Below are positions 1 to 64,000 of a DNA stretch of 64,000 nucleotides, piece by piece (the first letter of the stretch is position 1; the number at the start of each line of letters is the position of its first letter). The stretch is from Lutjanus erythropterus. Lineage: Eukaryota; Chordata; Actinopteri; Lutjaniformes; Lutjanidae. The notes below the pieces were generated by a model, which saw nothing but the letters and a program-made list of their open reading frames with translations, did not search any database and was not told the DNA's origin. Both the position numbers and the translations under genes were made by a program. Location of the stretch: positions 3,745,091 to 3,809,090 of the forward strand of contig CM034597.1 of assembly GCA_020091685.1 (NCBI GenBank), given 5' to 3'.

Positions 1-691
1 GTAATAAAGCAGTGTGTTTTTTGGAAAACACAACACAAACTGTCAGTAAGACAGTCCACAAGAGTATATTTTCCAAAATGCTGGAATGATCCTTTAAGTT
101 CTGGACAGTTAGTGAGAAAATAACTCTTACTATCATGAGAACAACAACAATTATGTGTTGTGGTGAAGGGCCAGTGTAACAGACTGAGTGAAAAGCTTAG
201 AATCTCAGCAGGTATTTGCTTTTGTAGTAATCTGATTTTGCTCGTAAAGAAGACAAAGTGTTTGCTCCTTTTCCAAGTGCACAGCATTGCAGCTTGTTTG
301 CTTTTTCTTCTTCGAGCTGCATCCGTTCCAGGAAGCTCGCCTCCACTTTAAAGAATTTTGATGGAATTGTTTCAAATCTTGGCTGTTTCGCCACACCAGA
401 CCTGCTGCAAATGATGTGAAATTCAGGAAAATGAGCTTAGAAAATCCCCTTCTGGACACACTTGGCTGCTTTCCACTCACTGTGTCCAGCTATCTAACTG
501 AGTGTGTATGACTGATTAACCCTAAATCATTGATAACTCTCAACATGTTGTAGTCCTCCATAATAGCCCTCCTGGGACAGAGAGAGTCCCTGGAGGCCTG
601 GACTATGATAAAAAAGTGTGGACGTCTTGATAAGTTTTAAATACTAAGCTCGGCTTTTTATTTTCTCATTTTTATTTTCTTATATTCCAAC
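1..691. other. unassigned non-coding sequence
   Basis: Ordinary AT-leaning sequence. The short overlapping ORFs on both strands have no recognisable motif and look like chance. No repeat family recognised. Confidence 0.5.
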
Positions 692-1344
692 TACACTCTT
701 AAGGGTTCCGATATGATTTTTTTTCCTGAAGGACTGAGGTTCTACCCAGAACCATTTGCTTCTGATGAACCATTTTTTGAAGAAAGGGTTTGTAAGGAAT
801 TCTTAGACCAAGGGTTGCATTAAGAACCCTTTCCATCCAGAAAAACCTTTTTTTTGAATATCCTTGAAAAAACAGATCTCTCTGGATGGGTTCTAGATAA
901 AACCCTTGGAATTTAAAAAGGTTCTCTGTAGAATCCACTGGATAGGTTCTAGATTAGACCCTTGGAATATATAAAGATTACCATTAGAACTTCCTGATTG
1001 TTTTCTAGATAAAACCCTTGGAATATTAAAGGGTTGTCAGTAGAGCCCCCTGATTGTGTTCTTGAAAACACTGGAATCTAAAAAAGGTTCTTGGTGGAAC
1101 CCCCTGGGTGGGTTCTAGATAACACCCTTGTGATATAAAAAGGCTCTAGATAAAACCCTTGGAATATAAAACGGCTCCCAGAAGAACATCTTGAGTGGAT
1201 TCTTGTTAGCACCCTGAGACTGTGGAACAGTTCTCTGAAAGTGGACCTTTATAAAAGGTTTTACTAGAAACTAAAATGGTTTTCTGATGGGGACAATCCA
1301 AAGAACCCTTTATGGCTCTGGTTTGCACCTTTATTTAGAGAGTA
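692..1344. mobile_element. MITE with degenerate internal tandem repeat
   Basis: The left end reads TACACTCTTAAGGGTTCC. The right end has CACCTTTATTTAGAGAGT, whose reverse complement is a decayed form of the left end. This fits the common fish element that begins ACACTCTTAAAAATAAAGGTTC (family recalled, not searched). The interior, about 885-1260, holds roughly six degenerate units of about 60 bp, each with GGTTCTAGATAAAACCCTTGGAATATAAAAA-like text. No coding capacity. Inverted ends plus an internal array suggest a non-autonomous DNA element, but the target duplication is not clear. Confidence 0.55.
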
Positions 1345-1654
1345 TATGACCACTTTTATGTTTAATAACTTGTGGGTGCTCATTAAATTTGTATCATAGT
1401 AAAGTGGTAAGCAGTTGATTAGTATGAAGTGAAACACTGTAGAAAACAATGGCGTTCTTCAGTTTCCCAAGGGAATCCAAGAGAGCATCACTGATGACGT
1501 GTTGTTGCCACATTGTAGCTCATGGATGTCAGTGTAAATTTGCAGTAAGTTGAGCTCTCCTGAACTTTGTCATGTAGTCATGCAAGGGACCGTTTGAGTC
1601 CTGAGTAGTGTTAGACAGCACCAGCATGTTTTTGAGGCTTAGCTCACACTGAAG

Positions 1655-1800
1655 GACATCCTGTTGTCAGAGTCAGTGTCAGTTTATTCACCATTTGCAG
1701 TAGGTACGTCACTGGAAACAGGGTGCAAGAGCCCATAAAATACGTGAACACATAAATCACACAGACAGCATATAAGACAGAAGAAAAACTAGACAAAAAA
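1655..1800. repeat. possible retroposon 3'-tail fragment
   Basis: Text of the kind GTCAGTTTATTCACC... followed by short A-rich pieces resembles the non-coding tail of common fish LINE or SINE elements. No poly-A tail or target duplication is evident. The flanking 1345-1654 shows nothing recognisable. Confidence 0.25.
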
Positions 1801-1908
1801 AAACACAGGATAAAAGGAAAAAGAAAAAAAAATGCAAATGCAACACATGGATAGGTCCACAATAAACCCAGCTCAAAAGTAAAGTGGACAGTTTAATAGT
1901 GCACTACT

Positions 1909-2535
1909 CAAAGTGATTATGTATGGATGACGTTTAACGTGTTCAATTATAAAGCGCATATGCAGACATGACTTTTAAAGTGTCCAGTTATAAAGTACAT
2001 ATGCATGGATAACTTTTACAGTGTTCAGTTATAAAGTACATATGTATGGATGACATTTAAAGTGTTCAGTTATAAAGTGCATATGCAGACATGACTTTTA
2101 AAGTGTCCAGTTATAAAATACATATGCACAGATGACATTAGAGTGTCCAATTATAAAGTACATATGCATAGATGACTTTTACATTGTTAAGTTATAGAGT
2201 ACAAATGCACAGATGACTTAGTTATGAAGTGCATACACATGGATGAATTTGAAGTTCCCAGTTATAAAATGCATGTGCACAGATGACTTTTAAAGGGTCC
2301 ATTTATAAAGTACATATGTATGGATGACTTTTAAAGTGGCCAATAAGGTGCATACATACTGATGATTTTAAAGTGTCCAGTTATAAAGCACATATACATA
2401 GATGACTTTAAAGTGTTCAGTTATAATGTGCATATGTATAGGTGGCTTTTGAAGTGTCCAGTTATAAAATGCATATGTATGGATGACTTTAAAGTGTCCA
2501 CTTATAAAGTGCATGTGCAGAGATGATTTTAAAGT
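1909..2535 (+). repeat. 41-bp minisatellite, about 15 copies
   Basis: About fifteen head-to-tail copies of a 41-bp unit. The unit contains AGTGTCCAGTTATAAAG, then TACATATGCATGGATGAC, then TTTTAA. Copies differ at several positions and two are shortened. Units 1 and 4 share GCAGACATGACTTTTAA, units 2 and 5 share AGTGTCCAGTTATAAA, and 3 and 6 also pair, so the left part has a three-unit (about 123 bp) higher-order period. Not coding. Confidence 0.9.
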
Positions 2536-2640
2536 GCTGTCATTTCATTGAAACATTCCAAAAGCAGGAGCCTCCCCATCATGTGAGAGGCCATGTTGAT
2601 GGATGAGCTAAGCACATTTTATGCTCGCTTTGATCTTCTC

Positions 2641-3043
2641 AACAAATAGAGAGCTGTGACGTCTCCTCCGCCTCCAGAGGGCCGGCCACTGTCAGTATCC
2701 ACAGAGGATATGAATCCTGCTTACAGTGAGTATGAGTAAAGCTGCTGGGTCTGATAACAACCTTGGCTGTGTACTTAAAACATGAGTCAACCAGCGAGTC
2801 GATGTCATCGCTGACATTTTTCACATATCACTGTCACAGGCAAGTGTTCCCACCTGCTTCAAGACAGCTACCATCATCCCTGTGCTTAAAAAGTCTGCAG
2901 CGTCTAGTATAAATGATTACTGCCCTATGGCACTCAGCCCTATTCTGATGGAGTACTTTAAGAAAAAGGTTCTCAAGCACGTCAAAGTCAACATCCGAGC
3001 CTGCCTGGACCCTCACCAGTTTGCATTCAGAACCAACAAATAA
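2641..3043 (+). mobile_element. non-LTR retrotransposon reverse-transcriptase fragment (CR1/L2/Rex-like)
   Basis: From 2846 to 3043 one frame stays open for 65 codons to TAA. It reads VPTCFKTATIIPVL, then KKS, then INDYCPMALSP, then LDPHQFAFRTNK. This is the early reverse-transcriptase region (the N-DYRP-ALTP block and the DP-QFAYR-N block) typical of fish CR1/L2/Rex-type LINEs. The consensus R of DYRP is C here. The YADD catalytic region and everything downstream are missing, and the upstream part to 2641 is only weakly alignable. It is a 5'- and 3'-truncated dead fragment. Confidence 0.75.
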
Positions 3044-4040
3044 ATCAGGGCCAGCTGCTCAGGCTTTTGCGCCTGTTTTTCAGGTGCAGATGTGATGTAT
3101 TCTGCCCTGTACACATGTGCTGTATCAGTGTGCAATTGTTTGCAATGTGCGTCTCTTACCATGTTAAATACAATAGACAGCAAAAATCTATACATAAAAT
3201 TGATGGATTTCATGCAGAACCTGAACTCCTGTCTGACCTTTTTTATTACATGCAGTTTTTCATGACTTACTCAGAGGTGCAATGGGAGAAAATAACCACT
3301 GTCCTTACAGTTCTAGTTTATATCTCATCTTTAAGCCAGTTCCATACCACATAAACTCCTCTGTAAGAGGCAGACTAAAGTATCAGCGGGGCCTGCATTT
3401 TACTGCTTGGCAAACACAGTCAACAATCAACATACATGAAGCTCTGGCTGCAGTTCAAAGGCTCAGTTAGCAAAGCCTTATATCCTGCAGTGTGCATATT
3501 TGTGTGTGTGTGCCAGTTTTTTTTGTTGCATGCAATCTACGCAGTGTGTACTTTTAATGGCGGCAGGCGCCTCTGTCCCAGCCATCAGACAGGCTGTCAG
3601 GTCTGACAGGAGAGGCACACACACCAGAACAGAAAGAACAACAGACGAGCAATTAATGCAATTACACACAAGGGAGGATTAATAATTCCCACATGAGACC
3701 TAATGCCTTTGAATCCATGAGCGTGTGTAGAGAAATAAAACAATACAGTACTATACCACTTTGATTTGTTAGTATCTTGGATGCATGCACACATATTCAG
3801 TGTTTAAAGACTTGAGGAGAAACAGCCTTCTTAGCATGATGACAGTCTGTGGCTTAAAGTTGTCTTAACAGTCAGTAGCTTTTTATTTTAGAGGATAAAC
3901 TGAAATAAATAAGCAATGAAAATCTAAATCATATGGATAATGAAATCCTGTTAAAATGTGCAGTAATGCCACACCTAGAATTCATGAGATTTTTAACATT
4001 ATGTAGCATGCCTTTATGCACAAGAGAGTGCAGGTGCAGT
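3044..4040. other. unassigned sequence with a candidate conserved non-coding stretch
   Basis: No gene found; the 95-codon ORF at 3067-3354 has no recognised motif. The part at 3540-3720 is different in texture: less repetitive, with several TAAT/ATTA homeodomain-type cores close together (GCAATTAATGCAATTACAC, GGATTAATAATTCCC). That could be an enhancer, but it rests on motif density only. Confidence 0.3.
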
Positions 4041-4475
4041 AGGGTTGCCACCTGTCCCATATAATACAGGACTGTCCCGTATTCAAGAGAAAAATGCACT
4101 GTCCCTTACAGAAACAATATGGCAATATTTTCATGCACTATCAAACCTGAGGCATAATCCAGCAAAGGACAACTACGTCCAAACGGTGCAAGAGCAGAGG
4201 GAGCAGACTGCAGTTATTCTGATGAACCAAACATGTTACCCACGTCTATGATCTTATGTTTCAACCTATAAAAATAATTGATGCAACTGTGCTTTATATT
4301 ATTGACTTTATTTCCTTTACATTCATGTTGAGAGTAGCAAAGGACTGATACATGAAAAGCACAAATCGGTGCATAAAAATCTAATGAAGGAGGACACCCA
4401 GACCCCTGCTTCATTTGTGTCCCCGGGCATGGGGCCGCTGGCAAGGTGTCCCCTATTTTTCCACACTGAAAAATA
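4041..4475. mobile_element. possible decayed hAT-like repeat
   Basis: Begins GGGTTGCCACCTGTCCC followed by an ATAATACAGGACTGTCCCGT block, a text seen repeatedly in fish repeats. The right side carries GCAAGGTGTCCCC, a possible decayed inverted counterpart. Boundaries and target duplication are uncertain. Confidence 0.35.
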
Positions 4476-7002
4476 TGATGCACTCAGAACAAAGATGGAA
4501 AGATTTGTCAAAGTAAGCTGACCTACAAGAGATGGTGCTTCATTACAGCCTTAAGTTCAGTCTGAGAACTAACCTGAGCTCAGTCTGGAACAGAATCTGT
4601 AGTGTCTTACTTCAGACTGCCTCATCTGTGTTAATGCAGTCAAATGTCAGAGTGTTCCTTAATAAAATCAGTAGACATTTTATAACACATAATCATGTCA
4701 GCTTGGGCTTACTGTACAGGTGTATGGGTGTGTGTTCATGTATGGTGCTGGTGGTTCTGGAGTGGGAGGGGTTTGGTACTGCAAAAATGATAATGAGCTA
4801 TGAGTGGGTGTCTTGGTTTAAATGAGTTGATTTAAGAAGTATTTTATACCAAACAGATTCACACTGGGGCATCTCCATTTTTTTGTATTTGCAGTACATG
4901 TACAGTGATTCAGAGTAACCTCTGTATGCTACACCTGACCTGATCAGTCACATGAGGTTTTAGAGTAACACCGTGTCCAAGCTGCTTGTGACGTGAGCGA
5001 GTGACAAAATGCATTGTTCTCAATGTGAATATCCTATCTTTTGTCGAATGTTCATATTTATTCCTGTCACTTGCACTGGAAGTGCTGCAAAACAGCTGAT
5101 TCATGGAGTTGAGATGAGGAGCTGTCTACATGATACCTTCTTATTTAACAAGAAGAAATTAAATAAGGTGACAGGTGGCTGGAGGAAGATCAAGGGAGCT
5201 GCTTATCAAGGTAAATGCCTCTTACTGATAGGAAACTGCTGGCTACATTGAGTATCATTTCCAGGAAGAAAAATCTAAACTAACTAAATCTAAACTAATC
5301 TAAAACATGTTTTCTTTTTAAAAAAGTACAAATGTGGGAGTAAGTACTCATCCACTTTTTACTTGAGTGGGTATGTGGGTATGGATCTGAACAGCTGATT
5401 GGCGTCCTGCTGGAGTGCACTGGAGTCATCCTCTCTCTCCCAGTGAGGAAATAAAATAAATAAAATATTTGCAAATTGCATGATAATAGTAATCTGTTTT
5501 TAAATGACTGAGGATCCAGTCATCACGAGGTGTGCAGACCTGATCAAGCAGAGTGAGAGGTGGCCTTTTTAGTAGTTCTGATGAGTGTGATGCAAACTTT
5601 GAGTGGCAGCAGTCAGACAGAGACAGACAGAGGGAGCGCTCACATGGTCTGACAGCTGCGTAATATTTTCAACACGATGAAACTATTGATCAGACCAGTT
5701 AAACGTTTGATCATCTTCTGTCACGGAACTGCATATTCAGACAGATTCAGTGTGGACAGAGAGCAGATGACACGATAGTCGACACTGGCATGAAGATAGA
5801 ACAAGGTGTAATAATCATCCTGTTTTGATTTTGCGCTGATTTTAACAGTTGCTACTGCATTAAGTCTACCTTAATATTCCTCCATATTGTTTTCTATCTG
5901 TGTGTGTGAGGATGTAGTGCTTGAGTGCAGCGATAGCTAAAACAGTCATCATGGTCCACTTCCAAAACATGAATAACCTGGATCTGTGTTGTGAAATTTT
6001 AATGCATTCTTTCTGTCCCCCGCTGCCTCCAAAATGTGATCATTTCAGCTTTAGGTGAAACGGTGCAATAAAACCAATGGTCTGTAAAGCTTTTTAAAAC
6101 TTTGAAAACCTCAGCCGTATGTGGAGTTTGTACAGTAAGGGTCCTACTGTAACTGCTGTAAACAATATAGACTAATCTGGCTTGTGAAATTAGAGAAATA
6201 AAATGTCATTTGCTGAGTCATTCACAGCGTTTACATTATAAACACAAATAATCATGTCCACACCCCAACACAACCCCGCGCTAATTGCCACAACGTCTGA
6301 TTCGATGTGAATAGCTACAAAGGTGTGTTGTTGGTGCATGTGCAGAACGTTTTAGTCTGCACACAATGTCCTAACAAAAGCTGATATAAGATGTCACAGT
6401 GTCAGTGAGTTCATCAAGGTCTGCAGCAGCAGCCTTGAAAATAGTACATGTCCGCCCTGAACCGGCATGTGGAAAAGGTGTAAGGCATTGAGGAGCAGGA
6501 TTATTGCTGTGTATAGGTTTATTGTTGGTGAAGGAAACTATACAAATGTGGAAATGGCTGCACAGATTGTAATATTGGGACCTCTTTGTCCTGGCATATT
6601 TGCCACGATATTGTTACAACATAAAAGCAACCCCCAGCACTGTCCAGGAGGATGTACAATATCTCTTTGGGTTTGACTGAGTAATGACTCCAAAATGCAT
6701 CAATCAAGTTCTGTGAAGACTTTTATGACTTTGGATCATCCAATGGGAGTAACTTAAATTGTTCAGAATAATTCAAAGATGTGGTAATCACCCAGACCAG
6801 CAGATGGATGGAGAAGTGAAGAGGCAGCATTTTTTTTTTAAGGGCAGAGTTAGAATAAAAAATACTGATTAAGTTGATGTTAATCATGAGTGAATGTCAT
6901 AGCAGGAGAGAGGGGGGCATGCCCACACGACACGGATCAGACATGTGGAAGTGATCAGAGAGCTGCTCTGGACCGGGGATCCCCTCTGGATCAATGTCAC
7001 CG
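4476..7002. other. unassigned non-coding sequence
   Basis: No gene, transposon end or tandem array recognised. Short ORFs are scattered in all frames without conserved motifs. Confidence 0.45.
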
Positions 7003-7030
7003 TGTGCGTGTCTGTGTGTGTGTGTGTGTG
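7003..7030. repeat. short GT-rich microsatellite
   Basis: GTGTGCGTGTCTG followed by uninterrupted GT. Confidence 0.85.
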
Positions 7031-7289
7031 AAGAGTCAAGTTACCACATAATGCTTCACTGGCTGCATTACAGAGATTCATTCTTTCTGAATGATGCTTA
7101 AAGGTGTGTGTGTATGGTACCATGCATTTGTTCACATGTGCAATATATTTTATTCCATAGTTTTCACCTAAACAGCTTTACCATTAACCACCAAACACAC
7201 AGATAAATCTAAAATGTCAACACTACAAATGATTTTTACATTAAGACTTTTCATTTTTGCATTATGTTTGCATGTGTGTGTATTTAAGT

Positions 7290-7345
7290 ATAAGACAGAA
7301 TCAGCTTTATTGGTCGGGTTTGTTTACATATACAGGAATTTGACA
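7290..7345. repeat. retroposon tail-like fragment
   Basis: AATCAGCTTTATTGGTCGGG followed by a GGAATTTGACAC block matches the recalled end of an abundant fish retroposon repeat. Only about 55 bases remain. Related text lies at 15300 and 40010. Confidence 0.4.
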
Positions 7346-8780
7346 CAACAGATGCATACAAACATATATGCATTTATCCATATATATAAACATATAAGTC
7401 TGGTAACTGATTCTGTATTTTTCCTCAGGATCAGCACATCCCATTTGCAGAGCCAAACCAAAAATGAATTGATCCTACCAATAAGTGTAGCCAGGGGAAT
7501 GGAATTAGGGTTTGAATCCTCCCCAAAGCTTTTCACACATCAGCTTCCTCTGCATTAATTCCCTGCAGTGGAGTCATCATATTGGTGTAGTTTTGTGCAG
7601 GCAGTGTGGTGAATCGATGTGCATGAATCATAATCTGAATCATGATCATAATAGTACATTTTAGCCATCCCCAATGTTGAACAGAGTCTGTCTTTTACAT
7701 TTCTAACTTTGTGTAAATATGCCTTAATTTTCCACTTTTTTTTAACCTTTTTCTTAACTTAACGAAAAATGCTGTAAGTTACTGTTGATGCAAACCAAAC
7801 ATCTCCTACTACTATTGACCATCATTCATCAAAAATGACAATTTTTTTGGCATTTTTTTGACAACACATCAGTTTTAAAATATTGCATGGAGTAATGGAA
7901 CAAGAAAGAGCAGCCACAGTGAGCTGTTAGTTGAAAAGTAGTCATGCATAGCTATCATACCTAGCTCCATACCTATCTCTGCAGCGTTTTTGTCTGGCTC
8001 CAAACATTATCATTCTGCTATAGCTTGTATGTATTTCTTTAAACCAAATGCAACTGCCATGAGCAGGCAAAGCCTGGGATGTAGCAACGGTGCCCCCACA
8101 AAATAGTGTAACTTGTTTTAGTGAAACATTCCCATGCCAGGAGGCAAGCCCAGGCATTAAAATGGGAGAATCCCTGCAAAAGAAAAGGTAAAAGCTACTA
8201 GTTTATTTAAGCTCATAGGGTTAGTGACCCAGGTGGCAACCTGCCATTTTCAGCATATAGGTTACTGGCTTGGAGGTTGCTGTTTTTTCCCATAGCCCAT
8301 GGTCATTTTGAAAACAGTAACATGTGACATAGTGGATACCATTTGAAGCAGGCAGCCAATGCACTACATCCTGTGAGTCAGACTAGATGAAGACCTGCAG
8401 GTGACACTTCTCAGCCAGCTGACCAATTCCTTTTATAGCACCCTGCTTTTCACAGACTCGTGCCATGTGCAGCATAAAATTAGATCACAGTTGCTCACAG
8501 AATGATGGAAAATATTGCCTGGTTTCCTTGTTAAAATGACCATAGTTTCTGTTGCCACCTCCAGAATTCTGGGATGTGTAGTATTAAACTACAGTTGCTG
8601 TTTCCACCAGGTACCAGGACTGAAATATTCAAGACTGCCACTTTAACGTGTACAACAGCCAGTCAAAATGTTGTATCGCTGTGACAGTGGCACAGACTTG
8701 TTTAGCTGTTGCTAGGTTTTAATTATGAATGGATACATAATTGTTTAAGAAAAAAGCAGCAGGATAAGGTCAACAGCTGG
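7346..8780. other. unassigned non-coding sequence
   Basis: No supported feature. Includes AT-rich runs and short ORFs with no motif. Confidence 0.45.
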
Positions 8781-9204
8781 AACTAAACCAGGGGTCAGCA
8801 ACCTGCGGCTCCAGAGCCTCATGTGGCTCTTTTGCCCCTTTAAAATTGGTCCCTTTGGCTTTGACAAGAAATATATGGAAATGAATAACAGTTTTTTTTT
8901 TACCTTGTAATTTTTCATCATCATCACGTCTAATTCTTAGATTCTCCAACTGTATGTGCAGCCTATACAGTGAATAATGAAAAATGTTTAACAACTACTA
9001 CTAACTAGTGCTCAACTAAACTGTGTGTCATAGCCTATGTCTATGGCTCTGCACTGTGACTATGGATGCCAAAAAAAAAGAAAAACCTTCAAAGGAAAAC
9101 AGAGTATTTAATAGTTGCGGCTCCAGACAGATTTTTTTTTTTTTCAATTTTTTGGCCAAAAATGGCTCTTTTGAGAATAAAGTTTGGTTAGCCCTGAACT
9201 ACAC
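8781..9204. mobile_element. non-autonomous hAT element with 8-bp target duplication
   Basis: The element proper is 8789-9196 (408 bp). It starts CAGGGGTCAGCAACCTGCGG and ends GGTTAGCCCTG, matching the hAT family with CAGGGGTCGGCAACC termini. The 8 bases before it (AACTAAAC, 8781-8788) and after it (AACTACAC, 9197-9204) match at 7 of 8 positions, as expected for the 8-bp hAT target duplication. The inside has palindromic GGCTC motifs, poly-A and poly-T tracts and no transposase. Confidence 0.8.
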
Positions 9205-9329
9205 AGTGGAGAAAACAGTGCACCATGTGCTGTTACTGAGGAGGAGGGAGGTGACACTTCTGCTGCAATGCAACTGATGCTTAAGAAAACTGCTACAGCA
9301 AACGTGCATCTACTCATGGACGAGAGGCT

Positions 9330-9530
9330 GGTGCTCCTGACAGGGATAAAAACATTAACAGTGTCCCATCTAGGTCCATTACATTGGAGAGAAAGCAGAC
9401 ACCTCTGTGGCTGATATCTCAAAACTTACAACACACTCCAAAACTATCTAGACAGATAAATAATACTACAGGTAAGAGGAAAAATGTGCATTTTTAATTT
9501 TGTGTTGAAGTGCTCCTTTAAATCAATTCC
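9330..9530. repeat. interspersed repeat, copy 1 of 2 in the window
   Basis: Shares with 12105-12275 the text CATTACATTGGAGAGAAAGC / CATTATGTTGGAGAGAAGGC, then GC(T/C)GATATC-type text, then GATAAATAATACTAC, then AAAAATGTGCATTTTTAATTTTG. The right end approaches a TTTAAA, as in fish elements with TTAA targets. The full left end was not found. Confidence 0.55.
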
Positions 9531-9633
9531 CTCCATCCACCCACACACAGGCAAGTATGCATACACCTCCACATGCACACACCACACATTCCAACTTTAG
9601 AAAAGCTTTGACATAGAAATACTGACGCTCAAA

Positions 9634-9636
<3 letters not shown>

Positions 9637-9664
<28 letters not shown>
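9637..9664. repeat. CA microsatellite
   Basis: About 14 AC units within AAACTCACAC...ACTTAG. Confidence 0.9.
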
Positions 9665-9666
<2 letters not shown>

Positions 9667-10740
9667 AGTATCCACATAGGAAAATGCTCTGCCCTGGCTT
9701 GGATCCATAATGACCCACAGTCACATATTCAAACCTCAGGCCCCCGTCCTCTTCCCACCCCCGCTGTGGTGACGTGTGTGTTGCAGGAATCCCCTCTTGG
9801 CTCTCGTTCATGTCTTTAGCCAGCCGTTAGCTGTGGTCTGGCAGCGGGGTCCTGTGACATTTCTTCTTTGTCAGAGCTGTTGCGCCATAACAAGCTGAGC
9901 AGTGGATTTACTGCCAGAGGCTCTTTGTAGGCCAGCCAGGCTAATGGAGTGGAGGCCAGAGCTGGAAAATACCCCGAGTTCTGCTGGAAAAGCCTCCTTG
10001 GACACGCCTGCGACTCTCCAGGGATTGGAGAAGCCGAGAGGGCGCCCGGCCTGGCTCATGTTATGCGCTGGTGTATGAGTAGAATGTACGTCTGAGTTTA
10101 TGCACGTTATGAATGTGTGTGTGTGGTTGCTGAGAGAGGATGTGAGCAAGGGAGAGAAATTGACTCCTCTCTCTGTATTTGGACCTCGTTCCCCTTGGCA
10201 ACAGTGAAAACATGCATACTTTTTTTCATAAAAAGTCCTTTCAGCATGTCTTCAAGCACACACGCTGGGCAGGAGTGTGAGAGTGTGTGTGTAGTCAGTT
10301 TACGGTGTGGTCGTCCGTCCTGTATGTCACGTGCAGGCACAGCAGTGAGCTCATGTGGAGCTGATTTGACGGTTCTCCCCCAGGAATGATGACAGGAATG
10401 ACGGCGGTGAAGATGATGAAATGATGATGGCTTAACAGGGAATGGTCAGTGAAATCACTTAGTGCCTCAGCTGAAGTGATGAGCAGCGGCGGTTAACACC
10501 CTTTCAGCCGTGACGCTGTCCTCTGGCTCTGTGTCCACAGGATGTCCTGCCTGTGGTGTTACAGGTCCGTCAGCAAACAGAAGAGGCTCCCTAATATTGC
10601 CGCACGCATGACAGAGTTCCCCTGTGTATTTAAAGTAATGGAGCAAAACAATTTTCATCAAAACAAACAAAAGATTAGTATCAGGCAGGAGCCCGTCATG
10701 TTTGACATACTGAAGATTCAGTGGTAGGGTAGTGGCAGTT
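9665..10740. other. unassigned sequence, partly GC-rich
   Basis: No exon could be supported. The part at 9770-10070 is GC-richer and free of recognised repeats, so it could be conserved non-coding DNA. There are short GT tracts near 10115 and 10285. The 90-codon ORF at 10117-10389 and its antisense ORF have no motif. Confidence 0.35.
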
Positions 10741-11206
10741 TTACCTTGAGAGCAGCTGGATTTGGAAGATCATGAGATCACATGAGAATCCATCTTGCCG
10801 GGCAAGTTCAGGTTTCTGTTTGTGTCCTAGGAGGGGCAGCTATGAGTATGGTTTTAGGTGTGTTGATGGCAAGAAGCGTCCATGGAAGCGACTCGTCTCA
10901 AACAAACGATGGCGCCTCCTGAAGAGGTCAGCGTAGATACTGTGATAGCATCAGTTATATCAGAACTGGAGAGAATTTCTTCATTGAAAGAAGAGCAAAG
11001 AACAACACTGAAGGCTTTTCTCCATGGAAGAGATGTTTTCACTCTTCTCCCAACCGGCTTTGGCAAGAGTTTGATCCAGTTTTGGAAGTTAGCCCATGTT
11101 GGATGTGATAGACAGACAGTTTATCCAATCACCTTCCAAGTTTTTTCTTTTGAAAGTGCCTGCCCTTTTCCAAACATTCTGTGTAATAAACCATCTGACA
11201 TGTAAC
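10741..11206 (+). repeat. helicase-fragment repeat family, copy A (most coding-intact)
   Basis: Copy of a dispersed family also found at 13449-13600, 13926-14060, 31528-31985, 41392-41880, 52215-52257 and 56985-57275. The left end reads TTACCTTG, then AGCAGCTGGATTTG, then AGAATCCATCTTGCC. The right end is GTGTAATAAACCATCTGACA. Relative to copies D and E it lacks the block with GCAGCCAATCAG before the gene fragment. Across copies the left end (TTACCTTG) and the reverse complement of the right end (TTAACCTGAC) look like a weak short terminal inverted repeat. Confidence 0.75.
10909..11205 (+). pseudogene. 5' fragment of a superfamily-2 (RecQ-like) helicase inside repeat copy A
   Basis: The likely start is ATG at 10909 (MAPPEEVSVDTV), because copy E has the equivalent ATG at 41589; an upstream in-frame ATG at 10882 extends the ORF. 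Residues about 31-35 carry a Q-motif-like LKEEQR. About 22 residues later comes LLPTGFGKSLI, a Walker A (motif I) with the GKS triad. Family knowledge: SF2 DNA helicases continue with the DEAD/DEAH motif and motifs III-VI. All of these are missing here, and after GKSLI the frame runs into unrelated residues until TAA at 11203. A functional helicase is not possible. Confidence 0.65.
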
Positions 11207-12104
11207 ATTAGTGGTGGTTTAATAAAGTCAATTAGGCCTGATGTTGCATTACTTAAAAGTTTAGAGAGAAAAAGATTTTTACTGAATTTATTGCATTGAG
11301 GTTGTAATTCATAGTTTTATCCGTAATTTCTATCAATTTAGTTGAAAAACATGAGGAAATTGTGCATTTATACAAATGGTCATAAATACAGGATTATATT
11401 TAGGGGGAAAGGCTCTGTGGTTTGAGGGAGCTCTCAATGAATTTGAGCTGCAGTAAGGATTCTGTTGAGAGAGATAAAATAAAAACGTACAAAAACATTA
11501 AATCTTAGTTAAATTAACAATACAAAATACTGCATAAGGACGAATTTCATGGTGGAGGGAGCTACTGCACCCAACTGCAAAGGCATGAGCTGATCATCAG
11601 AGTAACAGTGGTAAGTCTAAGATTATGATCTATATGGTGTGTACCTGCAGTTGTGAATGAGCCAAACATTATGAAGCATATTGCAAACAGCTGAAGCAAA
11701 TCATCTGAAGTGTGACTTCAGCTGTACTTCATTTGAGTCAAAGACACTCTTGACACAGAGAAGAACTGAACAGTTAAAGATAACGGTGCAGACACAACAA
11801 ATTTGCTAACATTAAGTAAACAGATCCAGTTCATCTTCTATGAAGAGGAGTTGATCTGGCCACACAATGCATGATGGGTACGGTGCAGGAAGTTGACGGA
11901 CTGTTTGCCATATCTGAATTTGCATAATCACGAATAGACCTCTAGTTTATTCATTCCCGTTTTTCTAGCCTAAAATGTTTTCAGAAACATTTCTGTACTG
12001 CTTACCTAAGAAATGAGAAAGTTTGTGACCTGGCTGCCACATTGAAAAGATCTGAGCACCATTGCTGTTGAGTTTTTCAAATATATTTTTTGGTGCTTTG
12101 AGCA
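11207..12104. other. unassigned non-coding sequence
   Basis: AT-rich, no recognised element or exon. Confidence 0.45.
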
Positions 12105-12275
12105 CCACAAGCCAGTGCCATCGAGCTTCATTATGTTGGAGAGAAGGCAGACATGTCTTTGGCCAATATCACCAAAACTCTGCAACTTAATGGATCAGTC
12201 TTAATGGATAAATGGCACTACGTCTAAGAGAAAAATATGTATTCTTAATTTTGGAGTGCCTTCAAAGGGGTAACA
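12105..12275. repeat. interspersed repeat, copy 2 of 2 in the window
   Basis: Same family and orientation as 9330-9530: TTATGTTGGAGAGAAGGCAG, a GGCCAATATC block, GATAAATGGCACTAC, then AAAAATATGTATTCTTAATTTTG. Confidence 0.55.
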
Positions 12276-12369
12276 ATTTACTATTTTGACTTTCATAAAG
12301 TTAGGAAACTCAAAAGAGACAAAATTGAAGCAGTAGAGACTGAGATCCTTGAGAATGATTCATGCTTTT

Positions 12370-12650
12370 TACCTTTATTCATTCAGGGAAGCTCAGCTGA
12401 GAGCAATGCTCCCCTGTCCACACTCACACAGTGACACATTCGCAGTATAACCACAGTGAGTTCTGTTGGCCACTGAGCAGCTCCACTGGAACACGTTTGG
12501 ACCACCTCAGTAGTGGTAATGATGGAGGGGTAAACACTGAATTTTTTGCTTCCCCCGCCAACATTTTAGGGGATTGAACCAGAAATCTTCTGGTCACAAG
12601 CCCATGATGCAAGTAATGGCATCTTTTCATTAGACTCATCTGCTGAATAA
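12370..12650 (-). mobile_element. tRNA-derived SINE (Arg-like head)
   Basis: On the minus strand the head carries GACCAGAAGATTTCTGGTTCAATCC, whose GGTTCAATCC is a good pol III B box; the A box is decayed. Downstream, CAGTGGAGCTGCTCAGTGGC and GGTTATACTG match the body of a widespread percomorph SINE (recalled). The tail is GAATGAATAAAGG. The head resembles tRNA-Arg, but the acceptor stem does not fold, so it is not a tRNA gene. Confidence 0.65.
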
Positions 12651-13448
12651 AAGCTCACAACTTTCCACATGCCCAGAATGTAACAAGCTTTGAAGTACTG
12701 ATTATCTGTTCATGTTTCTTGTTGCCATGTTCTGCAATGTTCTCCCCCAGACTGTAAATCACAGCCTGCTGTTAGGTGACCAAAGTTCCATAATTAGATC
12801 ACATAACAGCCAGCGACTTCATTCACTGATGAAGACTGTGAGAAGCAGTTGAATGCTGTGGAAAAAGCTGGTAAATGGGCCATGGGTTTATATTTTGTCA
12901 CAAAATCAAGAACAAATTATAAATGTATCACACTCAAGCATTCACAGTTTGTTCTTTCACCCTTGACTCCACCAGCAGTGATGTCCTTTGCATGCGCTGT
13001 GTAACACTCAAATGTCCTGTTTCACTTTCACTGTATCTGTGTGTGTGTGTGCGTGTGTGTGTATCCATGCAGCCTCCCTCAGTCCCACAGGATGGAGGAC
13101 TTTTGGCCATCTGAGTCAAGGGAAGCGGCAGGTGTGACAGGTCAAGTTCAGGGTCAAGGTTTATAGGCCAGAGGTCTGGAGGAAGGTGGAGACACGCCAA
13201 ACCACAACAGTGTTGTTGACAGGTGGTTTTTGCCAGGTGTTGCTGTCAGATAGCTGCTGCTCACTCATGTGTTGTGTGGGATGTCCAAAGACAACCAGAA
13301 TCTGTAGCTGTGCACTATAGTCTCCACCAGAGGGGGATGCGACTGGACTTAGGAATTTATGACTTTAGACTTAACATAGACTTCAGACAGACGACTCCAA
13401 AGGACTTGACTTTTGTTTTTGATGATGATTAAAGAGTAATTTCTTGTA
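12651..13448. other. unassigned sequence with a short GT tract
   Basis: A short GT run near 13038-13062. No gene or mobile element recognised. Confidence 0.4.
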
Positions 13449-13600
13449 ACCTTGATACGTCAGATGGTTTGTTACACAGAACCATCTGGGTAGTCTTCTA
13501 TAGAAAGTGCAACTGGAAAAGGGCAAGCACTTTCAAAAAAAAAACGTGTCATTGGATAATCATCTGTCTACCAGGTCTAACACAGGCTAACCAATCAGAT
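13449..13600 (-). repeat. helicase-fragment repeat family, copy B (3' end only)
   Basis: Minus-strand copy of the family's right end. The plus strand reads CAGATGGTTTGTTACACAGA, then CCATCTGGGTAG, then GGAAAAGGGCAAGCACTTTC, then CCAATCAGATCAAACTC. No helicase codons remain. A plus-strand left end lies 325 bp downstream (copy C), so the two cannot be halves of one undisturbed insertion. Confidence 0.7.
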
Positions 13601-13925
13601 CAAACTCAATTTCAGAGCGCTTCTGTCCAACATTTCAAAGCAGAGTGTGACGAGCTGGCATGTTGCACTGTAATAGTGGTTCATGAAGTTTTCCAAGTTG
13701 TTGATCTAATCCACTTTTCTGCTGAACTGATCTGAGTGTAAAGGAGAAGTAATCAGCAGTAGTAGGTCATCATGATGAATCTCACTCCTGCATGAATCTC
13801 TTACAACCCTTCTCTCCATTTAGGAGACTTGTAATTGATTACCACAAAATGTCAAATATCTGTGATGGTATGGATTTTTTCTTACCTTGGTGAAAAAGTT
13901 ACCAATTCCCACTGGCTGGCGGTTT

Positions 13926-14060
13926 ACAGCTTACCTTGTGAGGCACCTGGATTTGCAAGATCACATGATAATCCATCTTGCCAGGCTTCAGGTTGTCCGT
14001 TTGTGTCTGCACCAAAACTGGCAGATGTGGGTGTGGTTTTAGGTGTGATTCATAGTATGA
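13926..14060 (+). repeat. helicase-fragment repeat family, copy C (5' end only)
   Basis: Matches the left 135 bp of the family: TTACCTTG, GGCACCTGGATTTGCAAG, AATCCATCTTGCCAGGCTTC, GGTTTTAGGTGTG. The helicase part is absent. Between B and C, 13601-13925 is unassigned. Confidence 0.65.
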
Positions 14061-14164
14061 ATAACCATGTGCAAGGATACAAGGTTATCTATTGATCATT
14101 TAACAACAAGGTTGTAAAATGAGATACAGAGCCCTATGTTACACTGATCTAAAGCACAAGTGGA

Positions 14165-15260
14165 AAGCACAAGGTGGAGTGGATTTAATTTATTCAAGGT
14201 GTGTACAAATCCACCTTTGCCAGCTTGTGCCAGTGGCGCAGGGGTATCCTGCCCTGTCCCATCCCTTGCGCCAGCAGTGTACAGTGGGATTTCACCTATC
14301 AGCTACGCCTAAGCACCTTGATTAATTCACAGGTAAATTTAGGCCGAGCATGCAATAAACCAATCAGAAAGTCGTCTCTCATCACCTTAAAGCAGCAGGT
14401 GCACCAGGAGCACCAGCGGTGTCAGCATGACAGCAGGACGCCATCAGAGCAGCTTCATGTCTAAAGACTTTATTTTACATGAAAGCCTGGAAAAAGTAGT
14501 ACAATACATGAACCATAAGTGTCATGCAGATATGTAACTGGTTATGTTTTACACTAAAGCACCTTAAAATTATGTTATATTTTGTAAATCATTATCATCA
14601 TCATCAACTGGTCTCATATAACCAGTATAAACGATATAAGATATATATCATTCAAACTGCGTTGTTCTGGATCCCAATAAACACGCAGACACAAACACTA
14701 CAGCTGCTCCAGCTGTCATGTGACTGATTTGTTACAATCTGACAGCTGTGATCCCACCCCATGTGCTCTTTGCATGTCTGTTGAGATTAATTGTGGTTTA
14801 TAGTTACAGTAATAATTCCTGATTCCTTATTAGTGAGAATAATTTTACACACACTCACACACTTGCATGCTTTTTCAATATTTACACTTTATTGCTGGTA
14901 GAAAATATATTTAAAGGACACTTAACTAATCCACACTCCTCTGTGGGGAAAAGACTGAACATAGGTGAAAGTGTGATTGTGAGTGTGGTCATGTGTGTGT
15001 GCCTTGGCCAAAGGTGCTCTCTTGTGTCAGCTGACTGACTTTGCACTTCGACCAGGTTTTAGCTGGTCTAAAGTGGAAGTGGTTTTCAGTCCTATGTGCC
15101 GACCACAAGATAGCAAACGTACTGGGCCACAACTTTGTTTTGCCTTTGTTTTTAGACCTCCCATCTATGGCTGCACAGACAAGTGCATTTGCTGTCTTGC
15201 AGACATGGCAAAAATGGCAGTTGCACTGGTGTAAGATAGAAAATCCACCTGGATGTAAGA
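14165..15260. repeat. decayed interspersed repeat pieces
   Basis: 14165-14460 (CAGCTTGTGCCAGTGGCGCA, TTGCGCCAGCAGTGTACAG) and 15010-15260 (CTTTGCACTTCGACCAGG, GGTTTTAGCTGGTCTAAAG) look like two parts of one abundant fish repeat, recalled only. A third piece, minus strand, is at 44085-44170 (ACCTGGTTGAAGTGTAAAG). No ends or target duplication defined. 14461-15009 is unassigned. Confidence 0.35.
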
Positions 15261-15299
15261 TGGGGCCCTTAGTTGTAGTTCCCTCTTTTGACTGATTGA

Positions 15300-15440
15300 C
15301 TGATTGGTAAAAGACAAATAAAAATATAAAACAAATTAATAAAGCAGAGTGCTGAGGATGAATTGACCAGTCTCAGAGCCTCAGGAAGAAGCTGCGTTTC
15401 AGTCTGGTGGTATGGCAGTGGATACTGATATATTATATAT
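15300..15440. repeat. retroposon-derived fragment
   Basis: GAGCCTCAGGAAGAAGCTGC followed by GTTTCAGTCTGGTGGTATGG resembles a recurring fish retroposon UTR segment, related in style to 40010-40380. Confidence 0.35.
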
Positions 15441-16589
15441 TACATATATATTATATAGATATGAGTGTTGATGATGAATGGTGTCTATGTTTTACTGAAA
15501 CCGCTGTTTCTTACAGTTTTTCTCTGACTCATAACGTCTATTGAGGATGCATGAATCTGCTCAGAGATCATACAAAAGCACTTTTCATATGTTCATCGTG
15601 TTCAGACATCGTCTTAAGTATCAACAATAATCCAGTTCACTGTTGTCTACTACGTGCAGCATGGAGTGTTAGAACCTAATGAAGCATGAGTTTTGCTGCA
15701 GCAGTTCCAGGTTGGCAGTGGAGCTTCTGCTCTTTTCACCAGAGTTCACAGAAAACAGAGCAGAATACAGAAGAAAGTGAACTCATGTTCTTGCTTTTAT
15801 GATTACACTCTGCCTTTCTACAAAGGCTGAGGCCCCATGTGATAATACATTACCAACATAAATATGATGTATACATGACCTGTAGCCTCCTAGGGAGAGC
15901 AAAGATGTCTCTGTCCTTATATTTCTAGATTTAATACACATAAGACTGCAGTGCTTTCCCTCCCTGGGTGATCTCTATGGCAGGAAAATTTATATTTGCT
16001 AAAAATTCTGTCTCTGGCATGCCTGCTGTGCTTTGTTCAACCTGGGTTGTCTCATAGATGACATACAATAATCTCGCTGTAACACTCCTCATGTGGAATG
16101 TACTCTCTGTGTGTAGTTTGGATCCAGGCTTGACAACATGATGTAGAATGCCACAGCACTGCCAGAAATAAGATGTTAAAAATGAAAGCAGCGTTTTAAG
16201 GTTAGCTGCACATAGACTACCACGGGCTTGGACTTCAAGCAGAAAAATAGTTTACTGGTCACTATTTGGGTGGTAAGAGATGAGAAACAAAGAGAAAAAC
16301 AAGATCCTCTGTAGGGAGTAATTACAGTTGCAAATGGAGCTTGATTCTCTACAAACTCCTCATTTCTGGCTGGACCGCAGCAAAGTGTGTGTGTGTGGGG
16401 GGGCAGCACTATAAATGTGAAAGTCTGCGGCTTACTGAGTAAGTGATTGAGTGATGAAGTTACACCATTCGTCTGTCGAGTTTCCCGATTGTCTACTACC
16501 CTTTCAAAATGAATATGTGCAAATATTAGTTACATACCGTTTAGGTGCAACCCTAAAGGTTTGCACAGCAGTGGTGAGTTTTATTCTAC
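15441..16589. other. unassigned non-coding sequence
   Basis: TA-rich stretch at 15420-15460. No other feature supported. Confidence 0.45.
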
Positions 16590-16850
16590 GCCTGGGGTGT
16601 CAAACACAATCTCACTGCAGGACACATCAGCATTATCGATGAACTCAAAGGCCGGGTAGTAAATGTGAAGCTGAATTTTCACTGTACAGTATGACTCTAC
16701 TTGACTCAGTTTGACTTTTGGTACTAGGTACTTTGTTTTCCACTAGTGTAGCACTTTTATAGTACCCCCCTATGTAGGTGGGATTTTCATAGTGCAGCTG
16801 TCCAATACTGCCATAATGCCATCTTAAACACAACACAAACACAAGAACAC
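16590..16850. repeat. two decayed repeat fragments
   Basis: 16590-16670 (GGGGTGTCAAACACAATC ... CACATCAGCATTAT) resembles the end of a common hAT-type fish repeat. 16675-16850 (GACTCTACTTGACTCAG, TTGGTACTAGGTACTTTG) resembles a second fish MITE. Both are too eroded for boundaries. Confidence 0.35.
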
Positions 16851-16883
16851 TGGAGGGTGCTGATTGAATGGTGTACCTGATTC

Positions 16884-17362
16884 TTAAAGGGCCCTTCACA
16901 CTGAGCTGTTAGCCCCAGGCTAAGGGAGCTGTTAGCCTAGAAACAGGGCTAAAGGAGCTCTGTAGTCATGAAACACTCTAAAATGTTCACATCAGTTAGT
17001 GTACCAACAGACAATGCAACTTGGGCTAGTACAAGTGCAGTGTGAATCATATGGCTCTGTGCACAGCTTAACCCTGGCTTAACAATATGTGTGTGAAAAG
17101 GGGCTAAATGAGCCCACTTCTATTAGCCCTGGGTTACATTGTTTTCACTTTCACATTTCAGTCCAGGGCATAGTCGATTTTCAGGGGATAACCCCACAAA
17201 CTCAGGGCTAACAGTGCTCTGGAGGAGGGCCAGTAATCCCTAGGCTAAAGTTGGGGTTAGCCCGCTTTGAAATGTTCCAGGATCGTGCCAGTATGAAAGC
17301 TTTCTTAGCCTAGGGCTAACAGCTCTCTTAGCCTGGGGTTAAGTACAGTGAAAAGCCCTTAA
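16884..17362. mobile_element. palindromic MITE with TTAA target duplication (Kolobok- or piggyBac-like)
   Basis: TTAA flanks both ends (16884-16887 and 17359-17362). The left terminus AGGGCCCTTCACACTGAG and the reverse complement of the right, GGGCTTTTCACTGTA, are matching inverted ends. Both continue into CCCCAGGCTAAG and AGAGCTGTTAGCC motifs. The interior repeats GGGCTAA/TTAGCCC many times. TTAA target plus a terminal AGGG fits Kolobok better than piggyBac (which begins CCY). No coding capacity. Confidence 0.7.
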
Positions 17363-17629
17363 GACCATATAAATGTATTGTACTCATTATATTACACAAT
17401 TGTCTCATCATTTCATTAATAATTAGCTCTGAAAGAAGAGGTATATGAAAAATAATGACGGACATTGAAGTGTATAACAACAGTATTAGAATTTTTCATT
17501 TTTAAATTAAATAACAAAATAGTATACAGTAATAAAGGCAATTAATAGCCATTTACAGTAAGGGTTGTTTCACTTTATATAGCCTATAGACAAGTTTTCA
17601 TGTGACAGGTCAGTTCTCCAATCAGAACT

Positions 17630-17780
17630 GGAGTTGGTCCCTGGGTGCTGCACAGCGGTTGCCCACTGCTCCTGATGCTAAGATTGGTTAAATGCAGAGA
17701 CTGAACCTATCTGTATGTAGTCCTCTGTAGAATTGTAAATGTAGCAGTGAAGTTGATTTTTAACTGTACCAAAAGCATTA
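17630..17780 (+). repeat. LINE/SINE 3'-end-like fragment
   Basis: CCCTGGGTGCTGCACAGCGG, TTGCCCACTGCTCCTGATGC and GGTTAAATGCAGAGAC match a recalled fish retroposon 3' region. No poly-A or target duplication seen. Confidence 0.4.
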
Positions 17781-19304
17781 CTCTGTGAGAAGGGTCTTAG
17801 TCAACCAGGTTTTCATTTATCTGTTAGTCGCAGAAAAAGAAGAAGGAGAAGAAAAAAAAACACCTCCAACTCCTTTTGGTAGCTATGTTCCTGTTAGGCC
17901 CAGGAAGAAAGTATCAAGCCATTATTGCAACACAGATCTGTTTTCTCATAACACCAGTAACTGCCATATGGGGCATTTGCACTTATTTGCACTGGGGGAA
18001 TGTTGGTATTTGTTAACACTGCTAGCACAGGAGAACTGGACCGCCAGGAAGAGGACGTTTTCAGGCTCTGGATGGGGTACCCAGCAGGGAATGCTGGTGG
18101 GAGTGTCCCAGGAATGTGCATCAGAATCAGAGCCGTGTGAGCGAGAAAATGAACTGGGCTCAGCAGCCACTGAAGTCTCCAATGGCCTGCTGCTAACTGG
18201 TTGATTCCACTTGGCACGGCACGTGTGCGCCACGGTTTTGATCTGTCCTCCACATGGCTGCAGCCCACACCAGCAGCATTTCAGAAGTGTTCCAGCCCCT
18301 GAGTGTTTTGCCTGCCTGTTTATGTTCACTTGCTCAGATTTTGTTGATTTGATCCTCTTATCTTTTTGTTGAATAAATAGGTTGTGTAGGTATATAGTTT
18401 CTTTTCTGTCTGTTTTTATGATCTTTCATGGTCTTTTATTTTGAGAGAATAAAATCTTATGAAAGTATTTGTCTCTTTAGTTGCCAAATGCTCCACATTG
18501 TTCACCATGTAAGTGCAAACTTTGACTGGTGCTCGGCAGGAAGTTGACCAGAGCTTTCTACGCATCACATTATTTCATCTGTGCCACGAACAAGTGACCA
18601 GTGCCTCAACTGCCTGCTTGTCTGCACCATCTTTTAGATAGAAGGGATCCTCAATCACATTCTTTCTATTAAATTCTAGATCTAATCCTGTCTGTTTTCC
18701 TGTGAATGCCTCGTTTCAGTGGTCAGCCCTGAGAGGAATCCAGTTGGACGCTTGGTTCGAGGTTTTCCACGATGGTCGGGTTCTCAGGAATTCACTCTGA
18801 AGGAAGAGACGTCTGCTGTGAGATTTTCAACAGATCATTCTATCTTTCTCTGTCCCTCCCACTCATCTCTTCTCCCTCATTCTGTTTTCCTCCAGACCAC
18901 AGGCTGGATTTACAATGTGTCTTAAATCCAGACTGTGGTCTCGACAATTCAACGCCATGGTAAGGTGAAGGGGCACTGTGTGTGTGTAAATGTAATTCTT
19001 TTTTTTCTTTTTTTTTTGCTATTGGAGGAATTTATACCACTAGAGGTATTCATAACTGCAATATGTATATAAGAGCACCATTCAAATGGAAATGATACAT
19101 TCTCCAGGGATCATCAATATGCTGAGAGTGTGAGAACTTCCTTACAAGAGAGCACAACAGTGAAAATGGAGAGCCTAAAGTCATGGATGAGTAAAAGTTT
19201 TGCTTCTGTCACTGAAGTGGTAAACATACAAATGCAAACTTGACCAGCAGTTCCCAGAACACTATGTACAACAAACAAAAAAAACAGCCAAACAAACACA
19301 CCCA
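17781..19304. other. unassigned sequence; motif-free ORFs
   Basis: ORFs of 124-139 codons lie on both strands at 17785-18330, but they overlap in antisense and have no motif, so they are not called. At 18719-18960 there is a weakly exon-like block (polypyrimidine tract and CAG near 18700 and 18896), but no frame or homology supports it. Confidence 0.35.
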
Positions 19305-19560
19305 TCCCATCAGTGCTGCCTCAAAAGTTCCACCCCTCAAATTCACGGGCATTGCCAGTGAAATGACTGTAAAAACTGAGTGATATGGCAGCCATACGTT
19401 ACTGGTAGCCTCAATGAGGGAAAGTAATATTTTATCTCTATGAAAATGTAAGTATGGAGAAGACTGGGCTGGAGCTGAGGCACAGAGCCGACAGACAGCT
19501 GCTTTACCTTCACTCCTGCTTCTCAACCTGTCTGCAGCAGTGACCCACATAGGAGTCGCA
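19305..19560 (+). repeat. interspersed repeat shared with 37085-37400
   Basis: Matches the reverse complement of 37085-37400: CCTCAATGAGGGAAAGTAAT, GAGCTGAGGCACAGAGCC, GACAGAC, CCTGCTTCTCAACCTGTCTG. The other copy has about 100 bp extra between the last two blocks. Family unknown to me. Confidence 0.6.
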
Positions 19561-20284
19561 GACCTGGTTACAGCAATGACCAACGCACGAGCTGATCACA
19601 CTGGGCTGTTTACATTTAGATAATTAGCTGACACAGAAGCACACACACACACAGCTTGTTAACTGTTAGCTTGTTAGCTTGTTGCTTGTTACTTTATGGC
19701 TGCCTGTTTGGGGAGAATAAACACACTTGGACAAGTAGCGCTAGGCGAATATTCAATTCACTTTTGTTGAGGGGCACGCACAGTCAGTCTCATCTCCCTC
19801 ATCTCCCCTCCTCCTCCCCTGGTCTTGCATACGAGCATGACTGTCACCTGTTGCTGATTGGCTGGAATAGTGTTATATAGTAGTAGTAGTAATAGTGTTT
19901 GTATCCCACTTACAGAGCCAGGGCTGTGTAGAAAAATCAGGGTTTTTTTTTTCAGCACAGACAGAACAGGGAGCTAGAGGATCATGAGGTGATATTCACT
20001 GACTTTGATTTCTTTTAAAAAAGTGTATTGGAATAGAGTAGCACACCCCACCTTTACATAATATCATATAATTTCAAATAAACACATCTGAAACATATTG
20101 GCCGGTGTAGATGAACATGTAATGGGAATAGTCTGGTAGGACTGTGGGGGTATGTCAGACAAAAGGATTGGGAAATGCTGGCTGAGATTGGTTCGAAAAA
20201 TGTGCTTGAGGCTGTGAGACTGCCAGTTTGATGCACATACAGCAGGATAAATCTGACTAATAAAACTGTTCTGACTGAAAGTCA
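19561..20284. other. unassigned sequence
   Basis: A short TAG-repeat run at 19877. Nothing else recognised. Confidence 0.4.
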
Positions 20285-20291
20285 ACACACA

Positions 20292-20335
<44 letters not shown>
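20285..20335. repeat. CA microsatellite
   Basis: About 24 CA units with one CAAA interruption near the left end. Confidence 0.95.
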
Positions 20336-20336
<1 letters not shown>

Positions 20337-20745
20337 CCAAGTTAATAATGACATTTGGACATTTTGTGCTTTTCTTTCAGTATTTGTAATCAGAAAGTGT
20401 CAATAAAATCAACACAGAACACAACTACAGTTAAACAAGTGGAATTTTATGTTTGTTCATTGACTTAATCTAAACCCAAGTCAAATGATCATGGTAAACC
20501 CTGCAGTAAAATGACAGTTGTACAAAAGTCCTGGAACTGAAATGGATTGACAGGTGCAGGTGAACAGACAAGGGATGTTTCTGAATACAAATGACGCGTC
20601 TGTTTCTGGCATCCAAGCAAGGCGTATTTCAATATTGATGTACTATTGCTCTTGTTGTTAATATTATCTGTGTTACTCTCTGTTGTGTTTAGGGTTTTTC
20701 TGAAACTCATACCAGTATCAAAAATGTCTCAGCTACTGCCTGAGT

Positions 20746-21081
20746 CAATGATTCCCAAAGTGTGGGCCATGAAGGCCCTTGAGAGGTCATGAAAAATAAA
20801 TAAAACATTTTTAAGTTTAAATTTTCAAAGTTTGAAATTGTTTAAAAAAATATGATTTTATTTTTAAGGTAATCAACTAATAAAACAAAGCCACGGGATT
20901 TAAATAATTTATCTGACCTAGTTAAACAGGTGTTACACTGTATATGGTGACCTGTCACATTAACACCATAACACAGATATGTTGGTCATTAGTATGATTA
21001 GTCTTGTGTGTTGATCAGAGGCCGCAAAAGATTTTCAGATTTCAAATGAGGCTCTGGCATTCTTCAGTTTGGGAATAGCTG
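20746..21081. mobile_element. non-autonomous hAT-like element
   Basis: Starts CAATGATTCCCAAAGTGTGG. The reverse complement of the right end is CAGCTATTCCCAAACTG, so the inverted ends share ATTCCCAAA. This fits the hAT group with CAGTGGTTCCCAAAGTGTGGG ends. The flanking octamers GCCTGAGT and ACCTAAGG match at 5 of 8 positions, so the 8-bp duplication is decayed. 336 bp, no transposase. Confidence 0.55.
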
Positions 21082-21094
21082 ACCTAAGGAATTG

Positions 21095-21539
21095 GATTGG
21101 TTAAGTAACAAGACGAAAACAATGTAAGAGATGAAAAAGACGTAACAAGATGAAAAAAGATGTGAAAGACATGACAAGAAGAGAACGACTTAAAAGACGA
21201 AAAAGATTTAACAAGACAAAGATGACGTGAAAGATGTATTAAGATGAAAAAAAAACATAAAAGACAAGACGAAAACATAAAAGATGAAAAACATGTAACA
21301 ATGAAAAGGACATAAAATGAAAAATGATGTAAAAGATGTAACAAGATGACAGCCACTCAATGAAAAAGATGTAACCAACAAAGAGGCCTATTTTTTTAAC
21401 TTTTATTCTTCGAGTACATTTCAGAGGCTGTACTTTTTCACTTTTTCTTGAGTTGAATCAGTACTTCTACTTTTACCAGAGTCATTTCCTGTACTTTTAC
21501 TTGAGAGAAGATAGAGTATGTGTACTTCTGACACCTCTG
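21095..21539. mobile_element. MITE with internal AAGATGTAACAAGA array, copy 1
   Basis: 21100-21375 is a degenerate array of units like GATGTAACAAGATGAAAAA and GACATAAAAGACAAG (about 15-20 bp). The right side reads CTTTTATTCTTCGAGTACAT, TTTCAGAGGCTGTAC, CTTCTGACACCTCTG. The last block is the right end of the fish MITE that begins CAGAGGTGGGAAGTAAC (recalled). The left end is not found. The copy at 33331-33871 has the same array and ends. Confidence 0.6.
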
Positions 21540-23151
21540 CTAACCTGGTGACTTAGTGAGAATTTCAAGCCCTGAGTATGAAGCATGAATCTTGTTCACT
21601 AACATGATTTAAGAGCTCTGTGCAGCTCTGCACTCTGAACCTGGGCTGTGTGCATTCCTCTGTGGCTCTGTGGCACTCTTCCTGCTCTTTAAGTGTTCTT
21701 TAGGCGCCCTCCACCATTACCCCAAAACTCAGTCACGCTCAAGCAGACCACCTCTATGATAAATACCTTAACCATTTCCCCCTGTTCCCCAAATCCTCCA
21801 CACAATACTTAAGTCCAGCATTTTACAGCCCCTGTATCGCATTTCGACTTGGACCTGAACCACTGGCACGCTCTGGGAGTTTTGGACTCGACTGGCAAGC
21901 TGAGCTGTTGCATGGTGTTGGATGGACTCTTGGGTGGCACATTTCAATATTCCCTGACATGTTTGGCGAAAACATTGCTCTCGACATTTGATTTTGAGAT
22001 TAGCTGACACTGAGACCTGCAGCACATACCATCACTGGCTGCCTGTGCAACCAACCTCACATTTGAATAGCAAATCATCTGGTCACTCGCTTGATAGTTT
22101 TTCTCCGTCTGCATTCTTCTCTCTTTACTGGAAAATTGTTGGAAAAATTCTGTGTTTTATCAAGGGTGTCTGACTGAACAAACAAACCTGACAAAAATCA
22201 AATCAAACGCTACGTTAAGTCCTGGAGCTGACGTGAAAAATACTTGACAGTTTTTCAGCATCAGATTACAGCTGAAAATGTGAGCCTCATCTGACTCCAG
22301 CCTGGAAAGACTTCAGTCCAAACCTGAGCTGAACTTGATCAATACATTGAATTGCTCATTTTTGACTGTTAAATTACTATTGATCAACAAGGTGTTTAAT
22401 CCAAACCCAAACCCAAGCAATTATGTATGAAATTACACTTCCCCTAATCCCGGCCATTGAGTCTTGTCAGGTTTTTCTCAGGCAGCCTGGTATTTGCCCC
22501 GAGGCTGCTCCCTCTCTCTTCCGTCCTGACTTGGACCAGCTCTGAGTTTGGTCGGGTTCTGCTGCTCTGTCTTCCAAGCCTTGAAGCCAAATATTTTCCC
22601 CTCCACAGGTTTCCACTGACAGGCTGTGGGAACCAGGCGAAGCAGTAGCTGCAGCAGGACTCTCCTGTCTGTCTGTTGCTCACTGCTGTGACTGTGGGAG
22701 CATGAATGTGGTGTCCACTGGTACAGTTTTTGTCAAATGTATACACGCAAAACTGGAACCATGCACACAAGTCTAGAAACTTTTATGTTCATGCATCAAC
22801 AACAAAACTTGAATAGAAATTCAGAATCACATTTTTGCAAAACTCCAAGCACAAATCACATCATTTAGCACATTTTGCACCATTTAGCACACTTTGTTCA
22901 CCTGAAAAACACTGGCCTTCAAAATGCCACACCTTTATTACCAAATCGTCTCACTAACGTCTCACCTGTTCAAACTTAATTGGAAAAACACTCTAATCAC
23001 TCCAGTCAGAGCACACAAGAGGCCTCAGGTGACCTCTGCTATTTTGGTGAAAAAATGGAGCAGGAGGAGGAGTGAGAGGAGGAGAAGCAAGGAGAAGTCC
23101 TGCCAATATTTCTGGTGGAAGTAACTATCTACAAATATTCAAGTTACTGTA
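21540..23151. other. unassigned non-coding sequence
   Basis: Includes a 108-codon minus ORF at 22444-22770 with no recognised motif. No repeat ends recognised. Confidence 0.45.
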
Positions 23152-23345
23152 ACTAAAGATATAGTTCACGCAAATTGAAAATTCAGTCATTATTTACTCA
23201 CCCTCATGCCGACAGATGGTCAGGTTTCGTTTTTAAGTCCATAAAACACTGCTGGAGTTTCACAGGAAAACAGGGTTGCAGAATCTCCCAAACAACGGAA
23301 GTGAATGGTGAAAAAGTTTGTTTACAGATTCTCATTCAGGCTACA
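23152..23345 (+). mobile_element. fish TTAA-type repeat (GGGATAGTTCACC family), copy 1
   Basis: Shares with 38818-39170: ATAGTTCACGCAAATTGAAA, TTCAGTCATTATTTACTCAC, CCTCATGCC, ACACTGCTGGAGTTTCACAG and GAAGTGAATGGTGA. Family ends are normally TTAAAGGGATAGTTCACCC (recalled). Here the terminus has decayed to CTAAAGATATAGTTCACGC. The right boundary is undefined. Confidence 0.65.
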
Positions 23346-23429
23346 GCATCTCATTTACACATGAGATTCCTAATAAGATGTTGACACCACTGTGATGTGC
23401 CCTTCTCTCTGTCTCTGTTACTAGACTTC

Positions 23430-23880
23430 ATCGTATCACATTGTATTGTGACAGGGCTGAATCGTCAACGCAAAAAACAGCACGCACATCCAAAAACGGT
23501 AAGTACTGAGTGCTGGACAGAAGAACAAAAACACAAAAATAGGTCCACACACCAGAAACTGCTCCTTTAGGACATTTAATAGTATCACCACATGTGACGT
23601 TTCAGGCACCAGCCCTTCATCAGACATGAACAAGATAAGGAGACACACTTCCATATATACAACCAATGGTGGTCACCCCACAGATCATGTGATCACACAT
23701 GAAGATATAATTATAATTAAAATACTAAAAATAATTCATATATTTTTCATTTAACCCCCTTGAAGCCAGAGTGTCCAAAGTGTAAATCCAAAAAGCTTCC
23801 CTTCTCAGTAACTGTGAATTTATATTATCACCCCGACAATGTTGTTTGACCTGTTCAGTGCCATAATATCTGAGAGAAGA
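23430..23880 (-). mobile_element. Penelope-like retroelement relic (3' coding end plus UTR)
   Basis: On the minus strand about 23870-23715 reads RYYGTEQV, then QLLRREAFWIYTLDTLASRG, then LNEKY. This is the conserved C-terminal block of Penelope-like elements (LLQRE-FWI--L-TL-P-GLNE), next to their GIY-YIG endonuclease. The downstream non-coding part contains GTGCCTGAAACGTCACATG, the ending seen in fish Penelope-like elements. The reverse transcriptase and most of the endonuclease are missing, so it is dead. Confidence 0.7.
23591..23628 (-). ncRNA. hammerhead-ribozyme-like motif in the Penelope relic
   Basis: On the minus strand: CAUGU (23628-23624), CUGAUGA (23623-23617), AGGGCUGGUGCCU (23616-23604), GAAAC then GUC (23603-23596), ACAUG (23595-23591). 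CAUGU and ACAUG are perfectly complementary (stem I). CUGAUGA and GAAA are the two catalytic core boxes. The middle segment can close stem II by A-U, G-C, G-C, or by GGGC/GCCU with a wobble. The core is followed by ACGU, which can form the minimal 2-bp stem III known for Penelope-like hammerheads, and GUC is the usual cleavage triplet. Activity is untested; a 2-bp stem III would normally need dimer formation. Confidence 0.6.
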
Positions 23881-24925
23881 GGTCAATTCGTATCATACAG
23901 AATTGTTAGCTTTTTAGAAATTTCTAAGATGAATCATGTTGCTGAACATGTACCGAGATCGGTATCAAACACATCCCTGCTTCAGACACATCTCACGACC
24001 TTCTTCTGTGGCTGGAGTTGGTCAGTTTTCATTCAGAATGCAATTGCATTACACGGTTGCATTCACAAATGAACTCGTGTCAAAAGTATCGTTTTTTTGT
24101 ATACGATGATAGCTAAGGTGACAAGCTTGGAGTGAGCAGGCAAGGAGGCTGCCATACACAAACCAAAGGAACCAAAGAAACTTTAAACTTGCTCATAGTA
24201 ATAGTATTAAACTGAACTCAAAGGTAAAATGAAGGAGTCAGCCTTTCAGTCTAACTTCAGCTGCATCAGCTGCAGTAAAAACTTCAGTTTGTCTTTTGTG
24301 TAGCAGAAAAACTGTCTGACACTGCTTCTCTTATTGTTTTAACCAGTGCTGAAGGAACTGATCCAATCAACACAAAGTCATATTTTTTCCCCATCATCCC
24401 CATGTCTACCTCTCGTTCTCTCATATTGTAGGCTATACTTTACAAACTCTTACAGTCTCTGGTTTCTCGGGCTCACCTTCTCATTTTCTTTTTATTACAT
24501 GTTGCATAATTTGTTAGTCCCTCTTTTTGCTTTTCTTTGTCATTCTCCGTCTTTCCTTCTTTCCCTCCCTCTCTCCTATTCCCTACATCTGTCTCCCTCT
24601 CTCCACCTTTGTACAGTGTACGTCTCTTCTTTTCTGTCCTCCCTGCCGAGCCAGTATCAACAGGAGTGAGAGGGAAAGAAAACAAAAATAAAGAGATTGG
24701 AAAGGTTTCTGTTTTTTAGCAAAAATGTTTCCCTGGGAAGACAGAATAGTAGAGACATTGTACTTTGGTGCAGAATGATCGTCCACCAAAAACTGATTTT
24801 ATCACTCAGTTCAGATTCATCTAATCTGGAAGATCAAACATCTATACACAAATTCACATGACTTTATGTCTGTGGTAATAGCACTCTGACTACAACTGCT
24901 AGTGAACCATTGGTAAATCAGTTAC
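23881..24925. other. unassigned sequence with a pyrimidine-rich stretch
   Basis: 24470-24610 is a run of C/T-rich text that creates ORFs on both strands. No gene recognised. Confidence 0.45.
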
Positions 24926-24929
24926 CCCT

Positions 24930-25540
24930 AATCAAATGTTGTAGTTGCTAATGATTAATTAATATTTAGTTAGAAAAAATGAGTGAGGAACAAATGAGGA
25001 ACTAACTGCTAGTTAACCATTCATTTACGTGTGTAACCCCTAATCCAATTTAATCCATTTGCTAATGGTAACAATAATATAAAGAATAAAGATAATGGTA
25101 ATGGTAATGATGACATAATGATAAATAGTCAGTAAGTAATGAAGAACTACTCAGTAACCACTCAGTATTATGTATCATGTTACTTTAGGGCGCACAAAAA
25201 GAGTAAGTAATCATTAGGAAACAAAGTAATGAAGAACTACTTATTAAATACTCATTAACTAGAAGCATTGTTAGTTTTGTACCCTTCACCAGCTGGTTCA
25301 GGGTTCATCAGGAACCATTCATAAAGAAAGTGATCAGTATGATCAGTTCACAGGTATTCATGAATTTGACATTAATACAGGATCTCCCACTCTGTTCTCT
25401 TGTAAACTGTCATTATCGACAATATATTCCTCCATTAGGAATTATTAGGGAAGTACTTAGTAAGAATTCATCAGTTATCATTCCTGAATTGTTCCTCACT
25501 TATTTTTTTAGCTAATCATTAGCATAAACTATTGATTAGC
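24930..25540. mobile_element. inverted-repeat MITE
   Basis: The left arm GCTAATGATTAATTAATA ... GAGTGAGGAACAAATGAGG (from 24947) matches the reverse complement of the right arm (GAATTGTTCCTCACTTATTT ... GCTAATCATTAGC, ending 25523). Arms are about 75-90 bp with gaps. The interior repeats AGTAATGAAGAACTACT. No coding and no clear target duplication. Confidence 0.5.
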
Positions 25541-25656
25541 TATCATGATAGATCTTCATTCGTTCTGCACTCATTCCCTTGTGTACCTTATTTAAAAGTG
25601 TTACTGCAACTTCTTTTGGAGGTACATCTGTGTGCTCCACAAGTTTGGACCTAAGT

Positions 25657-25759
25657 CTTTCTTGTAATGCTTATTTTCATTATCCATTAATATGTCAATC
25701 ATTTTGTCTATTAATTGATTAGTTGTGTGGTCCATAAAATGTCAGAAAACTGTGAAAAA

Positions 25760-25832
<73 letters not shown>

Positions 25833-26015
25833 CTATATATAGTTCTTTCCCAAATGTCTTGTTTTGTCCACAACTCAAAGATATTCAGTTTACTGTCAGA
25901 GAGGAATAAAGAAACTACAAAATAATAAAAAATGACTCAAAATTATTAATCGATTATCAAAATAAATGCTGATTGATTTAATATTGATTAATAATAGATG
26001 AATTGTTGCAGCCCT
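25657..26015 (+). mobile_element. GGGCTGCAAC-type MITE, copy 1 (carries an ATCT microsatellite)
   Basis: Member of the fish MITE with ends GGGCTGCAACTAATGATTAT ... TTGTTGCAGCCCT. The left end is decayed, the right end is intact (ATTGTTGCAGCCCT, ending 26015). The body has CCATAAAATGTCAGAAAACT and TTGTTTTGTCCACAACTC. The family text GAAAAAT runs into (ATCT)n at 25760-25831, so the microsatellite grew inside this copy. Confidence 0.7.
25760..25831. repeat. ATCT microsatellite
   Basis: About 18 perfect ATCT units ending in CTATATATA. Codes for YLSI-type ORFs that are not genes. Confidence 0.95.
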
Positions 26016-26169
26016 GTGTTTTTTGTATGTTGTTAGTTTGTGCAGCTGTTCCTTCCTTTGTTGTGCACAATTTATTGATTGATTGATTGATTTAAAGACA
26101 AAAAATGTTAAAATTTCCACCCAGTGAATCATTTTTTCACTAAAGGCCATGATAATGAATAGACAGCTG

Positions 26170-26340
26170 TGTGTGCACTGTGCATGGTAGGATATCATTA
26201 TTTTTTTTTTAAAAACTGTAATCCAACTAATAATCCACACATTTACTAAATGTAATCTGATCGTCTTTTTAACTGTAATGTAATGCAGTTATGTTTTTCT
26301 ATGTATCCAGATTATGTAATCCCATTGGAAGCCTGCACAT
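26170..26340 (+). repeat. fragment of the GGGAGGGTTAC-type repeat
   Basis: AAAACTGTAATCCAACTAAT, ATGTAATCTGATCGTC, AACTGTAATGTAATGCAG and GATTATGTAATCCC resemble the other half of the element that adjoins the GGGCTGCAAC MITE at three places (29623, 46115, 50337). Confidence 0.4.
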
Positions 26341-27479
26341 CAGCAAGTGAGTTATAGTGACAGACAGTACATGTAAACAGAAATCTCCTCAAGGTGCAGT
26401 TATGTAATATAATCACTGCTCATGATCTTACTGGTGTGATATTAAGCTCTTGTGTTTTTTTAAATTTGAATGTGAACTCTCTACCCAAACAAATGGGAAA
26501 AAGCAGCTCCTCTGACAGAAGTCACAGTTTGCAGCAAAATGTGGTGATAAAGTGTAATTGCTATGGTTAATAAACATAATTACATGTGTTTATTACAGGC
26601 TTTAATTCCAGCGTTTGAAGGTGTATGAGTGTGTGGAGAGGTCAGATCAGGACGTCAGCCTGAGGGAACACGAGAATAATATCACATCAGAAGACATACA
26701 ACTCTTTCTCTCTCTCACTCACACACACACACACCACAAGTGATGTTTGTGTCTTTGTGCATTTTGACTTGTGTAATATCTATGTGGATAATTGTTCCTG
26801 ACACCGACTGACAGCTCATTGGCAGCTCTCCCATGTCTCAGTCTTTGTAGTTGGCTCCAGCTCCTCTACCTGTGTTTTTATCACCTGGGACAAAATAATT
26901 GACGTGGCACCTGAATCTGATCACTGTGTTCTTCCAGCACAGGATTCTCCCTGAGGTGCAAATAGCTGCTAGATGACTGAACCCATATGATCTGTTTGAG
27001 GTCACGTATTCAGGTACATCTCCCAACACAATGGTATGCTCGTAAAAGTTCACCGCAGTCAATGAGGTGTGTGTTGTGAATTTGTTCATGTGTTTGATGT
27101 TTGATGGGAAATTATTACTCACTTGCTGTTCACTGATGGCCGTCACATGCTGTGTGTTCTGCTGTTTATTGGAGATAGTTCAAGATCCTCCAAAAACCTC
27201 TACATCTTAGAAAATCAAAATAGTTCAAAGTCTATTCAGATATGGATGTTGTCATCCATACATGCCACAATCTTTCTTTCAGCCTTAGTCACATGTTTAC
27301 ATGCTGCCCCAGGGTTGCCAGGTCTTTGGCATCAAAACTATTGTGGCATCAATAAGTGATTTAATACCTTCCAGTAAAACTGGCGCCAGCAGGTCGGAGA
27401 GCAGGGGCATGTCATATGTAGGGTTAAATACCTAAATCTGGTGTGTTCCCACACAACCAATACCTACTGGATCGAATCA
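26341..27479. other. unassigned sequence
   Basis: Short AC run at 26719-26735. No gene recognised; the non-repetitive 26820-27110 could be conserved non-coding DNA. Confidence 0.35.
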
Positions 27480-29024
27480 CAAAACCAAAAGAGTCACAAA
27501 TCTCAGGCACACAGCCTGGCAACAAGGATCAGTCCATTGGCCCCGGGACCAGACAGGAGCCAGGTGGAAACCTCAGCTAGATGGCCAGAGGGCAGGACAG
27601 AGGCGGAGACTTCAGGCAGATGGCTTGATGGCAGAGCAGAGGCGGAGCAGGAGACCTCAATTGGACAGCCTACGGGCAGAGCAGAGGCAGGGCTGGAAAC
27701 GTCAGGTGGGCGGCCTGGGGTCAACCATGGGGAGGAGAGCAGATCTTGGGGGCAACCTGGAGGCTGGGTTGAAGGACAGAGCACCTCTGGAGGACGGGCA
27801 TGAAGAAGATGGAACCCTTTAGGAGGCTTGCAACAAAGGCGATGGCGACCAGGAGGCCACTGATGAAAGTGAAGATGAAACCCCTCTGGTGGCTGACAGA
27901 GAAGACGAAGGTGGTGGGAACCTTCTGGCAGCCGATGATGCTGGTGAAAACAAAGGCGGGGACCCTCTGGTGGTTGGCGATGCTGGTGAAGACAAACGTG
28001 GGACCCCTCTGGTGGCTGGCAGCGCTGACAAAGACATAGGTGGGACCCCCTAACAGACGAGCAGGAAGCCAAAGGCAAAGAGGGGACCCCTTGGGAGGTT
28101 GAACAAGACGCCAAAGGCGAGGACGGGAGCCCTCCAGATGTCAGCGATGCGGATGGGACTCCTCCAGCGGCCGATGAAGATGAAGGTATAACCTTTCCGG
28201 AGGCTGGGAAAGACGAAGGTGGAACCCTTCTGGTGGCTGGCAGCGCTGGTAAAGATGAAGGTGGAACACCTCTGGAGGCCAGCGACAGCCGTGAAGATGA
28301 AGGCGGGTCCCCGCAGGAGGCCAGCACTGAGGTGATGGAGCATCCATCAGGTGAGCTGGTGACGCCAGGTAGATTGGAGGCAGCTGCAGCTCAGGATGGA
28401 CAGGAGGTGATTGTGGCCCAGCCAGGACTGGAGGTGGCTGCGGCGGCGACAGTCCCGCCGGGACAGGAAGAGGCTGTGGCGACCCACTGGGACAGGAGAT
28501 GGCGGCTGCCCCACCGGAACAGGAGATGGCAGCAGCCCCACCAGAACAGGAGAGATGAAGGCTGGGTTTCTGGGCAGCAAAATGTCTGTGTCGCTGGGCA
28601 GTAAAACCTCCGTGATGCTGGGCACCTGAGGCTCTGGGACGCTGGCCAGCTGAGAGGCATGACATCTGCAAAGCCTCTCAGACAATGACTTAGGGGCAGG
28701 ATCAGGCAGGGAACTGGCTAGCTGAGAAGCAGGCTTCAAGCTAACAGACTGGGAGCCTGTAGGTCAATGGCTAGCAGGATCTGTAGCTGGCAGGAGGCTC
28801 ACAGGCTGAGGAGAAGCCTGATAGTCAGTGGCACAGAGAAAATCATTCTTTAACCAAGGCTTGGAATAAAGTTCTTTTTGTGCCAATGAAAAGGCTGCTT
28901 GCTTTATTTTGTTGGTAGGGGCCTTAGACCAAATCTCCATTATACACAAGATCGTTGAAAAAAAATCATGAAGTTCATCCTCAATCTCCCTCCTCAAGCT
29001 GGGTCCATATTGATCAGTTTGTAC
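27480..29024 (-). mobile_element. internal region of an LTR element with a 42-bp coding minisatellite
   Basis: Directly after the LTR (29025-29446) the minus strand has ATGGACCCAGC, the gag-like start seen in several fish LTR elements. The frame breaks at once and continues as REIEDELHDFFSTILC, then KPWLKNDF (to about 28764). Farther on the sequence becomes GC-rich. A 42-bp unit such as GGTGAAGACAAAGG-GGGACC (plus strand) repeats with drift over about 27800-28330. The minus strand stays open for 274 codons (27503-28327) as a 14-residue Pro/Ser-rich repeat such as ALPATRGVPRLSSP. Protease, reverse transcriptase, integrase and the second LTR are absent. Confidence 0.5.
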
Positions 29025-29446
29025 TGTTATGTATGTCAAAATAAAACAAGATGGTAGACCCAAAACTGCAGACAGTGAAGCAGAAAACAGTTCAAATGCA
29101 TTTAATAAGTGAACAAATGATCAAAACCTTACATAAATACAGTCAGGTCTCAACCAGAAAAACAAAAGAATCCACAAAGGGCAAAGAAAAGTCCAAGAAA
29201 ACAAGTACCAGATCCAACACAAGAAGGCATTATCAGGAGTATGCAGAATGACACACAATGGACAACGATGAACTGACACAGAAACAGAGAAACACAGGGA
29301 CTAACTAAGAACTAATCAGACACAGGTGAAACAAATGACAATCAAAAAGAGTGGGAAAGGCAGGAAGTAAAGACAAGACATATGATGGAGGACCGGGACT
29401 ACAAAATAAAACAGGAAATAACCAACAAAAACCCCAAACCATGACA
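29025..29446 (-). mobile_element. LTR of the element, minus strand
   Basis: On the minus strand 422 bp begin TGTCATGGTTTGGGGTTTTT and end ACATACATAACA, giving the canonical TG...CA ends. It contains ATTAAATGCATTTGAACTG before the end, a plausible poly-A region. It is followed by GTACAAACTGATCAATATGG; I see no standard primer-binding site. A second LTR was not found left of 27480, so insertion was followed by deletion, or the element is 3'-truncated. It abuts and interrupts the MITE at 29447. Confidence 0.6.
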
Positions 29447-29821
29447 GATTCAGCTTCTTAAATATGAATATTATTATTTGAGTTGTGGACGAAACAAGAC
29501 ATCTGAGGACATCATCTTGAGCTTTTTCATCATTTTCTGACATTTCATGGATAAAAGAGATTAAATGAGAAAATAATCAACCAATTAATTTATGATGAAA
29601 ATAATTGTTAGTTGCAGCCCTAAAACACTATATTAAGCTAAGTAAGCAATTTTTACCATATTATATATATATATATATATATATGTCATCCAAAATTAAA
29701 AATGTAATCAAGTTACATTACTTAAACATTGTGATACTTGGATTAGGTTAGTGACTACATTTTTAACAGCTGATTGGTAACTGTATCAGAATGCATTTTT
29801 AAAGTAACCCTCCCACCCTGG
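29447..29821 (-). mobile_element. compound MITE, copy 1 (GGGCTGCAAC part plus GGGAGGGTTAC part)
   Basis: The GGGCTGCAAC MITE (29447-29622, minus) joins at its end (GTTGCAGCCCTAAAACAC) to a second family, 29623-29821: AAAATGTAATCAAGTTACAT, GATACTTGGATTAGG, GTGACTACATTTTTAACAGC, AGTAACCCTCCCACCCTGG. It is cut on the left by the LTR element. A TA microsatellite at 29660-29684 lies within the second part. The same junction occurs at 46287 and 50336. Confidence 0.65.
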
Positions 29822-29850
29822 CTGTCATGTCAGAATAAGTTTGAGTACAG

Positions 29851-30060
29851 CAGTTTCCCCTATCCTGGTCCTCCGGGCCCTCTGCCCTGCATGTTTGAGA
29901 TGTTTCCCTGCTCCAACACACCTGATTCACATGATCAGCTTGTTATCAGGCTTCAGGCTATCAGGCAGAGGCTTCATGACGAGCTGATCATCTGAGTCAG
30001 GTGTGTTGGAGCAAGGAAACATCTCAAACATGCAGGAGGACCAGGATAGGGGAAACACTG
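29851..30060. mobile_element. palindromic hAT-like MITE
   Basis: 210 bp, almost wholly self-complementary. CAGTTTCCCCTATCCTGG at the left matches the reverse complement of CCAGGATAGGGGAAACACTG at the right. AGATGTTTCCCTGCTCCAAC, ACACCTGATTCACATGATC and GAGCTGATCATCTGAGTCAG continue the arms. A known fish palindromic repeat type (recalled). The target duplication is unclear. Confidence 0.7.
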
Positions 30061-30830
30061 TGCAGGTTACCTACTTGTCTCTGAATGAGGGATGCGTTTT
30101 CACTCTGACACCTTTTCGTGGTACTGCTGAAGCACAGAGGGAGGCAGAGAGAGAGGTGGACAGATATGACCCTGGTTCCTGATTGATTCTACTGTATATG
30201 TTTGTATATACAGTGTAAACTGCTAAAGATAAGTCGGTCTTTGGTAAAACACTCGCTGCTCAGTGCTTTCTGCACCAATGACTCAAACGGCTCAGTTTCC
30301 TCATGTGAATCATTAAACCTTCATCTAGTTCAATTTAAATCTGCCAAACACTTCCAACCCCAACAAGCTGGTGTGACTGTATGTAATTTGGTACACAGCA
30401 GAGCAGGCACAGTTGCATGTTACAGATTGCCCATAATTACTACCATTGCTATTTGCAATTAATACAAGCTACAATTTTCCCCACTTTAGGGAAATAATGT
30501 AAATAATGTTCCTGAGGTAGTGATGGAAAAATGTGGAAACTAGTTCCTCACAGTGTCACGAACACAGAAAGAAAGGCCGGCCTCTAGAATGGCTTCTTCT
30601 TGTCATAAATTTATCAAGTTGTTGAAATTCTGCTGGAGCATTCTTCCAGAAGATATTTCCTCATTTGATGTTTTGATGGTGGTGTTGGAGAGCTCTGTGA
30701 AAGTTAATAGCTGGGCGGAGATCTGGGGCCTGTTCTACCCAGGAAACTCAACACAGCCAGGCTGTTGTTGCGTGAGCTGGCTCAACAAAACTTCGAACTG
30801 CAGTCAGAGATAATGGGTATCAATACGGTT
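30061..30830. repeat. unassigned sequence with Tc1-like relic text
   Basis: 30061-30589 shows no feature. 30590-30720 (TTTTGATGGTGGTGTTGGAG, GCGGAGATCTGG) looks like decayed fish transposon text. 30720-30815 (GGGGCCTGTTCTACCCAG) resembles another common repeat. Both weak. Confidence 0.3.
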
Positions 30831-31465
30831 AGGGGTGGGGGAAATGCTCGATTCTTGGATGCATCGCAATGCGGACATGGAAGATTCAGAATCGATTCAT
30901 AAAAATCAATTTTCTAAATGTTAATTAACGTGATGCTGACAGAGCGAAAAAGGCAGAACTCAGCTGTGAGGGCAGTGCAGCACCTGGACTGTCTCCATGT
31001 CCTGGACCGGACAGGGAGAGACGTACTTCACCTTCTCAAAAGGCAGCAGGTGCAATGATGTTTTGATTTAGTGTATAAATAATTGTGTTTACGAGACAGA
31101 TTTTAAGTGCATTGTGAATACTTTTTATGATCACCCAGAGACATTAGGATATGAGGAGCACAGCAGCGATCAGCTGTAACCAACAGGAGCGGCTGAGCAA
31201 CGCACACCACGGCATTACACAACTTAAAACACCGTTGTGGTGAAGAAAATCACTCTTTGCTCAGTCTGTTCACCTCTAAAACTCTGTGCCAGCTCTGCAT
31301 GCTGGACTGCTGGACCAGCTGCAGATAACTCCAATCCAATCGGCTCCCCCTGGCTTAAAGATTAAGATGTTGATCCATCAAGAGCATCAAGAATCATTTT
31401 ATCATCGAATCGTAGCCCTCTGAATTGTATTCAAATCAAATTGTACCCAGAGATTCCCACCCCTA
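30831..31465. mobile_element. non-autonomous hAT-like element, AGGGGTGGG ends
   Basis: Left end AGGGGTGGGGGAAATGCTCG, right end GATTCCCACCCCTA, with inverted AGGGGTGGGnnAATC-type termini. Internal CGATTC/GAATCG palindromes. Flanking ATACGGTT and ATGATGTT share 5 of 8 positions, a possible decayed 8-bp duplication. About 635 bp, no transposase. Confidence 0.6.
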
Positions 31466-31527
31466 ATGATGTTGGTTATAAACTTTCTTTGTTAACCCAG
31501 GCTTTCAGATCTTTGCATATTCACATG

Positions 31528-31985
31528 AAAGGGTTACCTTGCACAGCAGCTGGATTTGCAAGGTCATGTGAGAATCCATCTTTCCAGGCTTCAAATTTTG
31601 TGTTTGTGTCCGCACCAAAAGTGGTGCAGCCAATCAGTGTGCTAGGAGGGACTACTGGCAGCTACAGCCATGGTTTTGGATGTGACAACAGTGAGAATAG
31701 ATACTGTGATAGCATCAGTTATATCAGAACTGAGAGTATTTCTTCATTGAAAGAAGAGCAAAGAAGAACACTGAAGGCTTTTCTCCATGGAAAACATGTT
31801 TTCGCTCTTCTCGACCAGCCTCAGCAAGAGTTTGATCTGATTGGTTGAAGTCAGCCTGTGTTAGACGTGACAGACAGATGGTTCATCCAAACACCTGCCA
31901 AGTGTTTTTTTAAGTGCCTGCCCTTTTCCAAAGTGTTTCTAAGGATGACGGTCCCAGATGGTTCTTTGTAACAAACAATCTCGTG
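31528..31985 (+). repeat. helicase-fragment repeat family, copy D
   Basis: Near full-length member: TTACCTTGCACAGCAGCTGG, GAATCCATCTTTCCAGGC, GGTGCAGCCAATCAGTGTGC (a CCAAT box in promoter-like text), GCTACAGCCATGGTTTTGG, then the helicase part. It lacks the ATG region. The Walker A region is decayed (LLDQPQQEFD in place of LLPTGFGKSL). It ends at CCAGATGGTTCTTTGTAACA. The 135-codon ORF at 31441-31848 runs across it and is not a gene. Confidence 0.75.
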
Positions 31986-32922
31986 TGTCATGTTAACAAA
32001 AGGGGGTGTTTGCTGCATCATTTGACCCCCTGTTCTGCATATGGACAGATCACGACATGCCTATTTCATAATGGAGAGCTGTGGAGAGTATATGGAGAGA
32101 GGAATGCAGTCAGAAGAATACTAAATGATTTAATGTGCTTTCAATACCCATTTATTTCTAATGTGACAACTTACCTTAATTAAACTTCATACAACATGTT
32201 CAAACATATTGATAATGAAGAAGACGTTAATATCACATTAGTTTCAAAGTAAATCAAAGTAAAATGAATGTTACTGACTGAATATTATCAGTAATAGTGT
32301 TCAGTGTTCTGAGCTGTAATAGCAGATCAGGATCGAGCTAAAATCATGCAACATTATTTTAGCATGTGGATGATCTGCTGTGTAAAATTTAGAGTGTTTA
32401 TATGATTTGAAGTAAATCTCTTTAGTGAAACTACTCAACACAAAACAAAGAATGTAGGTAAGAACAGTCAATATGTGAATATTAGAGCAATGTTCTCTAT
32501 CTGTCTATCTGTGGTTACCATCGGAACAACAGCCGCTATGATCAGATACACCTGCACTGGCCTTCCTGATAGAGACACCTGAGCACAGCACGGCCTTTAA
32601 TTTTCTCTCTCTCTCTCACACACACACACACATGCACACAGACACACACACACACACAAACTACTCATTACTCCCCCTTCCTGTAGATATTGAGGAGGTT
32701 CACCTCAGACCTCAGACTGTCAGTGTCTGGGCGTCTGTAATCCTCGAAGCCCCCCTGGAGCACAGAGAGAAATGAGAGCCGCTGACAGAGCGCTGTAACG
32801 TCATCCAGACCAGAGCTACCATCAAATCTTGGGAAATACCTACAAATCCATCTTCGCCAGACGAAGACAGAGAGGGGGAGAGGAAGAGAGGGAGACGGGG
32901 CGAGGGAGGGAGTAGGATAAAG

Positions 32923-32963
<41 letters not shown>

Positions 32964-33330
32964 AAGAGAGGGGGAGAGACCCTCATTCTCTACCCACTCG
33001 TCCTCCTCTTGTCTAGAGGGAAAAAATGAGCGGAGCGTCTGAAAGGCAGCCCGTACTTAACCACCTCCTGAGTCTGTCTCATAATGTCAGAGACTGTCTG
33101 AAGACGAGAGTCTCTGTGAGATTAGACAGATCTGCATCAGCACTCTGCTCAACAACACATGGAGACGACAACTGTTGTTGTACATCTCTCACAGCTGTAT
33201 TGACCCCTTTTGATCCACCATAAAGTTACAAGGTAGAAGCTCCTGGTAATGTAAAGGAAAGGTCTGTTGATATTCTACATTCTTCTCATTGTCATTGTCA
33301 ATGTGACTGAAAACATATGGAGCTTATATA
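31986..33330. other. unassigned sequence with CA and GA tracts
   Basis: CA-rich stretch at 32618-32658 and GA tract at about 32930-32956. No gene recognised. Purine-rich 32860-32990 creates ORFs only by composition. Confidence 0.45.
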
Positions 33331-33871
33331 CAGAGATGGGAGGTAACTACAACTACTTAACTACTTTTTAATTTTACTCCCTACATTTGAACACAGATAT
33401 CTGTACTTTTTACCCCTTCATTTTCAAATCAGGCTCATTACTTTAGCTTTAATGCATTTGAGGGGCATTATTGACTATTGTTAATTTATATCGTTGTGCG
33501 CCACCTTCCAACATCAAGACTGATTTCATCAAGATATTTCAGAAAAGACAATTCTCTGGTGGATCCATCAGTGGATGTTATACACACCAGATGTAAAAAG
33601 ACATAAATTACATCACAAAAACATGTAACAAGACTAAAAAGATGTAACAAGATGAAAAACAACAAAAAATATGTAACAAGACAGAAAAAATGTAAAAGAT
33701 ATAGCAAGAAAAAAGACATAACAGGAGGCAACAAGACAAAGAAGACATAAGACAACAATGTAAAAGACATAACAAGACAAAAGATGTTACAAGACTAAAA
33801 ACAGCCATTTTTCCCCCACAGTCCAGCTGTACTTCTACATTAGTAAAGAATGTGTACTTATGCCACCTCTG
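33331..33871. mobile_element. MITE with internal AAGATGTAACAAGA array, copy 2 (both ends)
   Basis: Left end CAGAGATGGGAGGTAACTAC (33331); right end CTTATGCCACCTCTG (33871), reverse complement CAGAGGTGGCATAAG. Inside are the family text ACAACTACTTAACTACTTTTT and a degenerate array about 33590-33800 with AACAAGATGAAAAA and AAGATGTAACAAG units. Flanking octamers CTTATATA and CCTGTAAC match poorly, so no target duplication is shown. Confidence 0.6.
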
Positions 33872-35661
33872 CCTGTAACATACTGAAACAAACCCTAAAC
33901 AAGTAGTTTTATTGCCTAAACCTAACCAAGTAGTCTTTGTGCCTAAACCTAAACAAACTGCAACCATTTTGCAAAGTAGTTGTGTCAAGTGACCTACATA
34001 GTGCAGTTAAAGCACAGTACTCGTTCAAATATGTCATTTTGGGAGTAACTGACAATTTACTTATTCTGGCTTTGAGGTATGAGGATGTGTTGCAGTGTCT
34101 ATTCTTGCAGGTTGTGGACCAACAGAGGTGGGGACCTGAGCGTGCTGACAGTGAAACATCACCTCTCTGATAGGACAGGAACCAGAGCTGCTGCAGGTGT
34201 CAGAGCAGTACCAAAAGCTGGACTGGACCGCAGCTGGACTCTCCTCTCTTCTAGGTTCACGTCAGAACATTCTGAACCATCCAGACATTTCCTGAAGTAA
34301 AGCTTTCTGTTTGTTGAGTTCTCATTATCACATTTAACCGTGACTGGAACAGCTGTTTTAGAAACTATGAGACCAGCGATGTGTCTGAGAGAGGATTTAA
34401 TAACCTTTTGCACATTGCTGCACTTACATGAACCAAAATAGAAGGTGCGCTTGGAGATGCCAGCCCATGCACCTGAGACCTACCACTTTGTGCTTGGCAC
34501 GTATTATTCAAATTTCAGTTGAAGGCGCAATGAGTGCTTTTGGACCCTTGTAGAGCTGTGCTTGAGTCAGGCAAAATGTATGGATCTGTATATGAGGATT
34601 ATTCACTTTCAGGCCCTGCAAATTACTGGAGTTTCCCAGGAGAAATGACAAAGCAGGAGGGCGTCAGGATATGGCCCTTACCATGTTGACATGTATGGCC
34701 TTGCTTAACCTGCATCCACCACGACCAGGACCTGGATAAGCTAAGGAAAATGGATTGATGTTTACTATGCTCAACATGTTAATATAACATAACATATTAG
34801 CTTTCTTTATTAACAGTAAACACAATACTGTCAATGATTTTGCAGGTATATATTTTAAATATTGTATAAGTATTGAACATTGCAAAGTTACTACATCCTG
34901 AGAAGGACATGAATGTCTGTTCCAAACCCAGACAGCTACACTGAGGTTAATGCTTGTGGTTAATAAAATTGTTTTAAAAGTTAATAATCAGCCTGCAAGT
35001 TGTTGGATCAAACTAAAAGAGCTGTGCTTTGAACATTTCACTGCTCAGTGCAACCATGTGGAGCAAAATTATCCAAAGAAAAAAGAAAAAAGAAAAGTTG
35101 AGAAGTGCATTATTCCAAAATGAAAGGATAATTTCATTTCCTATCATATAAACAGATGGTTGTTTGGCAGTGGAGCAGTCTGAAGACCACATGAAACTGG
35201 TGGATGCATGCTTTGCACACCACACAAACTTGTTTTCATATGACAGGACTGGCCCTGGATCAGTATAACCGGATACAAACTTTAGTTTATGCTCAATAAT
35301 GATGAGCTGAATACTGAGGGAAGAAGTGAGCGAGAAAGAACAGAGTGTGACAGAGAGAGGGAGAGTATATGTGTGTGACAGTAATGATAAGTTAAAAATG
35401 GCAAAATAATGAACTATTTCAACCACTGCAATCAGGGCTGCTGCTGGCCGTCTGGGTGCACTAAGTGCACGGGTGTAATTTCTTTGTGTTTGAGGTTAGT
35501 TTGCATTCTGCTGTTGACAGATTAAAACTCACGTCCAGTTCTCGCTGAAGAGTCTGTGTTGACTGCGTCTCCCCAACAGTTCCTCATTTAAACTCATTCA
35601 ACTTCTGCATTTGTTTTTTTCTCCCTGCAAAGCTTACAGCAAACTGTGTGAGACCATTTCT
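33872..35661. other. unassigned non-coding sequence
   Basis: No gene or mobile element recognised. The 137-codon minus ORF at 35013-35426 has no motif. Confidence 0.45.
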
Positions 35662-36143
35662 GCCAGTGCAAGAAAAAATATCTCCACGATAAGTCATAAT
35701 TATGAGATTAAAAAAAGTCCAAATTCTGAGATAAATCCAAATTATGGGATCAGAAGTCAAAAAAAATGAGACAAAAGACAAAATTATGAGAGAAAAAGTT
35801 ATAATTATGAGATGAAAAGCAAAAAAAAAAAAAGTGAGAAAAAAATGATGGCATCGTGATGATGGTTTCATCTCAAAACTTTTTATTTCATAATAATGAC
35901 TTTTTACCTCATTATAACTTCATGCCATAATTTTTACTTTCTATCTCATAATTTTTACTTTTTATTTCATAATTTCAACATTTAAATCTCAATATTATGA
36001 GTTTTTATTGTATAATTATAACTTTCATCTCATAATTTTGAATTTTTTATCTCATGATTTCAATTTTTAATCTAATAATTTCAACTTTTTTTAAATTTCA
36101 TAATTGTGATTTACCATGAGGATATTTTTTGTCTTTCACTGGC
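35662..36143. mobile_element. fold-back element with ATTATGAGATAAAAAGTC arms, copy 1
   Basis: The left terminus GCCAGTGCAAGAAAAAATATC matches the reverse complement of the right, GCCAGTGAAAGACAAAAAATATC. The left arm (35690-35850) repeats ATTATGAGAT(A)AAAAGTC on the plus strand, and the right arm (35880-36110) repeats the complement (ATCTCATAATTTTnACTTTT). The two halves can fold into a long imperfect hairpin. Both the termini and the body are inverted, as in long-TIR or fold-back elements. No coding. Confidence 0.65.
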
Positions 36144-37084
36144 TTCCATATCAAACTGTTGCACTACATCAGTCTTCATTTTGTTTCCATCTGCTTCTCC
36201 ATGAGCTCACATGAGGTTGTGCTTCCTCTGGCATGATAATCTTAATAATATCCTGTAGTGTGTGATGCAACATTGTTTTTAGGACGTCATGTTTGCATGT
36301 TTGAGATTAGAGAGAAGAACATCTGAGTTTCTCCTCTTGTGCATGATGCAACCCAATTTCAAAATTGGTTAGGATTTTGAAATTGTAATATATAAATTGC
36401 ACTAAATCATAAAATGACCATGATATGTCATCAGAGATAAAGGAAGCATGCCAAGTTGAAATACAGGCTTCTCTGACAACAGTGCCGCATGCAGCATGTT
36501 CTCCTTTGAGATTTCCATTCTGATGTGGAACATCTGTTTTATGTTTGCCCATTTCACATTTATTAAATTAAAAACTAATATAGAATTTTCACAGACCAAG
36601 TTAGTGTGTGTTTATGAGTCATAAGAAATTATTAGTAATCTTTTAGAAGAAGTAGATGTTTATAACTATATAATTGAGAAATATGGCATTAAAGCAGGAA
36701 GTGATTGCTTCAACTCAAACTAAACTGCAGAGTGTGTTATTTCAGAGCAGCTGGCTTTTGTTTTCAGGATAACAGGCTCAGCTTTACATTGACCGACAAC
36801 TGACAGAGTCATTAACAGCTGATCAACTTAAAGTGCAGGACTCATCATCACTTGTGCCTGTCAAAGTATAATGTCGAGCTTGTCTTGTGCTTGTGAAGGT
36901 TCAGTGTCCCTGAAGCCTGCAGACAACATGCCTGAGCTTCAGTCTGTCAGAGGAGGGGGCGAGGGGGAAGCAAGTCACTTCAACCATCGATCATATATTA
37001 AAAGTGGGGTGTGCTATTCTAATCCAATACACCTTTTTTTGTTTTTATTCAGTGAATACTTCCTCACAGTGACCTCACTGCTCT
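36144..37084. other. unassigned non-coding sequence
   Basis: No feature recognised. Confidence 0.45.
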
Positions 37085-37400
37085 TCACTGCTGCAGACAG
37101 GTTGAGAAGCAGGAATGAAGAAAAATCCACTTTTTAATCCTATAAATTTGAAACAAACTCTGAGATTACCTCCTGCCAGTAAAGGGGTCAACATCAGTTC
37201 TGTCTCCCCCAAAGCTCCTCAGCTCTCAGCAGTAGTCTGTCAGCTCTGTGCCTCAGCTCTGGCCCAGTCCTCTCCTGTATTTTCACAGACATAAAATATT
37301 AATTTCCCTCATTGATGCTACCGGTAACTTCGGGCTGCGGACATGTTGAGTTCCGCCATATTGCTCAGTTGTTTCCTTGGTAATTCTCGTTCACAAATTT
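37085..37400 (-). repeat. interspersed repeat shared with 19305-19560
   Basis: Reverse complement of the 19.3-kb copy, with about 100 bp extra around TTACTGGCAGGAGGTAATCT. It has a better preserved start, where plus-strand CCGCCATATTGC matches the YY1 consensus CCGCCATNTT. At 19.3 kb this site is degenerate. Confidence 0.6.
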
Positions 37401-38817
37401 GAAGGGCGCAGCCTCTTAAGGAGCACTGAACAGAGGGCTGTGTTTGGCTGCTGTGTTCAAATATCAGCTGTTTTTCTCCAAAATGATTCACCCCACCTCT
37501 AACTGGATGTTAATGTCATGAATGAAATGAGTGAGGGCTGTTTTTTAACACTGTGCTCATGTTTGTACAGGTTTTTACTAACACTAGGAGCATCAGTAGC
37601 GTGAACGGCACGCTGCCTGGGGGGGTTCCCCGCCACGAACACACACATTTTAGAGTGAGCTCAGAGAAAGTGCTGCGTGTGTGTTGCCTCTCTCAGGTAG
37701 GATCCCACCTTGCTGACAGCTGAGCGTTCACTGACTGTTGAGACATCACTGTGATTTCTGGACACATGCTTTGAAGACATGTCCAAACATCAGAGACACA
37801 TATCCAATCACGACTCTTTGTCTTCAGGCATCTGCTGTGTTTGTTCCAGAAGTGTGTCTTTCATTTCAGGGAGCTGCTTCCTGACTCTGTGTGTGTGTTG
37901 CTGTGGTTTCCTCTACCCTTTCATATGCCTTTATCATTATTTAGATCCTCCAAAAGAAAGAAAGAGATGAGAAGAAACACACTATCAGCCACTGGAAGCC
38001 AATAACTCTCCAAACACACACACACACACACACACAGAGTGCAAACAAACCCACGATTGGACACAGTTAAAAGGCAGCACATTAGGGGTAACTGGAGACT
38101 GACTTGAGCCCATACAGTAATTATGTGTCTACACCTGAGAGGGGAAGAAAAGAGAAGAGCACGAAAAGAGAAGAAAAATGAAAAGAGAGGAGCACGGCTG
38201 AAAAAGCGTTTCCACAGCCCACCTAGGTCGAGGCAGCGTGCGGAGAGACAGAGAGCAGAGGGGGTACAGAGACAGACACAGAGAGATTATGAAAGAGTGC
38301 GACAAAGCTCCTTCAGCTTAAACAAACCTGACAGCGTCTCTACTTCCCTCAGACAGGTCTGTGTGAAAATGTTTGGCCTCAGCTGTCAGCTCCAACCATA
38401 ACAGCTCCTGGTAATACATCACCATAATCACCCTGCTCTGCTAAACGCAGCCATCACACTCACTGAGCACACAGCAAACACACTGTGTGTAAGAGCTCTG
38501 AATACTTCTTTACAGCCAGACACAGAGTAAATCTGAGGATTAATGTCCAGGTGGACTGATAACTGCGGCACATTCTGCTTTAAATAGATGTAGAACAAGT
38601 TTCTAAATTCTTATAACGAAATATTTAGTATTGCAGTGTGTTATATAATGTTAATTACACCTTAAACAAAGAGCAGATGCTGCAATTTAATAAAATGTAA
38701 TTTTTTTCTTCTATGATTGTCACAATCACCATTACCTGTAATGATCAACTATATCTTCTATTTTGTTGATTTTCCTTCATTATACTATACTGTATAGCAA
38801 TGTGGTGTGCTGTCTTT
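37401..38817. other. unassigned sequence with a CA tract
   Basis: CA tract at 38013-38036; purine-rich text at 38140-38290 gives a 92-codon ORF by composition. No gene recognised. Confidence 0.4.
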
Positions 38818-39170
38818 AAAGGGATAGTTCACCCAAAAATGAAACTTCAGTCATTATCTACTCACCCTCATGCCAGGCTTATTTTGTTCATTTGCAACAC
38901 ACTGCTGGAATTTCACAGGACAACAGTGTTGCAGAATAAACTGTGGAAGTGAATGGTGACCAGTTTTCAACTGTAATAAATAACTGGAAAGAAACCATGA
39001 AATGCCTCCATACTGCTTGTCTGGCATAATCCAAGTCTCTTTTAGTCCTGACATGCTGTTTGCCTGCAGTCCTGCCACACTACACACACCCTGTTCAGAC
39101 AGTGTGCATGTGCACTGATTGTAGCTCCAAGCTAAAGCTAAGGATCTCCAGTGAAGATTCAGGCTGACAG
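38818..39170 (+). mobile_element. fish TTAA-type repeat (GGGATAGTTCACC family), copy 2
   Basis: TTTAAAGGGATAGTTCACCC starts the copy, with a TTAA inside the first bases. It continues CAAAAATGAAACTTCAGTC, TACTCACCCTCATGCC, ACACTGCTGGAATTTCACAG and GAAGTGAATGGTGACC, then TGCTTGTCTGGCATAATCC. The homologous copy is at 23152-23345. It meets a Tc1 relic at about 39170. Confidence 0.7.
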
Positions 39171-39171
39171 G

Positions 39172-39451
39172 AGTGGCACCCAGTGTGGTCTTCTGCTGCT
39201 GTAGCCCATCTGCTTCAAGATTCAACATGTTGTGCGTTCACAACATCTCGAAACAGTCTGGCCGTGCTCCTCTGACCTCTGGCATCAGCAAGACGTTTTC
39301 ACCCAGAGAACTGCTACTCGATGGATATTTTCTCTTTTTCAGACTATTCTCTGTAAACCATAGAGATGGTTGTGTGTGAAAATCCCAGTAGATCAGCAGT
39401 TTCTGAGACTGTCTGAAACCAACAACCATGCAACGTTCAAAGTCACTTAAA
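39172..39451 (-). mobile_element. Tc1-like transposase relic (N-terminal part), frameshifted
   Basis: Minus-strand translations read DLSDFERCMVVG, then, after a frameshift, VSETADLLGFSHTTISMVYRE (the helix-turn-helix DNA-binding block of Tc1-like transposases). Farther on, in another frame, KQMGYSSRRPHWVPLLS matches the family. Several frameshifts and stops are present and the DDE core is missing. Its 5' terminal text continues at 39770-39828 (GTTGAGCTGCTGCCATGTGA, ACAAGCAGTTGAACAGGTGT). The 321-bp left arm therefore sits inside this element. Confidence 0.65.
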
Positions 39452-39772
39452 TCTAGATGTAACAGTGAGATATGACATATAATTCAATATCATATTTTTA
39501 ATGTGAACATATGTCATTTACTTTGTTTTAGAAGCTTGCTTTTAAGAAGCTTAGATATATAAACCAGTGGTGTAGGTTTAGTTTCATCATTGGTAGGGAC
39601 ACATATGAAGTGGTGGGTCCGGGGGATTTTGAATATCAAATACTTAATTTCCTGCAATCCTTACGCACAGATTTCTGTCTTTTCTGCATCAATTTATGAA
39701 TGAAATGTATTTATTAAATAAAACTTCAGGCACCAGGTGACAGTACAAAAATATAATAGAATATAATACTGT
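39452..39772 (+). repeat. left arm of a 321-bp inverted repeat
   Basis: 321 bp from TCTAGATGTAACAGTGAGAT to AATATAATACTGT. The reverse complement of 40397-40717 differs at only 8 positions (about 97.5% identity). It carries ATTTATTAAATAAAACTTC with an AATAAA. It is bracketed on both sides by Tc1-family text, so this arm looks inserted in, or substituted for, part of a Tc1 element. About 95 bp of expected Tc1 text is missing at the junction (recalled consensus). Confidence 0.85.
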
Positions 39773-40396
39773 TGAGCTGCTGCCATGTGATTGGTTGATT
39801 AGATATTTGTGTTAACAAGCAGTTGAACAGGTGTGTGTATATATATATGTGTGTGTGTGCGTGTGTCTGTGTGTAAAAAGAACTTTAGAACAGAACAATA
39901 GAGTACATAGAAATAAGAAGTGTAAGAATATGCAACAAAAATATACAACAGTATATACAACAGTGAAACACATAATATTGTAAATAGTAATGCTGAAGAT
40001 GGGGGACAAGTGTGTTAAGATACACGTATTATAATAAGAGTATAGGTTGATTTAAACGCACAGTATAAATAAATAAATAAATAAATGCAGATGTCAGTGT
40101 AATCTGTGTATTGCACTGATAGCTTCTGACAGTGGTGAAGTAAGTCCAGGTCAGTATATTTACTGACACTGAGGGAAGAGTTGTAGAGTTTGATGGCCAC
40201 AGGTAGGAATGACTTCCTGTGGCGCCACTGAATGTGCTCCTGTGTTTGTCATGGAAAGATAGTCCTCCTGACTGAACTTGTGCTGAGCTTCATTTTGTAC
40301 ACTCAGAATGAAGTCTCTCCTGATTGACAAAGATTTTAGACGTTGATCTACAGAAGAAGAAATATTTGAAAGCATTACAGAATGCCAGAGAGCTTT
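39773..40396. other. spacer between the inverted arms
   Basis: Begins with about 55 bp of Tc1 end text, then a TA/TG-rich run (39832-39876). A retroposon-like segment follows at about 40010-40380 (TTTGATGGCCACAGGTAGGA, ATGACTTCCTGTGGCGCC), a fish LINE/SINE UTR type recalled but not verified. Confidence 0.45.
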
Positions 40397-40717
40397 ACAG
40401 TATTATATTCTATTATATTTTTGTACTGTCGCCTGGTGCCTGAAGTTTTATTTAATAAATACATTTCATTCATAAATTGATGCAGAAAAGACAGAAATCT
40501 GTGCATAAAGATTGCAGGAAATTAAGTATTTGATATTCAAAATCCCCCGGACCCACCACTTCATATGTGCCCATCCCAATGATGAAACTAAACCTAGACC
40601 ACTGGTTTATATATCTAAGCTTCTTAAAAGCAAGCTTCTAAAACAAAGTTAATGACATATGTTCACATTAAAAATATGATATTGAATTATATGTCATATC
40701 TCACTGTTACATCTAGA
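40397..40717 (-). repeat. right arm of a 321-bp inverted repeat
   Basis: Inverted copy of 39452-39772, same length to the base. The outer six bases TCTAGA are palindromic, so ends and a possible target duplication cannot be told apart there. No other flanking direct repeat was seen. Confidence 0.85.
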
Positions 40718-41391
40718 AGCCAAATATCTTCAGTTGCACAGCTGTAAACATCTGTTCTTCCTCTTGATATTAAGGTTGGCAGAACAGACGAAGTTGGGAT
40801 TGTTGGATTTTTTTTAACTTCTCTGAAGCCAAATAAAGTATGATGGCTTATTATGTTGTTAGTTTTTTTTTTTATTGTAGACATGGAGGTCTGAAAATCC
40901 AGCAGTAAAAAAGATTTAAATGTTTTTTCTTTGTTACTTCGACTCTTTGGAATATGTTTGAGAATGTGTGTGGCATTCTGGATCTGGCTTGTGTTAAACT
41001 GTGGTGTCTTGTGAAAGTCCTTTTTAGACAGGGACTAAATTTACTGAACATAGAAAACTTAATGTTTAACAGTAAAATATAATAAAGAATGCTTTGTTGT
41101 TCTGGATAACAACACAAACATGGTACATGCAAACATGATAATTATAGTATAATAAGATGCAATATTTCATTTTCTCTAATTCTCTAAAAATTACACAACA
41201 AGACAGTTTAGTATGTTAATGTTTTGTGCAGATATTCAGTGGAGCTTCCTTGAAATAACATTCAAGTAAATATTTCATTACTCATTCATTTTTGGAAACA
41301 TTACTGGTACTTTCATATTTGCTACTTTTAGGCTGCAGATATACTTTGCTTTTAACTCCACATCCTGTGTCTGCCTGGAGTGTTGGTTGTT
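40718..41391. other. unassigned sequence
   Basis: AT-rich, no recognised element. Confidence 0.4.
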
Positions 41392-41880
41392 ATTTTGCGA
41401 GGCAGCTGGGTTCACAAGATGATGAGATCATGTGAGAATCCGTCTCACCCGGCTTGAAGTTGCCCATTTGTGTTCACACCAAAGTGGTGCAGCCAATCAG
41501 CATCCTCGGAGGGACTGCTGGCAGCTATGGCCATGGTTTTAGGAGTGACGACAGCGAGAGGCGTCCATGAAGGTGACTTGAACAAACAATGGCAGCTCCT
41601 GAACAGGTTAGTGTAGATACTGTGATAGTTATATCAGACCTGGAGAGTATTTCTTCATTGAAAGAAGAGCAAAGAACAGAACTGAAGGCTTTTCTCCAAG
41701 AAAAAGATGTTTCTGCATGCTTCTCACGACCAACTTCAGCAAGAGTTTGATCAGATTGCTTGAAGTTAGGCTGTGTTAGAAGTGATAGACAAATGGTTCA
41801 TCCAATCACCTGCCACCTGTAATTTGAAAGTGCATGCCCTTTTCTAAACAGTTTCTCTGTTTCTCTGGCCTTACAAATTC
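41392..41880 (+). repeat. helicase-fragment repeat family, copy E
   Basis: Near full-length: GAGGCAGCTGGGTTCAC, GAGAATCCGTCTCACCCGGC, GTGGTGCAGCCAATCAGCAT (CCAAT box), GGCAGCTATGGCCATGG, GGCGTCCATGAAGG, ATG at 41589 (MAAPEQVSVDTV). The coding part has an internal deletion and the Walker A is lost (CFSRPTSARV-like text). The 3' block AGACAAATGGTTCATCCAAT, CACCTGCCACCTG is kept. Confidence 0.75.
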
Positions 41881-42184
41881 TAATAAAATAATCTTTCAAG
41901 GAGAACCTATTATCCATCATAGGTCTTGATTACAATTATTCATGCCAAAAATGTCTTAAATATCTAAAATAATCCTGGTTATTCTGAAACAGAACACATC
42001 CATATTTTAAGACTTTGCTAAAGCTTGTTTGCATCAAACCAATTAACAAGACCAAATTAAAATGAAACATAAATGTCACGGTCATGTAGTTGCATATGCA
42101 TTTAATGAGCTTTGGAAATCCCCCAAAACGGAACAGGAAATTACACAAGTTAGGCAGAAACCCTTGAAATGTACTTTAAAACTG
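41881..42184. other. unassigned sequence
   Basis: No feature recognised. Confidence 0.4.
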
Positions 42185-42660
42185 AAGTTCAGGAAATAGA
42201 CCACACCACCCTCAGCTGATCACTATCACCTACTTCACTCATTAAAAACACCTGTAACTCCCACAAATCAAATCACCTGCATCCCGCATCTGGCCCAGGA
42301 TCCCTCTACAAGGAGCTGACTCTTCCTCCCTATGTCCACCTGGGTCTCCGCTGCACGCTCTGATTCCACCTCTAGACACATATGTTCATCTAATACGTCC
42401 ATTATTAGTCATTAACTCATCTTTCTCTCTGTCTTTCATTGGAACCAAGGGGGACAAAGCACCAAAGCTCGCCGAGACATTTCCCCAAGCCTGAGTCTCG
42501 AACCCCAGGGTTCCTAGCGACCTCACTTCCCCTCGACCCCTATCATACCTCACCCCCTCAACTCTTACCATCCCATCCTTCCTGATTCTCATTGCCGTTC
42601 CAAATCAAATACTTTCATGCTGAACTTATGGTGCGGTCTTGTTAGTAGAATTGTCCTTAA
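42185..42660 (+). mobile_element. possible solo LTR
   Basis: CAGGATCCCTCTACAAGGAG, CTGACTC resembles a TATA/initiator region of fish LTRs. The 3' part ATACTTTCATGCTGAAC, TTATGGTGCGGTC resembles a polyadenylation and R/U5 region. The intervening text is C-rich. TG/CA ends and a 4-6 bp duplication are not identified, so this is tentative. Confidence 0.35.
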
Positions 42661-45600
42661 GTGCTATTTTATGCAGAATCTGAGCTGAGGTTCTAATCAA
42701 AATATTTTCAATCTGCTCCATCTGTCACTATAACAATAAGTAGATCCATACAGAGCAGAATGAGGTATGAACAAAAAATATTTATTGAATAGAATATTTT
42801 TTACAGAATCTTAAGATGAGTTTACATTGCCATTAACAAATAAGAAATTGTATAAAATATAAAATGTCAAAAATAATAAAGAATATCACTGAGCTTTTGC
42901 TCTGCTGGCTGGTCATTAATCCAATCTTCACTTTATTATACTTACCTCCTTACTTATAGCTTTGGCCCTAAAATATAAATATAAGCCTATAGGCCAAGAC
43001 TGCAGCTTTATGTCTCAGCATAAAAAAACAAAAAAAAAACTTTACAGCTGTGTGGCTCCTCCACATTTCCTTTAATACATTTCTGATAGAAAAATATTAT
43101 TTACTGACAGATGTCTTGGATTAATTTAGAGCTGTAGCTAAACCTTGACTGACTAGATTACTGTCTTGTTTTAAATTGACAAAAATGAATTTTAAAGTTA
43201 AAAATGTGTGTCTCTGAGGAGTGACGTCACACCCATATACAGTCTGGACTGCACAGAGGCTGTCATGTCATTCATGTACATATGATTGTGTGTTCATGCA
43301 AGACACAGTATCTCCTCTGAGCTGTGTTTTACCATCCTGTTGTTGTTGGTGTATCAGATGTAATAAACAAGTTGTATTTCTCATGTTTGTCAGGTGCAAG
43401 TCACAGAACACAGAGAGCAGGACAGACGGACTGAGCAGAGTGAGCAAGTTTACCTGATTACTGTTCCTGCAGTGCACTCTCATTGATTTTTTTCTCTTTT
43501 CATGACCAGTAGGACAGTTCTCCTTCATCCTCTCATCAAAGTTGTGATCACTGACACCCGCTTTGACATGAGGGGGAGGCGGAGCCCTTGTGTAATTTGC
43601 GGGGCCCTACGCAACTTGCGTATGGTCTGGTGTTATGTAACAGGCAATGCTTAACATGAAGCAAGCAGCTTTCACAATTCAACTGCTTGTGAAAACTCTA
43701 TAAATCATGTCTGAGTGGCTCAGCATATACCAAACACACACACACACACACTCAGCACCGTCCATCTTATCTCACATACTACACTGCAGCTGCACACCAA
43801 ACACATATTAGTATATCAGCCTCATAGTGGTGCGTGTGCGTCGCAGAACCTATTGGTTTTTATTTCGGCACCCATATGAACAGGTCAGAGCAGCCACACA
43901 GGCCAGCTTACGTGCATGTGATGTACGGCTGCGTCTGTGCTTCATCTAGAGATTCAGGGTCATATCTTACACCTAGCACAAAGCAGATGCTGATGCAGGT
44001 GGCGTTGCTATCTTACATGGGATCAGGTGTCATTTTCACACATCTTCAAGAGAGCAAATGAACTGAGGTCTGTCTGTGCAGTAGATCTAAACAGTGTGGT
44101 CTGGAATTGAGTATCTTGTGCACAGACCTGCTAAAACCTGGTTGAAGTGTAAAGTCTGTGGTGTCTTTCTGCACAACATAACAAACAGGTGTGCACACAT
44201 GTCTCCACAATCACAAAACAAACAGCAGATCTGCATGATAATAAGGATGATATGATATGAATTATAAAATACAATGTAATCTGAAGGTGCTTCATTGTAA
44301 AACATATCCAGTAACATATCTATATGACATCTACAATTCATTACTTTTTGCAGGCGTTAGTGTAAAATAAACTATTTACACATGCGCTTTAGATCAGCCT
44401 GAGATCTAAGGGCTCATTGTCTATATCTGTAGAATATGTCACTGAGATGAAAAAAATCAGATGCAGGACACTGTTTCCAGTGAGCTCTCTCTTTCTCTTT
44501 CTCTCTTTTCTCTTTTTTTTTTGTCTTCTGCAAACTCAGATTAGAAAGATAACAGAAAGCTGTCTCAGGATGTGATGTACCTGCCTGTCTATCTACACAC
44601 AGCTGTCACAACTGTCTCACTGTAGATTTACATTACATAAACATACACATTATTTTGTACACTTTGGTGGATACAGTAATGTTTTTAATTTTTTAAAAAC
44701 AGATATAAAAACATACATGGTAGTTAGGACAGTTATGAACAAAACCCATAAGGGATGAAAGGAAAAAAAAAATCACTACATGGAATATTACATGGGCATT
44801 TCATAGTAATCTCAGAGCTTAGATATGTCACATAGGTCAAGGGATACATGGCTAGGACAGACCAACTAAATACCCAGGAGAGAGTATCAGACGTTGACAG
44901 GGGTACAAAAAGGACACCAGTCTGCCCCTGCATGCTAGATCTACTGTGCAGTCTGGGAGGCAGTTTAGAAAAGACATCCACAACTTATCAAAAACCTTCT
45001 CATTCAAAACTGAGCTTAAGCGCTCCATAGGCAAACCTTTAAAATTCCTCTGTACCACTGGTTAACTATCAGAGGTCTGGGCTTGATCCATTGAAATAAA
45101 GTGCAACTCCTTGCTAAGATTTATTTGGGAAACAGTAATTTTGAAGTTAACATTTGTTTTTCTAGTCCTCCAGTTTGAAATGATCTTTGGTAGTAAGTAT
45201 GCTTTTACTGTAAAAACAACTTTTCCACTGCCTTTTACTGACTGCTTTCTTTTTTCATTTCACTTTTATAACTGACTTATTTTCTTTTATGTTCTCTTTT
45301 AAATTGTTTTGCATTCTTTTAATGTGACATTTACTATAATGTCACTGTAAATATATCTCTCCTACTTTGGGAGGCAACTGCCTTTGCAGTCACACTTTAT
45401 AAGCTACCTAGTGTATGAATTGTGCCACAGTGTATAAATAAACTTGCTGTGCCAAAATCCTGAGACCTGTCCCACAGATCAATCACTGATACTGAAATAC
45501 AATTCAAAATCTATTGTAAAATGCACTTATAGCTATATACATCCCTACAGGAGCATTATGGGAATTTTTTCATCATCAGCCATTAGTTGTTGTGTTTGCT

Positions 45601-46114
45601 TTGTATGAAAAAAAGCTATCTAAGCACGTATGGCTGTCAGCTAACCACTAATAATAGTCTAATATGTGTTAGCATAGCACTAATGATAGCTGAGCACTAA
45701 TGTTATCTGCTGTTAGCCTATGGAGGGAGTGTGAGGTGGATAGCAGCCGATGTTAGCATATGATTGCGGTTTGAGGAGGCGGTGATAAGAGAACAGATTA
45801 GCGCTGGCGGAAGGTTTTGTGATAAAAGTCTTTGTCACAGCACACAAAGGCCCAGGTGCACTGGATGTGACTGACACAATGTGTACGTGTGTGTCTGCGT
45901 GTGTGTCTACAGACAAAAGAGTAAGTGGATTTTAATTTAGAAGTGCTACTGATCCTTCTTCTGACATTTTAATACATTTATATTTTTATTACATTTTTTC
46001 TAAGAAAATTTGGGGCAATAATTTAACTATTAACTTTATTTTACAGAGTAAAAGAAGAAGTTTGATATCAATGTGCATCTTCTCATCTCACACAGAACGA
46101 TCAACAAATGATGG
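42661..46114. other. unassigned sequence with minor repeat pieces
   Basis: 44085-44170 (minus) is the third piece of the 15.0-kb repeat (ACCTGGTTGAAGTGTAAAG). CA tract at 43733-43752 and CT-rich text at 44480-44520. 45200-45450 has T-rich text ending GTGTATAAATAAACTTG, a possible retroposon 3' end. No gene recognised. Confidence 0.4.
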
Positions 46115-46497
46115 ATTCTAATACAGTTACTGATTACCTGTTAAAAAATGTAGTCAGTAAAGTCAGTATCAGTCACTTATCAGTAAGTATCATGATATCA
46201 AAGTAATGTAACTTGATTACTGTCCATTACTTTTGGATTACTTCAATATAAAATATGGTGAAATTGTTTAGACTAATATAGTGTTTTGATTGAATGATTA
46301 TTTTCATCATCAGTTAATCTGTTGATTATTTTCTCAATTGATCGATTGTTAGGTCCATAAACAGAAAAAGGTGAAAAAAAGTGATCAAAGTCCAAGATGA
46401 CGTCCTCAAATGTCTTGTTTTGTCCACAACTCAAAAATATTCATTTTACTGTTAGAGAGGAGCAAAGAAACCAGAAAATATTCACATTTAAGAAGTG
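46115..46497 (+). mobile_element. compound MITE, copy 2
   Basis: The second-family part is 46115-46286: CAGTTACTGATTACCTG, AATGTAACTTGATTACTG, TATAAAATATGGTGAAATTG, TTTAGACTAATATAGTG. It joins the GGGCTGCAAC part at about 46287: TGAATGATTATTTTCATCAT, GTCCTCAAATGTCTTGTTTT, CAGAAAATATTCACATTTAAG. The right end is truncated. Confidence 0.6.
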
Positions 46498-46552
46498 GGG
46501 CACATAGATGTAATTACCACTATATATTTTTAACTTTAATTTTATTATTATG

Positions 46553-46926
46553 CACTGTAAAAACAAAAAAGTTGAGAAAGTTGAGAAGATTCTTAAGTTC
46601 TGAAAAAGTTTTACCAACAAGTGATCTTTTTGTTGAGATAATTAACTTTTTCTTATCTAGATAAACTTCAAACTTTGAATTTTAGAAACTCAAAACATTG
46701 TGTTTAAAAAGTATTGAGGAAATTCACGGAAGTGAAACTAATTCTAAAATTTTAATCTATTTTTTTTTAGTTTCTAAAACTCAAGGATTCAAGAAGAAGA
46801 CGAAAAGTAAATGATCTCAACTAAAGATTGTAGATCAGCAAAACTTTTTAAAGTTTATTCTCAAAAATCTATTGCAGTGCATTGCCTTGAACTTTTAAGT
46901 CATCTCAACTATTTTTTTTTACAGTG
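46553..46926. mobile_element. CACTG-ended MITE (EnSpm/CACTA-like)
   Basis: 374 bp begin CACTGTAAAAACAAAAAAG and end TTTTTTTTACAGTG. The ends are inverted (CACTGTAAAAA) and share the CACTR termini of EnSpm/CACTA elements. A 3-bp duplication is not evident (ATG versus TAT). No coding. Confidence 0.55.
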
Positions 46927-47109
46927 TATTATACATTCTGTGCATTCTATTTTTATCATTACTTTATATTCTTACTTTTATTATTATTATCAAGTGGGGT
47001 TTTATCCATGTGAGGAGACATTCTATGAATTCTATCCTCATGTATCTTATTTTTACATGTGGGTTTTATTTTTCACCTCATTTTAGATTAATTGTAGCAT
47101 TATATTCCT

Positions 47110-47261
47110 GTTTTATGTTCATTCTATGTATTCAGAAATACTTAAAACAAAGAACTTGCACAATGTGCTTCACATATAAAATACACAGAATGAACATAAA
47201 ACAGTAACAAATATATGTGAAGCACATTGTGCATATAATTTCTTTGTTTTAAGTATTTCTG
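47110..47261. repeat. interleaved inverted repeat (A-B-A'-B')
   Basis: A (47110-47130, GTTTTATGTTCATTCTATGTA) is the reverse complement of A' (47182-47202), 1 mismatch. B (47133-47177, CAGAAATACTTAAAACAAAG ... CACATAT) is the reverse complement of B' (about 47213-47261), with a few-base insertion in B'. The order A B A' B' means the two stems cannot be nested. Confidence 0.75.
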
Positions 47262-47828
47262 GTATGCAAGGTGTACAAATAAAGTTTATTATTAGTATTA
47301 TTTCAGACATTTGCTTAGAATTTTTACAACAGTTCCTTAGAAGCATAATAGTGTCTTGGCCTAAATGCCGACCTTTTCCAAAATGTTGCACTTTTCCTTT
47401 AACCTGATGTTTCCCTTGTGTTTTTGCTGAGCTGGGGCTGTCCTGTAATCAGCTGTATTTGTACGAGAGGCTCCACTCTTAATGTGTCACCCCCTGTTAA
47501 AATGACAGATGAATGACACAGAGAATGAATGAATAAACTCTCCTCGTCAGCTCGCTGCACTGCAGGTTCCTGAAATTGGCGTGTTGGTGGTAGACAGAGC
47601 AGCAGCTAAACTGTAATTTCAGCCTCTAAAACAGTGTTTAGGCCGGTGTCTGACGTTAGCCTGCAGACTCGCTGTTTGCATCTGCAGCCTTTTACACTCC
47701 ATTAAGGCCAATTGTGCCTCTCATCTGAGTGATTGGGCCTGCTGTGGGCTTTGTTGTTTATGACGCTTAAATACTTAAATACACCGCAGTCACACTGCGC
47801 ATGTAAACTGACCCTCTGCCTGTCTCTG
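47262..47828. other. unassigned sequence; possible conserved stretch
   Basis: 47620-47770 contains CTCCATTAAGGCCAATTGTG, CCTCTCATCTGAGTGATTGG in otherwise repeat-free text, and could be conserved non-coding DNA. Unverified. Confidence 0.3.
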
Positions 47829-47829
47829 G

Positions 47830-47867
<38 letters not shown>
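47829..47867. repeat. GT microsatellite
   Basis: About 19 TG units. Confidence 0.95.
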
Positions 47868-47869
<2 letters not shown>

Positions 47870-47991
47870 AATGTGTAGCAGTGACGCATCATCATGCCTG
47901 TGGTCCTGTCATTATGGCACTGTAAATAAGGCTTAGGAGAGTAAATGATGCCACCAAGCAAAAACACTCACAGACAGAGACAGAGACATGG

Positions 47992-47995
<4 letters not shown>

Positions 47996-48050
<55 letters not shown>
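47996..48050. repeat. CA microsatellite
   Basis: About 27 CA units, 128 bp after the GT tract, so the pair is an inverted repeat by composition. Confidence 0.95.
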
Positions 48051-48051
<1 letters not shown>

Positions 48052-48299
48052 CTGTCATTCAATCAGACTTGCTTCTGTAGGCATAACTCTGTCCTATTAC
48101 ACAACGCAAAAAAATAACTTCCCTCATATTCAGCCTGATCAAACTTACTGTAAGTTGTTTGTTCTCTGCATTTGTTTTTATTTTTATGTGATGGTCATTT
48201 ATTTCAGAATATACAACATGTACACATAATAACAACTGAAGTACTGGAGGGATTTCCAGTTTCTCCGGTCACTAACAAGCATTGATCAGTACTGCAAAC

Positions 48300-48604
48300 T
48301 CCTCATACGGTCTGCATTATAAACATGCATCTTGGCCAACCAGTTCATCTGATCTCCAAAACTCACCACCAGGACACTTCATATGTGTTCCAAAATAAGG
48401 TCAGGCCAAAACACTGTGAACAATTCTCACTCAGGAAGCATCGGCCGTCACGAATGACGCATTGACCTAAAAACACCAACAACAGGCAACATTGCATAAA
48501 AGATAAACTTTTATTGTTATTTGCTTTAATATTGTTTATTTTCTGTATATCTTTACATATTGTACTGTAATTTGTGACAAATAAAGTTTAAAACAAAAAA
48601 AAAC
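48300..48604 (+). repeat. possible polyadenylated retrocopy 3' end
   Basis: TTTGTGACAAATAAAGTTTAA followed by an A-rich run ends this block, with AATAAA about 15 bases before the A-run. This is the structure of a retroposed 3' end, perhaps L1-like. Source gene or family not recognised; the preceding text has no frame. Confidence 0.35.
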
Positions 48605-48649
48605 TGAAATTCTGCAATACAGTAATAATCTCTAAGAAAAAGAAAAAAC

Positions 48650-48650
<1 letters not shown>

Positions 48651-48708
<58 letters not shown>
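48651..48708. repeat. CA microsatellite
   Basis: About 29 CA units. Confidence 0.95.
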
Positions 48709-48709
<1 letters not shown>

Positions 48710-50010
48710 AACAACACGTACATTATAATCACTCATACATCACTGGTGATGCAGCTTGAAATTTCTAATCCAATCCTGCCACTTGTTTTCTCACCAACCT
48801 GTCTTCCTTGATCTATGTTTCTTAGACAAAATTATTCCTAAACTATTCCTTGTACACCTGTGTGCTCTTTCAACTATAGCCGCAGTCAGCTGTGTTTGTT
48901 GTTATTTCACACACATCACACTATGGTGGCTGTGGTGTATCAACATATCATCATCATATTTTATAACTGCAAATGCATTTCTCATCGAAACTAGAACTTG
49001 TAGAAAATGTAGAGAATACAGGAGGTAGAGCTGAATATTCCTGCCTGACTTGATTGTCTTCAGATCACCTTCAAAGCAGAGAGAGTTAAGTTTCTGAACA
49101 GTGCAGTGCACCTCGCTCTCTCCTGTTAAAAGTCACTGTAGCTCACCCAGTATTCTGATGGCTCCATTTCTCCCTCTCACTGCAATCAATTTAAAGAGTA
49201 CTCCAGCCAAAAAGATTTTAAAAGTGTCATAATCAGCTGGAGATGCTAGTCGCCCTCCACAGCATGATACCAATCATTTTTGTTAAAGTGAGACTACCAG
49301 TTAGAAACAGTGTTAACTTTTGTAATTAAAAGGCCCAGCCACAGTTACTGTGGCCCACCCAAAATTGAAATCCTGGCACTGTGCCTGGTGTAGTGGTGAG
49401 GATGCAGAGCTCAGCGTTATTAAGAAGACTGAATAAGCACCAAATGTTTATGACATGAAGGTTACAGGATGCAACCTGCGGTCTGCTGTATGAAAGCTGG
49501 ACACTCTACTCACTCACCCACAACGACCTCCAAGCCCCTGCTGTCCACCCTGCTGAATAAAGCACACATTACTTCCTGTATTGGTGCTGAATGTTGGCCT
49601 TGGACATAAATGGTGAGGTGCAGAACTGAAAAAAACACGGGCATGGTTAGTTCTGCCTTTGTGGCGACCAAAACCCGATGAAGCAAGTGCAACACAGTGT
49701 GATCTGTGAAGTGCTTTATACTGTGCATAATGTACAGGCAGAGCTACAGACAAAAAAGATGTAAGCAGATTGCAGATACATTAAGCAAAGATGGGGATTA
49801 TTAGTGAGATTATAATTTAAAAATAAAGAATGATATCTTACCATGCACAGTTCACACACAGCTGACAATTCATTATCATGACCTCCAGTGAAAACATGCT
49901 TCACTGGGTGCAAATTTCAATATTTTGTGTCTTTAAATCAATCAGTCAATGAATAAACTGAACACAACAAAGGAGGAAACAACTGGACAACAACAAACAT
50001 AAAACACTCA
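48709..50010. other. unassigned sequence
   Basis: At 49190, TTTAAAGAGTACTCCAGCC looks like one end of another TTAA-type fish repeat. No gene recognised; antisense ORFs at 49510-49753 are unsupported. Confidence 0.4.
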
Positions 50011-50498
50011 GAGCTGCAACAATTAATCTATTATTGATCAACTATTAAATCAATCTGCATCTATTTTGATAATTAATCATTTTGAACCATTTTGAATTAA
50101 AAAATGTTCAAATTCTCTGACTTCAGCTTCTTAAATGTGAATATTTTCCAATTTCTTTCCTCCTCTCTGACAGTAAACTGAATATTTTTGGGCTATGAAC
50201 AAAACAAGACATTTGAGGACGTCATCTTGAGCTTTGATCAGCATTTTTCACAATTTTCTGATATTTCACAGACAAAACAACTAATCAATTAATTGACAAA
50301 ATCATTTATGAAAATAATCATTAGCTGCAGCCCTAAAACCATGACATTAGTCTAAACAATGTCACCATATTTTATATTGTGGTAATCCAAAGTGATGCAA
50401 AGTAATAAAGTTACATTATTTTATACACTTTAATATTTGTGATACTTGGATTGTGTTACTGACTACATATTTTAACAGGTAATTAGTAACCCTCCCAG
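50011..50498 (-). mobile_element. compound MITE, copy 3 (most complete)
   Basis: The GGGCTGCAAC part is 50011-50336 with both ends present (GAGCTGCAACAATTAATC on the left, TTAGCTGCAGCCCTAAAACC on the right). It joins the second family (50337-50498): AGTCTAAACAATGTCACC, ATATTTTATATTGTGG, GTGATACTTGGATTGTG, TTTTAACAGGTAATTAG, TAACCCTCCCA. The junction is the same as in copies 1 and 2. Confidence 0.7.
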
Positions 50499-52214
50499 TC
50501 TGATAATGAATTTTATCTACTGCTGTGAAATGAAACGAGGTGTGTAAGATGAAGTCAGCGTCAGTGATTTGTTTTGTATTTTTTTTGTCTCCCTCTGTTT
50601 CTTATCATCGAGTGTCTCTCTGGCTCCTCGTTTCTGTGTCGAGGCTGTCTGACTGTGGTCTGAAACATCATGCTCACGCATTACATAACGTCACTGTGTG
50701 TGTTTTCCAGCAGTTTGCAGCATGCCCAATGCCAAAACCGTCTCCGTGGAGACATAATTGACCAAGGATGTCATAATCCACCAGTCGCCATCAAAACATT
50801 TGGGGGGAAATCTTGATATACGACTGTTTACAATCTTTCAGCAGCTTCTTTCTCCCCTGTCCCATCCTGTCCTTCGCTGTCTGTCTAACTGTGTATGTCT
50901 CCGATCATCGTCTACCTCCCTCTAAGAATCATCCTCTTTTCTTAACTTTTTAACCTACCGTATTTTCCCATTTTAGTCTCTTTTTCTGCCTCTCCCTCAT
51001 GCTCTTCCTACTCTTTACTTGCTGATACCAGAGAGTAACCGTGTATAAATCATCCCTCTCACTCTGCTCGCTGTCATTACTCATCTGTTTGTGTTTTGCA
51101 GAAGAAGTATTACACTGTAATGAAAAACAGGAATGGCATGTGTTGCAATTGGACTGACAGTCCCACGCAGAGGCTGAGACATTGGGCAACCGACCAGCAG
51201 ATAGTTTCAAGTGGTTTGGATTCTTCAGGTCTGGTGGTTTGAGTGGGTGACAGGATTTACTGGATCACTGCAGTTAGCTGATGTCTGACGCAGCAAGTCT
51301 GCAGACAGACACGGGGGTGCAGATTCACCCTGTGTGTACGTGTGTGTGTGTGTGTGTGTGTGTGTCTCACAATATGTGAATCAAAAAAAAAAAAAAGTAA
51401 AATCATTTTTGCAAGTTAATTTTCATTTTTTTAAGATAGACCAATTTCCCTGTAAGTGATGAAAAGTCACTCTACATCTGTTCACAGAACTGGATGTTTT
51501 ATCACTGTTTTTATCAGCGGTTGAAGATGAAGAATCAGCAACAGTTTTTCTGTACCCAACACCTTTACTTGCCATGGAAAAAGAGAAACATTGGTTGGAT
51601 GGTGAAATACAGCAGGTATATCTACATGACAGATGACAGAAATACACTCATTAAAAAAAGGAAGAGCAGGGACTTGTCAGGTTAGTGCAGCAGACTTGGA
51701 GACAGGTCACTCAGCCAGCCGGACTGCGATCACGGGAAAGGAGCTAAGTTAAATCCGCTTAAACCTGAGACAGCGAACCAGAGAGAGAGACATCACTGTC
51801 GACTGACTTTGATTCTTCATCAGCCCACATCCTCCTCCTCAAACCCACACAGAACAAATGCAGATGCAGTGGGATCTAACAAGTTTGTCTGGAGGTAAAG
51901 TTGCTGCAACTAGTAAGCTAGTGTTAGTTAGCCAGACATGGTATTTGTGACATTTGTGACAGACATTTGTGGTTTATGATAGAGCAGATGAAGACAGAGT
52001 TTAATCCATTTACCACATGTGTGCTCTCGTGTTTCATGTTTTTGAGAGACTACAGAAAAGACGTCACTGTCCAGACTCGGAGTATCGCTCCTCTCAGAGC
52101 CTTCTGCACACTGTGTCACATGTAGAGAAATGGACAGCTTGACAGCTGTAGTTAGTTGCTAAGCTATGATTGGACAGTTTGACCACTGGAGAATTGATAA
52201 AATGGTCAATAATC
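50499..52214. other. unassigned sequence with a GT tract
   Basis: GT tract at 51338-51366. No gene or mobile element recognised. Confidence 0.4.
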
Positions 52215-52257
52215 CTTAACCTGACCTGGTTTGTTACACAGAACCATCTGGGAAATT
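52215..52257 (-). repeat. helicase-fragment repeat family, copy F (3' end only)
   Basis: TTAACCTGACCTGGTTTGTT, ACACAGAACCATCTGGG is the family's right end on the minus strand. It is cut after about 43 bp, where the fold-back element begins. Confidence 0.55.
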
Positions 52258-52613
52258 TTCCTTGGAATATTAGATAAAAAGTCATAATTGTGAATTAAAA
52301 AGTCGAAATTATGAGATTCAAAGTCATTAAAAGTCATTATTATGAAATTAAAGTCATTATCATAGATTAAAACATCAAAATTATGAGATAAAATTCATTA
52401 TTATGAAATAAAAAGATAAAATATGAGATAAAAGTCATTATTATTAAATAAAATGTTAAAATTATGAGATAAACTGATAATTATGGGGAAAAAGTCAACA
52501 TTTTCTTTTTTTTTAGACTTGTTATCTCATAATTTCAACTTTTAAATCTCACAATCAGAACTTCTTTTATCCCGTACTTATAACTTACCATGAGGATATT
52601 TCTTTCTTCTCTG
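52258..52613. mobile_element. fold-back element with ATTATGAGATAAAAAGTC arms, copy 2
   Basis: Long left arm of AAAGTCATTATTATGAAATA and AAAATTATGAGATAAA units. A shorter right arm starts near 52520 (TTATCTCATAATTTCAACTT), with the terminus CCATGAGGATATTTCTTTC as in copy 1. The left terminus is eroded. Confidence 0.6.
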
Positions 52614-52669
52614 GTTGAAATGGGCTTCCTTACATTTGCTGCACTGCTGGGGAGCACTGGGATTGAGGT

Positions 52670-53000
52670 AGGGCTGCGACTAATGATTATTTTCATCATT
52701 GATTAATCGATGAATCCAGAATTGAGAGAGAATGGATTAGTGGTTTAAAATGTCAAAAAATCGTGAAAATTGTTGTCCAAAGATCAAGATGATGGATGTC
52801 CTCAAATGTCTTGTTTTGTCTAAAACACAAAGATATTCAGTTTACTGTCATAGAGGACTAAAGAAACCAGAAAACATTCACATTTGAGAAGTTGAAATCA
52901 GACATTTTTCAATTCAAAAATGTTTCAAAACAATGAAGCAATTATGGAAATAGTCGCCAGTTAATTAAATAATTGATTAATTAATTAATCGTTGCAGATT
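52670..53000 (+). mobile_element. GGGCTGCAAC-type MITE, stand-alone copy
   Basis: Starts GGGCTGCGACTAATGATTAT; the body has TCAAATGTCTTGTTTTGTC and GAGGACTAAAGAAACCAG; it ends ATTAATTAATCGTTGCAG. Not joined to the second family. The right end is decayed after GCAG. Confidence 0.75.
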
Positions 53001-53515
53001 AAGCATAAAGTTCGTTGAGAGAAAATACACTGCACTTATAATGATTGACTTTAGCTATAAAGCTAATGTAATGCTTCATTAAGAGAGGGCTGAAAACACA
53101 GCTTACAGTGTATTAAAAAAACACTCACTGTTACAACAAGCACAGAACAAATTTCTACTCTAATACTGAAAAAAAGCAACAGTGAGGATAGCAGTGCCTT
53201 TCCGAAAAGTTCAGAGATTTTCAACTGCAAGCGTTTGGAGCAGCTGCACAAAAAATCTTGAGCATTCTCTTCTTGTGGATTCTTTGTTGGCCATTGCTCT
53301 CCCTTAACTTCGTTTTAAGCTTCTGTATCTGGCAGTAACAAATTGAACAAACAGACTCCTCGTGTTCTCCACCTAGTTTTATGTTACTCCCCTCTCCCCC
53401 CAGCCAACTTGAGGTTCTACCAATGCATAAATATTTTTTTATTTTTTGTCTTTTTTTCTGTCCTTTTTGGCCGTGAATGTGATACATTTCAAGATGTCCC
53501 CTTATAGACAATAAT
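53001..53515. other. unassigned sequence
   Basis: No gene recognised; the 96-codon minus ORF at 53221-53511 has no motif. Confidence 0.4.
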
Positions 53516-53640
53516 GAACTTTGGCGGCCGAGTGTTTAAACGGCACACTGCAATGTCTCCGGTCCAGTTCTGACTGGGAATCTTTGTTGCATGCTGTGCT
53601 ACTCTCTCCATGTTTCATATCTGTATCTGCAGGGTGCAAT
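53516..53640 (+). mobile_element. tRNA-derived SINE (Leu/Ser-like head), truncated
   Basis: The head CTTTGGCGGCCGAGTGTTTA carries an A-box-like text. The B-box region (CCAGTTCTGACTGGGAATC) is decayed. It continues CTTTGTTGCATGCTGTGCTA, CTCTCTCCATGTTTC, as in the fish SINE that reads CTTTGTTGCATGTCATCCCC (recalled). No 3' tail with a simple repeat was found. Confidence 0.6.
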
Positions 53641-56600
53641 CTATGTGGGGCATTGGGTTTTTCACAATGGGGTGTTAACAATGGGAGTGCAGTGAGCCCC
53701 AATCCTGAGGCAAAGGAGGAAAAAACAGTTGTAAAATTGCCATACACTTATAAATTTCATGTGTTTGAAAGGACCACTAACAAAGTTGTAACATATGCCA
53801 TATTATTCTTCATATTTAATTTACATGATGAGATATAGAGTGCATCTTGTGGGTTATCAGCTGAGCACACCAAGCAATTTAATTCATTAGTTAACAAGCA
53901 CAAAGCACCATGAATTTAAAGACTTCTGACTGTTAATGCAGTTAGTACAGTCACTTGTAACTGTACCATCTACAACTTAGACTAACACAATACAGTGTCT
54001 GTCACAAGCTTGGTGTGGAAATACTTCAGAAGATTGAACAATGAGGATGCAAAGTGTGCGCTGCACTATAACGAGGGATAAAATGCGCTGGACTGAGGTT
54101 TGCTCAGGCATTTGGAATATCAGACAAAATTCCATATGAAGCCCAAAACTTTATCCAAAATGTTTCTGGTTGAAATACTGGCAGACACAGCAGCATATGA
54201 TGGATTTCCCTGCAACAGCTGGCTGTGGCAAAATGCGCCCCTCACTGCAGAAAGAAGGCCAAAAGTTCCTGAGGTATCTGTCCAAAATCTCACACCAAGT
54301 GAGTGAGTGATTTTGAGTGATCATTAAATTTATTAGGCCGGCTGTTAGCAGTGCGCACAGTGCTGCCATTCGCAGCAGCAGATTCTGAACGTGAACAGAA
54401 TATGGAATCTGTCTCAGCTCAATAGAAGACTTTGAAAATACCAAATAACTTGTTTTAACAAATTTGTTTATTTAGAATATGAAGAATTGGAAAATATCTC
54501 TTCCATGATGCTGTTCAGTCAGACAGTGACAGATCACTGGTAATAAACTTGGCATTTCATCCTCACAGCTGTGGCGAAGGTCAATCTGCATGCAGTATGC
54601 ACGCAGATTATTATATTATGTTCATTATATTATTGATTAACGTTGAAATGATGTTCTTCTGCCTCAATAATTATTTATACCATCAGATAACACATTAAGG
54701 TGGTTTTGAAACCACAGTTCTTTTAAATAAATATGAAATATTTGCCTGAAATGGGCTGTGACCAATGTATTTTGATGGTATAGCCAAAATTATACCTGAA
54801 AAAAACAAGTGCATTTCCTGAGATAGTGAGATTCTTTTCCCACGATAGAAAATGACTAATTTTCACTGTATCTACAGTTTAAATTTAAAACAGATCGTAA
54901 AATAACAGACTCAACAGTGGAAATGCTGCTCTGTTATGCTGTGTTCTTGAGCTCACCTTTGCCCATTATTTTGTATATCCCTGTTTTTGATTTTTCCATT
55001 ATATAACCTTATTATTGTAGTTCGAATAAACTTGACACATCCACACATTTATGTAATCCTCTTCAGTTCATACAGTGTAGGCATATGTAAGTAATACACA
55101 TCAGACAACATTAGTGTACTGTCAGTGAGGATTTGGACCTACTTTAAAGTAGATTTTCACATTCAGAACACACATCCAAACCAACATCCAAGAGCTGGAC
55201 AAAAAGGAAAAAGTCTTCAGGAATATTTTGCTGCTCAACAAATGTGTTTCACAAAATAAAAGTGACCCTAAACCTGACTCTGTGTGTGTATGTGCTTGGA
55301 GACACCATGCATCCTCCTGAAGCATATTCACAGTACTTTAAACATGTGTATGTCTGGATTGATTTGTCTTTGATCTGACATACTGATGGACAACAGAATG
55401 ACTGCCAGCACTTGTACTGTATGTGAATTGTCAGTGTGTGTGTGTGTGTGTGTGTGCGTGTGTGTTCCTAGACTTTATGAGTTCCTGCTGAATTTCCTGC
55501 TACTAAATGTCAGTGGCAGTGTTGCGACTGCGTTGGGTAAATATGTACCCAGCAGCACGTACTGAGTCACTGAGCAAACAGAGAGGAAGAAAGGGCCGGG
55601 TGGTGTTGGTGGGGGTTTTAAAAGAGATCAAGAGATCATTCAGAGGAATCTGAAAGCTGGTGGTGAAATATTTATCTGCAGAGAAACCTCCAGGTCCACC
55701 TCACTGCTTAATTTCCTCTCTGCTTTTTTTTTTTTTCTGACTATTGAATTTCTGCCTGACGCAGAGACCAAAACAGCACGCAGGTATCCAGGTAACACAC
55801 ATACACAGGTTATAAAAAGAACAGTGCCATAGGTCAGAGAGCTCCATGCCAAATATGGTGCATTTTACACAACGCTGACCAGTTCTATCTTAAAGCACAG
55901 ATTTACGAAAACTATCTGTGTTTTCTAAAGTGTCTTTAAATATTTTTTTTCCTCCTGATTTGGGCGTGTTTGTGCTCAGAAATAATTCCACAAATTAATT
56001 TTTAAAAAATCAATGTCAGTTGTGAACACAAACAGTGATTTATTATGCCGCCCAAATCAATATTGGTTTAAGTGTACGCTATATTTAGAACATTTTCCCC
56101 GCTTTGCTTTGCTGTTAGACAGCCTTTACTGACAGTGAATTGAAACCACCGTCTGTGCCAGAAACCTCCATTGAAAAATCATTTTTTCTGGCAGGACACA
56201 GGAGCTGCTGGTCTACCACCGCCTTGATCCGCAGCAAGTGACGTTAGTTCAGACCCAAACAAATGTGTTAAAGTCACACTGCAGTTAAACAATAGCACAA
56301 ACTAACACACAAACACAAACTCCTTCAACTCCTGTGTTTCTGTCCATGGAGTCTGGTGGTTTTAAAGAGAGTAAAGAGGACAGCTTCAGTTCCCTGTTGA
56401 CGACAAAGTAAAGCAGTGGACATTTTCAAAATATGGCATACACTTAAATATTGATTTCTTTCGGTGGTCCTTTGTTTAGGTGTTAAAATATATCTTGCTG
56501 CTGTCTGCGTCTACAGTGGTCCACAGCAGGACATAACGTCAATCAAGCTGACACACCCACACATGCTAGAAAAATGGTCAAAACAGCAACATTACCTGTT

Positions 56601-56984
56601 TTTGGACCAGGTTTTCCAATAGTTATGAAGTGTATTTTCATTCAGATCTTTTTGAATGCTTAATGAGAAAGTAAACTTTGATATCATATATGTATTTCTA
56701 CTATTTCAAGCCAAGTTTTGCTTTAAGTCCATGCTAGGTTAGCATGACTCTTCTCCCTGATCACCTCCTCTTCTCCTGGAGTGGTCCATAGCTGGGTGGT
56801 TGACAGATATTGTGTGCACGTTGTTGATCATCTCAAGGTGTCACAGGTACAGCATCTACATTCACTGCTGTTGTGTTTAACTAGTTACTACAAACAGGTT
56901 GATGGACGATCACAGCTCAGTTGGCTCCAGTGCCCTCAGTACAGGTTAATCTGCCTTTACTGAGACATCCCTCTAACCTGACAC
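53641..56984. other. unassigned non-coding sequence
   Basis: GT tract near 55432-55465, poly-T at 55724-55738. The 97-codon minus ORF at 54151-54444 has no motif. Text at 54262-54298 resembles the reverse complement of the window's last 40 bases; see rejected items. Confidence 0.45.
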
Positions 56985-57275
56985 GCCATATGGTTTGTTA
57001 TACAGAACCATCTGGGAAGTCGTCTTGAGTAACTGTTTGGAAAAGGGCATGCACTTTCAAAACAGTTTAGCAGGTGATTGGATGAACCATCTGTCTATTA
57101 CGTCAAACAAAGGCTAACTTCAGCCAATCAGATCAACGCCCGTAACTGCCAGTAGTCTCTCCTAGGATGCTGATTGGCTCACCAATTTTGGTTTGGACAC
57201 AAACAGATAACTTGGAGCCTGGTTAGATGGAGTCTCACATGATCTTGCAAATCCAGCTGCCTCTACATTCCATTT
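56985..57275 (-). repeat. helicase-fragment repeat family, copy G, helicase part deleted
   Basis: On the minus strand it runs from the 5' text (GAATGTAGAGGCAGCTGGAT) through AATCAGCATCCTAGGAGAG and CTACTGGCAGTTACGGGCG, then directly to TTGATCTGATTGGCTGAAGT and the 3' end (CCAGATGGTTCTGTATAACA). The block from the ATG to Walker A is missing. This copy shows both family ends with a clean internal deletion. Confidence 0.75.
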
Positions 57276-58037
57276 GAAATTTTATTTAACCTTTAGACAT
57301 ATCTTTAAGTATATGTCTGTTTTGCTTATGTAGCCTAATAACTTACTGAATCCAGAACAGGAAGTTTATATACATACTACAGGCCAAGTTTATGATCCTG
57401 AGTAGAACTTTTTAATGTGGACTGGGTATTGATTTTAAAATATTCTATGGAATTAAAATACAACTGAAGTTTACACTTTTGGAACTGATTTCTATATTTT
57501 TTTCAATGTCAGACTGTATTTTCCTTAGAGAGTTGGGCTCCCAGCCCTGCAGGCTACGTGACAAAGCCCTGTGAGGGTTTTCTAAAGGCAACAGCAACAG
57601 ATAAGACTGTCAACAAGAAGTGGTGAGCTCATAAAAGCAAATGGAGTTAAAGTTCAACAGAGAATGACTCTCGATGAGGAAAGATCTTTATCTTTTATTT
57701 TTATTTCAGTGCTGAATTTATCTATCTAGGTTGAGATTAAATCTCTGGTTAAGGAATGACCTGATTGGACAAAGCAAGCAGAGGAAAGTTTAATTATAAC
57801 TCCTGCAATATTTGAACAAGTTGAACTGACTGACTAATCTGACGATTGTGTAACTTTACCTAGGAAGAGCAAAGACCTCCTCTAAGCTCTCCTGCTACCT
57901 CACAGTGATGCTCTTTTAAATATTTGTTGAACCTCAGATGACTCCTTAAATGTTTTTAAGATCACTTCTGGGCATTATCACTGCAGTAAAGTTACTGTTT
58001 TCCCCCAAAATTACCAAGAAGCAGAAGAAGAAGGAAT
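57276..58037. other. unassigned sequence
   Basis: No feature recognised. Confidence 0.4.
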
Positions 58038-58200
58038 ACTGTAGCTCAGTCTGTAAGGACTTGACTTGGGAACTGACTGGCTGGTTCAAATCTAGCCAGG
58101 ACCGGTCAGTATGGCACATGGACTGGTAGCTGGAGAGAGGCCAGTTCGTCTCCTGGGCCTTTGAACATGGCACAAGATCCCTAATTGCACAGCGCATCCC
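58038..58200 (+). mobile_element. tRNA-derived SINE, 5' head and body
   Basis: ACTGTAGCTCAGTCTGTAAG is a pol III A box (TAGCTCAGTCTG). GGCTGGTTCAAATCTAGCCA holds a B box (GGTTCAAATCT) about 38 bases later. The body CAGTATGGCACATGGACTGG and GTCTCCTGGGCCTTTG continues the percomorph SINE, ending in the degraded GAACATGGCACAAGATCCC piece. It is a SINE relic rather than a tRNA gene. Confidence 0.7.
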
Positions 58201-59319
58201 AAACCAAGTAGGGTGGAGGATGCAGGTTCAGGATGGTCCTAGCAGGCAGTACATGTGCAATGGAAGACACAACATGCAAATGTAAGAGTTCCATCTGTCT
58301 ACATTTAGTATTTTAGATGACACACTTTTCTAATCCTCATTCCGACTTTTCAGTCCCAAACACAATCACAGACTGTGTTAAAGGTGGTTAAAGAGAAAAC
58401 AAAAAAAAGGGAGAGTATCCCTTTGTCTCTAAGGTCGCTTGACTTATTATTGAGACGGCTGGATGCATACAAAACCTACAAAGAAATGAAGTAAAATACA
58501 TCAAATTTACTTCAAGTCTCTTTCTCGTGGCTTTAGATATTATGTGTTCACAGGGACAGTGGAAAAGACAAGACAGCTGTTTCATTCCAGAATGAAAAAT
58601 GACAGCCTCTTTACCAAAAGAGGAATGCTGCAAAACAGCCATGGGAATAAGCATCTGCCATAATTAAATAATGAAGTTCATCTGTCTGTCTGTTCATCAC
58701 TTTGTAAACCCTGTTTTAAAGAAATATGAACAAGTTAATTCTTTTGATTAGTATCTTGCACTGCACTGTAACTTTCATCTGTCTTATTTGTTTTTTTATT
58801 TAACTTTTTCAAATTCTTTTTCAAACATTTGTCTGTTTTTTTAATCGGCCTGTTTTGATTTTATATTTTGTCCTGATGTTTGTTTTTATGTAACGCACTT
58901 TGAATTTCCTTGGAATTTGAAATCTGCTGTTGCCTGGGTCATGGTTTCCCAAGCTCACTTACGCCAAAGACAATAATTTCCACTCTTCATATTGTGTTGT
59001 ACTATAGATGCAACAGATTTATCTGTTGCTATGGTTACTTCTACTTGCTTCCTCCGGTAGAGCACAAAGGGCGTCCCATAATTCCACCACCCTTTTTTAC
59101 ACTGCCCCATCATTAGTAGCGCCCTCCACAGCTACGAGTGTGACTTGATTTGGAGTGACACTCGGTAGTGAAGTAATAGTGGGTAGGGACTGGATTGGGA
59201 TTGGGCCTGTATGTATGTGGCAGCCCCATCACTCTGACATTTCTCCATTAATGCATATCAAGGTTCTGTTTGTGCATGTTTGTGTATTTCGGGCTGATGT
59301 GTAGATATAACAACAGTTA
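58201..59319. other. unassigned sequence with a LINE/SINE tail-like piece
   Basis: 58740-58930 (TGTTTTGATTTTATATTTTG, TTTTTATGTAACGCACTTTG) resembles the fish retroposon tail that reads TATGTAAAGCACTTTGAATT. Otherwise no feature recognised. Confidence 0.4.
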
Positions 59320-60431
59320 CTTTGGTCTTCTGGAGGTGGTTCTTCTGTTTTGGGTTGTTGTTGGAAGACCTATTTTTATTGCTGACTGCTTGAAGTTTCC
59401 TTTCAAAATCTTCACTTATCCTTCTTTCTTCATGATTCCTTCCACCTTGACGAGATTCCCAGTTCCAGATGCACTGATCCCCACAACATTATACTCCCAC
59501 CACCATGTTTCACTGTGGGGATGATGTTCTTTGGGTTATACGCCTCTCCCTTCTTTCTCCAAATATAAGCAAAGTCTCTATGACCAAAGAGCTCTAGTTT
59601 CATCTCATCTGACCAAAGGACACGCTTGCAGTATTCATAATCTTTCTCCAGGTTGTCCTTAGCATACTTCAGTCTGGCTTGAAGGTGTCTCTTCTGCAGA
59701 AGTGGAATTTTTCTTGGTCTGCAAGCTTGCAGTCCATTCCTGTGCAGGGCTCTAGTGATTGTCTTTTGGCTTTGGCTCAGTCATTCACTAGTGTCTTGGC
59801 AGTTGTTCTGGGGTCTTTAGACACATCTCTCACTAGTTTTCTTTCCAGAGTCTTTAAAATCTTTCTTTTCCTACCTCTGCCAGGCTTGTTCTGAACTGTG
59901 TGGCTCTCTTTGAATTTCTTGATGATACTTCTCACTCCAGTTCTTGACACTTGGAAACACTGTGATGACTTTGTATATCCTCCTCCTGCTTTATGAGCAA
60001 CAATTCTTTTTCTCAAGTCTAAACTGATTTCTTTTGTTTTTGGCATGAAGCTTTCTCAAGTGACAGCTCAAACCCTTACTGAAGTTTTTATGCTGTGTGT
60101 AAATTGGAAGATAACCCTCAGTTCTAAATTGATTTTACAAGCTTTGAGCATTACAAAGTTAAAGCACATCATTGCACAACAGTGGTTTGTGCTATGCCTC
60201 AATAAAAAGGTTAGTTCTTAAGGAGGTTAATAATATTGACTCTGGTCATTATTTTTTCTGAAATAATTCTGTTATTTTGTGCAAACAAATAATTTATGCT
60301 TTCTAAAGAAAGCTAGTATGCTTAGATATGCTATGTTGAAAATTCCTTGCTATGTTAAAAAAAAAGCACTTGGGAAAATTTTGGAAAGAACTTTAAATTT
60401 CATAGGGGGCTTATAATTATGTCCTCAACTG
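59320..60431 (-). mobile_element. Tc1/mariner transposon with transposase pseudogene, 3'-truncated
   Basis: The right end (60431, minus reading CAGTTGAGGACATAATTATA) lies next to a TA (60432-60433). The transposase ATG is at 60046: MPKTKEISLDLRKRIVAHKA starts the paired DNA-binding domain, and residues to 89 (DPRTTAKTLVND) stay in frame. Then a TGA and a frameshift. The next frame reads TITRALHRNGLQACRPRK and VLWSDEMKLELFGH, with the first catalytic D in WSDE. Then PKNIIPTVKHGGGSIMLWGS, another frameshift (GTGNLVKVEGIMKKE), a stop, and KILKGNFKQSA. The FQQDNDPKHT block is degenerate (second D lost) and the last E and left inverted end are missing. Clearly non-autonomous. Confidence 0.85.
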
Positions 60432-60433
60432 TA

Positions 60434-61155
60434 TATACCAGTCTGTTCTCACGCTCAACACAGAAAATGACTCAGATAGATTGGTGCTGACCAAGCTGCT
60501 GTATCTGATGAGCTGGGAGTGAGAATGTGTTGTACAAACGGCAACAACCACAGACATGTCAAAAATGGTCCAGAGTTAAGAGTTTAAAATCACTCTGTGG
60601 GACGAGACTTTAAATTCTGTTGTCCTGTTTACATGGATTAAATTACAAAGTACTAGAATAGACATCTCTCCATTTTTCATAAAGGAATGTACAACTGTAA
60701 CTAAAGGTGTGACAAAGCACTGAAAAAGCTCACTGTAAATAAGAAAAGCAAAGGAAAAGCAAAAGGGGAAGAGAAGGGAAAGGAGAGAGGTGATTGGTAA
60801 ATGAAGGGTGAGGAGTGTCAGTGGCGCAGAAGAAAGAACAAATCACCTGCCAGGTCTGTCACGTTGTCTGTGCTCACACTCTCACTCCACCACCGTGTTA
60901 ATAGGAGCTGACATGTTGACATCCACATCATTTGCTGTTAACAAAACCAGAAACTTTCAGCCAATCAGAGAGCTTTAATAATGATTAATTGTCATCTTCA
61001 CCAGATCTCAGACAGGTGCTCCTCATACCCTCTGTTCACTGCTGAGGTTACATGCTGATGTGTATGATTCAGCACAAATCAAAGTAAGCGTGCCTGGGGT
61101 GTAATGATGCGCTTCAGTGGTGATGGAATGTCATATAGTATACAATTGCTTTAAC

Positions 61156-61157
<2 letters not shown>
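60434..61157. other. unassigned sequence; possible conserved stretch
   Basis: Purine-rich run at 60740-60800. 60950-61110 is repeat-free and contains GCTTTAATAATGATTAATTG; conservation untested. Confidence 0.35.

Positions 61158-61206
<49 letters not shown>
61158..61206. repeat. CA microsatellite
   Basis: About 24 CA units. Confidence 0.95.
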
Positions 61207-61209
<3 letters not shown>

Positions 61210-61631
61210 CATGCTCAGTCACAGGTGCCTGTTCAAACACAGGTGTACACATGTCTCTGCACAGCAGTAACATGAGGATAAATATGATTAATTTGCTGCA
61301 CACAACCTGAAGCATCTTCCAGTCAGGAAATGTTTGTTCAATTTCTGTAATCCCAGTGTAAAGTAACTGTAAACCGGATGTTGCAGTTTATGATCCGTCT
61401 TCAGTTCTGGCCATCAGCTAATGTATTTTGGAGTATTTCCATTACCTAGATGAGAAATTTGAAACCGTGATGAAATATTGAGGAGGCAGGGGAGAGTGTG
61501 TCTACATTATCATCAGCTTCATGTCTATTCTTCTCTCCCTCCCTGTAAACACAAGCAGCCTCAGTTCCCTCAGTTCCTCCTATCTGCTGGAACTGAAGTG
61601 TTCTCGCTCTGGCAGGGTCAATATTGACAGA

Positions 61632-61636
<5 letters not shown>

Positions 61637-61711
<75 letters not shown>
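61637..61711. repeat. GT microsatellite (longest in the window)
   Basis: About 37 uninterrupted TG units. It gives the CV-repeat ORFs at 61521-61849, which are not genes. Confidence 0.95.
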
Positions 61712-61714
<3 letters not shown>

Positions 61715-63046
61715 GAATGGACAGTCATCCAATTGAAGCTGAGCAGAGTCGCTCAACACAGAAATGCAGACTCAAGCTGTTTCCACATATGCACTACAAA
61801 CTACGTCTTGAGGACCAGGGCCGCATTTCTGAGTTTTGATGTACGTTAGCATTCTACGAAGATTTCTTTTTGTAAAGGAACTCAGGAAAGGATTCCTGAG
61901 TATTTCCCAGACTGTCCCTTACTGGGTGCTCTAAAGAAGAGCTGCTAAGGTACATTGTAAGTTGCAGCTGTCTTTCACTGTGGTGCTGAAAGTGATCACT
62001 TGTAAAGGCTAATAAATGACGTTTCAATATTTTGATATTGTTGTTGCACAATAGGCACCTGTAGCAGCATGTCCACATTTTATTGCTGAGTGTGTATGTG
62101 TGTGTATGTGTTGCACATATTGAGACACAATGGCTTACATAAAAATATATATTTTTCGATGAGTGGTGGCTGGATCACTCTTGTTGAGGATAAACAGCAG
62201 GACAGAGACGGATATTTTCTTAGGCAGCACTTTACTGTTCTCCACAGCTCAGCAGCTTCAAAACAACATTTCCCTGGTTACACTTCCTTTTTATGGGTCA
62301 CATGTCTCTTAACTAACCAATTAGAAGCTAGAAGGATCCAGCCAATTATTTAACTGTTTTTAACAACTCTGCTGCAAGTATTTTACATGTTAATATGTAA
62401 ATAATAATTTTGAACATAAATGTGTAAATAGTTAACTGTACAAACATTGTAAATATATTTTTAGCAAATTAATAAAATACATGAATTAACTTAACTTGTA
62501 AACCTTACACTACTTTTCACAAATTAGTAAGGTATACCTTTCAGAAGGCTCTGAGAAACAGCCTGCAAGCTGAAGGGAGACTTTTATGTGCACTTCACAA
62601 TGTACGTAGCCCTAAGGAAGCTCTGAGAAATAGTGCATCGTCCACATATGCCTTTTCACACATGCAGCAGACATAAGAAGATTGTCCAGGTCAGACATGT
62701 TCACATATTTTAGAAATACTCACACTGATATGCTCTGATATCAATACAGAGACTCTAAATGAACAAACTGTGATGGAAGAGGAGAAAGATAACACATGCA
62801 GAGATTGGCTCAGTCGGCAGTGATTATTTTTTCCCAGGATGGCCACCCTCTTTTACTCCTCTGTGTGAAGACAGCATGTTTCTCACTGGACATTATTCAT
62901 TGTAAACACATGTCAATATAGTGATAAATAAGACACTTAATGCATTTTTATTAAATTCCTTCAAAGTCTTCACCACATACAAAACAAAAAACATAAAATC
63001 AAAGTAAAATATTCTAATTCAAATGAAGTGGAAAAACTGTGCCCTA
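61712..63046. other. unassigned sequence
   Basis: A short palindrome CTCAGGAAAGGATTCCTGAG at 61880. No gene recognised. Confidence 0.4.
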
Positions 63047-63415
63047 ACACCCTCAATAAAGTGATAACACTAATAGTTTTAGTAAACAGTTAGTTTACAG
63101 ATTTCCCCTGTAAATTCATTGTTTCTGCACTTAATTTAAATGAGGATACTTTGATTTTATCGTTTTTGTTTGGCAGCCATTGTTGCCAGCCATTTGACTG
63201 ATTTTTTTTTTTTGTTTGTTTGTTTTTTTTACAGTTTTTTAAATTACAGTCAAACACCTTCAATAAAGTGATAACATGAATAATATTGTACAGATTTTCC
63301 TGTAAGTTTATTGTTTTTGCACTTATTTGTATTAGGATATTTTCTTTACTTTTATGGTTTTAGTTTGGCAGCTGTGGCTGTCAGTTATTTGACAGTTTCT
63401 TTTATGATTTATTTT
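63047..63415 (+). repeat. diverged tandem duplication, two units about 207 bp apart
   Basis: Unit 1 (63047) ACACCCTCAATAAAGTGATA and unit 2 (63254) ACACCTTCAATAAAGTGATA. Both continue with ACAGATTT(C/T)CCTGTAA, TTCATTGTTTCTGCACTT / TTTATTGTTTTTGCACTT, GTTTGGCAGC and (T)GGC/CATTTGAC pieces. Unit 1 carries a poly-T and TTTACAG extension. Palindromes such as TGGCAGCCATTGTTGCCA resemble fish CACTA-type MITE text. Confidence 0.65.
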
Positions 63416-64000
63416 TTATTACAAAGTATACTGCATACTGAAATGTGCTGAACTTTAATATTGAAGCCGTTCCTGCTCTGTGTGTTTGACCACTGAATGT
63501 GTCTTTACACTGGAGTATAGTGTATCTCAGTAGTTAAAGCCATCAGCAGAGCTTCTCAGTGACTCATCACATCGTCTCATGTTGACTAATGGAGTGGATG
63601 GATTTTCATAGGTAGTTAAGGGCCTTTCAGCAGTGCCCTGTGCACACATGAGGGAATTAAGCTGCTCAGTATTATCCATGCATTCTACTGCAAACATGTC
63701 TCAGTGGGGAACTGACCATGAGGGCTGAAAAGATCTTAAACAGAATATTTGAAGTGTGTGTTGTAGGAATACTGCTAGTTTAAACACCAAAATGGAATAT
63801 CTGAGATTTGAAGAAAGGATATTCATATGAGACCAAGCAAATGACATTCTGAGGAGCCACTTCTTCAGAGATGCTTGGACCTGACCAACTGTTTGGATAC
63901 CAAACAATGCTGATTGGGGGTTGGGCAAAAATGTTGGCTGGCACGGTGCACAAAAAGAAAAACTTTAAAAAAAGGTGTGAGATTTTGGATACAGGAACTT
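63416..64000. other. unassigned sequence
   Basis: No feature recognised. Confidence 0.4.

Follow-up and report, generated by a model that had tools for sequence, protein, structure and literature searches.

The stretch of DNA analysed here, called the window below, is a 64-kb segment of the Lutjanus erythropterus genome (C7:3745091-3809090; genome of 937.6 Mb in 444 contigs) in which the beginning of a RecQ-like helicase recurs between two shared flanks. The question raised by this locus is whether such pieces descend from a mobile element or are copies of a host gene, and, if they descend from an element, of which kind it was. The window was scanned by BLASTN with each copy and by nhmmer with a profile of the family, and one repeat family was found as seven pieces on both strands. 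The nhmmer profile gave eight hits, all with E ≤ 9.2e-20, and zero hits at E ≤ 0.01 in the reversed window. The pieces and the short duplications that flank two of them are as follows:

10732..10740, target-site duplication to the left of copy A, GTGGCAGTT, 7 of 9 bases equal to the right flank
10741..11210, plus strand, copy A, with both ends, 5' non-coding part, helicase start and right block
10909..11076, plus strand, N-terminal helicase piece of copy A, 56 codons translated as MAPPEEVSVDTVIASVISELERISSLKEEQRTTLKAFLHGRDVFTLLPTGFGKSLI, with LPTGFGKS as Walker A
11211..11219, target-site duplication to the right of copy A, GTGGTGGTT
13447..13607, minus strand, copy E1, right half only, cut near the TTGATCTGATTGG breakpoint
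13931..14049, plus strand, copy E2, left end only
31525..31533, target-site duplication to the left of copy D, ATGAAAGGG, 7 of 9 bases equal to ACAAAAGGG
31534..31995, plus strand, copy D, with both ends but without the start of the helicase text
31996..32004, target-site duplication to the right of copy D, ACAAAAGGG
41390..41868, plus strand, copy C, running from the left end through the helicase piece into the right block, most of which is kept (nhmmer E=2.6e-139)
about 52217..52261, minus strand, piece F, right end with palindrome only
56974..57272, minus strand, copy B, coding part deleted, join at TTGATCTGATTGG

All the places at which the sequence-only reading had listed a copy proved real by BLASTN and nhmmer; its pair at 13449/13926, spanning 13447-14049, has to be divided, E1 (minus strand, right half) and E2 (plus strand, left end) being halves of two different copies on opposite strands. 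The helicase text is carried by window copies A, C and D. Copy D lacks consensus positions 165-216, the segment holding the start codon, and copy C has lost its right end. Copy B, with an intact right end and altered outermost left bases, lacks consensus positions 139-359, which is the coding part. Piece F came from BLASTN and not from the nhmmer profile: its alignment to B spans 28 bp at 96% identity (E 1.9e-7), and that to E1, at 52227-52260, spans 34 bp at 91% (E 2.7e-8). The ten outermost bases of F were assigned by eye.

When the genome was searched for DNA similar to copy A, 3324 places came up as first-look candidates, and 40 of them were given a score. The family consensus of 524 bp was obtained from 43 aligned copies, four from the window and 39 ranked by similarity to copy A, a set that is not random. 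The left end (25 bases, up to 3 mismatches) matched 1187 places genome-wide and the right end (26 bases, up to 3 mismatches) 1584 places, and the reversed end patterns under equal criteria gave 0 matches in the whole genome. By this end-pattern criterion the window contains two left ends and one right end, the remaining window ends being more diverged. Divergence from the consensus had a median of 0.114 substitutions per site and ranged from 0.05 to 0.24 (43 copies, CpG sites excluded); the sampled copies are old. The distribution along the chromosomes was also recorded, places on contigs of unseen length being excluded. Copies crowd near chromosome ends, with a median relative distance of 0.26 for 92 of the 98 places of a list that is ranked and not random, and exact right ends lie at a median relative distance of 0.27 from the nearest chromosome end (80 of 86), as compared with 0.5 for a uniform distribution.

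The consensus ends read TTACCTTG...CAGGTTA; the consensus starts with TTACCTTGCGAGGCAGCTGGATTTGC and finishes with the complement of TAACCTGACACGCCAGATGGTTTGTT, the right-end sequence of the family being AACAAACCATCTGGCGTGTCAGGTTA. The terminal inverted repeats are imperfect, with 15 of 24 consensus positions matching, a value reached by shuffles of one end at a frequency of 0.0001 (20,000 shuffles), and the weak short inverted ends suggested earlier are thus confirmed. As single-stranded DNA, the last 45 bases are predicted to fold back into a stable hairpin (z -4.8) that stops 12 bases short of the terminus.

Flanking duplications, which the sequence-only reading had proposed to look for, were found at a length of 9 bp. 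Both ends could be placed in 12 of the 43 copies, and after L057 was dropped (right end not credible) 11 copies were usable. In these 11 both-ended copies the flanking 9-mers of the same copy were 65% identical, and over 169 register offsets, the true one included, flank identity had a mean of 26% (sd 5%). Assumed duplication lengths of 5-8 and 10-14 bp gave flank identities of 24-41%, with the peak at 9 bp. The matches per copy were 2, 3, 4, 5, 6, 6, 7, 7, 8, 8 and 8 of 9 bases. At least 7 of 9 bases matched in five of the 11 copies versus none of 110 control pairs taken from different copies; three of the 110 control pairs reached 6 of 9 and none was higher, and six of the 11 both-ended copies stood at 6 of 9 or below. 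The two cases with 7 of 9 are window copies A (GTGGCAGTT/GTGGTGGTT) and D (ATGAAAGGG/ACAAAAGGG). The duplicated 9 bp vary in sequence. Since target-site duplications of 9 bp flank the copies, the family is a cut-and-paste element and not a set of gene copies; from the duplications we infer a mechanism in which insertion was carried out by a cut-and-paste system duplicating 9 bp.

A single ORF of 56 codons, in the helicase frame, was read in the consensus. It begins at base 198 as MAAPEEVSVDTVIASVISELESISSLKEEQRTTLKAFLHGKDVFTLLPTGFGKSLI, downstream of a CCAAT box, is followed by a stop at the junction TTTGATCTGATTGG, and corresponds to the initial 56 codons of a RecQ-like helicase gene, as far as Walker A. 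The Pfam DEAD domain was matched by the consensus ORF at domain positions 3-30 (E=7.3e-4) and by the helicase piece of copy A (E=5.5e-4), both under the curated cut-off, and the best solved structure by sequence was a RecQ (PDB 4tmu, E=0.0035). Helicase coding thus takes 168 of the 524 consensus bases, about a third, and is still recognisable.

Protein-level selection on this piece was considered and rejected, the apparent conservation vanishing when copies were chosen otherwise. In the similarity-ranked 43 copies, codon positions 1-3 varied at 0.074, 0.050 and 0.062 per site versus 0.130 in non-coding sequence; with a local-identity filter the values were 0.073, 0.049 and 0.062 versus 0.128, 0.091 and 0.085 in the non-coding stretches. 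In a second sample of 16 copies chosen by the left end alone, from the top of 40 listed places, codon positions 1-3 varied at 0.129, 0.091 and 0.093, and the non-coding sequence at 0.061 in the query stretch and 0.113 and 0.074 in the other two. No third-position excess was seen in either sample (43 and 16 copies). As coding and non-coding parts vary alike in the left-end sample, the conservation that had appeared in the ranked set is read as a sampling effect, and is attributed to ranking with a query centred on the coding part. Fifteen of the 43 copies keep the ORF length of 171 bases with ATG and without inner stop, which requires no selection because the set was chosen by similarity to copy A. 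We conclude that the helicase text is a passenger and not a working part.

Some copies outside the window are longer. L025, L059, L060, L064 and L070 continue past Walker A as GKSLIYQLAPL or near it, and past the usual junction they read ...GKSLIYQLAPLV or a near variant. The usual form would arise if GAGTTTGAT/TTACC joined GTTGAT/CTGATTGG through the common TTGAT. L025 and L059 share a later join, CTGG/TTGATC, and copy B of the window has the join GGGCG/TTGATC; from these differing joins it follows that at least three left points meet one right point. In six longer copies (L060, L064, L067, L069, L070 and L072) the internal break, which follows directly on the helicase piece, is occupied by roughly 40-90 bases in inverted orientation that derive from the element's own right and left ends. 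The inverted pieces were shown by nhmmer in L060, L070 and L072 and recognised by eye in L064, L067 and L069, and no clear 9-bp duplication was seen around the inverted stretch in these six copies. It may be repair filler or a nested miniature.

The parent and its relatives were searched for in the genome with a recQ family model and with a longer-piece query, an approximate animal RecQ-type sequence. The best relative was a diverged remnant at C5:12258533, which continues the DEAD domain as far as DEVH (Pfam DEAD 42-127, E=0.0011, under the curated cut-off). Three weaker remnants were found, two on C4 and one on C8, and one of these (L078) also reaches DEVH; all four remnants end between query residues 142 and 157. 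At only about one-half identity to the helicase piece of the family, and with no match to the family ends found at it, the C5 remnant is kin and not the direct parent. In L078 (about 1240-1760) and L079 (about 1150-1690), both diverged RecQ-like remnants, a CCAATCAG box stands about 110 and 175 bases, respectively, before the helicase match, as in the window family, which points to an older clade of helicase transposons in this genome.

No transposon helicase piece past the DExH box was found in the genome searches with the recQ model and the approximate RecQ-type query. With a query running from the region of residues 142-157 into the second helicase domain, the C5 piece was matched at its start (E 4.1e-7), and the one other match was weak (E 0.14) and lay in a host locus. 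The second-domain matches of the longer-piece query were a host locus on C12, which the recQ model had picked up as well, and two places on C24, at which no family ends were found and which we take, by eye from their motifs, to be other DEAD-box helicases. No transposon Helicase_C piece was found in these second-domain searches of the genome. The recQ model gave 26 listed matches, from 47 of 115 candidates scored, with no intact transposon helicase among them, and two hits of this model, on C7 and C1, were set aside by eye as ordinary DEAD-box genes. Scans of viral and of prokaryote contigs yielded no relative. The full-length copy with helicase motifs II-VI plus a transposase that the sequence-only reading had named as support was not found in the helicase searches of the genome, and, with no transposon helicase piece beyond the DExH box, the parent is either extinct here or unrecognised.

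MITEs are short, high-copy elements with inverted ends, target duplications, no transposase and several internal deletions. The present family resembles them in all these respects, having terminal inverted repeats, a duplication of fixed length (9 bp) and a high copy number without a transposase of its own, and differs from them in that about a third of its consensus (168 of 524 bases) is helicase coding. The earlier view of it as a non-autonomous relative of a helicase-encoding mobile element, which at that point had no named parent family, is supported by the 9-bp duplications, the inverted ends and the copies reading past Walker A, and AcademH is proposed here as the candidate parent family. 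An AcademH lineage of Academ DNA transposons was reportedly described by Kojima in 2020. In one account AcademH combines a helicase with target duplications of 9 or 10 bp (PMC10045372), and another connects the DEAD and Helicase_C domains with AcademH, KolobokH or Helitron (PMC10799480). The family is like AcademH in deriving from a DNA transposon with a helicase and in its 9-bp duplication, which fits the 9 or 10 bp of AcademH, and unlike it in showing only the helicase start, together with decayed kin up to the DExH box. Of the DEAD and Helicase_C domains of AcademH, the DEAD start was seen in the family and the DEAD middle in a relative, both under the Pfam cut-off. The comparison with AcademH covers the helicase and the length of the target duplication.

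Taken together, we regard it as very likely that this is one old MITE-like family with terminal inverted repeats, derived from an internally deleted transposon with a RecQ-like helicase whose parent was probably AcademH. Granted a transposon, AcademH is the probable parent, at a confidence clearly below that; we infer this superfamily placement from the 9-bp duplication and the helicase. A larger transposon would have carried a RecQ-like DExH helicase gene on its left side, with the start codon about 200 bp from the left end, and its internal deletion would have given the short non-autonomous copies. A transposase made elsewhere would then have recognised the ends and moved the short copies in trans. 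The larger parent element probably belonged to the helicase-encoding branch of Academ and has either died out in this genome or escaped recognition.

MuDR elements combine a target duplication of 9-10 bp with a MULE transposase. A Mutator-like (MuDR) element, or one of another superfamily duplicating 9 bp, that had captured a RecQ-like helicase is possible but distinctly less probable as the source. The duplication length of the family fits MuDR too, and Kolobok lineages are described as carrying differing accessory proteins, RecQ helicase included (PMC9587614). Against it, helicase and 9-10 bp duplications are already combined in AcademH according to the account cited above, so capture need not be assumed. 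Somewhat less probable still would be an undescribed animal transposon that made 9-bp duplications, had a free-standing RecQ-like helicase gene starting about 200 bp from its left end, and used a transposase from a lineage other than AcademH. Repeated deletion to one right breakpoint would then have produced its short forms, with repair leaving, in some copies, an inverted miniature of the element's own ends at the helicase break.

That these are non-autonomous KolobokH elements, KolobokH being the RecQ-helicase lineage of Kolobok, is very improbable. KolobokH is, like the presumed parent, a DNA transposon encoding a RecQ helicase, and the ends of the family contain TTA(A)-like letters, but Kolobok has TTAA 4-bp duplications and 5'-RR...YY-3' ends and KolobokH is reported from fungi only (PMC9587614), whereas the duplications here are 9 bp long and varied in sequence and the ends are TT...TA. 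KolobokH, failing both the TTAA duplication test and the RR...YY end test, was ruled out.

That the copies derive from one host RecQ gene, as segmental duplicates or retrocopies of its first exon, is just as improbable, notwithstanding the resemblance of the family text to RecQ helicases. Fifteen helicase loci (12 of the 26 recQ-model matches and three of seven matches to the approximate RecQ-type query; 48,135 bases, partly overlapping) were fetched and compared with the family. No nhmmer hit was obtained between the family and these 15 loci even at E ≤ 10, the best protein match in them was 36% identical over 33 residues, and the family has defined ends and target duplications. A host helicase gene sharing the flanks, named in the sequence-only reading as what would speak for gene-derived copies, was accordingly not seen among the 15 loci. 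Helitron helicases are PIF1-like. A Helitron or other rolling-circle element can be dismissed as the least probable source, for in spite of the helicase text and the hairpin near the right end, the family has terminal inverted repeats and target duplications, which Helitrons lack (PMC4522978), its hairpin ends 12 bases before the right terminus, and its helicase is RecQ-like.

Other repeats were noted in the window. Positions 39452-39778 and 40391-40717 form a 327-bp inverted repeat pair, 97% identical, whose arms are separated by about 610 bp and may be the long inverted termini of a younger element. A tandem-like array with internal repeats of 74-81% identity lies at 1910-2536, and another dispersed family occurs on both strands at 25697-26259, 29461-29796, 46111-46496, 49773-50490 and 52669-52997.

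The helicase-bearing family was not recognised in the literature searched; Repbase and Dfam, which may well include it, lay outside that search. Its description adds a high-copy, helicase-derived family of short transposons with a clear 9-bp duplication. The copies are numerous in this animal genome and represent, in a new instance, a well-known type of genomic parasite. For annotation it serves as a warning, such LPTGFGKS hits being transposon fragments and not genes. With the ends of the family as a guide, the autonomous parent could be sought in related genomes, which would test whether Academ elements encoding a helicase were mobile in this animal lineage.
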